This document shows, piece after piece, positions 1 through 40,523 of a DNA stretch of 40,523 nucleotides. The translations under genes were made by a program, and so were the position numbers. Under the pieces are notes generated by a model. That model had not been told where the DNA came from, ran no database searches, and saw nothing but the letters and a program-made list of their open reading frames with translations. The DNA is taken from IMG/VR virus record IMGVR_UViG_3300035698_022419, positions 1 to 40,523 of that record; one strand, given 5' to 3'. Source of the DNA: a virus. Position 1 is the stretch's first letter. Every line of letters starts with the position of its first letter.

Positions 1-42
1 AATGCGTTGTTTGCGTGGGAGAAGGGAGATGATTGGCCGTGA
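1..42 (+). CDS. C-terminal end of an upstream gene (partial)
   Basis: The frame beginning at base 1 is open and ends with a TGA at 40-42, giving the tail NALFAWEKGDDWP. That stop overlaps the ATG at 42-44 of the next gene, the TGATG arrangement used repeatedly in this window. Too little is visible to assign a function. A second open frame (2-49) also runs off the left edge, so the choice of frame rests on the stop-start overlap alone. Confidence 0.4.
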   Translation, partial: NALFAWEKGDDWP

Positions 43-443
43 TGAATAGTTTCTTCGACAGTCAGTTATGCGACAGCAGCGAAGAGGTTTGCCGGAAGTG
101 CAGGCGTTCCCGGGAGTATCGTCGCGGAATCCTCTCATCCTTCGACGAGCCGACGGATGAGGATTTTGATTGTCCGAAGGGCAAGACGGAGGAGGACTTT
201 CCTCAGGAGTTCGAGTTGAACATCTTTCAGATGGGAATGGGTTTTGCAAGGGCCATGGCTGATGAGGCTAATGCGATAAAGAACCGCAAGCCACCGGTTC
301 CGGACGAGGAGTACCAGAGGCGGCTCTCCGTTTGTGGCGACTGCGAGTTCCTCAAGGGTGGTACTCGCTGCGCCAAGTGTGCCTGCATCATGAAGTTCAA
401 GGCGAAGCTCAGGACTGGAAAGTGTCCCATTGGCAAGTGGTGA
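42..443 (+). CDS. small Cys-rich, probably zinc-binding phage protein
   Basis: A 133-residue acidic protein with cysteines in pairs near both ends: CRKC close to the N-terminus and, in the last 35 residues, CGDC, CAKCAC and a terminal CPIGKW. A C-terminal cysteine cluster ending in CP-x-GKW recurs in small phage proteins and suggests a zinc knuckle, but I know of no proven function. The ATG at 42 is preferred because it overlaps the stop of the preceding frame. An in-frame TTG at 33 lies closer to the GGGAG at 24-28 and is the alternative start. It is followed by a glycosyltransferase gene with its own ribosome binding site. Confidence 0.7.
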   Translation: MNSFFDSQLCDSSEEVCRKCRRSREYRRGILSSFDEPTDEDFDCPKGKTEEDFPQEFELNIFQMGMGFARAMADEANAIKNRKPPVPDEEYQRRLSVCGDCEFLKGGTRCAKCACIMKFKAKLRTGKCPIGKW

Positions 444-474
444 TGCGTATAGTGTCATAAAGGAGATTTCGACA

Positions 475-1842
475 ATGCTGATTTCGGCCGCGATTATCGT
501 CAGGAACGAGGAAGCAATTATGCAGCGGTGCCTTGACTGTGTGAGCATGTTTGCTGACGAGATAGTGGTGGTGGATACGGGCTCCACTGACAAGACCAAG
601 GAGATTGCCGAGAAGCATCCGAAGGTCAGGCTCTTCGACTCGGACCACTTCGGTCCCTGGACGCACTACTCGGAGTTCAGCTTCAGCGTCGCCAAGAACG
701 AGGCGATTCGGAAGTGCGATGGAAAGTGGGTCATCTGGTGGGACGCCGATGATGTGATAAACCAGGAGAACGCCGACAGGATTCGGAAGATTGCAGAGGA
801 GACGGACGAGGTCTGCCTGTTCAGCTTCCTGGTCACCTTCGGACCCTTGTCGTTTGAGCACTGCCGGATGCTCCGCAACGGCAGCAGGCTCATGTTCGAC
901 GAGACGCACTCGGTTCATGAGTTCCTGAACACCATGGGATTCCCGAACCATTCTCGCAAGGACGTGCACATAGTTCACGTTCCGGATAAGAAGGAGGTTC
1001 CCTCTCCGGAGCGCAACGTCGCCATCATGGAGATGGACTACTATCAGCGGGGCATGGATGACGCGAGGACGATTTTCTACCTGGCTACCGGATACCGAGA
1101 GGTCGGTAAGAAGCCGGAGGCGATAGAGCTCTACAAGAAGTACCTGGAGAAGTCGGAGTGGTGCGAGGAGCGGTTCTTCGCGAGGTACTTCATGGCGCAG
1201 GTGATGGTGGAGCTGGAGCGCTACGGAGAGGCCCGGCAGGAGGCGCTCAGGGCGCTGGCGGAGGACTACAGGTTCGGCGGTGAGGCTTGCACCCTGCTCG
1301 GAGACCTGTCGTTCCGCGAGAAGGATTACAAGAGGGCGCAGAGCTGGTTCATGCTGGCTGCCGACACGCCCGTCCCGGCTGATGCCAAGCTGTTCGTGAC
1401 GAAGGTCCTTTACGAGGGCTATCCTGGGGCGAGGGTGAGGGACTGCCATGAGGCCCTTGTTGGCAAGACCCCGAAGCTGCCGGCGCCGGGAGAGGCCCCT
1501 GCGAGAGTGACTGACGGCTCGTTCGAGCTTCCCTCTGATGAGGATGAGGCGATAATGGCCGGCGGCGTCTTGGCAGCCATAGCCAGGCTGAGCGGCGGGC
1601 GGTACCGGGTGGTGGTCGGTGAGCGGCCTGAGGTCAAGGCCCTGGTCGGAGCCGTCGAGGAATTGGAGGAGTTTGACGGAAATGGCGCGGTTTCCTTGAT
1701 ATTGCCACCTACCCTGAAGGGGCGCTCGCGAGAGGAGTGGTACGGCAGGGCTGCCGGCCACGTCCAGAGCGACTGGGCTCCCATCGTCAAGGAAGCCAGG
1801 AAGGTATCAGAGGAAGTCAGGAGGGCTATGAATGCCAATTGA
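475..1842 (+). CDS. GT2 glycosyltransferase with helical repeat C-terminus
   Basis: A 455-residue family 2 (GT-A fold) glycosyltransferase. The N-terminus has the nucleotide-sugar binding pattern: a beta strand followed by VRNEE, then VVDTGSTDKT at about residues 32-41 and the metal-binding WWDADD near 88-93. The middle (about 190-300) looks like TPR-type helical repeats (AIELYKKYLEKS, EARQEALRALAED, YKRAQSWFMLAAD), as in GT2-TPR proteins that glycosylate proteins or peptides. The ATG at 475 is chosen because AAAGGAG at 459-465 precedes it at good spacing; the longer frame from 430 overlaps the previous gene without such a site. Donor and acceptor are unknown. It is physically separate from the glycan cluster at the right end. 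Confidence 0.85.
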   Translation: MLISAAIIVRNEEAIMQRCLDCVSMFADEIVVVDTGSTDKTKEIAEKHPKVRLFDSDHFGPWTHYSEFSFSVAKNEAIRKCDGKWVIWWDADDVINQENADRIRKIAEETDEVCLFSFLVTFGPLSFEHCRMLRNGSRLMFDETHSVHEFLNTMGFPNHSRKDVHIVHVPDKKEVPSPERNVAIMEMDYYQRGMDDARTIFYLATGYREVGKKPEAIELYKKYLEKSEWCEERFFARYFMAQVMVELERYGEARQEALRALAEDYRFGGEACTLLGDLSFREKDYKRAQSWFMLAADTPVPADAKLFVTKVLYEGYPGARVRDCHEALVGKTPKLPAPGEAPARVTDGSFELPSDEDEAIMAGGVLAAIARLSGGRYRVVVGERPEVKALVGAVEELEEFDGNGAVSLILPPTLKGRSREEWYGRAAGHVQSDWAPIVKEARKVSEEVRRAMNAN

Positions 1843-2299
1843 AGTACTTTACGACACCAGCAGCTTGCCGGAGTGCGACCTGGTGGGCATCCTGACCGCT
1901 GAGACGCAGCTTTGTGGAATTATTAACAATTGCCCGTTGAGGAGGAGAGCCGTGCCATTCTATCCGATGGACTTTTACGCCGACAATAACAGGCGTCTGA
2001 GATGCTACATCCGGGATGGCGACCTGAACATCGTCGACCTGACCGGCGCAACCTGCATATTCACCGTCAAGATGACCAAGGATGACGTCACGCCGGCTAT
2101 TCAGAAGAGCACGGCTGTTTCTGGGGAGGGGCAGATTGGCTCCGCCGACCAGGGGGAGTGCTTCTTTTACCTGGTGCCGGCGGATACGTCGAGCCTCGCC
2201 ATTGCGCAGTACAGGTTCGACGTTACGGTCATCCTTGCTGACGGCAATGAATACACGACCGTCGAGGGCGTCTTCAATCTTCTCCAGCCGGTTCGGTAG
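1832..2299 (+). CDS. probable virion protein, BppU-type N-terminal fold
   Basis: A 155-residue, beta-rich protein. The stretch beginning at FYPMDFYADNNRRLRCYIRDGD, with LNIVDLTGATCIFTVK and later YRFDVTVILADGNEYTTVEGVFNL, follows the layout of small phage baseplate or fibre-attachment domains (a requested-input type beta sandwich: 'DLTGA.. f.vk' and 'eG.f.l'). This is a family-style resemblance, not a match I can compute. The ATG overlaps the end of the glycosyltransferase by 11 bases, and AGGAGGG at 1819-1825 is well placed. It is the only structural-looking gene in the window. Confidence 0.5.
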   Translation: MPIEVLYDTSSLPECDLVGILTAETQLCGIINNCPLRRRAVPFYPMDFYADNNRRLRCYIRDGDLNIVDLTGATCIFTVKMTKDDVTPAIQKSTAVSGEGQIGSADQGECFFYLVPADTSSLAIAQYRFDVTVILADGNEYTTVEGVFNLLQPVR

Positions 2300-2311
2300 C
2301 CTCTGCCCCTT

Positions 2312-2324
2312 GGGCGTATAGTAG
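2312..2324 (+). promoter_or_regulatory. candidate phage promoter, GGGCG-TATAGT type
   Basis: GGGCGTATAGTAG sits in the 48-base gap before the SNF2 helicase gene. It shares the GGGCG block and -10-like hexamer with the sites at 5699, 19004, 19996 and 22173. No TTGACA-like -35 is found 16-18 bases upstream. The hexamer has one change (TATAGT), making this the weakest of the intergenic copies. Confidence 0.4.
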
Positions 2325-2347
2325 GCCGGAAGCCAGTGGAGATTTGA

Positions 2348-4147
2348 ATGTCGGCAATTTTCGTAAATGATGCGGGCCAGCTCGTGGTTAGCTGTCCATA
2401 TGAGTCTCGCAAGGTCGTGAAGTCGGCCGGCGGCAAGTGGGACGCGGTGGTGAGAAAGTGGACCCTCGCCTTCAGCCCGGCCGCCGTTGAGCGGCTGATA
2501 GACAACCTTCCCGACCCGCAGGTTCACCCGGATGTTGAGAAGGTCCTGGTTGAGACCATCGAGCGTGAGAAGAAGCTCAGGAAGATTCGGGCCATGTCCA
2601 GTGTGGACCATCCCGTCAGGTTGAAGGTCCCGGGGCTGACGGGAGCCCTGTACAACTACCAGAAGCTCGGGGTCATGTTCGCCTTGGCGAACGGGCGTGG
2701 CGTCCTCATCGCTGACGAGATGGGGTTGGGCAAGACCTTGCAGGCCATAGCCACTGCTCTCTTTCTCAAGGAGAGGGGAGAGATAAGCGAGGCCCTCATC
2801 GTCGTTCCTCCCTCGCTCAAGTACAACTGGGCCATCGAGATTGAGAAGTGGACGAAGGAGTCGTACGTGGTGGTGGACGGAGCGCCGGACGACAGGGTGG
2901 CGCAGTGGCTCAAGAAGGATGTGTTCTTCTACGTGGTCAACTTTGAGCTGCTGCTGGAGGACCTCTTCGGCGGCAAGGAGTACAAGGCGAAAGAGGACGA
3001 GACCAAGCAGCAGCTCGTGGAGAGGGAGGCGAAGATTGCCAGGGCGCAGAGGCGGGCCCGGATACTGGCCCCGGTCCGCGAGAGGATGTGGGGGCTCATC
3101 GCGGTGGACGAGGCCCAGGCGCTCAAGAGCGCCTTGTCGAAGCGGACGATGAACGTCAGGAGGCTGCGGGGCAGGTTCCGCATGGCGCTGACCGGCACGC
3201 CGATGGACGGACGCCTCGAGGAGCTTCACAGTCTGATGGAGTTCGTCTGCCCCGGCCTTCTGGGCAGCCGCACGGTATTCCTCCAGAGGCACGCCGAGAC
3301 GGATGTGTTCGGCAAGGTGGTCAAGTATAAGCGCGTCGGCGAGGTGAGGGAGAAGATTGCGCCGCACTTCCTTCGAAGGTTGAAGAAGGACGTCCTGGAC
3401 GACCTGCCCGACAAGGTGTACTCCAACCGGATGGTGGAGCTCACGGGCCAGGAGAAGAAGGTTTACAAGGAGCTTGCCGGACACGGGCATGCGGCGACCG
3501 AGGATGCGGCTGCCCTGGTGGCGTGCATCAGGTGCAAGCAGTTCTGCGACAGCCCGAGTCTCTTGGCCGACGCCCTTGAGAAGGCGGAGGAGGTTGACGA
3601 GAAGGAGGTCAAGAAGCTGCGGAAGATGAAGGAGAGCAAGCTGGACGCCCTGAGGGATGTTCTTCAGGAGGTGGTGGTGGACAACGCTCACAAGGTGCTG
3701 GTGTTCAGCCAGTACGCCTCGATGGTCAAGGTCCTCATGAGGGTGTTCGACGAGATGGGGCTGAAGTATCTCTGCATCTGGGGCGACACGCCGAAGAAGG
3801 AGCGCGCGGAGTATCAGCAGAGGTTCAACACCGACAGGACGATTGACCTCATGGTGGGTACGGAGGCGATGAGCGCGGGCCTGAACTTCACGGCGGCCGA
3901 CTACGTCATCAACTACGACGACAACTGGGCTCCGGCGTTCATGGCGCAGCGGGAGGACAGGGCGCACAGGATAGGGCAGAAGAACACCGTTACCGTCATC
4001 AATTTCGTATGCGTGGATACAATAGAGGAAAGGATACGCACTGTCCTCTACCAGAAGTCGAAGATTTCGGCGCAGGCACTGGGTGACGACCTGGATGAGA
4101 TGGTGCTGAAAAGGCTAGGGCCGAAAGACACGGCCAAGCTGCTGTAG
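2348..4147 (+). CDS. SNF2-family DNA helicase/translocase
   Basis: A 599-residue superfamily 2 ATPase of the SNF2 group. Visible motifs in order: Walker A DEMGLGKT (123-130), DEAQ (254-257), LTGTP (281-285), VFSQYASMVKVL (motif IV region) and QREDRAHRIGQ (about 533-543). The first 60 residues (CPYESRKVVKSAGGKWDAVVRKW) resemble the small N-terminal domain of SMARCAL1-like annealing helicases. In phages such enzymes remodel forks or branched DNA, a role held by UvsW in T4-like phages. The ATG follows GGAG at 2338-2341. It stands first in the replication block and is followed 10 bases later by the replicative helicase gene. Confidence 0.92.
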   Translation: MSAIFVNDAGQLVVSCPYESRKVVKSAGGKWDAVVRKWTLAFSPAAVERLIDNLPDPQVHPDVEKVLVETIEREKKLRKIRAMSSVDHPVRLKVPGLTGALYNYQKLGVMFALANGRGVLIADEMGLGKTLQAIATALFLKERGEISEALIVVPPSLKYNWAIEIEKWTKESYVVVDGAPDDRVAQWLKKDVFFYVVNFELLLEDLFGGKEYKAKEDETKQQLVEREAKIARAQRRARILAPVRERMWGLIAVDEAQALKSALSKRTMNVRRLRGRFRMALTGTPMDGRLEELHSLMEFVCPGLLGSRTVFLQRHAETDVFGKVVKYKRVGEVREKIAPHFLRRLKKDVLDDLPDKVYSNRMVELTGQEKKVYKELAGHGHAATEDAAALVACIRCKQFCDSPSLLADALEKAEEVDEKEVKKLRKMKESKLDALRDVLQEVVVDNAHKVLVFSQYASMVKVLMRVFDEMGLKYLCIWGDTPKKERAEYQQRFNTDRTIDLMVGTEAMSAGLNFTAADYVINYDDNWAPAFMAQREDRAHRIGQKNTVTVINFVCVDTIEERIRTVLYQKSKISAQALGDDLDEMVLKRLGPKDTAKLL

Positions 4148-4157
4148 GGAAGAGACG

Positions 4158-5699
4158 ATGTCATTCAATGATACCATGGACCTGGAAAGGTCGCTGCTGC
4201 GGGCGCTCTCGAAGAGCGTCATGATGTGCCGGAAGTATATTCAGTCAGTCCGGGAGGAGTGGTTCACCACCGACGAGAGGGCGTTCGTCTTCCATGTCAT
4301 GATGGAGACGTTCCGGGCCTCCAAGTCCATCCTGACGGCGAAGGTGCTGGAGTACGAGGTTGAGAAGCGCATCGAGGAGGAGGAGCGCAAGCACTACCTG
4401 GGCGAGTGGAACTTTATCGAGGCGGTTGCGGTTGGCGACCCGCCGGAGGCCATTATCGACCGTTTGCGCGAGGCGCATGCGGGTCGCGTGATGATGGGGA
4501 GCATAGAGGATGTCGTGCTGAAGGCGGAGGCCGGGGACATCGTCGAGGCCATCTCCATGTTCAAGCAGGCCGCGGTCTCCATGAACATCGGCAAGCACGA
4601 CCAGCCGATAGTTGAGTTGACCGACTACCGCCACCGCTTGAAGCTCATCAAGGACAAGAAGGAGCATCCGGAGAAGTACCTGGGCATCAAGATTGGATTC
4701 AAGACGTTCGACAAGCGCACGGGAGGGCTGTTTCCCGGGGAGCTGACGCTCATCGCCGGTGTGACGGGGCTGGGCAAGTCCACCCTGGTCAAGCAGCTTC
4801 AGAAGGGCATAATAACGCTCAACAAGGATAAGAACGTCCTCCACATCGCGAACGAGGAGTCGCAGATGCAGGTGGAGACGAAGTTCGACGCTCTGATGAG
4901 CGAGGTCCCCTATCTGGACTTCAAGCTCGCGAAAATCTCCGACGACGACCTGGACAAGTGGATAAGCTCGATGACCCACGACTTGAAGAAGCCAGGCGTC
5001 GGCAGGGTGTTCATCAAGGAGGTGCCGGCGTTCACGGACGTGACGCTGATAGAGCAGGCTTACCGGGAGCTCGAGGCCAAGGGAATCAAGATTCACGTCA
5101 TCGTCATTGACCATCTTCCGCACGTCATCCCCATTATGAAGGCATACGGGGAAAACGACGAGAAGGCCAAGGCCGCGGCGGACTGTAAGCAGCTGGCGAA
5201 GGACCTGGACTGCTCGGTGGTGATTCCGACCCAGGCGGCTACGGAGGTTGAGGCGAAGCAGCAGAAGGGCCGCAGGGCCGGCAAGCTGGACGTCTACGGC
5301 TCCAAGGCGCAGATTCACGTGGCGAACACCTTCATCATCATCACGGACAAGGGGAAGGTCCCGGACGATAAGCTGGAGGAGTGGCAGAGGGATGTCATGT
5401 GGCTGGCCGATATCAAGAAAAACCGGGATGGACCGCCGTTCTGCTTCAGGTGCCGGCACTACGTCCAGTATGGCAAGGTGGTGGAGACCGCCGCCAACGA
5501 CGAGCAGGAGAGCGATGAGGAGCACGCCGCCGACGACGCCGAAAGGGCGGAGGCTGCCAAGGCTGCCGAGGAGGAGATTAAGAGCGACCAGGAGACTACG
5601 GAGGAGCCCGTTCAGGAGCCCGCCGAGAAGGTTGAGGAGCCGACGCCTCAGAAGAGGAAGGTGAGGATACCCAGCAGCATTGCTCGTCATGGTGACTAG
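4158..5699 (+). CDS. dnaB: DnaB-like replicative DNA helicase
   Basis: A 513-residue RecA-fold hexameric helicase. It has an N-terminal helical region (1-150), a linker, then the ATPase domain: FPGELTLIAGVTGLGKST (Walker A at about 201-209), a Walker B strand IHVIVIDHLPH (312-322), and VVIPTQAATEVE corresponding to the sensor region of DnaB helicases. An arginine-finger type basic stretch follows. The last 70 residues are an acidic, low-complexity tail (EEEIKSDQETTEEPVQEP) that resembles the protein-docking tails of phage replication proteins. It would unwind the fork and recruit the primase encoded two genes downstream. Start: ATG after AGGGAAGAG. Confidence 0.9.
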   Translation: MSFNDTMDLERSLLRALSKSVMMCRKYIQSVREEWFTTDERAFVFHVMMETFRASKSILTAKVLEYEVEKRIEEEERKHYLGEWNFIEAVAVGDPPEAIIDRLREAHAGRVMMGSIEDVVLKAEAGDIVEAISMFKQAAVSMNIGKHDQPIVELTDYRHRLKLIKDKKEHPEKYLGIKIGFKTFDKRTGGLFPGELTLIAGVTGLGKSTLVKQLQKGIITLNKDKNVLHIANEESQMQVETKFDALMSEVPYLDFKLAKISDDDLDKWISSMTHDLKKPGVGRVFIKEVPAFTDVTLIEQAYRELEAKGIKIHVIVIDHLPHVIPIMKAYGENDEKAKAAADCKQLAKDLDCSVVIPTQAATEVEAKQQKGRRAGKLDVYGSKAQIHVANTFIIITDKGKVPDDKLEEWQRDVMWLADIKKNRDGPPFCFRCRHYVQYGKVVETAANDEQESDEEHAADDAERAEAAKAAEEEIKSDQETTEEPVQEPAEKVEEPTPQKRKVRIPSSIARHGD

Positions 5700-5712
5700 G
5701 GGCGTATAATAG
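5699..5712 (+). promoter_or_regulatory. candidate phage promoter, GGGCG-TATAAT type
   Basis: GGGGCGTATAATAG lies directly after the dnaB-like stop codon and 66 bases before the start chosen for the next gene. The TATAAT is at 5705-5710. The expected -35 region (GCTCGT at 5682-5687) does not resemble TTGACA. The remaining 65-base leader holds no gene. Confidence 0.5.
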
Positions 5713-5777
5713 CGCGTGGGCCCATCATAGGCATGAAGGGCAGAACTTAGGCAAAAATGGCAAGGAGGGCATCTCGA

Positions 5778-6752
5778 ATGTCGCACGAACTAATCGCTCA
5801 TCAGAACATCGGGGACGAGTTCTCCGGGACTTACTACGTTCAAAGCGCCTACATCAAGCAGACGGTCCAGAAGAAGGACTACACCGACATGGTCCTGCGG
5901 GACAAGTCGGGGGCGCGCTCGGTCAAGTACTGGGGGACGGTGAAGGACCTGTCGAAGGGATGCTGGGTCTTCGTCGCCGCCATGGTGGAGGAGTACCTGG
6001 GCAATCCGTCAATCATCACCAGGAACATCGAGCTCGCGGACGAGCCGGACGACCTGGACGACTACATCTCCATCTATGACGGGTTCAAGGACCTGGCCGA
6101 CGAGTTCGACGTCCTCAGGGGCGAGCTGAAGGAGCTCGAGGTGAAGACCGAGGACGAGACTTGCAGCATGATGGTGGACGAGGTCTACCGCTCGGGTTCG
6201 TTCTTTGACAAGTTCGTTCGCTGCCCCGGTTCGGATGGTCCGAGTTACGGGAAGCAGGGAGGGCTGCTGGCCAGCGTGGTCAGGGTGGCCCGTCACGCAT
6301 TGGACGCGAGCCAGTTCTACGAGACCAGTGACATGGAGAAGTCCGTGCTCCTGACCGCGGCCCTTCTGTGCCGGGTCGGTGGCGCTGACGCCTACCAGTT
6401 TGAGGACTGCATGCCGGTGATGAACCGGAGCGGAATCCTCCTTGGCGTTCCGAACCTTACGATGACCAGGGTGAGCAACGCCCTGAAGCGCGTCAAGGCG
6501 TCGGTTAAGAAGGAGGAGTCCAAGAAGGAGATTGACTCGGAGGTCATCCTGCGCGTCCTGCACGCGGTCGTGGCCGCGAACAAGACCTGCGGCGTTGAGG
6601 CGATGACGAGGGAGGCCATGGTCCTCCAGGGCGTCGTCGAGCTGGATGCCGAGGTCGTTGACGCTCTTGACTTCATCGACAACGACGTGAACGAGGATGA
6701 CGAGTTCACAGCGTTCGACCCGAGGATGCGGCGCCGGTACTTCAAGGGGTAG
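5778..6752 (+). CDS. YhaM-like OB-fold/HD-domain protein, HD site degenerate
   Basis: A 324-residue protein with the layout of YhaM/Cbf1 3'-5' exoribonucleases: an OB-fold-like N-terminus (FSGTYYVQSAYIKQT ... MVLRDKSGARSVKYWG, residues 15-52) and an HD-type helical domain from about 161. The helices align with the family (GGLLASVVRVARHA for GGLLEHTxxVAxxA, VLLTAALLCRVGG for LLIAGALLHDIGK, then a late HAVVAANK segment for the SHHG helix). The metal ligands are gone: EH is AS, HD is CR, and the HH pair is AN. I infer a nucleic-acid-binding protein without nuclease activity. The ATG at 5778 is chosen over 5757 because AAGGAGGG at 5762-5769 lies between them at ideal spacing. Confidence 0.65.
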   Translation: MSHELIAHQNIGDEFSGTYYVQSAYIKQTVQKKDYTDMVLRDKSGARSVKYWGTVKDLSKGCWVFVAAMVEEYLGNPSIITRNIELADEPDDLDDYISIYDGFKDLADEFDVLRGELKELEVKTEDETCSMMVDEVYRSGSFFDKFVRCPGSDGPSYGKQGGLLASVVRVARHALDASQFYETSDMEKSVLLTAALLCRVGGADAYQFEDCMPVMNRSGILLGVPNLTMTRVSNALKRVKASVKKEESKKEIDSEVILRVLHAVVAANKTCGVEAMTREAMVLQGVVELDAEVVDALDFIDNDVNEDDEFTAFDPRMRRRYFKG

Positions 6753-6759
6753 GTCTCCC

Positions 6760-7818
6760 ATGGAGCTTAGCATTCGGGACAGGCAGAGGTACCGCAACAT
6801 CGAGTGGCTGATGCCGTCCGTGGATGTGGTTGGCGTCCTGGAGAAGCTGGGCGTCGAGAAGATATCCCCGCACGGCGATGAGGTGGAGGCGATGTGTCCG
6901 GACCACCACCTCTTCGTCGGGCATGACCCGTCGCACGCCAAGTGGGCCTGCAACGTGGACACCGGTAAGACCTACTGCTTCACGGAGCCAAGGGGCTCCA
7001 ACTTGATTTGGACCGTTACGCGGCTGCTTGACTGCTCGCCGCGTGACGCCGTCAAGTTCATGACAGGCAGCGACGCCTCGAAGCTCCAGGGTGCGGCCAT
7101 CCTTGGAAAGATAAGCAAGATGCGCCGCGGCAAGTATGAGAAGGAGCGGGACCCGGTGCGGCTGGACGATATCAGGAAGGACCTGGTGGACCGTTACATC
7201 TCGCAGGCGTGCTACGACTTCTTCACTGACCCGCCGGCCAAGAAGCCCTGCAATATCTCGCGAGCGACGGTGGACCGCTACCGCGTGTTCGAGAGACGGT
7301 GGGGGTACTACAGCAACCGGGCGGTGGTGCCGTTCTTCATGAACGGCGAGCTAGTGGGGTTCTGCGCCATAGACCTGCTAGGTGAGAGGCAGTGGCTCCT
7401 GGAGCATCCGCTGAATGACGAGGGCGATTACAAGAAGACCCTGTACCCGCTGAACTTCCGTTCAAAGGAGTGCCTGTTCGGCTATGACGATGTCACGCCG
7501 GGGTGCGAGAAGCTGTTCGTAACGGAGGGTGGCAGGGAGGTTATGAAGCTGTTCCAGGAGGGCTACGAGGATGCGGTGGGGTGTCTCAAGTCGGACCTTA
7601 GCGACGAGCAGATTCTGCTCATATCCAAGAAGGCGCCGAAGGAGGTCGTGCTCTTTTTCGACGGAGACAGGGCGGGCTGGGCGGCGACGGACAAGAACGC
7701 TGAGAAGTTAAAAAGGGTTTTTCGGGTGCGAAAATGCTACTTACCCGTGGGAATTGACCCCAAGAACATGAGTGCCAACGAGATAGAAAAGTTGGTAAAA
7801 AGGTCAAAATCCACTTGA
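6760..7818 (+). CDS. dnaG: DnaG-type DNA primase
   Basis: A 352-residue primase that would lay RNA primers at the fork. The N-terminal zinc-binding module is visible (CPDHH at 46-50, then C64 and C73 in the TYCF segment, followed by a GSNLIWTVTRLL helix typical of the CHC2 finger). The TOPRIM catalytic centre has LFVTEGGREV (glutamate near 254) and VVLFFDGDRAG (acidic DxD near 301-303). It is shorter than bacterial DnaG (about 580-650) and lacks the C-terminal helicase-binding domain, as is common for phage primases. The ATG at 6760 follows AAGGGGTAGG; the track of the same frame upstream overlaps the preceding gene and is rejected. The last 100 bases turn A/T-rich. Confidence 0.88.
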   Translation: MELSIRDRQRYRNIEWLMPSVDVVGVLEKLGVEKISPHGDEVEAMCPDHHLFVGHDPSHAKWACNVDTGKTYCFTEPRGSNLIWTVTRLLDCSPRDAVKFMTGSDASKLQGAAILGKISKMRRGKYEKERDPVRLDDIRKDLVDRYISQACYDFFTDPPAKKPCNISRATVDRYRVFERRWGYYSNRAVVPFFMNGELVGFCAIDLLGERQWLLEHPLNDEGDYKKTLYPLNFRSKECLFGYDDVTPGCEKLFVTEGGREVMKLFQEGYEDAVGCLKSDLSDEQILLISKKAPKEVVLFFDGDRAGWAATDKNAEKLKRVFRVRKCYLPVGIDPKNMSANEIEKLVKRSKST

Positions 7819-7911
7819 AGCAGACCTTTCCTTGGGCCATATTGGTCAATCAGGCAGACCGATTTGGTCTTTACATCACGCCGATTTTCGGCAAGAGGCA
7901 AGGAGAGCAGC

Positions 7912-8616
7912 ATGTCCACGTCCACCCGCGGCGACTCGGGGCCGCGTCAGAAGTTCCCAGTTACCTTCCGCCAGCCCATCCGTTACGAGGAACCCACTCC
8001 AAAGCGACCCGTCTCCAAGGAGATGATGGCCGAGCATCTTGGACAGGAGAGGCCCTGCATCACGGTGGCCCAGACCTACTATGCGGACGGTCTCTACAAG
8101 AGCGTTTCCAATCTCGTCTTCAAGCTCGCGGTGAAGTACCACCCAACCTGTCCCCGGTCGGAAGTGGGGGACATGGCGCAGGACTGCTGGGTTAGAATCG
8201 TCAAGAAGCTACACCTCTACAGGATGAACCGCTCCTGCTTCACGACGTGGGTTTACAAGGTCTGCTCGTCGGTGTTGAACAAGAGCTACAAGCGTTCCAA
8301 GAAGAGGGCCTCGAGGTACGTCGAGATGCCTGACGGGTTGGATGAGAACCGGACTCAGGAGGAGGCGGCTCTGGGTGATTTCAGGAACACTATTGACTTG
8401 AAGGGTATAATAAGGAAGTTGAAGGTCTTGTATCCTGAGAGGAAAAGTATGATTGACGCCATATTCGTGAGCCGCGACGGTCTGTACAATTCGGATGTCG
8501 TGTACAGGAGCGCAGCCGTGAGCTGCGGGTCGACGGCTGCGAAGGTGTCGAGGTTCTTTAAGGAGAAGGTGAGGCCGTTTTTTATTGACCAGTTTAAGGA
8601 GAGCACCGATGAGTGA
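7912..8616 (+). CDS. sigma-like RNA polymerase factor (region 2)
   Basis: A 234-residue protein with the helices of sigma-70 region 2: an entry helix SVSNLVFKLAVKYHP, then EVGDMAQDCWVRIVKKLHLY, and the DNA-melting/-10 segment CFTTWVYKVCSSVLNKSYKRSKKR (about residues 73-145). The rest (MIDAIFVSRDGLYNSDVVYRSAA ... AAKVSRFFKEKVRPFF) is compatible with a helix-turn-helix region, but a region 4 is not clear. It is comparable to phage late or middle sigma factors such as T4 gp55, which rely on region 2 and -10 contacts. The ATG follows AAGGAG at 7900-7905. The 93-base gap before it contains only a weak 5-bp hairpin (7856-7870). A target motif is suggested by the GGGCG-TATAAT sites. Confidence 0.72.
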   Translation: MSTSTRGDSGPRQKFPVTFRQPIRYEEPTPKRPVSKEMMAEHLGQERPCITVAQTYYADGLYKSVSNLVFKLAVKYHPTCPRSEVGDMAQDCWVRIVKKLHLYRMNRSCFTTWVYKVCSSVLNKSYKRSKKRASRYVEMPDGLDENRTQEEAALGDFRNTIDLKGIIRKLKVLYPERKSMIDAIFVSRDGLYNSDVVYRSAAVSCGSTAAKVSRFFKEKVRPFFIDQFKESTDE

Positions 8617-9046
8617 AGTTGTAGACCCGGTGGCGGAAGCCGCGGAGCTGGAGGCAGGCAAGTGTTTCGGAGAATGGGACGGCGATGACGTGGCGTGCCT
8701 GAAGAAGTGCGACCTGAGGGTTCAGTGCGAGACGAAGACCAAGATGGCCGGCAAGGTGAAGGCCGACCCTCCGCCAGCGCTGGACCAGGATGACGGACTT
8801 ATGGAGGCGGACCCTGGCGAGACGCTCATGGGGACGCTGCGGGCTCGTTACGATATTGAGACGTCCAAGGCCGGCGCGGTGACGGAGTCTCGCTGTTCGT
8901 GCAAGGACGGCACCTTCGCAGTCCTGATGAGGGCCCACGACGACGGGTCTTACTACTTCAGGACCAATGAGGCAGAGCTTCAGTTGGAGAGGTTGGAGTC
9001 GGCCCGCCAGGCGATTTCGATTTTCCAGGCAATCCTCGTGGTATGA
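8609..9046 (+). CDS. hypothetical protein with CFG-type cysteine motif
   Basis: A 145-residue acidic protein of unknown function. Near the N-terminus (residues 20-41) it has CFGEWDGDDVACLKKC followed by C, giving the spacing CFG-x8-C-x3-C-x5-C. A nearly identical arrangement closes the zinc-ribbon protein at 14387-15004. The C-terminal half has a small beta-rich section (ESRCSCKDGTFAVLMRAHDDGSYYFR) and a terminal amphipathic helix. The ATG overlaps the stop of the sigma-like gene by eight bases and follows AAGGAG at 8597-8602. Its stop overlaps the start of the helicase gene (ATGA), indicating translational coupling. Confidence 0.6.
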   Translation: MSEVVDPVAEAAELEAGKCFGEWDGDDVACLKKCDLRVQCETKTKMAGKVKADPPPALDQDDGLMEADPGETLMGTLRARYDIETSKAGAVTESRCSCKDGTFAVLMRAHDDGSYYFRTNEAELQLERLESARQAISIFQAILVV

Positions 9047-9945
9047 GGGTTAGCGAGTACCCTTGGTACCGCCCTGACTTTCCAGAATACAACGTAGCCC
9101 AGAGGGCGGTAATACCCTTTTGCGAGCAGGACGCGAACATGGTCGTGTGCTTCGGCACGGCCGTCGGCAAGACGGTCATCGCGGAATGCTGCTTCGGATA
9201 CCACGTCGCCAACGGCGGCAAGGTGGCCTATGTGTCCCCCTACCGGAGCCTGTGCGCTGAGAAGTTCGAGAAGTGGGGGGAGGATATCTACTTCAGGGAG
9301 GGGCAGGTGGCGATTCAGACCGGAGACCGCCGTTCCAACGAGCGCCGGCTGAAGGCGGCTGCAATCACTGTGATGACGTCCGAGTCCTTTGACAGCCGGA
9401 CTCGCGTAGGGGGTGCCTGGAGGGAGTGGATGAGGGAGCTTTCCTGCGTCGTCTTCGACGAGGCCCATATGATTGGTGACCCTTCGAGGGGTGCGGCCGT
9501 AGAGGCTTCCATGATGAGGTTCACGGAGTGCAATCCGGACTGCCGGATGGTGCTCCTGTCGGCGACGATGGACAACGCGCTGGATGTGGCGACGTGGGTC
9601 AAGTCACTGAACGGGAAGCAGACGAAGTGCTTTCAAAGTGACTGGAGGCCGAACCAGGTGAGCGTCGAGGAGTTCCCTGAAAGCGGTTGGGAGGATATGA
9701 TTAGTAAGACGGTGGAGCTCGCCGGTGGCGGCTCCGGGAAGACTATCGTCTTCGTTCATTCGAAGATGGTGGGTAAGACATTGGTTAAAAGGTTGAGGAA
9801 GGCTGGAGTTAAGACTGCCTTCCACAACGCCTCGGTGAGAAGAGGCATGCGCGAGAGGATAGAGAGGATGTTCGACGACCCTTATTCGGGATTGGACGTT
9901 CTAGTCAGCACCTCGACGCTTGGAGCTGGAGTTAATATCGGATGA
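9043..9945 (+). CDS. Hel308/Ski2-like SF2 helicase, N-terminal part of a split gene
   Basis: A 300-residue fragment carrying RecA domain 1 and most of RecA domain 2 of a superfamily 2 helicase: Walker A-type GTAVGKT, AYVSPYRSLCAEK (motif Ia), TVMTSESF, DEAH (motif II), LLSATMDN (motif III), TIVFVHSKMVGKTL (motif IV) and, at the very end, LVSTSTLGAGVNIG (motif V). Translation stops inside motif V, where the family continues with PA-x-x-VII. The missing continuation is encoded at 10582-11580 in the same reading frame register. I infer that the two chains assemble into one enzyme acting on branched DNA. There is no obvious ribosome binding site; the ATG overlaps the previous stop, so coupling is likely. 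Confidence 0.88.
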   Translation: MRVSEYPWYRPDFPEYNVAQRAVIPFCEQDANMVVCFGTAVGKTVIAECCFGYHVANGGKVAYVSPYRSLCAEKFEKWGEDIYFREGQVAIQTGDRRSNERRLKAAAITVMTSESFDSRTRVGGAWREWMRELSCVVFDEAHMIGDPSRGAAVEASMMRFTECNPDCRMVLLSATMDNALDVATWVKSLNGKQTKCFQSDWRPNQVSVEEFPESGWEDMISKTVELAGGGSGKTIVFVHSKMVGKTLVKRLRKAGVKTAFHNASVRRGMRERIERMFDDPYSGLDVLVSTSTLGAGVNIG

Positions 9946-10580
9946 GCAATATGGAAATCAACTCAGAGGGCGTGGCCCTTGAGTGCCTGAAGAAGGACTG
10001 TCTGGAGTGTCGCCGTTGCGCGATAGGGGGAAGGACCCTGGACGGTTCGGAGTGGCAGCTTGAGCCGGACGAGGACGGTGTCTCCAGGTCTATTGGGAAT
10101 GTCTTCTCGACGATGAACTTGGAAGCTAAGCTGATGGTCGTTGGGCAGAACCCCGGAGCCGACGAGGTCGGAGTCGGAGAGCCGTTCGTCGGTGCCTCTG
10201 GGAAGGTTTTCGAGGAGGCCCTGAAAAGGATTGTCGGCCTGGAGAGGAAGGACCTCTACATCACCAACGTGGTGAAGTGCCACACGCAGGCCAACCGGAA
10301 GCCGACCCAGGGGGAGATGGACAACTGCCGAGACTTTCTGGACCTGGAGATGAAGCTGGTGAAGCCGGACGTGGTCGTGGCCCTCGGGTCGCTCGCGTTC
10401 AAGGCGATGACCGGCATGGCGGGAATCATGAAGAATTGCGGAAGGCTTGTCGTTAGCCCTCGGTATCTGGTGCCGGTCGTGGCGATGCTCCATCCGAGTC
10501 CGTACAACAGGAACAATCCGGAACGCCGCAAGATGTTCGAGGAGGCGATGGCCTCCCTGGCGGAGGAGCTGAGGGGCTGA
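9942..10580 (+). CDS. family 4 uracil-DNA glycosylase (4Fe-4S)
   Basis: A 212-residue uracil-DNA glycosylase that would remove uracil from DNA and start base excision repair. Motif 1 is GQNPGADE (68-75) followed by GEPFVGASGKVFEEAL; ITNVVKCH (107-114) and the second motif HPSPYNRNNPE (from 184) are all in place. Cysteines for a 4Fe-4S cluster are visible: C20/C23/C26 near the N-terminus, then C113 and C129, whose 16-residue spacing matches family 4 enzymes. The gene lies exactly between the two halves of a helicase gene: its ATG overlaps the stop of the first half, and one base separates its stop from the second half. An in-frame ATG at 9951 is an alternative start. Confidence 0.92.
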   Translation: MSNMEINSEGVALECLKKDCLECRRCAIGGRTLDGSEWQLEPDEDGVSRSIGNVFSTMNLEAKLMVVGQNPGADEVGVGEPFVGASGKVFEEALKRIVGLERKDLYITNVVKCHTQANRKPTQGEMDNCRDFLDLEMKLVKPDVVVALGSLAFKAMTGMAGIMKNCGRLVVSPRYLVPVVAMLHPSPYNRNNPERRKMFEEAMASLAEELRG

Positions 10581-10581
10581 C

Positions 10582-11580
10582 ATGGCGGACACGGTGGTCA
10601 TTGTGGGCCTCCGACGCGGAGGCTCGTTGATTCGGGCGAGCGAGCTGCGACAGATGATGGGTCGCGCCGGCCGCGAGCATGATGAGGAGGCGGTGGTGCA
10701 GCTGGTGGTTGACGGCTCTGACGAGGGGGTGGCCGACGAGATGCTTTCGGAAGGGGCCACGACGGTGAGCTCCAGCCTGTCTGACCCGGATATGCTCGCG
10801 ATGGCCCTCATGCCGGAGATACATCGAGGAAAGGTGACTGACATGGAGTCGGTGGCGGAGTGGTGCTCTCGCAGCTTTTGTCCCAATCCGTCCGCTGAGA
10901 AGGCGGTTGAGCTGCTGAGGGAGGTTGAGGCGGTGACGATGGAGGGTGGCCGTTTGAAGGCTACAGAGATAGGTTCCTGCGCTGCGAGGTTCTACTTCCA
11001 TCCGGCGGACGTATTCGCCTGGTGGAGGAATTTCTCAGAGGTTTTCAACATGGGGCTGGAGGATAACGAGCTGGCTCCCGCGTGGGCTCTCGGGAACGTT
11101 CCGTTTGAGAGGGTGGTAGGAGACCTGGGAGACCGCCGGCAGATAGCCTCGGACTGCGCCTCCAGGCTTCCACTGGGGCTGGACGCGATGAAGGGCAGCC
11201 TCATCAATGTCGTAAGCTGGTGGTACCTCATTGGAGGGCCGTCGCCGGGAAGCATTCGGCCGGCGTGCCTGGAGAGGAGAAAGGGGTTCGGTCGCTACAA
11301 GGCGGCGCTGGAGGCGCTCAACAGGGCGGCCAAGTGGGGAATGTCGGACTTTTTTGAGGAGCTGGAGCTGAGGGTCAGGAAGGGGCTTGTCCCCGACCTT
11401 GTTCCGTTGTGCCGGTTCTCAGGGATTACGAAGGCGAGAGGGAAGTACCTCCACGAGCTGGGAGCGAGGGGCCCGGATGATTTTTCACGGATGATTGGAA
11501 AGCTGGACGAGGATATTGAGGATGACTTCAAAGAGGTCCTTGAAAGAATTGCGAGGAGCCGAGGCGCAGCGCGCGGTTGA
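10582..11580 (+). CDS. Hel308/Ski2-like SF2 helicase, C-terminal part of a split gene
   Basis: A 332-residue protein that begins with the completion of motif V (ADTVVIVGLRRGG) and then motif VI, ELRQMMGRAGRE, at about residues 22-33. It therefore holds the end of RecA domain 2 plus the winged-helix and helical 'ratchet' domains expected of Hel308. The C-terminus (ITKARGKYLHELGARGPDDFSRMI) matches the helix-hairpin-helix domain of those helicases. It has no Walker A of its own, so it cannot be a complete ATPase. The start ATG comes one base after the uracil-DNA glycosylase stop, with GAGGGG upstream. Together with 9043-9945 it makes a normal-length enzyme of about 630 residues. Confidence 0.87.
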   Translation: MADTVVIVGLRRGGSLIRASELRQMMGRAGREHDEEAVVQLVVDGSDEGVADEMLSEGATTVSSSLSDPDMLAMALMPEIHRGKVTDMESVAEWCSRSFCPNPSAEKAVELLREVEAVTMEGGRLKATEIGSCAARFYFHPADVFAWWRNFSEVFNMGLEDNELAPAWALGNVPFERVVGDLGDRRQIASDCASRLPLGLDAMKGSLINVVSWWYLIGGPSPGSIRPACLERRKGFGRYKAALEALNRAAKWGMSDFFEELELRVRKGLVPDLVPLCRFSGITKARGKYLHELGARGPDDFSRMIGKLDEDIEDDFKEVLERIARSRGAARG

Positions 11581-12010
11581 TGCGTGCGAGAGGGCCATGG
11601 AGTCCGGCGCAGTGAGTTCCAGGCATGTTCGAGACGTGCTTCGATGCCGCGGCGTCGGGCTGTTCGGAATTGAGAGGTTCCTGGCAGCGCCGGACCCGGT
11701 GGTGCGTGGATTCGCGGCCATGGTGGTCGCGAGATTCGCTCCTGACAGGGTCGTCGAGGCTATATTGAAGGAGAAGGAGCGCTCCGTCCTGACCGTGATG
11801 CTGAAGGCGTTGGAGGACGAGTGCTATGGAGACGTCGATGAGTTGACGAGACTGCTGCGAGTGGACGATGACGTCATGGTGGAGCAGGCTCTTCAGTTCT
11901 TCGTGAGCGTCGGCAGGTCAGCCCTGCCGTTCACTCTCGCCATGGTGGACGACGATGAGATAACCGAAAGGGTGAAACGGTATTTGAATGAGCAAGGATG
12001 GCTCAAGTAA
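11522..12010 (+). CDS. hypothetical protein, HEAT-like helical repeats
   Basis: About 162 residues, mostly paired amphipathic helices of HEAT character (AAPDPVVRGFAAMVVARFAPDRV, VLTVMLKALEDECY, DDDVMVEQALQFFVSVG). No catalytic motif is visible, and a protein-protein scaffold role is only an inference. The start is uncertain: ATG 11522 has a weak GAGG before it and overlaps the helicase C-part by 59 bases, while ATG 11597, after GAGAGGG, would avoid the overlap and remove 25 residues. The stop overlaps the start of the next gene by 23 bases. Confidence 0.6.
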   Translation: MTSKRSLKELRGAEAQRAVDACERAMESGAVSSRHVRDVLRCRGVGLFGIERFLAAPDPVVRGFAAMVVARFAPDRVVEAILKEKERSVLTVMLKALEDECYGDVDELTRLLRVDDDVMVEQALQFFVSVGRSALPFTLAMVDDDEITERVKRYLNEQGWLK

Positions 12011-12671
12011 GCATCCGGTGTCGGAGAACCGGGCCGAGAGATTCATGGGCGTCGTCTACGTGCTGGCGGCGGAGTTCGGCATAGACGACATCGACTCCGT
12101 CTACCACTATGTGGAGCTCCTTGGCGAGGCGGTGGCCCGTCACGTGTTCGAGCAGTACCACAAGGTGTCGCCGCAGAAGAAGGTGCACAATGACAGGAAG
12201 CGGTTCATCGCCATATTCAAGAGGCGTTACGCGGAGCTCCTGGACCTTGAGTACATGAAGACGGTGACGCCGGTTGAGATGAAGCTCGTGAACCAGGCCA
12301 ACAAGGCGCTGATGAACGAGGGCTTCTCCCCGGATGATTTTCTGGAGTGGGTGTTTGAGAAATTTTTGGTCGATAATCCGAAGTTCTGTCCGCCCACGAT
12401 GAAGTCGCTGTGCTCCCAGTTCATCCTGCATTCGTTCTTTACGGAGAACCGTGAGTTGAAGGACGCGAGGAAGCGCCAGGAGCTTGACAGGAAGGCCGGA
12501 ATGGACCTTATCCAGAGGGCTCGCGGGCTTATCCGAGGCGGGATGAGCGAGGACCATGAGAAAAAAGTCAGAAAGGTGCTTCAGGATTACGCCGACAGGG
12601 ATATAATGTTGTCAGAGTTCAGGAAGGTGGTCGAGAATTTAGAGTCCACCTACGGGCAGCAAGGGCAATAG
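11988..12671 (+). CDS. hypothetical helical protein
   Basis: A 227-residue, largely alpha-helical, charged protein that I do not recognise. It opens with a Ser/Lys-rich leader (MSKDGSSKHPVSENRAERF) and continues with conserved-looking aromatic helices (VVYVLAAEFGIDDIDSVYHYVELLG; DRKRFIAIFKRRYAELLDLEYM). The C-terminus is a likely coiled coil (HEKKVRKVLQDYADRD). No cysteine clusters, membrane segments or nucleotide-binding motifs are seen. It sits between the split helicase and the UvsY-like gene, so a recombination or replication accessory role is possible by context only. Confidence 0.6.
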   Translation: MSKDGSSKHPVSENRAERFMGVVYVLAAEFGIDDIDSVYHYVELLGEAVARHVFEQYHKVSPQKKVHNDRKRFIAIFKRRYAELLDLEYMKTVTPVEMKLVNQANKALMNEGFSPDDFLEWVFEKFLVDNPKFCPPTMKSLCSQFILHSFFTENRELKDARKRQELDRKAGMDLIQRARGLIRGGMSEDHEKKVRKVLQDYADRDIMLSEFRKVVENLESTYGQQGQ

Positions 12672-12692
12672 AAAAGGCAAGGAGCAGGCAAG

Positions 12693-13283
12693 ATGGCAAG
12701 GAAGAAGGAAGAAGAAAAGAGCGTCATTGACAACGTGGCTGACGCTTGTGAGAGCATGGGGGAGGTGGAGCTCGCCGGGATAGCATTGGAGAGCGCGGAC
12801 CCGCGCCTCCTGGACGTGACCCATATGGACCTCGACCGGCACGTGGCCATGCAGCCGGCGGCGATGGCCTACTACGGCTCGCTGCTCAAGGACGCCTCGC
12901 GGCGCCTGGCGGCGATGAAGCGGGCGTATGACCGGTGGGAGAAGAAGAAGTACGCGGAGGCCAAGGTGAGCGCGGGCAGCAGCAGTACCGGGAAGACCAC
13001 CGTGGAGGACGTCAAGGCTCGGTTCATCGTTGACAACGAGCCGGAGATTGAGAAGTGGGAGAAGCAGCTTGACAAGCTCCAGTACGAGTACGACACGATG
13101 AACGTTTGGTTCGAGGCGTGGCGTCAGAAGAGCTTCAGCATCGGCCAGCACGCCGGCATCACCGAGGACGAGCGTTGGAACACCAGTGCGTCGATGAAGA
13201 CGGATGGTGATAAAAGTTCGGACAGGAAAGGTGGCCTGGCGCGGGTAAAGAGTATAATTAAAAACAGGTCGTCGAAGGCGTAG
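12693..13283 (+). CDS. uvsY: UvsY-like recombination mediator
   Basis: A 196-residue protein whose order of features follows T4 UvsY: an N-terminal helical section (residues about 45-80, AAMAYYGSLLKDASRRLAAMKRAYDRWEKKKY), a loop with KTTVEDVKARFIVDNEPEI, and a second helix pair ending in WFEAWRQKSFSIGQHAG, corresponding to the 'sRGFAIKH' end of UvsY. UvsY helps load the phage RecA on SSB-covered single strands. This fits the neighbours, since the SSB gene comes next and recA is two genes further on. It is longer than T4 UvsY (137 residues) at both ends. The ATG follows AAGGAG. The identification is by pattern, without a computed alignment. Confidence 0.68.
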   Translation: MARKKEEEKSVIDNVADACESMGEVELAGIALESADPRLLDVTHMDLDRHVAMQPAAMAYYGSLLKDASRRLAAMKRAYDRWEKKKYAEAKVSAGSSSTGKTTVEDVKARFIVDNEPEIEKWEKQLDKLQYEYDTMNVWFEAWRQKSFSIGQHAGITEDERWNTSASMKTDGDKSSDRKGGLARVKSIIKNRSSKA

Positions 13284-13295
13284 GTCCGCTTTCGA
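13272..13295 (+). terminator. hairpin over the uvsY-like stop codon
   Basis: Bases 13272-13280 pair with 13287-13295 (nine pairs, one of them G-U), leaving a six-base loop that contains the TAG stop codon. Only AATTTA follows, so it is a weak intrinsic terminator at best. It may instead be an mRNA-stabilising or processing hairpin ahead of the SSB gene. Confidence 0.35.
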
Positions 13296-13346
13296 ATTTA
13301 CTAGGCAAAACCCAAGGCAACAATGGCAACAAAGGAGGCCAGAAAA

Positions 13347-14330
13347 ATGGGTGTTCTCGACAAGGTAAGGAAGTTCAAAAACAGCAGGCCGAAGAACGAT
13401 GGAAGGCCCCGCACAATGGGCATCTTCCATGACTGGCAGGATGGCGACAACATCGTCCGTCTCGTTGGTGAGTTCTTGGAGGTGAAGACCCATTTCATCG
13501 CTCCGTCCCCGAAGCGGGGAGAGCGCGGGCTCTGTCAGGAAGAGGCGTTCAAGAAGGAGAATGAGAAGAAGATTCCGAAGGTCATCAACTGCCCGGACTG
13601 GGACATTGAAACCGAGTCTCCCACCGATAAGAAGACGTGTCCTATTTGCCGCCTGTTCCGTTTGGCTCGGCAGGCTCTCAAGGAGAGTCCCAACGAGGAG
13701 GAGAAGGAATACTTCGAAGGTCTCAAGTCGCTCTCTCGCGTCAGGACCAACCTCAAGTGGAACGTCTTCGACCGTGAGAAGCCCAATGTCACCGTCATTG
13801 ATGACAAGGGCAACGAGAGTAAGCAGAAGGGGCTCAAGATTGCCACCATCGGCATGGAAGCCTGGGACAACATCGAAGGCATCTTCAGCCAGTGCGGCTT
13901 TGACATCACGGACCCGGACGAGGGCGTTGATGTCAACGTCATAAAGGGCCACAACGGGACCCGCGTCTCCTACTCGGCGCAGGTCGTGTTGGAAGGCAAG
14001 GGCGTGAAGTGCACACCTTTCGACGAAGAGGAGAAGGGAATCGTCGATAAGCCGCACGAGCTCAAGGCCATCTGTGGCAAGTCGACGGCGGCTCAGGCTG
14101 TTCTTGATGCCCTGCACGGTGACTATGCTGAGCTTCTCGAGCTGAACGAAGGCGATGACGGCGAAGACGGCGATGCCGGCGAAGACGGCGATGACGGTGC
14201 TTCGGAGCCGGCAGCAGCCAAGGAGAAGCCCGACGCTGACAAGGAGGAAGCTGAGGCTACCGCCGAAGAGGCTCCCGCCGATGACGACGACGATGCCCTC
14301 GTGGATTCCGGCTCAAAAAAAAAGAAGTAA
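13347..14330 (+). CDS. single-stranded DNA-binding protein, gp32-like
   Basis: A 327-residue ssDNA-binding protein. A basic N-terminal segment (VRKFKNSRPKNDGRPR) precedes an OB-type core with four cysteines (C63, C82, C98, C101) in the CPDWD ... CPICRLFRLARQ segment, as in the zinc-containing gp32 group of T4-like phages. The C-terminus is a long acidic tail (DDGEDGDAGEDGDDG ... PADDDDDALVDSG) expected to recruit partners. The ATG at 13347 is chosen over 13323 because AAAGGAGG at 13331-13338 lies between them. A run of nine A's ends the gene (SGSKKKK-stop); the in-frame A AAA AAG there is a classical -1 slippery sequence, and the -1 frame continues openly into the next gene. Confidence 0.85.
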   Translation: MGVLDKVRKFKNSRPKNDGRPRTMGIFHDWQDGDNIVRLVGEFLEVKTHFIAPSPKRGERGLCQEEAFKKENEKKIPKVINCPDWDIETESPTDKKTCPICRLFRLARQALKESPNEEEKEYFEGLKSLSRVRTNLKWNVFDREKPNVTVIDDKGNESKQKGLKIATIGMEAWDNIEGIFSQCGFDITDPDEGVDVNVIKGHNGTRVSYSAQVVLEGKGVKCTPFDEEEKGIVDKPHELKAICGKSTAAQAVLDALHGDYAELLELNEGDDGEDGDAGEDGDDGASEPAAAKEKPDADKEEAEATAEEAPADDDDDALVDSGSKKKK

Positions 14331-14332
14331 CT
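14315..14332 (+). promoter_or_regulatory. candidate programmed -1 frameshift site
   Basis: Nine A's (14315-14323) followed by G form A AAA AAG in the SSB reading frame at 14318-14324, the heptamer used for -1 frameshifting in E. coli dnaX. The zero frame stops at TAA 14328-14330. After a -1 slip the frame reads on as EVTEPKTTESETEQEADAGDG without a stop and joins the zinc-ribbon frame to 15004, giving a 552-residue fusion. A length error in the A-run would give the same picture. Confidence 0.5.
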
Positions 14333-14362
14333 GAGCCTAAGACAACTGAATCTGAAACAGAG

Positions 14363-14399
14363 CAAGAGGCGGACGCTGGAGACGGTGTGCCGCCTCTTG
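14363..14399 (+). repeat. 10-bp perfect inverted repeat at the zinc-ribbon start
   Basis: CAAGAGGCGG (14363-14372) is perfectly complementary to CCGCCTCTTG (14390-14399). The 17-base loop carries a GGAG and the candidate GTG start at 14387. It begins 38 bases after the slippery A-run, farther than the 5-9 bases usual for a frameshift-stimulating stem, so its role could be start-site control instead. Confidence 0.5.
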
Positions 14400-15004
14400 A
14401 TTCTTTTCCGCTCCTCGGCTACTGCGCCGACTGCCATGAGCCACAGTATGACTGTCCCAGCGGGTCGGTGTGTGAGAATGGTCACGGCGGAGCGGCGACC
14501 CTTGACGAGGTTCCCGTTTGTCGTGAATGCGAGAAGCCGCTTGGTCCGAACGTCAAGTTCTGCGCCGAGTGCGGGGCCTCGACGGCTGAGCCCGAGCCCG
14601 AGCCGGAGCCAGAGCCGGTTGAGGATGTGAAGCTCTGCCCTTCCTGTGACTCTCCAATCAACAGTGACTCCAAGTTCTGCGGGGAGTGCGGGCATTCCCT
14701 GGTGGCCGAGCCGAAGCCGGAGAAGGCTCCTGTGGAGGAGAAGCCAACGGAGCCGGAGAAGACGGTCAAGGTCCCCGTGAAGAGCAAGAAGAAGGACGAG
14801 CCTAAGAAGACGGTCAAGGTTCCCGTGAAGGAGAAGGAGTCCGAAGAGGAAGAGGAGAAGGAGGAGGAGCAGTTCGACTTCTCGCAGATTGACCCCGAGC
14901 AGGACTGGGAGTGCTTTGGCGTCATGATTGAGCCGAAGCACCGGGAATGCCGCGATTGTCCGTACATCACGAAATGCGCCAAGAAGGCCGGCGTTGAGCT
15001 TTAG
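14387..15004 (+). CDS. zinc-ribbon protein, possible frameshift extension of SSB
   Basis: A 205-residue protein with an N-terminal cysteine cluster (YCADCHEP), then two zinc ribbons: CRECEKPLGPNVKFCAEC and CPSCDSPINSDSKFCGEC, separated by a (EP)n linker. A Lys/Glu-rich linker with two KKTVKVPVK-like repeats follows, then a C-terminal CFG-x9-C-x2-C-x5-C motif shared with the protein at 8609-9046. There is no ATG. A GTG at 14387 with GGAG five bases upstream is possible, but the frame is open back into the A-run that ends the SSB gene, so the protein may be made as a C-terminal extension of SSB by -1 frameshifting. Either way it probably binds zinc and partners of the RecA/SSB system. Confidence 0.7.
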   Translation: MPPLDSFPLLGYCADCHEPQYDCPSGSVCENGHGGAATLDEVPVCRECEKPLGPNVKFCAECGASTAEPEPEPEPEPVEDVKLCPSCDSPINSDSKFCGECGHSLVAEPKPEKAPVEEKPTEPEKTVKVPVKSKKKDEPKKTVKVPVKEKESEEEEEKEEEQFDFSQIDPEQDWECFGVMIEPKHRECRDCPYITKCAKKAGVEL

Positions 15005-15015
15005 GGAGGTCCAAG

Positions 15016-16215
15016 ATGGCCAATAGCAAGAAGGAAGAAAAGGCTGAGAAAATCAACAAGCGCGACAAGCGGCTTGGCGGAGCGATAACGGCCCTCAACA
15101 AGGGAGACCTCTCCAGGGAAGAGCGCATCGCCATGATGTGCGAGACCATCAACAAGGGAGAGCACGGAGGCGTCAACAAGGACGCCGTCACGTATCTCGG
15201 CAGCAGGGATGTTCAGAAGCTGGAGCGCTTCTCGTCCGGTGACCCAGAGCTTGACGATGCCCTTGGCGGCGGCTGGCCCGTGGGGCGCTTCATCGAGATT
15301 TACGGTCCGGAGTCCGGCGGCAAGTCGACGATGTGCCTGCACGCCATCGCCGAGTACCAGAAGGCGTTCCCTGAAGCGGAGGTCGCCCTCATTGACACGG
15401 AGTACAGCTTTGACGAGGAGTATGCAAAGGCTCTCGGTGTCAACACTCGGTGGGTGATAGTTCATCAGCCGGACAACGGCACCCAGGCGCTCAACGTCCT
15501 GGAGGAGCTCATCAAGCTGGGAACTGGCTTAATCGTCGTTGACTCCGTGGCGGCTCTGACCACCAAGGAGGAGATGGACGGCAATCTCGGGGACGGACAG
15601 GTGGCCGAGCAGGCGCGTCTGATGTCAAAGGCTCTGCGCCGTCTGACTGGTGAGGCCGGCAAGAGACTGACGACGGTGTTCTGGACCAATCAGCTGCGTG
15701 AGAAGATTGGCGTCACCTATGGCGACACCACCACCACTCCGGCTGGACGGGCCTTGAAGCACTACGCCTCAATCCGCTGTTCCATCAGGCGCGTCGGTAC
15801 TGAGATGGAGACGGTGGAGGGTGTGAAGATGGCCGTCGCCAACGAGACTAAGGTGGACGTCAAGAAGAACAAGACGGCGCCTCCCTTCCGTTCGGCCAAG
15901 TTCTACATCAGCTACGGACGAGGCATTGACCCGGTGGTCAGCAAGTTCGACGCAGGGGTCAAGCGCGGAGTCATCGAGAAGAAGGGCACCTGGTTTGCGT
16001 TCAATGGCGAGAACATTGCGCAGGGACGCTACAACGCCATCGTGTTCCTCCAGGAGAACGAGGAGCTCGCCAATGAGGTCATTAAGGCGGTCAACGTCGC
16101 CGTTTCCAATAAGGTGCCGGTCATCGCTGTCGAGGATGAAGAGGCTCCAAAAGTCATAAAGAAGCCTTCGTCCAGGAAGAAGAAAGCGGAGGAGGTGGAG
16201 GTGACCGATGTCTGA
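15016..16215 (+). CDS. recA: RecA-type recombinase
   Basis: A 399-residue strand-exchange recombinase. Walker A is GPESGGKST (97-105), preceded by the family signature SSGDPELDDALGGGWPVGRFIEIY. ALIDTEYSFD corresponds to the RecA glutamate strand, LIVVDSVAAL is Walker B, and VFWTNQLREKIGV with the following loop matches the segment around DNA-binding loop L2. The first 60 residues are a charged extension, and the C-terminus ends in a basic tail (KPSSRKKKAEE). GGGAGG at 15004-15009 precedes the ATG. It would act with the SSB and UvsY-like proteins in recombination-dependent replication, and its stop overlaps the start of the exonuclease gene. Confidence 0.94.
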   Translation: MANSKKEEKAEKINKRDKRLGGAITALNKGDLSREERIAMMCETINKGEHGGVNKDAVTYLGSRDVQKLERFSSGDPELDDALGGGWPVGRFIEIYGPESGGKSTMCLHAIAEYQKAFPEAEVALIDTEYSFDEEYAKALGVNTRWVIVHQPDNGTQALNVLEELIKLGTGLIVVDSVAALTTKEEMDGNLGDGQVAEQARLMSKALRRLTGEAGKRLTTVFWTNQLREKIGVTYGDTTTTPAGRALKHYASIRCSIRRVGTEMETVEGVKMAVANETKVDVKKNKTAPPFRSAKFYISYGRGIDPVVSKFDAGVKRGVIEKKGTWFAFNGENIAQGRYNAIVFLQENEELANEVIKAVNVAVSNKVPVIAVEDEEAPKVIKKPSSRKKKAEEVEVTDV

Positions 16216-17122
16216 TGGTCCGAAGCTGTTACTGGTGGACGGCCCCAACCTGTGCTTCAGGGAGTTCTTCAGCAAGAAGCACCTGAGCCACAAGGGAAGG
16301 GCCGTGGACGTGCTGTTCGGGACGTTCAAGAGCCTCGTGAGCTACCATAAGAAGTGGCCGGAGCATTTCCGAATCATGTGCTGGGAGGGCGGCTACGCCC
16401 GCCGCCTGGCGGAGTCGGAGGCTGCCGTCGAGGCTGGGCTCATTCCGTCCAGCTACAAGCAGAACCGCCGGGACAAGGCGGCCGAGCCGGACCCGGAGCT
16501 GGAGCCATTGTTCGAGCAGATGGACATTCTGAAGGAGGACCTGCTGACGGAGACCAAGACGATGCAGGTCCGGGTCAAGGGCTACGAGGGTGACGACGTC
16601 ATCAACTCCTACGCGGACTGGGTGACCAGGAACGGAGGCAATGCGGTCATCATATCCAGTGACCAGGACTTCTATCAGTGCCTGTCGCCCAACGTCAGCC
16701 TGTTTGACGCTCGTTCGAAGGAGCTCTGGACCCTTGAGCGCTTCGAGAAGGAATTCGGCTTTCACCCGACGCTTTGGGTGGACAAGGGAGCGATAGAGGG
16801 CGAGATTGGCCCGAGCAAGGACAACATCTTCGGCGTTGAAGGATGGGGTCCGGTGACTGCCTGCAAGTACGTTTCCGAGCACGGCGACATCGACGCCATC
16901 CTGAAGGTGCTGCGCGAGAAGAAGAAGCGCGGTAAGAGGGAGGAGACGTTCCTGGCACAGGAGGAGCGCCTGAGGCTCGCCAAGTCCCTAAAGCGCATGG
17001 ACGTGGCCCCGGACCTTCCGATGCCGCGGGTCAAGCGGCACTTCGACAGGGAAGGCGTGAACAAGATGTTCCTGAAGTACGGGTTCGCAAGTCTGTTGAA
17101 GGAGAGCTGGAGGTTAGTGTGA
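16208..17122 (+). CDS. 5'-3' exonuclease / flap nuclease
   Basis: A 304-residue nuclease of the polymerase-I 5' nuclease and T4 RNase H group, which removes RNA primers and flaps. Metal-binding acidic residues sit in the usual order: LLLVDGPN (D11), VKGYEGDDVINSYADW (the YEADD-like motif), IISSDQDFYQ, and a helix-hairpin-helix loop GEIGPSKDNIFGVEGWGPVTA near residues 197-217. A lysine-rich arch-like helix (REKKKRGKREE) follows. It overlaps recA by eight bases, and its own stop overlaps the next start. Confidence 0.9.
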   Translation: MSDGPKLLLVDGPNLCFREFFSKKHLSHKGRAVDVLFGTFKSLVSYHKKWPEHFRIMCWEGGYARRLAESEAAVEAGLIPSSYKQNRRDKAAEPDPELEPLFEQMDILKEDLLTETKTMQVRVKGYEGDDVINSYADWVTRNGGNAVIISSDQDFYQCLSPNVSLFDARSKELWTLERFEKEFGFHPTLWVDKGAIEGEIGPSKDNIFGVEGWGPVTACKYVSEHGDIDAILKVLREKKKRGKREETFLAQEERLRLAKSLKRMDVAPDLPMPRVKRHFDREGVNKMFLKYGFASLLKESWRLV

Positions 17123-17709
17123 CGGCGCTGGACAAGTACAGGGAGCTTCGCCACGAGGCGACGCGACTGCCGGCCGGGACGGAATATGACCTGGCGAGGG
17201 GCGAGATGAACCCTCAGGTGTATCGCCGGTTCGCCGGGCTGCTGCCCGAGGGGGCTTCCGTCTGGGAGCCCTTCGCCAACCCGGACGGACGCACGTCCCT
17301 GGTGTTCTCCGAGGCCGGCATTCGACTTACAGCGTTCAGCCTGGTGCCAGGGCATCCAGACGTCATCGAGGCGGACTCCACGACGGACGAGCCCGAGGGA
17401 GAGTTTGACGGGGTGTTGTTTCACCCTCCGTATTTCGGCTCCAGGCCGTTCACATCCGACCCGCGAGAGATGTCCTTGGTGTCCGACCCGGATGAGTGGC
17501 TCGTCATGATGGAGTCGGCGGCAGACTTCGCCATGGAGCACCTGAGGCGCCCTGGTGGCGTCATCTGCGCCGTTGGACGGAGGTATCGGCATGGAGGCGA
17601 GGAGGTAAGGTTGGACGAGTGGTTGGTTATGGCTTTCTGCGGGGCGATGCCGTCAGAGGTGTGGACGAGCGAGCCGGACGTGGCGATTATTATGAGGTGG
17701 CCTGAATGA
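17119..17709 (+). CDS. degenerate N4/N6-type DNA methyltransferase-like protein
   Basis: A 196-residue protein resembling class beta DNA methyltransferases. VWEPFANPDGRTSLVFSEAGIRLTAF corresponds to the SAM-binding motif I segment (normally D-P-F-x-G-x-G-T), and FDGVLFHPPYFGS is motif IV, which normally reads D/N/S-PPY. Both carry unusual residues: the glycine-rich loop is PFANPDG and the catalytic first residue is His. It may be inactive, act on another substrate, or have become a binding protein. Start is GTG with GGAGG five bases upstream, overlapping the exonuclease stop. The stop overlaps the ATG of the kinase gene. Confidence 0.6.
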   Translation: MTALDKYRELRHEATRLPAGTEYDLARGEMNPQVYRRFAGLLPEGASVWEPFANPDGRTSLVFSEAGIRLTAFSLVPGHPDVIEADSTTDEPEGEFDGVLFHPPYFGSRPFTSDPREMSLVSDPDEWLVMMESAADFAMEHLRRPGGVICAVGRRYRHGGEEVRLDEWLVMAFCGAMPSEVWTSEPDVAIIMRWPE

Positions 17710-18260
17710 GAATAGGAATAGCGGGATGCGCCGGCACGGGCAAGTCGGTGCTGGCAGAGAGGCTGGCGGCTGAGTTGGGGATTCCCTTCCTGCCGGCGAA
17801 GGATATAACCGGTGACATTTTGAGGAGGGATGGATACGACTACGCCTCCGGGCAGCAGGTGGAGAAGTTCCTGGCCACGCACGAGCATCAGCAGGAGATA
17901 CTGAAGCGGACCAGGGAGCAGCAGGCGGCGGAGGAGTTCGTGACGGACCGCACGGCCATCGACCTTGCCGCTTACGCCATCCTGGAGATGGAGGGGCCGC
18001 TGAACGTGCAGAGGTACCTGAATGAGTGCAGGGGGCTCGTCGGCAGGTACGACTACATCTTCTTTTGCCCGTGGGAGGACAGGGAGATTCTGGACAACCA
18101 CAAGCGGACGCTGGACCCGTGGTATCAGTTTGCCGTGCATTCCGTGGAGTTGGAGGTTATTACGCAGTTCGGGATAGGCCCGCTGCTCCTGGAGGCTCCC
18201 GAGGTGGACGAGCGCGTCAAGGGTGCGCTGGACTTCATAAAGGCCGTGGCAGAGGGTTAG
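17706..18260 (+). CDS. P-loop kinase-like ATPase (NadR/AAA_28 type)
   Basis: A 184-residue single-domain nucleotide-binding protein. Walker A is GCAGTGKS (7-14) directly after a beta strand, with LAERLAAELGIPFLPAKDI as in small nucleotide or nucleoside kinases. VTDRTAIDLAAYA gives the DR-type acceptor motif, and YDYIFFCPW is a later core strand. The layout fits NadR-like or deoxynucleotide kinase-like ATPases that often travel with phage nucleotide metabolism genes; the substrate cannot be read from the sequence. ATG overlaps the preceding stop. Confidence 0.7.
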   Translation: MRIGIAGCAGTGKSVLAERLAAELGIPFLPAKDITGDILRRDGYDYASGQQVEKFLATHEHQQEILKRTREQQAAEEFVTDRTAIDLAAYAILEMEGPLNVQRYLNECRGLVGRYDYIFFCPWEDREILDNHKRTLDPWYQFAVHSVELEVITQFGIGPLLLEAPEVDERVKGALDFIKAVAEG

Positions 18261-18303
18261 CGGATTCTTTGATATTTGCTTCAATTGAAACAAGGAGTTT
18301 TTC

Positions 18304-18642
18304 ATGGAACCGTTGAGGGATAACCTGGATTACGGCGAGAAGGGTCACCGTCCGCAGGATTACACCGAGGATGAGATTCGGGACCTTGCCAAGAGCATGT
18401 CGGTTGCGAGCAGGAACAAGATTGCGGCCAAGTTGGTGAGTCTGGCGAAGAGGGTCCTTGGAGCTCCCAAGCTCGAGAGTGGAGACAAGGTCAAGGATTC
18501 CGTCACTAAGGTGACGGGCTGGGTCTCCGAGAAGAAGGGGAACCTGTATTTCGTGAGCGTCAGCCGCAAGGACGACGACACCGGGTACTGGCAGGACCCG
18601 AAGAACCTGAAACTGGTCGAGAAGGCCGACGCAGAGTGGTGA
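18304..18642 (+). CDS. hypothetical small protein
   Basis: A 112-residue charged protein. The N-terminal half is helical (TEDEIRDLAKSMSVASRNKIAAKLVSLAKRVL), and the C-terminal half looks like a small beta domain (GDKVKDSVTKVTGWVSEKKGNLYFVSVSRK) possibly of SH3 or OB character. I do not recognise the family. AAGGAG at 18290-18295 is well placed. The 43-base gap before it contains no convincing promoter. Confidence 0.65.
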   Translation: MEPLRDNLDYGEKGHRPQDYTEDEIRDLAKSMSVASRNKIAAKLVSLAKRVLGAPKLESGDKVKDSVTKVTGWVSEKKGNLYFVSVSRKDDDTGYWQDPKNLKLVEKADAEW

Positions 18643-18649
18643 GGTAATC

Positions 18650-18922
18650 ATGGCATATCGAGCGAATGTGACGAACAAGGAGCAGAACGACATCGAGACG
18701 GCGCTGGACGACAGCGCGATTCGGTTGCAGTCGTTCGAGCTGACCGATGGGCAGACCGGGACCGAGGGCGTCACGAAGATGATTCGTGCATACGACCTTC
18801 AGGCGCAGGCCGACGCGGGGGGCTCTCCGAGCTCTGCCGTCCTGGCTAACAACCGGGCCCAGATGACCGTCAGGAGCCACAACGACAAGCCGCACAGGTT
18901 CGACGAGCCTGGCAAGGCGTAA
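18650..18922 (+). CDS. hypothetical small protein
   Basis: A 90-residue polar protein with no recognised motif. It is Asn/Gln/Asp-rich and probably partly disordered towards the C-terminus (RSHNDKPHRFDEPGKA). The ribosome binding site is weak (GAGG in the seven-base gap), so translation is probably coupled to the gene before it. It is the last gene before a strong terminator. Confidence 0.55.
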   Translation: MAYRANVTNKEQNDIETALDDSAIRLQSFELTDGQTGTEGVTKMIRAYDLQAQADAGGSPSSAVLANNRAQMTVRSHNDKPHRFDEPGKA

Positions 18923-18972
18923 GATAGATTCTCCCACCGGGCCACTCCAAGCCTGGTTGGTAGTAAGGGAAG

Positions 18973-19003
18973 AAAGGCCGCTTGGTGCGGCCTTTCGCTT
19001 TTT
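18973..19003 (+). terminator. strong intrinsic terminator
   Basis: AAAGGCCGC (18973-18981) pairs perfectly with GCGGCCTTT (18987-18995) across a five-base loop, followed by CGCTTTTT. This is the clearest rho-independent terminator in the window and closes the transcription unit that ends at 18922. Confidence 0.85.
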
Positions 19004-19018
19004 GGGTGTATAATGGGG
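19004..19018 (+). promoter_or_regulatory. candidate phage promoter next to a start codon
   Basis: GGGTGTATAATGGGG, with TATAAT at 19009-19014, directly follows the terminator and precedes the ATG at 19020 by five bases. A start of transcription 6-7 bases after the -10 would fall on or beside the ATG, giving a leaderless message. The -35 region (TGCGGC) lies inside the terminator stem and does not match TTGACA. Confidence 0.5.
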
Positions 19019-19019
19019 T

Positions 19020-19961
19020 ATGAAATTCGTATTCTACACAGATGTTCAGTTGAGCGGGCAGACCCCCCGTCACAGGGTCGACGATTACCAGGCCGCCCTC
19101 ATATCCAAGATGGAGGAGATTTACAAGGCGGCGAAGGCGGAGAAGGCGGACTTCCTGGTCTGCGGCGGTGACCTGTTCAACAGCCACCGCATCTTCAGCT
19201 ACGAGCTCCTTGGTCCGGTGATGGACGTCCTCTGCGAGAGCGGCATGGACACCTACATCATCATCGGGCAGCATGACATCCTGGGGTACAACCCGTCCAC
19301 CTACAAGTCGTCGACGCTGGCGTTCGTGGTGAACCGGTGTTCCAGGCTCGAGGTGATTTGGGACCCGGTGAGGGTCGGGGATGTGCAGCTGGTCGCTTCT
19401 CATGTCTGGGAGGACCCGAAGGACGCGTCCCACCACGAGCTTGACGACGATGCCTTCAAGGTGCTCGTCGCCCACCATCTGCTGACCAACAAGAAGACGA
19501 TGTTCGAGACGGTGAACACGGGTGACTTCGCCAAGTGGATGCGGGATGATGAGGCGGGGTACGACCTCGTGCTCTCCGGCGACCTGCATGACGGGTACGA
19601 TACTCACGAGGTGGATGGAATGTGGTTCTGCAACCCTGGCAGCGTTGCTCGTCAGGCGATAAGCGATGCCAAGCGGATGCCGCGCTATGCGGTCATCGAG
19701 GCGTCGCCGGGGGAGATTCCGATTGTGGACGTGCGGCCAATCAAGTGCGCGGCCCGGGGCGACGACGTCTTCGGGGAGAGCGCCGCTGAGGTGATGAGGG
19801 AGAGGGGCGAGTTCGACCCCACGGCCTTCATCAACGAGGTGGAGGAGTTCGAGGTGGAGTCCTCGGATGTCCACGAGCTTGTCCAAAAGGTGGGCAGGGC
19901 GAAGGGGATTAGCTCCGATATCTTGAGTTACATAGCCTCAAAATCGGAAGAAACTGCGTAA
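19020..19961 (+). CDS. Mre11/SbcD-like metallophosphoesterase with altered motifs
   Basis: A 313-residue calcineurin-fold protein of the SbcD/gp47 group, normally the nuclease partner of a Rad50/SbcC ATPase. The motif order is intact: FYTDVQL (8-10), GGDLFN (49-54), IIGQHD (81-86), AHHLL (151-155) and SGDLHDG (186-192). Several usual metal ligands are changed: His to Gln at 10, Asn to Gln at 84, and the first His of GHxH to Asp at 188. D8, D51, H85, H152 or H153, and H190 remain. Activity may be altered or reduced. No Rad50-like gene lies in this window. No good ribosome binding site precedes the ATG, which sits at the expected transcription start. Confidence 0.8.
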   Translation: MKFVFYTDVQLSGQTPRHRVDDYQAALISKMEEIYKAAKAEKADFLVCGGDLFNSHRIFSYELLGPVMDVLCESGMDTYIIIGQHDILGYNPSTYKSSTLAFVVNRCSRLEVIWDPVRVGDVQLVASHVWEDPKDASHHELDDDAFKVLVAHHLLTNKKTMFETVNTGDFAKWMRDDEAGYDLVLSGDLHDGYDTHEVDGMWFCNPGSVARQAISDAKRMPRYAVIEASPGEIPIVDVRPIKCAARGDDVFGESAAEVMRERGEFDPTAFINEVEEFEVESSDVHELVQKVGRAKGISSDILSYIASKSEETA

Positions 19962-19995
19962 ATTTTTGCGAAAAGTCGTCTTCTTTTGCACCCTG

Positions 19996-20010
19996 GGGGC
20001 TATAATGGGG
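19996..20010 (+). promoter_or_regulatory. candidate phage promoter for the ParB-like gene
   Basis: GGGGCTATAATGGGG lies in the 93-base gap, with TATAAT at 20001-20006 and 48 bases before the chosen ATG. As at the other sites, no TTGACA-like -35 is present (GTCTTC at 19978). A short leader hairpin follows: AGGGC (20017-20021) with GCCCT (20027-20031). Confidence 0.5.
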
Positions 20011-20054
20011 AAATTGAGGGCGTAGTGCCCTTAACCCAAAAAGGAGACCATCGG

Positions 20055-21269
20055 ATGAGTGACAAGAAACTGACCCTTGATGACAAGTGGGGCGACACCT
20101 CAGGGGACGACGCACTGTTCTCCGACACGCCGAAGAAGAAGGTCAAGGTGCCCGAGTCCGCCAAGGCCAAGGCCAAGGAGCCCAAGGCCCCCGCGAAGCC
20201 CGAGCCGCCGGCCAAGCCCAAGGCTGCCGCCAAGCCCAAGGAGCCCACCAAGCCCAAGGAGACGCTGAGGAAGAAGGCGTCTAAGCCGTTGACCCTGAAG
20301 GAGAAGGCGGTTAACGCAATCATGCGGAAGGCGGGAGTGGAAGAGCTGCCGACGGTTGACCACCTGGTGCGTGGAAAGACTGGTCCGAGCATGAAGATTT
20401 CCAACATCGCCGTCTTCATTGAGAAACCGAAGAACGAGCTGCTGGCCGACCTCTTCAAGAAGATGCCGGTGGTGAACCGGGTGAACGTCAGCGCGCCGGT
20501 GGACCTGAGGCAGGTGAAGGTCGTCGGTTCGCAGGTCCTGAAGTCGGGACGCATGCACGAGCCGATTCAGGTGGCCCAGATTGAATCCGACGGGCGCCTG
20601 GAGTGCACGAGCGGACGCCACCGTCTGGCGTTCCTCGCGCTGGTGTACGGAACCGATACGGAGATTCCGGTCCTCATCGAGGAGAAGGACATCAACGATG
20701 CCAGGGACGCCGTGGTCTACGCCAACACCACCCGGAAGACCAAGGCGATGGAGAAGGCGGTTCACGCGGTTCTCGGAGCGGTTGGCGGCAACGCCGACGC
20801 CGAGGCCGATGAGCTCTACACGAAGACCGTCAAGACGAAGGCTGGCGCGAAGAAGTACAGCACCTACATGGTCATGCAGCGACGGCGTCCCGTGACGCTG
20901 AAGTTCGAGATGGGAACCACCAAGGAAGGCGGCCTCTCCACCGTTAACAAGGTTGAGGGGTTCTGGGGGCAGGCGCTGGATTGGTACAAGGACATGCCCC
21001 GGAAGGAGTTCGACGCCGGTCTCAAGGCGGCGACGCTGTTCCTGAACAAACTGGCTGAGACGTTCCAGTCCAACGAGTCGTTCGAGGTGGGCCAGCACAT
21101 GGCGGCGATGTCCCTCGTGGCCATCGGCAAGTACTACAGGACGATGCTGGACGCCGGCGTTGAGATTGACATTGAGAAGCTCGTCAATGTCGTGGTGGCC
21201 CTGGGCGATATTGGGCGCGACAAGTCCGAGCTGACCTACGCCTCCATCATCAAGGCAATGAAGAAGTGA
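20055..21269 (+). CDS. ParB/Srx-like nuclease-domain protein
   Basis: A 404-residue protein. After a short acidic start comes a Lys/Pro/Ala-rich repetitive linker (residues about 35-75, with KPK and AKP repeats), then a ParB-like core: KSGRMHEPIQVAQIESDGRLE and TSGRHRLAFLAL (about 185-196), where the G-R-H-R box is the NTP- or DNA-binding signature of ParB/sulfiredoxin-fold proteins. The helical C-terminal half (to TYASIIKAMKK) is not recognised. In phages such proteins act in partition, gene control or DNA nicking; the role here is open. AAAAAGGAG precedes ATG 20055, so the upstream in-frame start at 19986 is rejected. Confidence 0.68.
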   Translation: MSDKKLTLDDKWGDTSGDDALFSDTPKKKVKVPESAKAKAKEPKAPAKPEPPAKPKAAAKPKEPTKPKETLRKKASKPLTLKEKAVNAIMRKAGVEELPTVDHLVRGKTGPSMKISNIAVFIEKPKNELLADLFKKMPVVNRVNVSAPVDLRQVKVVGSQVLKSGRMHEPIQVAQIESDGRLECTSGRHRLAFLALVYGTDTEIPVLIEEKDINDARDAVVYANTTRKTKAMEKAVHAVLGAVGGNADAEADELYTKTVKTKAGAKKYSTYMVMQRRRPVTLKFEMGTTKEGGLSTVNKVEGFWGQALDWYKDMPRKEFDAGLKAATLFLNKLAETFQSNESFEVGQHMAAMSLVAIGKYYRTMLDAGVEIDIEKLVNVVVALGDIGRDKSELTYASIIKAMKK

Positions 21270-22225
21270 TACGAGCCATCCACGAGGGCCATTCCGTCGA
21301 GTGGGAAGGTGACTTCCGGTTCGGGGCTGGCTCTCAGGACGCTGTTGAAGTGAAGCACGTAGCCCCCGCCAGAGCGGTGGGGGCTGCTTTCCTTTCCGGG
21401 CAGCGAGCCTGTCCCGTGGTGCATGTTGACCTGGACGGCAACGTCCAGGCGTTCGCGGTGAGCGGCGCCCACGTGCTGCCTGGTGACGAGAAGAAGTTCC
21501 CACTGAACATGTCATGGGCCCTTTGCGGACCGGGGGTCTCCGACCCGAGGATAGTCGCTGACCAGTGTCGTCGAGCAAGGCGCTCCACGGTGTCCGTATG
21601 TCCTCTTCTAGGGCCGTCGGCGGCCTTTGGGTGCGTGGTGGGGGCTCTGTACGCGCAAGGGATGGAGAGGCCCAGGATGACGCGCTTCTGCGAGCCATGG
21701 GATGAGCCGGTGGACGCGGAGGGCAGGGATTTCAACATGGAGCTCGAGAGCGACGGGCTGGGGAGGATGGCCCACGTCGTCCAGACGCGGACCCCGGTGC
21801 TCAATCAGATGATGAGGACGCCGGCAATACCGGCCTTCTACGGTCGGGTGCTGAGCAGCGGCGGATGGTGGGGCGACCCGATTTTCCTCATGCTGGCCCG
21901 GACGGCGCTGAAGTATTTTCCGACGGAGCAGCTGTCTCTGAGGACGTACGCCGCAACGTGGGTTCCCGTTGCCGTGGACAACACCGAAGAGTTCGCCAGA
22001 GTGTCCGGCTCAGGGTCTTCCAGGGTCAGGATTTTCGTCGCCTCGGAGCTGACTCCGGGTCTCGGGACCTTCCTGAGGTTCATGGAGACGATGTGCCACG
22101 AGGACTTTGTGGCGTCATCTGACCCGGGGGACGCCAAGGTGCCGTCCAGAATACCTCTCTTTCGGCACCGTAGCGCGTATAATATCAGTGCGGAGCAATT
22201 CAGAGAGGTGACCCTTGAATCTTGA
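21266..22225 (+). CDS. hypothetical protein
   Basis: A 319-residue open frame starting at GTG 21266, which overlaps the ParB-like stop. Codon use is G/C-biased at third positions throughout, as in neighbouring genes, so it looks coding from the start. No family is recognised. The N-terminal part includes VVHVDLDGNVQAFAVSG, and the remainder mixes helices with a Trp/Gly-rich stretch (SSGGWWGDPIFLMLARTALKYF). An intrinsic-terminator-like hairpin lies inside the frame at 21361-21385. Later starts (such as ATG 21509) are possible but lack ribosome binding sites. Confidence 0.55.
   Translation: MIRAIHEGHSVEWEGDFRFGAGSQDAVEVKHVAPARAVGAAFLSGQRACPVVHVDLDGNVQAFAVSGAHVLPGDEKKFPLNMSWALCGPGVSDPRIVADQCRRARRSTVSVCPLLGPSAAFGCVVGALYAQGMERPRMTRFCEPWDEPVDAEGRDFNMELESDGLGRMAHVVQTRTPVLNQMMRTPAIPAFYGRVLSSGGWWGDPIFLMLARTALKYFPTEQLSLRTYAATWVPVAVDNTEEFARVSGSGSSRVRIFVASELTPGLGTFLRFMETMCHEDFVASSDPGDAKVPSRIPLFRHRSAYNISAEQFREVTLES
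21361..21396 (+). terminator. terminator-like hairpin inside an open frame
   Basis: AGCCCCCGCC (21361-21370) pairs with GGTGGGGGCT (21376-21385) across AGAGC: ten pairs including one G-U. It is followed by the pyrimidine run GCTTTCCTTTCC. It lies about 90 bases after the ParB-like stop, yet within the coding frame of the next gene, so it may act as an attenuator. Confidence 0.5.
22173..22185 (+). promoter_or_regulatory. candidate phage promoter for dnaE
   Basis: GCGCGTATAATAT with TATAAT at 22178-22183, located 37 bases before the dnaE start and inside the end of the preceding gene. It shares the GCG-TATAAT core of the other sites and likewise lacks a recognisable -35 (CTCTCT). Confidence 0.45.
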
Positions 22226-24050
22226 TAATTTTTATGATATGAAAAAGGTTCCTGACAAGGAACGGGTGAAGGCGGAGAAGAACGTCGTGTTGATAGTTCC
22301 AGATGCGGACTATGACGCCTCGTGGTTCTTTAAGGAGGCGCTCATTGACAGCCATGAGGCGGCGGTTACGTGGCCGAAGAAGTCAGTCGCCCTCGTGCAA
22401 GAGGTATCGGTTATGCAGCCGAAGGTGGTTGTTCAGGTGGGGCCGGAAAGAATTTCCAGGCGATACCGCTGGATAGGTGATAATTGCATTATTGAGGATG
22501 GTCTAAGGAGGGATATTCATGCGGCGTCCATGGACGGCTTCGTGGTCCTCCACCATCACGACGAGTACAGCCTGAAGGACGGCCTTGGGACGGTGAAGCA
22601 GCTGGCCAAGATGCTCAGGCGTCAGCGCCGGAGCTTCTGCGCGGTGACCAACCATGGAAGCGTGGGTGGCTGGATTAAGCAGAACAACGCCTGCCTGAAG
22701 GCCGGAATCAAGCCGATATTCGGGATGGAGGCGTACGTCTCCGACTACCGCGGAGACGACCCGGAGAAGAGGAAGGCTCACCGCTCGGCGAACCACCTCG
22801 TGCTCCTGGCGCGGACCGAGACTGGCTTCTTCAATATCATTCAGATTCACAACGACGCCCAGCTCAACGGATTTTACTACAGTCCTCGAATGGACCATGC
22901 CGCCGCGAAGACGTGGGGAGAGGGGGTCATAGCTACCAGCGCCTGCATGGCTGGTGAGATTCCAAGACTGCTCATGCAGGAGCCCTTGCTGAAAGAGGAG
23001 AAGGATTCAGACGCAGACTATCAGGCGTATCGGCAGCTTTTCATGGAGGAGAAATGGGCAAAGGCCGTGGAAATCTACGAGCACTACCGGGACAGCTTCG
23101 ACGAGTTCTACATTGAGATTCAGATTATCGAGTTCGAGATGCAGAGGGAGTGCAACCGCAGGCTTATCAAGTTTGCCAGGGAGGTCGGGGCTCCCCTGAT
23201 TATGGCGTGTGACAGCCACTACCTGGACTCCAGTCACGCGGACACTCACGACCTGCTCATGTACATCAGGCAGGGGAAGACCAAGTTGGACGCCGTCGAG
23301 AAGGACGAGGACGTCTGGGACTTCGAGGTCCGCAATCTGTTCTACCGCAGCGCCACGCAGATGGAGAGGGTGTTCTTTGGCGGCTTCGTCGACAAGGATA
23401 AGAACGAGTGGCCTCCGTTTGAGGACGCCGTCTTCACTGAGGAGGTATTTCGAGAGGCCATGGCGAACACCCTGTCGGTGGCCCGCAGGATAGAGGATAT
23501 CAAGCTGGACGATACGGTCAAGCTGCCAAGAATGTATCCTGACAGCAAGTTCATCCTCCGGGAGAAAGCCAATGCTGGTTTCAAGCGACTGGGACTCAAC
23601 AAGCATCCGAAAAAGCAGACCTATGTGAATAGGTTGCGGTATGAATATGAAGTCATCACCAAGCTGGGCTGGGCAGACTACTTTCTCATTATGGAGAAGA
23701 TAGTCAGTGCGGCCAAGGAGGAGTTCTTTGACGAGGTTGGCGAGTGGGCCATCGGCTACGGACGTGGATGTTTTCATCCGTCAACTCGGGTGGTTATTAA
23801 GGATGGTTCTTCTAAATTCATTGGTGACATTGTGATTGGGGATGAGGTGGTTACTGATGATGGTTCAGTCCAACAAGTAGATGCGGTTCATACTTATGAG
23901 GTGGACGAGGATATGTTGGAGGTAGAGGTTGAAGATGGTCGTGTCGTTGTTTGCACAGCCGACCATGAATGGAAAGTTGTCAGAGGCGGAGAATGTGAGT
24001 GGGTTGAGGCGAAAAACCTCCAAGTTGGTGACGAAATCGTAGAAGTTTGA
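22215..24050 (+). CDS. dnaE: DNA polymerase III alpha, N-terminal part fused to intein 1 N-half
   Basis: A 611-residue product: 518 residues of DnaE extein plus 93 residues of split intein. An N-terminal extension of about 100 residues precedes the PHP domain (LHHHDEYSLKDG, AVTNHGSVGGW, IFGMEAYVSDY, ACDSHYL). The DnaE helical region follows up to the invariant AIGYGRG at the end of the extein. In ordinary DnaE the next residues are SAAGSL, which are found at the start of the second dnaE gene (25175). Start is TTG 22215, with GAGAGGTG five bases before it; the ATG at 22239 has no such site. The product should join the C-terminal part by trans-splicing. The PHP segment has Asn where the TDHG motif has Asp. 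Confidence 0.9.
   Translation: MNLDNFYDMKKVPDKERVKAEKNVVLIVPDADYDASWFFKEALIDSHEAAVTWPKKSVALVQEVSVMQPKVVVQVGPERISRRYRWIGDNCIIEDGLRRDIHAASMDGFVVLHHHDEYSLKDGLGTVKQLAKMLRRQRRSFCAVTNHGSVGGWIKQNNACLKAGIKPIFGMEAYVSDYRGDDPEKRKAHRSANHLVLLARTETGFFNIIQIHNDAQLNGFYYSPRMDHAAAKTWGEGVIATSACMAGEIPRLLMQEPLLKEEKDSDADYQAYRQLFMEEKWAKAVEIYEHYRDSFDEFYIEIQIIEFEMQRECNRRLIKFAREVGAPLIMACDSHYLDSSHADTHDLLMYIRQGKTKLDAVEKDEDVWDFEVRNLFYRSATQMERVFFGGFVDKDKNEWPPFEDAVFTEEVFREAMANTLSVARRIEDIKLDDTVKLPRMYPDSKFILREKANAGFKRLGLNKHPKKQTYVNRLRYEYEVITKLGWADYFLIMEKIVSAAKEEFFDEVGEWAIGYGRGCFHPSTRVVIKDGSSKFIGDIVIGDEVVTDDGSVQQVDAVHTYEVDEDMLEVEVEDGRVVVCTADHEWKVVRGGECEWVEAKNLQVGDEIVEV
23769..24050 (+). mobile_element. intein 1, N-terminal half (split intein)
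   Basis: The intein half starts at Cys (TGT 23769-23771) directly after GYGRG. Block A is CFHPSTRVVIKDG and block B is VVVCTADHEWKV with the T-x-x-H signature; FIGDIVIGDEVVTDDG lies between. It ends with a stop after GDEIVEV, exactly where split inteins end their N-half. The DNA is A/T-richer than the extein. Confidence 0.92.
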
Positions 24051-24105
24051 CTATTCTCATATACATCCTACAGTAGGGGGTACGCCACAACTATAGGAGT
24101 CGATA

Positions 24106-25104
24106 ATGAGTCGTCCAATAAAACGTGATATTCAGGATTTTCCAGAGTGGGTTCGTTGTTATGTCATTGAAAAGACAATGACGAGAAGAAAAAACCAATA
24201 TTCGGAAGACAAGACTCATTCTGATTATTTGTCCATTGGCGTTGTTCCGTTTACAGTTATGAGTGAAAATGAATGCAAAACGTATTTGAAGTGGGCAGTG
24301 TCGGGGGTGTGCATTGTTTGTGGTTTCAATTTTGAGTCAGTATGGAGCAACATGTGGCTGAGAAAGAGACACAGGGGCGAAGAAGTTTGCGGACGGTGTT
24401 GTCGTAAAGAAGCATATACTGATGAATGGTGTAAAAATAATTCAAAATCCCAAAGTCTGGTTCAGGGAACTGAAATAGCAAGAGAGAAAATGTCTCGTAT
24501 CCTTAAAGAGGTTCACAAGGAAAACCCAGATATAGCAAAAAAAATATCTATCGGGCTGAAGAAGGCATATAGAGATAATCCAGAGCTTCGACAGAAGATT
24601 TCGGCTTCATCTAAAAAATTGTGGGAGAATGTAGAATATCAGGAGAAAGTATCTCCAAGAGGATTCTATCACGGATATTTCAATTCAAAATTTGGTAAAA
24701 TTTTCTACGCAAGTTCATGGGAGTTGTTCTTTCTCGTGTGGTGTGAGAACAATGAAGACGTGGTCCATTTCAGCCGGTGTGGTGACCGAGTAAAATATAT
24801 CAAGCCTAATGGAGGCTCTGCTTACTATCATCCAGATTTTGATGTTCGAATGAGAAATGGTAATGTTGAGATTGTTGAAGTAAAGGGCTCCCGACAGGAG
24901 TGGGACATTATAGATAGAAAAAGAGTCGCTGCTGAGAAATACTACAAAGACAAAGCATATCGAATTCTCTTCAGGGAAGACCTTGTAAGAATGGGGTGTT
25001 TTGTATCAGCTAAAAAAGTAGCTGATTTTATTGAAAAACTTTCAAACGAAGGAACAATAGAGAGTTATGGCAAAGGTAAAAGCAGTAAGAAAATTTCCAT
25101 ATAA
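24106..25104 (+). CDS. free-standing PD-(D/E)XK homing endonuclease
   Basis: A 332-residue endonuclease gene lying between the two halves of the split intein. A possible zinc-binding segment comes first (CIVC ... CGRCC, about residues 69-98). NUMOD3-like DNA-binding helices follow (IAKKISIGLKKAYRDNPELRQKISASSKKLW). The catalytic domain reads YASSWEL, then YYHPDFDV and EIVEVKG, that is E ... PD ... E-x-K, near residues 200-265. It would cut intein-free dnaE and spread the split-intein locus. ATG 24106 follows AGGAG at 24095-24099. The last 38 bases overlap the second dnaE gene. The gene is clearly A/T-richer than its surroundings, a sign of separate origin. The 55-base gap before it holds nothing else I recognise. 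Confidence 0.85.
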   Translation: MSRPIKRDIQDFPEWVRCYVIEKTMTRRKNQYSEDKTHSDYLSIGVVPFTVMSENECKTYLKWAVSGVCIVCGFNFESVWSNMWLRKRHRGEEVCGRCCRKEAYTDEWCKNNSKSQSLVQGTEIAREKMSRILKEVHKENPDIAKKISIGLKKAYRDNPELRQKISASSKKLWENVEYQEKVSPRGFYHGYFNSKFGKIFYASSWELFFLVWCENNEDVVHFSRCGDRVKYIKPNGGSAYYHPDFDVRMRNGNVEIVEVKGSRQEWDIIDRKRVAAEKYYKDKAYRILFREDLVRMGCFVSAKKVADFIEKLSNEGTIESYGKGKSSKKISI

Positions 25105-25174
25105 AGGGAATGTGCATGACTTGACTGTAAGAAACAAGCATTCTTACAATGCGGAAGGTATGGCTGTTCACAAT
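25067..25174 (+). mobile_element. intein 1, C-terminal half (split intein)
   Basis: Thirty-six residues from the ATG, ending GMAVHN, with block F visible as VHDLTVRNKHSYNAEG. The terminal HN and the following Ser (+1) of SAAG are the normal residues for C-terminal cleavage and ligation. The length matches the C-halves of natural split inteins such as cyanobacterial DnaE (about 36). Confidence 0.92.
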
Positions 25175-28100
25175 TCAGCAGCCGGATGCTTGATTTCGTG
25201 GTGTCTGGGACTAACCGACTGTGACCCGATTGAGCATGGCTTGCTGTTTGAGCGTTTCCTTGATGAGGGCAGACCCGACCCGCCCGACATTGACACTGAC
25301 TTCCACCCTGGCATTCGGCAGCGAGTGAAGGACCGCATCGTCGAGATGTTCGGTGAAGAGAAGACGTGCTCCATCGGAACCTACAGCAGCTATAAGACCA
25401 AGGCGGCCATCGTCTCGGTGGCGAAGGCGCTGGGGTACGACGTGATGGAGGCGCAGGCGGTGACCAAGGAGATGGACCCGCTGAAGAGCTTTGAGACGGA
25501 CGACGGCGACGAGGTCGTGGACAAGATGGACCTTGACGAGCTCGTCAACCACTATCCGAAGCTGAAGGAGTACTTCCTGAAGTACCCGGAGGTCCAGATT
25601 CACGCGGCCGTCATCCGCAACCAGGTGCAGCACATGGGCAAGCACGCCGGTGGCGTCATCATTTCCGACATGGACCTGAACGGCAAGATTCCTGTCCAGT
25701 ACGACAGCGGCAAGAACATCATCTCCTCCTGGGCGGAGTCGGGCAATTCGGCTGAGCTGAGCGAGGTTGGCCTGGTCAAGTACGACATCCTCGGATTGAA
25801 CAACTTGCCGGTCATCGCCGACTGCGTGCGCCTGGTCAAGGAGAACCGTGGAATCGAGATAAAGAGGGCGGACATCCCGCTGGACGACAGGCGGACCATC
25901 AGGATGGAGGCGAAGAGCGAGCTTCGGGGAATCTTCCAGTTTGAGAATCCGGCGACGAAGCCGATAGTGGACGCCGTCGGCATGGAGAGCCTGAATGACG
26001 TCAGCGCCATCACGAGCCTGCTGCGGCCCGGTCCGAAGGACATGGGCATGCACCTTGAGTACGCCGAGCGCAAGAATGGAAAGCCGTACGAGACGCTTCC
26101 CTGCCTGGAGTGGATATTCAAGGACACCTACGGCATCATGGTGTACCAGGAGCAGATGATGCAGATTTCTCAGGAGCTGTGCGGCTTCGACGGGCCGATG
26201 GCGAACAAGCTGCGCAAGGCGTGCGTAACTCTTGACAGTGAGTTTGTTTCAAGGTCAAGAGGTCCGATAACACTTGGCAGGATGTTGAAGGAGGGGTATA
26301 AGGAAGACTTATTTTTACAGAGAGGTAGCTTTAGTGAGCTTAGTTGGGCACCAATTGGGGAAATATGGAAGACAAATAAGAAACGGGTGCGTAGGACGAA
26401 GTCATCGTCGGGACATTTTGTTGATGCCACAAGACTCCATCAGTTTTTGACAGATGCCGGATGGACGGCACAACAAAGACTGGAGGACGGAGACAGAATG
26501 GTTTGTGCTCGCAGGCTAGAATGGGATGGTCGTGATGAGATTAGTAATGACTTTGCCATAGTTGTGGGAGGATTGTTGACCGAGGGATATACACCTGTCG
26601 GCAGGAATGTGAGCACCTTTACAAGTTATGATGTTGATTTTATGGGTGTGTTTGTGGATGCTTTTGAGAGGGAATTTTCATGTAATGCAGGCAGTTTATC
26701 GCCCAATGGACAGGTGTATAGAATAAAGGCTGATGCGTGTCGTAAGATATTCAAGGTAATGTCGAAAGGATTGTCTGGAGATAAGTTCGTTCCAGATGTT
26801 GTAATGGGAGCAACGAAAGGGGTTATGAAGGATGTTCTTTCGGTTATGCTGGGTGCCGAAGGAGGAACGAGCGAGGACAATGGGACGTTTGAGTACACTT
26901 CCAAGAGTTACAGGATGATTTGCCAAGTCAGGATGATGCTTTTGAGATTTGGAATTAGGTCAATGCTGGGGGAGAAGTATCATCCTGAATATGGGGTTTT
27001 TTACAGATTGAATATAAACGAAGTGAAAGACCAGTCTCGTTTGGTTTCCCTGTCGTATTTGTGGCCAAAGGTAAAGCGAGATGCCTTGATAAGGCGTCTT
27101 GGCATGAAGACGAAAACGAATTTTACTGCTGACACAGTACCACAGAGGGTGGTCAGAATGATGATGCGTCAATATCCTGATGTCGGGAATGGAGAAAGCG
27201 GCACACTTTATACGAGCGATATTTCAAGAAGCAGATTTGAAAGGATTGCTTGTAAAACAAAAGACAAGAAGTGGATTGGGCTAGCACGGTCTGACTTCTG
27301 GTTTGACAAGTACTCCGATTCAGATGAGGTCGTGTCGAAACATATGGATGTGTATGACTTTAGGGTTGATGGAGATGAGCCGAACATGATTGTAAATGGG
27401 ATGGTGATTCACAATTGTGGCAAGAAAATCAAGGAGCTGATGGTCTCCATCAAGAAGAAGTTCGTCGAGGGGGCGCAGCCACGCATCGACGCTGGAGAAG
27501 TGACGGCTGGTCAGGTGGAGGAGCTTTGGGATTTGGTCGTAAGTTTTGCTCGTTACGGTTTTAATAAATCAGTTGACAAAGATACCAAGGTGATTACATT
27601 AGATGGAGTGAGGCGCATAGAGGATGTGCGTCCCGGACAATTCGTCTGGTGTTTCAATGGAGAGTCATTTGAGCAGACAGAGGTGGTTGAGCTCCATGAC
27701 CATGGTGTCCTGCCAGCCTTTGAGGTGGTATTTGATGACGGCTCCAAAGAGACTTGTACCATTCATCACAAGTTCTTGACGGAGCATGGGCAGAAGCCTC
27801 TCGGAGAGATACTTGAGTTTGACCTTGGAGTGTATGCTGATGTCGAAGGCCAAAGGAGGCTGGATTTGCAGAACGTGTGGAGACGTGTTTCCGACGAAGC
27901 GTGCCGCTGCGGAGCACCGAAGGGAGACAGGTCATTCGCAGAAGGGGCATCCTCAGATGACGGTGTGCGTGGGATGTGGCGTGGTGTTGCCGAAGAAGAA
28001 ATGCGAGAGACATCGTGCGAATTGCAAGAAGGCGATAGAAGTTGCGAGTCAAAATCGAAGGGGTCGGGCCTTGGAGAATATTCGCAAGGCACAAGAATGG

Positions 28101-30097
28101 CAAAAGGGCGAAGGTCGAGAGGCTCATGTCAAGTCTCAAAAGAAAGCCTCATTGGCGGCTGCAAAATCACCAAAGGCTCTTCTCGCACGGTCAAAGAACA
28201 TGACTGCTATCAACAAGACGCCAGAGGCAAGAGAGCGGGCTTCGAGGGTGGCCAAAAAGACATCGGCCAGACCGGAGATACAACGGAAAAGGGCAGCGGT
28301 ATTGGCGAAATGGAGAGAGGAGAATCCAGAGAAATTTGCAGAGATAACAAGAAAAGCTCAGAAAGCCGCAAAGCCGTCAAGAGCCGAAGCGTGGTTACAG
28401 AAGAATGTTTTGGATGGATTGGAGTTCAAGCGAAATGTTCAAGTGAGATGTCAGAGTATTCGGAAGCAGACGGATTTTGTAAGGAAGGGCTTTTGGATAG
28501 AGGTGGACGGATGTTGGCACTTCGGAATGGAGTTCACCAACAAAAGGTATTCGTCGGAGAAGGTTCATCAGAGAGATGTAATGCTGAACATGGAAGCACA
28601 GAGGCGAGGCATTACTCTTGTGCGACTGGGGTTGAATTGCTGGAGAGGATATGGCAAGAGAATCCTCAAAGACGAGTGGCGAGAGTTGTTGGAAGAACTT
28701 TTGAAGAACCCAATTCAGGGCGTTTGGCTGTTCGGAGAGTGCTACACGCAAGGTTTGTGGGGACCAGACAAATGTACGACTTGGAAGTACATCACGAGTC
28801 CCACAATTTCGTTCTTGAAAGCGGATTAATTACATCGAATAGCCATGCTATCACGTATTCGATGATTACGACGGCTGAGATGTGGCTGAAGCACCACTAC
28901 TTTCTGGAGTACATGACGGCGCTGGTTCTGAACACCAAGAGAGGCAAGGAGAAGCATGGTTCTGACGACATCATGGTGGACTACCTGAACTACGCCCGCA
29001 AGAGGGGGATTGAGGTTCTTGGGCCGTGGGTAAACGCGCCGGAGCCGGACTTCCACATTGAGGGAGACTCCATCAGGTTCGGGCTCGCCCATGTGAAGAA
29101 CGTGGCAAGCGCTGCGAAGAATGTGGCGCTCATAGCTGCTAAGGAGCCGTTCCGCGACATGACAGACTTCCACGAGCGATGCGTGTACGAGACGACCATC
29201 AAGTCAGGGGCGAACGCTGGTAACGAGAGGGCCACGCGGCCGAACAACAAGGTGGTGGAGAGTCTGGTTCACGCCGGAGCCTTTGACTGCTTCGGAGACA
29301 GGAACGCCGTCCTGACCGAGTACAGCATAGCCAGGCTCGGTATTCCGTGTCCGACCGACGAGGAGTTGGAAGAGGGGCGCAAGGCCGTCTTGAAGGATGG
29401 AGAGGAATGCCCCGGAATCAACAAGGGCGATGCTGACTTCTCCGTTGTCAAGGGCGTTGGTGCCGTCGGTGAGCACATCAAGGCCATCGCCATGCAGGAG
29501 CCGTACGAGAACATGGCGGACTTCTATGAGCGGTGTGTTTTCGAGACGCAGGTGAAGTCGGGCAAGAACGCCGGGGCCATCAAGCAGTCGCGGCCCACGA
29601 AGCGCGTGGTGGAGAACCTCATATACGCTGGCGCGTTCAGGGGGTTCGGCGACGAGAGGACGATGTTCCGGGAGTACCACCTGGCGAAGAACAAGATGAA
29701 GCCGGTCAGCTTCACCGACCAGGAGATTGAGGAGAAGGAGGTTTCGATGATTGGCCTCTGCCTCTCCAAGGAGCCGGTGTGCCAGCTCTACATGGACCTC
29801 ATCAAGGAGCAGAAGTGGACGACGCTGGGGAGTCACGGCAACTACGCCAAGCCAACCGTCTTCGGACGGGTGACGTCGGTGGAGGCCAGGACTTCGAAGG
29901 CCGGCAACCCGATGTACATCGCGAGGATGAGCGACGGCTTGGACAGGTTGGACTTCTTCGTGTTCAAGGGCGGCATGGAGTATTTCAGGGACAGCGTGAA
30001 GAAGGGCCAGCTGGCCGCTATCCCCTTGGACAGGTTCGAGGACAGCCTGACCAGGTTCTTCGATGACAGGCGTGAGATATTAGTGGTAGAAGAGTAA
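25067..30097 (+). CDS. dnaE: DNA polymerase III alpha, C-terminal part with inteins 1C, 2 and 3
   Basis: A 1676-residue precursor: intein 1 C-half (1-36), extein, intein 2, 51 extein residues, intein 3, then 418 extein residues. The polymerase active site is present: SAAGCLISWCLGL, PDPPDIDTDF (D74 and D76), and HAGGVIISD. LLRPGPK, IMVYQEQMMQI and FARYGFNK/SHAITYS are further DnaE signatures. After splicing with the N-part the enzyme would be about 1336 residues, longer than E. coli DnaE (1160), partly through a duplicated helix-hairpin-helix module (about 29090-29670). The C-terminus includes an OB-fold-like section (FGRVTSVEARTSKAGNPMYIARMSD). Translation starts inside the endonuclease gene, overlapping it by 38 bases. 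Confidence 0.92.
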   Translation: MAKVKAVRKFPYKGNVHDLTVRNKHSYNAEGMAVHNSAAGCLISWCLGLTDCDPIEHGLLFERFLDEGRPDPPDIDTDFHPGIRQRVKDRIVEMFGEEKTCSIGTYSSYKTKAAIVSVAKALGYDVMEAQAVTKEMDPLKSFETDDGDEVVDKMDLDELVNHYPKLKEYFLKYPEVQIHAAVIRNQVQHMGKHAGGVIISDMDLNGKIPVQYDSGKNIISSWAESGNSAELSEVGLVKYDILGLNNLPVIADCVRLVKENRGIEIKRADIPLDDRRTIRMEAKSELRGIFQFENPATKPIVDAVGMESLNDVSAITSLLRPGPKDMGMHLEYAERKNGKPYETLPCLEWIFKDTYGIMVYQEQMMQISQELCGFDGPMANKLRKACVTLDSEFVSRSRGPITLGRMLKEGYKEDLFLQRGSFSELSWAPIGEIWKTNKKRVRRTKSSSGHFVDATRLHQFLTDAGWTAQQRLEDGDRMVCARRLEWDGRDEISNDFAIVVGGLLTEGYTPVGRNVSTFTSYDVDFMGVFVDAFEREFSCNAGSLSPNGQVYRIKADACRKIFKVMSKGLSGDKFVPDVVMGATKGVMKDVLSVMLGAEGGTSEDNGTFEYTSKSYRMICQVRMMLLRFGIRSMLGEKYHPEYGVFYRLNINEVKDQSRLVSLSYLWPKVKRDALIRRLGMKTKTNFTADTVPQRVVRMMMRQYPDVGNGESGTLYTSDISRSRFERIACKTKDKKWIGLARSDFWFDKYSDSDEVVSKHMDVYDFRVDGDEPNMIVNGMVIHNCGKKIKELMVSIKKKFVEGAQPRIDAGEVTAGQVEELWDLVVSFARYGFNKSVDKDTKVITLDGVRRIEDVRPGQFVWCFNGESFEQTEVVELHDHGVLPAFEVVFDDGSKETCTIHHKFLTEHGQKPLGEILEFDLGVYADVEGQRRLDLQNVWRRVSDEACRCGAPKGDRSFAEGASSDDGVRGMWRGVAEEEMRETSCELQEGDRSCESKSKGSGLGEYSQGTRMAKGRRSRGSCQVSKESLIGGCKITKGSSRTVKEHDCYQQDARGKRAGFEGGQKDIGQTGDTTEKGSGIGEMERGESREICRDNKKSSESRKAVKSRSVVTEECFGWIGVQAKCSSEMSEYSEADGFCKEGLLDRGGRMLALRNGVHQQKVFVGEGSSERCNAEHGSTEARHYSCATGVELLERIWQENPQRRVARVVGRTFEEPNSGRLAVRRVLHARFVGTRQMYDLEVHHESHNFVLESGLITSNSHAITYSMITTAEMWLKHHYFLEYMTALVLNTKRGKEKHGSDDIMVDYLNYARKRGIEVLGPWVNAPEPDFHIEGDSIRFGLAHVKNVASAAKNVALIAAKEPFRDMTDFHERCVYETTIKSGANAGNERATRPNNKVVESLVHAGAFDCFGDRNAVLTEYSIARLGIPCPTDEELEEGRKAVLKDGEECPGINKGDADFSVVKGVGAVGEHIKAIAMQEPYENMADFYERCVFETQVKSGKNAGAIKQSRPTKRVVENLIYAGAFRGFGDERTMFREYHLAKNKMKPVSFTDQEIEEKEVSMIGLCLSKEPVCQLYMDLIKEQKWTTLGSHGNYAKPTVFGRVTSVEARTSKAGNPMYIARMSDGLDRLDFFVFKGGMEYFRDSVKKGQLAAIPLDRFEDSLTRFFDDRREILVVEE
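26222..27415 (+). mobile_element. intein 2, contiguous with LAGLIDADG-type endonuclease
   Basis: 398 residues between LRKA and CGKK of DnaE. It starts CVTLDSEFV (block A) and has a block B-like VDATRLHQFLT. Two LAGLIDADG-type helices are seen: FAIVVGGLLTEG and VLSVMLGAEGG, each with an acidic residue. It ends VYDFRVDGDEPNMIVNGMV-IHN (blocks F and G), followed by Cys +1. All canonical splice residues are present. The DNA is A/T-richer than the flanking extein. Confidence 0.9.
27569..28840 (+). mobile_element. intein 3, with an out-of-frame endonuclease gene in its centre
   Basis: 424 residues between FNK and SHAITYS of DnaE. Block A is SVDKDTKVITLDG, so the first residue is Ser. Block B is CTIHHKFLTEHG. 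The end is QMYDLEVHHESHNFVLESG-LITSN, with Ser in place of the usual penultimate His and Ser at +1. Between about 27830 and 28730 the intein frame reads as hydrophilic Gly/Ser/Glu/Arg-rich sequence without any domain, yet it has no stop. That stretch encodes an endonuclease in another frame (27840-28829). Confidence 0.85.
27840..28829 (+). CDS. Zn-finger/EDxHD (Vsr-like) homing endonuclease, nested out of frame in intein 3
   Basis: A 329-residue gene one register away from the intein frame. A C2H2 finger (CRTCGDVFPTKRAAAEHRRE...H) and a second Cys cluster (CVGCGVVLPKKKCERHRANC) come first. NUMOD-like helical repeats follow (KTPEARERASRVAKK; AAVLAKWREENPEKFAEIT). The catalytic domain has RKQTDFVRKGFWIEVDGCWH followed by HQRD and a GITLVRL strand, matching the E-D-x-H-D layout of Vsr-like homing endonucleases. 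GGAG at 27827-27830 is nine bases before ATG 27840; upstream ATGs at 27786 and 27834 lie inside the intein N-domain or too close to the site. The last 30 codons overlap the intein C-splicing domain. Confidence 0.82.
   Translation: MSKAKGGWICRTCGDVFPTKRAAAEHRRETGHSQKGHPQMTVCVGCGVVLPKKKCERHRANCKKAIEVASQNRRGRALENIRKAQEWQKGEGREAHVKSQKKASLAAAKSPKALLARSKNMTAINKTPEARERASRVAKKTSARPEIQRKRAAVLAKWREENPEKFAEITRKAQKAAKPSRAEAWLQKNVLDGLEFKRNVQVRCQSIRKQTDFVRKGFWIEVDGCWHFGMEFTNKRYSSEKVHQRDVMLNMEAQRRGITLVRLGLNCWRGYGKRILKDEWRELLEELLKNPIQGVWLFGECYTQGLWGPDKCTTWKYITSPTISFLKAD
29090..29670 (+). repeat. tandem duplication of the DnaE helix-hairpin-helix module
   Basis: Two similar protein segments lie in tandem in the extein, about 29090-29320 and 29440-29670. 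Both contain F-x-ERCV-x-ET, KSG-x-NAG, RP, VVE-x-L and AGAF-x-x-FGD in the same order. The second copy keeps the better hairpin (VVKGVGAVGEHIKAI). Bacterial DnaE normally has one such module. Confidence 0.8.
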
Positions 30098-30112
30098 GAA
30101 AGGAGAATGACG

Positions 30113-30460
30113 ATGTTGAAGAAAGGTGACTGCATCCGCGTGCAGACGAAGACGAAGGACGATGTTTTCGGCGTGTGCTACTACGAGATTTTGGAAGTCG
30201 GGCTTCGTGCTCCGGAGAAGGGGCGCGAGGACCAGATGGACGGATTGAAGGCCCGCATGCTGGGAGGTTCCGGACCGGCAGCTCGCGAGGGAATGACAAT
30301 CATCGACTCGCAGTTCAAGATTGCCACGGAGATTGCCTCGGGCATCATCGAGGTGATGGACAAGGAACAGGCCATGAGGCTTCTCACGGCGACCCCGAAG
30401 AGGGCTGTCCCGGGAGAGGGCGTCCCACGTCCGGCGACCGGCGTGGTGGAGATGGACTGA
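30113..30460 (+). CDS. hypothetical protein
   Basis: A 115-residue protein of unknown function. The N-terminal part looks like a small beta barrel (KKGDCIRVQTKTKDDVFGVCYYEILEVG), followed by a Gly/Met-rich loop and a C-terminal helix (IASGIIEVMDKEQAMRLL). ATG 30113 is chosen over 30107 because AAAGGAG at 30099-30105 would leave only one base before the earlier codon and seven before this one. It lies 15 bases after dnaE and its stop overlaps the next start, so it is probably co-transcribed. Confidence 0.6.
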   Translation: MLKKGDCIRVQTKTKDDVFGVCYYEILEVGLRAPEKGREDQMDGLKARMLGGSGPAAREGMTIIDSQFKIATEIASGIIEVMDKEQAMRLLTATPKRAVPGEGVPRPATGVVEMD

Positions 30461-31023
30461 TGACTACCGTTGCAGAAGTTTTCGACCCGGACCTGATGAT
30501 TGCAGAGTCGGACGCCTCGGAGGTCTTTGACGCTCCGGGCTCCGTGGTGTACAACGTGCGCTCGAAGCTCTATATGCCGTCCTCTAAGTTGAAGGATGGA
30601 CATTGCGTGGTGCGGGCCTACACGAGCGAAATGAAGGTTGACGGGGACGGGTTCATCGAGTTCGCCATCAAGTGGAAGAGGGGCAAGGTGCAGAGGATTC
30701 CGGCTCCGTATCACCTTTTGACGGACGGGGTTCTGTTCGCCATGAAGAAGAACAAGCAGCGGGACTCGAACGGTTTTGGATTGAACCATGAGCTCTTCGC
30801 CCTGGAGTGGGAGTCGAGCGTCATTCTCCACTTCTTCAACGGGAAGCCTTGCATATTCATCGCCTCCCGTGAGGAGTGGATGGCCGTGGGTGAGCCAGGC
30901 CAGCGGAACCAGGAGCTCCAGGTGTTCATGGAGGTTCCGGACCACAGGCGGCTGCCGACCTCGATGGTCCCAGCCAGCGGAGCCCTCTGGCTTGCCGGCT
31001 GCGTATCCATGGAGGAGAAATGA
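30460..31023 (+). CDS. hypothetical protein
   Basis: A 187-residue protein without a recognised family. It has alternating strands and aromatic residues (GFIEFAIKWKRGKVQRIPAPYHLLTDGVLFAMKKN; LFALEWESSVILHFFNGKPCIFIASREEW), suggesting a compact alpha/beta domain. The ATG overlaps the previous stop (TGATGA), with GGAG at 30447-30450. The longer frame from 30175 is rejected because it runs across the preceding gene. Its stop overlaps the start of the first glycosyltransferase of the glycan block. Confidence 0.6.
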   Translation: MTTVAEVFDPDLMIAESDASEVFDAPGSVVYNVRSKLYMPSSKLKDGHCVVRAYTSEMKVDGDGFIEFAIKWKRGKVQRIPAPYHLLTDGVLFAMKKNKQRDSNGFGLNHELFALEWESSVILHFFNGKPCIFIASREEWMAVGEPGQRNQELQVFMEVPDHRRLPTSMVPASGALWLAGCVSMEEK

Positions 31024-31925
31024 GCGAAGTCGTCATCGTGACATGCTACGTCAGGGGCACGCACGAGATGATGTCGGCGTGCCTGTCCTCCATCCAGCGG
31101 CACACGAAGGAGCCGGTGAGCGTCATCGTGGCGGCCCAGGAGGGAAACCTCGACCAGGGGCTGTTCGATGCGGTGAAGTGCTTCACCGGCGAGATATCCG
31201 TGGAGGTTGTGGAGGTGCTTGACAGGTTTATCAAGGAAGGGCACGAGCACGGGTGCATCCTGGACCGGGTGTTTGAGACGGAGGTGTCGTCGGAGTACGT
31301 GCTGACCCTGGACTCGGATGCGATTCCGATGGTCGACGGCTGGCTCAAGGCGCTGCGCCTCATGATGACTGACGAGGTGTGCACGGCCGGCATCCTGCAC
31401 CCGTGGGGTCCTCCTCCGGAAGGAATGAAGGAGACTCTGCTGGAGTGGAGGGTCCGCTCGCAGCACTGCTGGGAGACGACGCACGTGGCGTGTCAGATGA
31501 TTCGACGGAAGGACGTGGAGGAGCTGAGGAAGATTGGCATCGGATTCGCCAGTGGCGACGACACGGGCCTTGGCATGGTCAAGGAGATGAAGAAGCGAGG
31601 AAGGGTCTGTGCCGGTTTTAAGCCGACGCGATGCCCTAAGCCGGCAGTAGAATTCGATGCGGAGTTCAACCGCTACTCCTGCGTGGTGTACGGAGACAGC
31701 GTCATCCACGTAGGCGGACACACGAGGGTCACCGTGGACGGTGACGATGCGGTGTTCAACAAGGCGTTCGGCTGGGCGGTTGACATGGTCCTGGAGGACG
31801 GCGGTGCCGAGTTCCTCCTGGACGACGAAAACGCGCACCGGTACGCCCTGGACCGTGAGGACGAGGTGTCAAGTGAGAAGATGCAGAGGCTTTTCGGCCT
31901 TGAGAGTCAGAGGATGAAGCCATGA
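31020..31925 (+). CDS. GT2-like glycosyltransferase, tandem copy 1
   Basis: A 301-residue GT-A fold protein. VVIVTCYVRGTHEMMSACLSSIQRHT is the opening nucleotide-binding strand and helix, and YVLTLDSDAIPMVDGWLKAL carries the DxD metal site near residues 97-101. GILHPWGPPP, EWRVRSQHCWETTHVACQ and GFASGDDTGLGMVKEM follow. The same segments appear in the next gene, so the two are paralogs from a tandem duplication. Start ATG overlaps the previous stop; the stop overlaps the start of the second copy. Sugar donor and acceptor are unknown. Confidence 0.78.
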   Translation: MSEVVIVTCYVRGTHEMMSACLSSIQRHTKEPVSVIVAAQEGNLDQGLFDAVKCFTGEISVEVVEVLDRFIKEGHEHGCILDRVFETEVSSEYVLTLDSDAIPMVDGWLKALRLMMTDEVCTAGILHPWGPPPEGMKETLLEWRVRSQHCWETTHVACQMIRRKDVEELRKIGIGFASGDDTGLGMVKEMKKRGRVCAGFKPTRCPKPAVEFDAEFNRYSCVVYGDSVIHVGGHTRVTVDGDDAVFNKAFGWAVDMVLEDGGAEFLLDDENAHRYALDREDEVSSEKMQRLFGLESQRMKP

Positions 31926-32836
31926 GCGATGAACTGGTTACGATTGTGGTGTCCGCCGGCGGAGCGACGGAGAAGATGCTCAGGACGTGCCTGGACGCCT
32001 TGGGCAGGCATCAGGGATGCACCGCGTCAAAAGTGGTAGTGGTGGTTCCGAACTATCAGGGGGACCATAAGCTGGAAAAACTGTCCTATGCGAAAGGGGC
32101 AGCCTTTTGGCGCTTCGACGTAAGCAAGGACCATTTGTCAGGCAGTCGAGTTCATGCGGCGGTTCTTGACCAGGCCGTTCCTCATGTGGACACGCCCTAT
32201 CTGCTGACGCTGGATGCTGACTGTTTTCCGGTTGCGGATGACTGGCTGGACGCCCTTATGGCTCCGATTGGAGGAGGGGCTTCGGTGACGGGTATTCTCC
32301 ATCCCTACATTCCGCCGCCGCCGAGCATGAGCGTCACCAGCGTCGAGTACAGAATCCGTTCACAGCTGTGCGAGCGAAACACCCACGTGGCGTGCCAGCT
32401 GGTCGGGGTGAAGACGCTGACGAATCGACTACAGGTGGGATTCTCCGACGGCGACGACACCGGCCTGGCGATTCCTACGAAGGCCCGTGAAATGGGCATG
32501 AAGGTGTGCGGGCTGAAGTTGAGCGGATGCGCGTTCCCGTCCGACGCTCACCCGATGCTCGATTCGAATAGAGAGTTCTGCCTGCTGTTCGGCGACAAGG
32601 TCTATCACCATGGTGGAGGCTGCCGCGAGGAGCAGGACAAGGGGACTCCGGCTTCCATGTGGGAAAGGGTTCGCGAGAAGGTGCTGAGGTGGGGTGCCGA
32701 GTTCCTTCTTGAGGAGGGGAACGCCTACCGATACTCGTTCGAGAATGAGGAGGAGGTGGCGGACGAGATGGTCAAGGGTATCACCAGGGGCATGCAGATT
32801 TACCTGGAAACACATGACAGAGTATTTGAGGATTAG
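31922..32836 (+). CDS. GT2-like glycosyltransferase, tandem copy 2
   Basis: A 304-residue paralog of the preceding gene. It shares YLLTLDADCFPVADDWLDAL (DxD site), TGILHPYIPPPPS, VEYRIRSQLCERNTHVACQ and GFSDGDDTGLAIP in the same order. The N-terminus is more divergent (TIVVSAGGATEKMLRTCLDALGRHQG). The shared GDDTGL box lies where GT-A enzymes usually place a catalytic acidic pair. The two enzymes probably add related sugars or form a heteromer, which is inference. Confidence 0.78.
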   Translation: MSDELVTIVVSAGGATEKMLRTCLDALGRHQGCTASKVVVVVPNYQGDHKLEKLSYAKGAAFWRFDVSKDHLSGSRVHAAVLDQAVPHVDTPYLLTLDADCFPVADDWLDALMAPIGGGASVTGILHPYIPPPPSMSVTSVEYRIRSQLCERNTHVACQLVGVKTLTNRLQVGFSDGDDTGLAIPTKAREMGMKVCGLKLSGCAFPSDAHPMLDSNREFCLLFGDKVYHHGGGCREEQDKGTPASMWERVREKVLRWGAEFLLEEGNAYRYSFENEEEVADEMVKGITRGMQIYLETHDRVFED

Positions 32837-32839
32837 ACT

Positions 32840-33655
32840 ATGAAGGGAATCATCTTAGCCGGAGGAAAGGGGACGAGGATGCTGCCCCTGACGAAAGTGA
32901 CGTCAAAGCACTTGCTGCCGGTTGGTGGCAAGCCGATGCTTCAGCACTCCATCGACAAGATGGTGGAGGCTGGCATAACGGAAATCATGATAGTGACGGG
33001 AGGCGAGCATCTTGGTGCCATCGCTGAGTTCTGCGGTTCCGGAAAGGATTTCGGTTGTGAGTTCACGTATCGTGTGCAGGACGAGGCTGGAGGCATTGCC
33101 CAGGCGCTTGGTTTGGCGAACGGATTCATCCGAGAGGGTGAGCAGATGTGCGTCATCTTGGGTGACAACATCTTCAAGGACGACCTGAAGTTTGCCGTTG
33201 AGCAGAGCGAGCGTCATCTGGCACAGGCCATGGTAATGGTAAAGGAAGTACCAGACCCAAAGAGATTTGGAGTAGCTGAGGTTCGAGCCTGTGTTGACCC
33301 AGAAGTGTGGGTCAACGAGCAGAGGCACCATCATCCCCTGAAGAACATGACGGACCAAGCCAAGTGGTTCCACGAGAGTACGAAGTTCATGGTCATGGGC
33401 ATCGTCGAGAAGCCGTCGCTTCCCAAGACCAATTTTGCCGTCACTGGTATCTACTTCTATGGCTATGAGGTGTTCGACATCATCGACACATTGAAGCCGA
33501 GCCATCGTGGCGAGCTGGAAATCACCGACGTAAACAACGAGTATGTCAGACGCAGGAAGCTCACCTGTACGTTCTGGAAAGGCTGGTGGACTGATGCGGG
33601 TACTCCAAAGAGCTACCGAAAGGCTAATGAGCTGGTGGAGTGGACCACCGACTGA
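32840..33655 (+). CDS. rmlA: sugar-1-phosphate nucleotidyltransferase, RmlA type
   Basis: A 271-residue NTP-transferase making an activated sugar, most like dTDP-glucose pyrophosphorylase. The signature GIILAGGKGTRMLPLTKVTSKHLLPVGGKPM spans residues 3-33. CVILGDNIFKDD holds the metal-binding Asp, and IVEKPSLPKTNFAVTGIYFY and RGELEITDVNNEYV are standard later motifs. FWKGWWTDAGTPKSYRKAN closes the domain. Compared with bacterial RmlA (about 290), it has an inserted segment near ACVDPEVWVNEQRHHHP. Three bases separate it from the preceding gene. It would feed nucleotide sugar to the neighbouring glycosyltransferases. Confidence 0.9.
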   Translation: MKGIILAGGKGTRMLPLTKVTSKHLLPVGGKPMLQHSIDKMVEAGITEIMIVTGGEHLGAIAEFCGSGKDFGCEFTYRVQDEAGGIAQALGLANGFIREGEQMCVILGDNIFKDDLKFAVEQSERHLAQAMVMVKEVPDPKRFGVAEVRACVDPEVWVNEQRHHHPLKNMTDQAKWFHESTKFMVMGIVEKPSLPKTNFAVTGIYFYGYEVFDIIDTLKPSHRGELEITDVNNEYVRRRKLTCTFWKGWWTDAGTPKSYRKANELVEWTTD

Positions 33656-33911
33656 GAAGGTCTATCATCCTGACGGAAAGTTTGATAAGGACGCCATACT
33701 GAAAGAGATGGACCGCATAGAGCGGAAGGCGTATAAGCCATCTGTCATTGTGATGACGTCCGAGCAGAGAGATGACTGTATCAAGAGCGAGAACAGACTG
33801 AGGTTCAGTATTGGAGTGCCTGACGTCGAGAAGGGTGAAACGTTGTTTGGCCTTCCGATTGAGATTGCAGAGTGGCCCAAATGGTGCGTAGGAGTAGAGG
33901 AAGAATGGTAG
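33627..33911 (+). CDS. hypothetical small protein
   Basis: A 94-residue protein beginning MSWWSGPPTEKVYHPDG, with central charged helices (DKDAILKEMDRIERKAY) and a strand-rich end (GETLFGLPIEIAEWPKWCVG). I do not recognise a family. The GWS/WWSGPP start and small size recall phage proteins of unknown function. ATG 33627 has GAAAGG before it and overlaps the rmlA end by 29 bases; ATG 33594 in the same frame is an alternative start. Confidence 0.5.
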   Translation: MSWWSGPPTEKVYHPDGKFDKDAILKEMDRIERKAYKPSVIVMTSEQRDDCIKSENRLRFSIGVPDVEKGETLFGLPIEIAEWPKWCVGVEEEW

Positions 33912-34135
33912 GAAACGGACACACGGCATCATCGGGAGGCACATCTGCCACCATTGCGGTGAGCGGCACGACGACCTGCACTGCGTGCTGTTTGCCCTTT
34001 AGGAATGTTGACTCGTATCCCAATCCTGACTCGTATCCCAATCCTGACCGTCAAACGGGTCCATCTGGGCCTGATAAAAAGCCAAAGAGCGACCCGATAC
34101 CTCCGTGGCTCAAGCCGAAGATGGGGAGAGACTGA
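33905..34135 (+). CDS. small Pro/Gly/Thr-rich protein with a tandem repeat
   Basis: A 76-residue low-complexity protein. The N-terminal third is small and Thr/Ser-rich (TSATIAVSGTTTCTACC). The centre repeats SYPNPD twice (encoded by an 18-base tandem repeat), and the end is Pro/Lys-rich (DKKPKSDPIPPWLKPK). ATG 33905 overlaps the preceding stop, with GAGG five bases upstream. The stop shares one base with the next ATG. Such composition suggests a disordered or surface peptide; the function is unknown. Confidence 0.45.
   Translation: MVGNGHTASSGGTSATIAVSGTTTCTACCLPFRNVDSYPNPDSYPNPDRQTGPSGPDKKPKSDPIPPWLKPKMGRD
34010..34045 (+). repeat. 18-bp perfect tandem direct repeat
   Basis: GACTCGTATCCCAATCCT occurs twice without a gap (34010-34027 and 34028-34045), followed by a further GAC. 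It keeps the reading frame and encodes two SYPNPD units, so copy number could vary by slippage without breaking the gene. Confidence 0.9.
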
Positions 34136-34830
34136 TGAAGGGTGTCTCCATCTGCGTGTTGACCTACAATGTATTCTTCTACAACAGGCTGGCGCTTCAG
34201 AAGATTCGCGAGATGACGAGGTTGGTTGACTACGAGGTTCTGGTCTACGACAATGCGTCCACGGACGGCTCAGCTGATTGGCTGGACGCTCAGCCGGAGG
34301 TGACGCTGTACAGGGGAGAGAGCAACTCGATGCGGCACGGGGAGGCGTTGGACTTCCTGACCAGGAGGGCGAACTACCCGGTGTGCTGCTGCCTCTGCTC
34401 CGACGCCTTCCCCGTCAGTCCGGAATGGCTGACGCCGGCGATGTACTTGGATGACGAGGTCTACCTGTCCGGCGCCCTGCGGGATGGCAGTCGAATCAGC
34501 AGCTACGTCTGCCCGTCCTACCTGTTCGGCTGGACGGAATGGCTACGGAGGCGCACCTTCGTGGACAACTGGCCGCACTGGGACACCGGGGAGAGGCTTG
34601 GCAGGGCGTGCCAGGACGAGGGCCATGAGATGAGGACCTGGAAGCAGAACTACGTCGGAGTCGGAGAGGGGTTCAAGAGGAAGCCCTGCGACTACAACGG
34701 CTGGGTCTGGCACACGTGGTGGAGTGGACGCAAGCAGGCGGTCCCCGGGCTTGCCGGCGTAGAGTTTGAGGAGAACTACCACGAGCATTCGAAGAAGATG
34801 CTGCGGGAACGGTTTGAGCTGGAATACTAG
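34135..34830 (+). CDS. GT2 glycosyltransferase
   Basis: A 231-residue family 2 glycosyltransferase. GVSICVLTYNVFFYNRLALQKI is the opening strand and helix, VLVYDNASTDGSADWLD (about 38-54) the nucleotide-binding DNxSTDGS box, and CCLCSDAFPVSPEWLTPAM occupies the place of the DxD-loop. A later FKRKPCDYNGWVWHTWWSGRKQ segment carries acceptor-side His and Trp residues. The ATG at 34135 overlaps the previous stop by one base and follows GGGGAG. The frame from 34105 is rejected for lack of such a site. Confidence 0.82.
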   Translation: MKGVSICVLTYNVFFYNRLALQKIREMTRLVDYEVLVYDNASTDGSADWLDAQPEVTLYRGESNSMRHGEALDFLTRRANYPVCCCLCSDAFPVSPEWLTPAMYLDDEVYLSGALRDGSRISSYVCPSYLFGWTEWLRRRTFVDNWPHWDTGERLGRACQDEGHEMRTWKQNYVGVGEGFKRKPCDYNGWVWHTWWSGRKQAVPGLAGVEFEENYHEHSKKMLRERFELEY

Positions 34831-34840
34831 GAGATTTGAG

Positions 34841-35761
34841 ATGAAGTGCACGATACCATTCACGGAAGAGTCGGTTAGGAAGGAGATTTGCGGACGGACC
34901 CTGTGCTACGCCGACAAGGATACGGGAGACCATCGAGTGAGGAGGAAGACGGAGCTGGTCCTCTTCTCGGTCCCGGGTGAAAACGGCGTGAAGTGGAAGG
35001 TGGACGAGGGGCGGCTGTCGCTGCTGAGCGACAGGGAGTCGGTCACGAACGTCATCGACTCCGTCGAGATTGCGAACAACGTGGCCTTCCTGTCCGGAAA
35101 GGAGTGCGGGACCGGCAGGCGGTTCATCCTGTACGAGCGCTCATTCCTCGGCACTGATTTCCAGGTCGTCATCTCGTCCCATGTGGACTATGAGTCGATG
35201 ACCGTCAACAGGGCGGTCAGGTCGCTGCTGCGAGAGGGCGTCCCGGCTGAGCGTATAACCGTGGTGGTTGGCGGTTCGCCGGAGGACATGCCGATGGAGA
35301 CGACGGGGGCCGGATACCGCAGGTTGCAGGTGACGAGCAATCTCATGGGGTGCACTGGGCTCGCGCCGCTAATCGACGGCAGGGTCGACGTCCTTTCGAG
35401 CTACGCGCTCCTGATGCACGACACCTGCGAGGTGTCTCCGGGCTTTGGTGAGACGATAAAGAAGGTGGACGTGGGCCTTCCGTACGACCTCGTCGAGGGG
35501 ACGCTGGAGATTGGCCTGTGGTCGGGTTCCTTTTTGAAGCGCCTTGGCTCCGTCAATGGCCTTGGGGTGAATTCGACCCCGACCCACAAGCTGTTCTACC
35601 TGCTGAGCGACATCTGCAACCTGAGCTGCATGTGCGACGCCCCGAAGGAGCTCCGCTCCAGGGACGTGTACGGCACCGGCAACATCCGCAAGGTGACGGA
35701 GATTGCGGAGCTTGGGATAAGGAAGTACACGGGTGCAAAGGCGGTTGGAGGGAGGCCCTGA
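34841..35761 (+). CDS. hypothetical protein, possible divergent GT-A enzyme
   Basis: A 306-residue protein in the glycan block. The first 100 residues are a beta-rich domain of unknown type. From about residue 105 the pattern DFQVVISSHVDYESMTVNRAVRSLLREG, then ITVVVGG, YALLMHDTCEVSPGF and LEIGLWSGSFLKRLGS imitates the order of a GT-A fold: strand and helix, acidic loop, then acceptor region. No classical DxD is present, so the assignment is tentative. AGGAG at 34829-34833 precedes ATG 34841 by seven bases. Confidence 0.5.
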   Translation: MKCTIPFTEESVRKEICGRTLCYADKDTGDHRVRRKTELVLFSVPGENGVKWKVDEGRLSLLSDRESVTNVIDSVEIANNVAFLSGKECGTGRRFILYERSFLGTDFQVVISSHVDYESMTVNRAVRSLLREGVPAERITVVVGGSPEDMPMETTGAGYRRLQVTSNLMGCTGLAPLIDGRVDVLSSYALLMHDTCEVSPGFGETIKKVDVGLPYDLVEGTLEIGLWSGSFLKRLGSVNGLGVNSTPTHKLFYLLSDICNLSCMCDAPKELRSRDVYGTGNIRKVTEIAELGIRKYTGAKAVGGRP

Positions 35762-36496
35762 GTGGAGAGGGTCACGGTCGTCATCGCCAGCTACAACCAG
35801 CTGTCAACCCTTCCGCTGGCCATTCGGTCGATGGTGGTTCAGAAGGTTGCCCCTGAGAGGGTCATAGTGGCGGACGACGGCTCCTGCGACGGGACGAGGG
35901 AATGGCTTGACGCATCGCCGGACTGGCCGTTCCCGGTCTACTACGTCACCCACCGGCACAACGGATACGGGCTGACGGTCATCGAGAACCTTGCCGCCTC
36001 GTTCGTGGAGGAGGGGCGGATTCTGTTCACCAACGCCGACGTCGTCCATCATCCTGACTCGGTAGGCTCCCATGCTGGTGCGCGGAAGGGAGCCATCGCC
36101 GGCGGGAGGGTCTGTGAGATTGCCGCGCCGGCGTCGACGAGGGTCACGGTCCGGGACATAGACGACTTCAAGCGCTTGAGGTTCCTGTTCGACTGCAACC
36201 GGGGAGAGCTGAGCAACTACGAGTATATCATCAGGGACGCGGCGAACAACATCTACGGCATCTGGGGAGGGAATTTCTCCGTTGATATTGACGGCTTCAG
36301 GGAGGCGGGAGGCTTCAATGAGCGGTACCGTCAGCTGTACGGAGGAGAGGAGTCCGACCTTATTCAGAGGATGTTCAAGAATGGCGAGATGCCAGCCTGG
36401 GCGTATAATTCAACAGCCTATCATCTCGCCCATCCTCAGAGGGCCTATGGAGACATGGCTCTGGGCAATGTGAAATATAGAATGGAGTACCTGTAA
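35762..36496 (+). CDS. GT2 glycosyltransferase
   Basis: A 244-residue family 2 enzyme with textbook motifs: VTVVIASYNQLSTLPLAIRSM, VIVADDGSCDGTREWLD, LFTNADVVHHPD in the DxD position, and GGNFSVDIDGFREAGGFNERY followed by YGGEESDLIQRM, which is the conserved ED-type catalytic loop. The start is GTG 35762, with GGAGGGAGG upstream, one base after the preceding stop. A TATAAT with GGGCG in front lies near the 3' end at 36404-36409. The stop overlaps the next ATG. Confidence 0.86.
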   Translation: MERVTVVIASYNQLSTLPLAIRSMVVQKVAPERVIVADDGSCDGTREWLDASPDWPFPVYYVTHRHNGYGLTVIENLAASFVEEGRILFTNADVVHHPDSVGSHAGARKGAIAGGRVCEIAAPASTRVTVRDIDDFKRLRFLFDCNRGELSNYEYIIRDAANNIYGIWGGNFSVDIDGFREAGGFNERYRQLYGGEESDLIQRMFKNGEMPAWAYNSTAYHLAHPQRAYGDMALGNVKYRMEYL

Positions 36497-36924
36497 TGAA
36501 TACAGTCGTGGTCAAGGCGGACGATGGAATAGTGCTGCCGACGAGCAACGGTTTTGGAATCGCGGCCAGGAGCGTGTGGAAGCAGGCTGACGTCTGGCAC
36601 GCGGACACCGGGATTGAGATTTCCCTTCCGCCGTCGCTGACCCTGGAGATAGAGCCGTTTGACGGGGCCTTTGTTCTAGCCTGGTCGATATCCGGGCTCG
36701 TCACTCCGCCGCCTGAGGCGAGGAAGCTGCCGAGAGGAAGACTCGCGGTTGCGGTGTCCGGGACGGTGAAGCTGGGAGAGGATTTCGCGAAGGTGTGGAT
36801 TGTAGAAAGAGACCTGGCTACCGTGAGGTTCGTTCAGAGGGACGAGTCGGGTGCCAGGATGGTCAGAGGAGATGCGAAGATTGCGTTTGGCGTTAAGGAT
36901 AGAGAGCAGGAGCCTGGAGAGTGA
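36496..36924 (+). CDS. hypothetical beta-rich protein
   Basis: A 142-residue protein of alternating beta strands. DTGIEISLPPSLTLEIEPFDGAF and a later VSGTVKLGEDFAKVWIVER faintly recall the dUTPase fold (TG-x-x-x-x-IP ... P), but the catalytic motifs of that family are not seen, so I do not assign it. A GGGCG-TATAAT motif lies 92 bases upstream, inside the previous gene. It shares the last 53 bases with the next open frame. Confidence 0.5.
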   Translation: MNTVVVKADDGIVLPTSNGFGIAARSVWKQADVWHADTGIEISLPPSLTLEIEPFDGAFVLAWSISGLVTPPPEARKLPRGRLAVAVSGTVKLGEDFAKVWIVERDLATVRFVQRDESGARMVRGDAKIAFGVKDREQEPGE

Positions 36925-37609
36925 CCTCGTAGCCGGCGTCCTCGGTGACGTCGGAGACGTTGACGTTCTTAACCCGTGGGACGAGAGGAACTGCACTGAG
37001 AGGTACGACCTCGCGGTCTGTCTCGGGCCGGTGTCCTCCTGTCCGCGTGCCGACAGGATGGTGCTCCTTGTCATGGGTCCCACGCATGGACATCATGAGA
37101 TGGGGTGGGACGACGTCGTGGTGACGTCGCCAAGGGCGCGTTCCAGTGCGATGAGGCATTTTGGGCACGGGGTCCGGGTTCACCTCAACCCTCCCCCGCT
37201 GCTGGCGATGCAGGCTGGGCGCAGGAGGCTGATGGAGAGAAAGGTGGAGGGCTTATGCGCGTCGCCAAGTGGCCCGCACGAGAACTGGCCCGTCATCAGT
37301 ATGAGCCTGTGGTCTCTGCCGAATGAGGGAGAGGTGCCGTTCTCGGCAATGGAGTTCAACTCGCTGTGCCTGAACGGCGCCTACGGCATCTACAGGTACG
37401 CATTGGACGGATACGACATCCAGGTCCGCAGGCATCTGGCGCTGGGCTCGCCGGTGCTGGCACCGAGGGACGAGGAGGTCACAGGGGACCTGGCGGAGCT
37501 CTGCCTGGAGGATTTCGACGGACACAGCATCCCGGTTGACCCGGTTGAGGACAAGGTTTTAGTAGAGGACTACGTTGGTGCTCTTGAAGATATCGTAAGG
37601 AGGAAATGA
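36872..37609 (+). CDS. GT4-like glycosyltransferase, minimal GT-B
   Basis: About 245 residues. Short strands around RYDLAVCLGPVSS and DRMVLLVMGPTHGH look like a reduced N-terminal Rossmann domain. The C-terminal part has NGAYGIYRYALDGYDIQVRRHLALGSPVLAPRDEEVTGDLAEL, the usual nucleotide-sugar end of GT4 enzymes (a-x-G-x-P-V-l-a). It is smaller than normal GT4 enzymes (350-400). The start is uncertain: ATG 36872 directly abuts AGAGGAG (36865-36871), while TTG 36881 has better spacing. It overlaps the previous gene. Confidence 0.55.
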   Translation: MRRLRLALRIESRSLESDLVAGVLGDVGDVDVLNPWDERNCTERYDLAVCLGPVSSCPRADRMVLLVMGPTHGHHEMGWDDVVVTSPRARSSAMRHFGHGVRVHLNPPPLLAMQAGRRRLMERKVEGLCASPSGPHENWPVISMSLWSLPNEGEVPFSAMEFNSLCLNGAYGIYRYALDGYDIQVRRHLALGSPVLAPRDEEVTGDLAELCLEDFDGHSIPVDPVEDKVLVEDYVGALEDIVRRK

Positions 37610-38856
37610 TGGCGGAGGCGTTGCCTGTTGTTTGCGTGTTCGGGGTAATGGGGATTAACCTTCAGTCGGCGCGGCCGGTGCCTCACTTTGAGACGTCGAA
37701 GCTGGACTGCCGGTGCTACCTGACGGATGACGACTTTAACGAGATACTGGCGAGGGACCGCCCCTCCGTCCTGGTGTCGTTTGGAAAGTCTGAGGACTTT
37801 CCCAATCTGCTGGGCGCTCCGTGGGAGGTTCGCAAGCGGTGGTTGAACTTTGACAGCACGGACAACCTGGACGAGGTCGGGGTGAAGGCGTTCCAGTGCT
37901 ACCTCTACAACGCCACTGAGAAGAGAGACTCCGTCCCGCTGGTGACGGTGTTCACGCCGGCCTACAAGACCGGTGAGAAGGTCATGAGGCCGTACGACTC
38001 GCTCAGGAACCAGACGCACTCCAATTGGGAGTGGGTCATCGTCGACGACAGCGACGACGACGGGGAGACCTTCAAGATGCTGTCGGGGCTGGCGGACCGG
38101 GACCCTCGGGTCAGGCTCTACAAGGAGCACCGGCACTCCGGCTGCATAGGGAGGCTGAAGAAGACCGCGTGCCTCCTCGGAATGGGGGAGTACCTCGTCG
38201 AGCTGGACCATGACGACGAGCTGACGCCGGACGCCCTGGAGCTCGTGGTCCGAGCCTACCAGGAGCATCCCGAGTGCGGGTTCGTGTACACCGACTTCGC
38301 CGAGTGCTTCGAGGATGGAAGCCCGGTGGCCTACGGGAAGAACAGGGAGCTCGAGCCACCATTCACGGACTGGGGACATGGCTACGGAAGCTACAGGGAC
38401 GAGGTCCACGGCGGCCAGACCTACTACGTGGCGAACAGTCCGAACATCAATCCAAAGACCATCCGCCACATCGTCGCGGCGCCGAATCATATCAGGTCAT
38501 GGCGCAAGTCGACGTACTTGGAGATTGGCGGGCACGGGAACACCATTCACGTGGCGGACGACTATGAGATTATGGTGAGGACGTTTCTTGCGACCCGCAT
38601 GTGCCGGGTGCCGAGGATGTGCTACGTGCAGTATCGCAACTTCGGCGTGGGGAACACCCACAGGGAACGCAATCAGGAGATTCAGAGGCTCGTCCGGTAC
38701 TTCAGCCAGCTGTACGACCAGCGCATCCATGAGCGGTTCCTGGAGCTGGGCGTCGACGACTTCGTCTGGCAGGAGGGGAAATGCACCTTCCGGGAAATGG
38801 GTCAGATTGTGAATCAACCAGAAGAAGACCATTGCACCATAACCATGGAGGTTTGA
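37609..38856 (+). CDS. GT2 glycosyltransferase with N-terminal extension
   Basis: A 415-residue protein. About 110 N-terminal residues of unknown fold (including PSVLVSFGKSEDFPNLL) precede a GT2 domain: PLVTVFTPAYKTGEKVMRPYDSLRNQ, WEWVIVDDSDDDGETFKML and LVELDHDDELTPDALELVV, where DHDD is the metal site. HVADDYEIMVRTFL supplies the later acidic catalytic pair, and an RNFGVGNTHRERNQEIQ helix follows. ATG 37609 is preferred over 37606 because AAGGAGG at 37597-37603 leaves five bases rather than two. Confidence 0.85.
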   Translation: MAEALPVVCVFGVMGINLQSARPVPHFETSKLDCRCYLTDDDFNEILARDRPSVLVSFGKSEDFPNLLGAPWEVRKRWLNFDSTDNLDEVGVKAFQCYLYNATEKRDSVPLVTVFTPAYKTGEKVMRPYDSLRNQTHSNWEWVIVDDSDDDGETFKMLSGLADRDPRVRLYKEHRHSGCIGRLKKTACLLGMGEYLVELDHDDELTPDALELVVRAYQEHPECGFVYTDFAECFEDGSPVAYGKNRELEPPFTDWGHGYGSYRDEVHGGQTYYVANSPNINPKTIRHIVAAPNHIRSWRKSTYLEIGGHGNTIHVADDYEIMVRTFLATRMCRVPRMCYVQYRNFGVGNTHRERNQEIQRLVRYFSQLYDQRIHERFLELGVDDFVWQEGKCTFREMGQIVNQPEEDHCTITMEV

Positions 38857-38857
38857 A

Positions 38858-39544
38858 ATGGCGTATGCAGTAGCGACGGGTTGGTGGTGCGACGGCACCA
38901 AGAAGCGTGGCAGCGTGACCTATGAGAGAGACTATGCCATGGAGCAGATGACGGGGGAGTTCTTCCTGGAATGGGTGCGCCGCATTCGCAAGGAGCTGCT
39001 TCCGGCGAAGGTGCTGGTCGTCGATTCGGACAGTCCGATTCAGCCGGTAATGGACACCGGCTGCGAGATTATCCACTTGACGGAAAACTTCTTGCACGCG
39101 TGTCATTGCAAGACGAAGTACTGCGGCTGGACCAGGGCGTTCCTGACGGGCGCGTTCTACGCCTTGATGAACGACATGGACTACGTCTTCATCGAGCAGG
39201 ATGTCCTCTTCAAGGGAGACATCGTGCAGGCTGCCTACGACCACATCGAGTTCAGCGACGCCGAGTACACGCACGGCATCTGGAGCCACAAGTACGGCGT
39301 CGAGCAGAGCTTCGTGCTGATACTGAACAAGGCCATCCTCAAGTTCATCAACCACTACACGGACATACCGGAATCCGACAAGGAGATGGTGCCGGAGGAG
39401 AAGTTCAGCAAGATAACCGGCAAAATGGCCTTCTCGGCGCTGCCCTTCGGATACGGCAGGGAGAGGCCCGTGAACTTCGACGACGACGTATTCTACGTCC
39501 AGCAGCTGTCGCCGGAGGAGTTGGAGAAGATGAGGGCGCTATGA
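38858..39544 (+). CDS. probable divergent glycosyltransferase
   Basis: A 228-residue protein. VLVVDSDSPIQPVMDTGCEIIHL and WTRAFLTGAFYALMNDMDYVFIEQDVLFKGDIV follow the strand-helix-acidic loop order of GT-A enzymes that read a remote acceptor, with E-Q-D in the place of DxD. IWSHKYGVEQSFVLILNKAILKFINHY resembles the following acceptor part. Cys and His are clustered (HACHCKTKYCGW). GGAGG at 38846-38850 precedes the ATG. It lies between clear glycosyltransferases, which supports the reading, but family membership is not certain. Confidence 0.55.
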   Translation: MAYAVATGWWCDGTKKRGSVTYERDYAMEQMTGEFFLEWVRRIRKELLPAKVLVVDSDSPIQPVMDTGCEIIHLTENFLHACHCKTKYCGWTRAFLTGAFYALMNDMDYVFIEQDVLFKGDIVQAAYDHIEFSDAEYTHGIWSHKYGVEQSFVLILNKAILKFINHYTDIPESDKEMVPEEKFSKITGKMAFSALPFGYGRERPVNFDDDVFYVQQLSPEELEKMRAL

Positions 39545-39729
39545 GTGAGCGAACGAGGGCCCTGGTCATGATAACGGCGCTCATGCTGTTGGTCAGTGGC
39601 CAGATGGCCTGGTGCCTCTGGGTCCGGAGCGGGGCCTTCGTCTCCGTCTCGTTCTTCCTGGCCTATAACCTTGTGACGGTCTATGTCTGGTTGCCATGGA
39701 GCGTCCGAAAGAGAATTCACAGGTGGTGA
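39541..39729 (+). CDS. small two-helix membrane protein
   Basis: A 62-residue protein whose ATG overlaps the previous stop (ATGA at 39541-39544). Two hydrophobic segments are visible: ALVMITALMLLVSGQMAWCL and VSVSFFLAYNLVTVYVWL, followed by a basic tail (RKRIHRW). It is most likely an inner-membrane protein. It could anchor the glycan enzymes, or be unrelated. Only one base separates its stop from the next ATG, so the gene fills the gap exactly. Confidence 0.65.
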   Translation: MSERTRALVMITALMLLVSGQMAWCLWVRSGAFVSVSFFLAYNLVTVYVWLPWSVRKRIHRW

Positions 39730-39730
39730 C

Positions 39731-40255
39731 ATGAATGTGCAGTTCGGCTGCGGGGAGAACAGGCTCCCCGATTGGAGCAACTACAACGACGAGGTCGACA
39801 TAGCCAAGCCGTTGCCGTTCGACGACGGACGCGTCAACCACATCCTCATCGAGCACTGCCTGGAGCACGTGTCGCCGAACGAGGCGATGCTGTTCCTGGA
39901 GGAGGCCCGGAGGATACTGGTCCCCGGTGGCGTCATAAGGGTGGTGGTCCCGTCGGTTTCCAGGGTGTTCAATCTGGCGACCGATGAGTACTGCGCCTTC
40001 GTGAAGTCGAAGCGGTGGGGCGACGGAACCAGGGTGTCGACGGTCCGGGCCATCATGATGGAGCACGGGCACAGGAGCTGGTGGACGGCGCAGGTTCTGG
40101 AGGTGGCGATGACCGTCGCGGGGTTCGCGACGGAGCGCAGCTGGCTCGGGGAGTCCCGGCACGCGGCCCTCGTCGGGGTGGACGGACACCCGAACATCAT
40201 AGGCAAGGAGTTCGCCAAGCTGGAGTCGGTCGTGGTGGAGGGGGTGAGGTCATGA
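39731..40255 (+). CDS. SAM-dependent methyltransferase
   Basis: A 174-residue class I methyltransferase. QFGCGENRLPDWSNYN is the SAM-binding motif I, in the variant used by glycan-cluster methyltransferases. LPFDDGRVNHILIEHCLEHVSPNEAMLFLEEARRILVPGGVIRVVVPSV covers motifs II to IV and the 'f.HvleHv' box. The size is near the minimum for the fold. It probably methylates a sugar made by the neighbouring enzymes. ATG 39731 comes directly after the membrane protein stop, with GGTGG upstream; its stop overlaps the next ATG. Confidence 0.78.
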   Translation: MNVQFGCGENRLPDWSNYNDEVDIAKPLPFDDGRVNHILIEHCLEHVSPNEAMLFLEEARRILVPGGVIRVVVPSVSRVFNLATDEYCAFVKSKRWGDGTRVSTVRAIMMEHGHRSWWTAQVLEVAMTVAGFATERSWLGESRHAALVGVDGHPNIIGKEFAKLESVVVEGVRS

Positions 40256-40523
40256 TACCCAAGGTCATACATTTCTGCTGGTTCGGGGGCCTGAAGGGGC
40301 GACCCGCCCTGGCTGAGGAGTGCATCGCAACCTGGTCGAAGGTCTGGCCCGACTACGAGGTGAAGTGGTGGCACGAGTCCAATCTCCCTGACAGCATGTA
40401 CGCCTACAAGGCCATTCAGAGGCAGAAGTGGGCCAACGCGAGCAACCTGGTCAGGTTCTACGCCTTGCTGGAGGGAGGCATCTACCTGGATGTCGACGTC
40501 GAGGCCGTTCGAGACTTCGGCTC
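40252..40523 (+). CDS. GT32-type glycosyltransferase (partial, runs off the right edge)
   Basis: Ninety codons are visible. IPKVIHFCWFGG is the classical start of GT32/OCH1-like and capsular DXD sugar transferases. WPDYEVKWWHESNLP and ASNLVRFYALLEGG-IYLDVDVE provide the rest of the nucleotide-sugar binding site, with DVD as the metal-binding DxD. The ATG overlaps the methyltransferase stop. The acceptor and the C-terminal half are outside the window. Confidence 0.85.
   Translation, partial: MIPKVIHFCWFGGLKGRPALAEECIATWSKVWPDYEVKWWHESNLPDSMYAYKAIQRQKWANASNLVRFYALLEGGIYLDVDVEAVRDFG

What the first reader, a model, noticed from the sequence alone, without database searches (positions are those of the whole stretch)
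27569..28840. A homing endonuclease gene overprinted out of frame inside an intein
Intein 3 has convincing splicing blocks at both ends, but its centre is not an in-frame endonuclease. A complete zinc-finger, NUMOD-like, EDxHD-type endonuclease gene (27840-28829) with its own GGAG site is encoded in a different frame of the same DNA. The intein frame stays open through all of it and gives a Gly/Ser/Glu/Arg-rich linker. Under a crude uniform-base model, about 300 stop-free codons has a chance near 5e-7, so the open second frame looks selected. Known inteins carry their endonuclease in frame or not at all, and I know of no described out-of-frame nested case. The intein would splice with a disordered linker while the endonuclease is made separately by internal initiation.
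Basis: partly seen in the sequence, partly recalled or inferred. Interest (0 to 1): 0.93.

Follow-up and report, generated by a model that had tools for sequence, protein, structure and literature searches.

The report
Intein hiding an out-of-frame homing endonuclease
In this virus's DNA-copying enzyme gene, one stretch of DNA is read in two frames at once, one giving a self-splicing protein insert (intein) and the other a DNA-cutting enzyme that probably spreads it, and the same double-coded design recurs in at least 16 other distinct virus sequences.

Summary
Intein 3 (27569-28840) of a phage DnaE gene has good splicing blocks at both ends. A zinc-finger, Vsr-like (EDxHD-type) nuclease gene (27840-28829) lies in the +1 frame of the same DNA. 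The intein frame has 0 stops where synonymous shuffles of the nuclease give about 16; the third frame has its expected 12. Scans found the arrangement in 17 distinct sequences, window included (0 stops, about 244 expected), always in the same register, in DnaE (same FNK|SHA site) and two unrelated genes, plus distant cases in PolA and SNF2 inteins. Related nucleases associated with split DnaE inteins at the same site have normal stop numbers (239 vs 256) and form a separate clade (100/100). AlphaFold gives ordered intein ends, a disordered linker, and an ordered nuclease in the other frame. The linker keeps no sequence beyond what the nuclease forces, but is depleted in hydrophobics. One pair (1/1218 differences in the intein, 25/1062 outside) points to recent homing. 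Nearest described cases are the ShiLan out-of-frame HNH (no intein) and fractured genes. Splicing, cleavage and translation were not tested. New variant of a known kind, high interest.

The parts
27569..28840 (+). Intein 3 in DnaE, contiguous in the DnaE frame (424 aa), inserted FNK|S...TSN|SHA
   Evidence: Open frame; intN HMM E 2.5e-37 and intC HMM E 1.0e-22 (both HMMs were built from an alignment that includes it); intein-free homologs L002/L003 read FNKSHA; mini-inteins at the same site in L011-L014
27569..27826 (+). N-terminal splicing blocks (Ser1, TxxH block B)
   Evidence: HMM hit; AlphaFold pLDDT 93-97 for residues 1-90, top fold hit Npu DnaE intein
27827..27830 (+). GGAG, putative Shine-Dalgarno for the HEG, 9 nt before ATG 27840
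   Evidence: Sequence; in the window an energy scan prefers the site before TTG 27813 and is only marginal (p 0.11)
27840..28829 (+). Homing endonuclease gene (329 aa + TAA), +1 relative to the intein frame
   Evidence: homologs in 16 other distinct overlapped loci and 8 split-intein loci
27867..28025 (+). Two zinc-finger-like motifs of the HEG (C2H2 27867-27935; CxxC..HxxxC 27966-28025)
   Evidence: Sequence; weak Pfam zinc-finger matches; zinc-finger matches in the fold search
28026..28364 (+). Helical repeat region of the HEG (NUMOD-like by analogy)
   Evidence: AlphaFold helices 63-175, block pLDDT 79-95
28380..28709 (+). Vsr-like catalytic domain, E221-x-D223-G-x-x-H227 ... R-D246
   Evidence: Alignment A4; AlphaFold mostly pLDDT 82-97, one loop at 58; Foldseek to Vsr 1cw0, E 1.7e-3, prob 1.00, target TM 0.61
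27839..28732 (+). Same DNA read in the intein frame: stop-free, low-complexity linker predicted disordered
   Evidence: 0 stops; pLDDT mostly 32-50; hydrophobic depletion across 17 loci
28733..28829 (+). Dual-coding end: intein C-terminal blocks and HEG C-terminal tail
   Evidence: intC HMM 28733-28846; HEG residues 306-329 pLDDT < 50, so the HEG tail is probably dictated by the intein
28733..28840 (+). C-terminal splicing blocks, ending TSN before Ser+1
   Evidence: TIGR01443 at ORF residues 1237-1259; PF14890; pLDDT 92-97

Best explanation
This is a mobile intein whose homing endonuclease is encoded out of frame inside the intein's own coding DNA. Reading the DnaE frame gives a precursor whose two splicing halves are joined by a disordered, hydrophilic linker; the intein should excise itself and restore DnaE (inferred from the blocks). 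Reading the +1 frame from an internal start gives a zinc-finger, Vsr/EDxHD-type endonuclease that should cut intein-free DnaE alleles at FNK|SHA and so copy the intein into them (inferred). Selection on DnaE keeps the intein frame open (shown statistically); selection on homing keeps the HEG sequence (conservation shown, its cause inferred). The shared register is the one in which all these proteins can be recoded stop-free by synonymous changes alone, because every stop there needs a T at a HEG third codon position (shown by calculation). When the HEG decays, the intein frame stays intact.
For: Window: 0 stops vs 16.3 expected, third frame 12 vs 11.9. Family: 17 distinct contiguous inteins with 0 stops (about 244 expected summed); T before AA/AG/GA codons 0/1569 vs 943/3424 elsewhere; HEG always +1; 8 split-intein relatives 239 observed vs 256 expected. 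One-branch separation of the two architectures, 100/100. Three unrelated host genes and two distant cases, PolA and SNF2. HEG and intein distances co-vary, Mantel r 0.74, p 0.0001. Folds: ordered Hint ends, disordered linker, ordered HEG, Vsr match. Linker identity equals the stop-free synonymous null (0.185 vs 0.179), but hydrophobics are depleted (combined z -8.0) and G/S and D/E enriched, unlike controls. Remnant HEGs in intact inteins. Homing signature L025/L026: 1/1218 vs 25/1062 differences, Fisher p 6e-8. Register argument.
Against: No expression, splicing or cleavage data; no isolate phage in the held collection carries the HEG. The SD before ATG 27840 is modest and L021 has no clear SD. 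Position 1 is Thr in several members, an unusual intein nucleophile. L025/L026 is one pair, and dual coding itself also slows substitution, although the 250-nt non-overlapping N block is unchanged too. Some controls for linker composition show smaller shifts of their own.
Confidence: 0.9

Rival explanations
1. Assembly or sequencing artefact: two indels displaced an ordinary in-frame endonuclease domain.
For: The HEG core sits where in-frame domains usually sit, between blocks B and F.
Against: Same register in 17 distinct sequences from separate assemblies; the displaced frame would carry about 16 stops; the HEG has its own stop inside the C block.
Confidence: 0.01
2. Chance: a Lys/Arg/Glu-rich gene happens to be open in a second frame.
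For: Purine-rich codons can make stop-poor alternate frames (general knowledge).
Against: Expectation is 11-16 stops for this very protein; 0/1569 forbidden T-ending contexts across the family; sister HEGs of the same family show no such avoidance.
Confidence: 0.01
3. The HEG is made as an intein-N/HEG fusion by +1 ribosomal frameshifting rather than by internal initiation.
For: The constant +1 register and an open HEG frame some codons upstream of the start fit a frameshift; no expression data exist.
Against: In some members an in-frame HEG stop lies just upstream of a start with an SD, e.g. L019 aggag-ATG 6001 and L020 aaggag-ATG 5995. No slippery site was searched for.
Confidence: 0.12
4. 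The intein-frame linker is itself a functional protein domain, for example regulating splicing, and the HEG frame is secondary.
For: Linker composition is biased beyond synonymous expectation.
Against: Linker identity between homologs equals the null; predicted disordered; remnants and mini-inteins lacking most of it persist.
Confidence: 0.05
5. A non-splicing insertion of the ShiLan type that the polymerase tolerates.
For: Same logic of an open host frame over a hidden nuclease (PMC11855218).
Against: Clear intein blocks, Hint fold and conserved TSN|S ends; related mini-inteins at the same DnaE position.
Confidence: 0.03

Closest known systems
[quoted passage not shown]
   Same: Endonuclease encoded out of frame inside a host gene whose own frame stays open; patchy, homing-like distribution.
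   Different: No intein: authors found no splicing domain and expect the insert to stay in the protein. HNH nuclease, 195 aa, third frame of the host, no SD. Here an intein with Hint fold, Vsr-like nuclease, +1 frame of the host.
Fractured genes: split intein with free-standing EDxHD-type HEG between the halves (Dassa et al. 2009, PMC2677866; cited from own knowledge, paper not held)
   Same: Same type of nuclease; here homologous HEGs accompany split inteins at the same DnaE site.
   Different: Fractured genes have stops and separate ORFs, with trans-splicing; here one uninterrupted ORF overlaps the HEG along its whole length, cis-splicing expected.
Cyanobacterial split DnaE inteins (Npu, Ssp DnaE)
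   Same: Closest solved relatives of the splicing domain by sequence (profile E 5.7e-23) and fold; same host gene.
   Different: Those lack an HEG, are split, and sit four residues upstream (Y|CFNKSH, from established knowledge) rather than at FNK|SH.
Classical bifunctional inteins (in-frame LAGLIDADG or HNH)
   Same: Intein plus homing endonuclease placed between blocks B and F.
   Different: Endonuclease is in frame and part of the same polypeptide; intein 2 of this DnaE (26222-27415) is of that kind.

Membership tests
Intein (Hint-fold protein-splicing element) | N- and C-terminal splicing blocks in the host frame | tested here: met
   intN/intC HMMs; TIGR01443 C-terminal region at ORF residues 1237-1259, E 7.5e-7, above its cut-off; PF14890 weak on intein 3 alone (E 0.0053, below its cut-off)
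Intein (Hint-fold protein-splicing element) | Hint fold | tested here: met
   AlphaFold ends pLDDT 92-97; Foldseek 4kl5 Npu DnaE E 1.4e-6
Intein (Hint-fold protein-splicing element) | Terminal Asn, nucleophile at +1, nucleophile at position 1 | tested here: met
   Ser1, Asn at 28838-28840, Ser+1 in the window; Thr1 in several homologs is unusual
Intein (Hint-fold protein-splicing element) | Exact absence in homologous host genes | tested here: met
   L002 and L003 read AFNKSHAITY
Intein (Hint-fold protein-splicing element) | Protein splicing | not testable with these tools
   needs expression
EDxHD (Vsr-like) homing endonuclease | Conserved E, D, H, D catalytic residues | tested here: met
   E221, D223, H227 invariant, D246 nearly invariant in 21 sequences; that these are the family's catalytic residues is from own knowledge
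EDxHD (Vsr-like) homing endonuclease | Vsr-like catalytic fold | tested here: met
   Best PDB match Vsr 1cw0, prob 1.00, E 1.7e-3, TM 0.61 on target; moderate E-value, I-Bth0305I not among the listed matches
EDxHD (Vsr-like) homing endonuclease | Site-specific cleavage of the intein-free allele | not testable with these tools
   homing only suggested by L025/L026
Fractured gene with split intein | Intein halves in separate ORFs with stops between | tested here: not met
   one ORF, 0 stops; the sister loci L029, L030, L062, L068, L125, L127 do meet it
ShiLan-type insertion | No splicing domain, HNH nuclease | tested here: not met
   splicing domain present, nuclease Vsr-like
Overlapping genes (overprinting) | Both frames under selection | tested here: met
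   intein frame stop avoidance and HEG conservation

The most novel reading that the evidence does not exclude
Inteins with an overprinted endonuclease are a distinct, long-lived architecture of mobile intein, and an evolutionary bridge to naturally split inteins. The nested HEG brings internal translation starts into the intein; one stop in the intein frame could then turn the contiguous gene into a fractured gene, and loss of the HEG would leave separate halves. The sister fractured DnaE inteins at the same site, and the closeness to cyanobacterial split DnaE inteins, fit this, but the direction of change on the tree is not rooted, and most split members have the HEG in another register.
Probability: 0.3. 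Interest if true: 0.93.

Novelty: new variant of a known kind. Interest (0 to 1): 0.88.

Why it matters
It is a third way to combine an intein with its homing endonuclease, besides in-frame fusion and free-standing HEGs between split halves. It is about 1 kb of same-strand overprinting whose constraint can be read codon by codon, repeated in at least 17 divergent sequences, so it is a natural test bed for overlapping-gene evolution. Because sister fractured DnaE inteins occupy the same site and the splicing domain is closest to cyanobacterial split DnaE inteins, it also makes the origin of split inteins directly testable. Practically, annotation that reads one frame per locus will miss such endonucleases.

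Tried and rejected
Single-sequence scans for the HEG or the intein with exact peptides found nothing; a DNA pattern on the catalytic motif found the first two homologs. Phage isolates: no HEG relative in any search, apart from one insignificant partial match at E 0.5. Pfam, PHROGs and NCBIfam do not name the HEG. A gapped DUF559 pattern as an unbiased survey returned nothing, so the frequency of out-of-frame HEGs outside this family is unknown. Rejected: chance, indel artefact, ShiLan-type non-splicing insert, functional linker domain (see rivals). L031/L032 are not members (weak repeat matches, no intein).

Full report
1. What is there. The window is a 40.5-kb viral record with replication genes (helicase, primase, UvsX-like recombinase). 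Its DnaE (DNA polymerase III alpha) gene is interrupted three times. The finding concerns the third interruption, 27569-28840. In the DnaE frame it begins FNK|SVDKDTKV and ends GLITSN|SHAITY, and the frame is open throughout. Homologous DnaE genes in L002 and L003 read AFNKSHAITY without it; Rhodococcus phages and a faecal phage have mini-inteins, roughly 130-170 aa, at the same point. Inside it, in the +1 frame, lies a 329-codon gene, ATG 27840 to TAA 28827-28829, with GGAG nine bases upstream.

2. Is the open second frame chance? No. Keeping the HEG protein and its codon set and shuffling synonymous codons gives 16.3 stops on average in the intein frame, and none of 20,000 shuffles reached zero; observed is zero. 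The third frame, an internal control, has 12 against 11.9. A stop in the intein frame needs a HEG codon ending in T followed by a codon starting AA, AG or GA; in the window this is 0 of 103, while T ends 61 of 221 other codons.

3. Relatives. A DNA pattern for the catalytic motif, blind to the reading frame of the surroundings, hit two viral contigs, and both had the same arrangement. Profile scans with the HEG and the intein gave, after removal of duplicates, 17 distinct full-length HEGs in contiguous inteins (window included), all in the +1 register, 0 stops observed against about 244 expected in sum, and 0 of 1569 forbidden contexts against 943 of 3424 elsewhere (sums over the rows). A further copy, L128, sits in the same contig as L054. 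Five more distinct inteins contain shortened HEG remnants while the intein frame is intact. Eight related HEGs follow split-intein N halves (for six the C half was also detected; not for L024 and L028) and have 239 stops where 256 are expected. No member was found with the HEG in frame. On the HEG tree the overlapped and split types are separated by one branch with 100/100 support. The split ones sit at the same FN|S...TSN|SHA position; DnaE domains were recognised in seven of the eight.

4. Mobility. Overlapped inteins occur in DnaE (13 with full HEG, 5 with remnants) and in two unrelated, unidentified genes (L017/L055/L128; L025/L026/L060). HEG and intein distances co-vary (Mantel r 0.74, p 0.0001), so they travel together. 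L025 and L026 differ at 25 of 1062 extein positions but 1 of 1218 intein positions (Fisher p 6e-8), which suggests recent transfer of the intein into a diverged gene; dual coding slows change too, but the 250-base N block that is not overlapped is also unchanged. Two more distant cases appeared: an intein in a family A DNA polymerase (L098; HEG with PF04480/DUF559, E 1e-9) and one in an SNF2 helicase (L129; DUF559, E 5e-13), both +1 and with 0 of 113 and 0 of 105 forbidden contexts.

5. Why always this register. By dynamic programming, every one of these HEG proteins can be recoded stop-free in the observed register by synonymous changes alone, whereas in the other same-strand register most need amino-acid changes, for instance because Met followed by an A-starting codon always makes TGA. 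This explains the constant register without assuming a single founding frame.

6. Two proteins. AlphaFold on the intein frame (22 sequences) gives pLDDT 92-97 for about residues 1-90 and 390-424 and mostly 32-50 between; the top fold matches include Npu DnaE and gp41-1 inteins, and the profile matches Npu DnaE at 5.7e-23. AlphaFold on the HEG frame (21 sequences) gives mean pLDDT 82, with the last 24 residues, which overlap the intein's C-terminal blocks, disordered. The best PDB match is the Vsr endonuclease (prob 1.00, E 1.7e-3, target TM 0.61), followed by zinc-finger proteins. E221, D223, G224 and H227 are invariant, D246 nearly so. EDxHD homing enzymes are described as having restriction-enzyme-like active sites and long multi-domain DNA contacts (PMC3943268).

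7. Which frame carries what. Between homologs the linker is no more alike than stop-free synonymous recodings (0.185 vs 0.179), so its sequence is not conserved overall, though a few of the closest pairs exceed the null. Its composition is shaped: fewer hydrophobics (combined z -8.0), more Gly/Ser (+6.3) and Asp/Glu (+6.5) than recodings; split HEGs and upstream host coding regions do not show this pattern, though the Lys/Arg shift also appears in the host control and is not specific. Reading: the HEG frame holds the information, and the intein frame must only stay open and soluble.

8. Expression. Most members have an SD-like site before a plausible HEG start, strongest in L020, L022, L038, L120; L021 has none and the window is marginal. 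Internal initiation is therefore likely, not shown; a +1 frameshift is the main rival.

9. Prior art. In the held open-access library the only out-of-frame endonuclease hidden in an open host frame is the ShiLan domain and its kin (PMC11855218; also PMC12613952), which have no splicing domain. Fractured genes (Dassa et al. 2009) are the other neighbour; that paper is not held and is cited from own knowledge. Searches for overlap, overprinting, different or alternative frame with intein found nothing else; subscription papers and preprints are mostly missing, so absence is not proof.

10. Verdict. Observation confirmed; interpretation supported and extended from one locus to a conserved family. 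What remains inferred: splicing, cleavage, start site and the evolutionary direction between split and overlapped forms.

Noticed in passing
window 23769-25174: Intein 1 of the same DnaE is a split intein (N half to 24050, C half from 25067) with a free-standing, probably PD-(D/E)xK-type endonuclease gene 24106-25104 between, overlapping the C half by 38 bases in another frame. L002 has the homologous arrangement (45% identical HEG).
   Followed up: partly
window 26222-27415: Intein 2 of the same DnaE is a classical in-frame LAGLIDADG intein, so one gene carries three different intein/endonuclease architectures.
   Followed up: partly
L098:3-7352: A family A DNA polymerase ORF with four intein splicing domains: in-frame LAGLIDADG and HNH matches, and one intein with a DUF559 endonuclease out of frame (1384-2655).
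   Followed up: partly
L129:1000-1881: An SNF2 helicase intein in the same contig as L016 holds a DUF559 endonuclease out of frame, 0 of 105 forbidden T-ending contexts.
   Followed up: partly
L016, L021, L022, L023, L038, L041, L044, L120: The intein's first residue is Thr, an unusual nucleophile for position 1.
   Followed up: no
L025 and L026: Nearly identical inteins (1/1218 differences) in exteins that differ at 25/1062 positions, a sign of recent homing.
   Followed up: yes
L034, L039, L043, L047, L051: Intact inteins with shrunken out-of-frame HEG remnants, stages in the decay to a mini-intein.
   Followed up: partly
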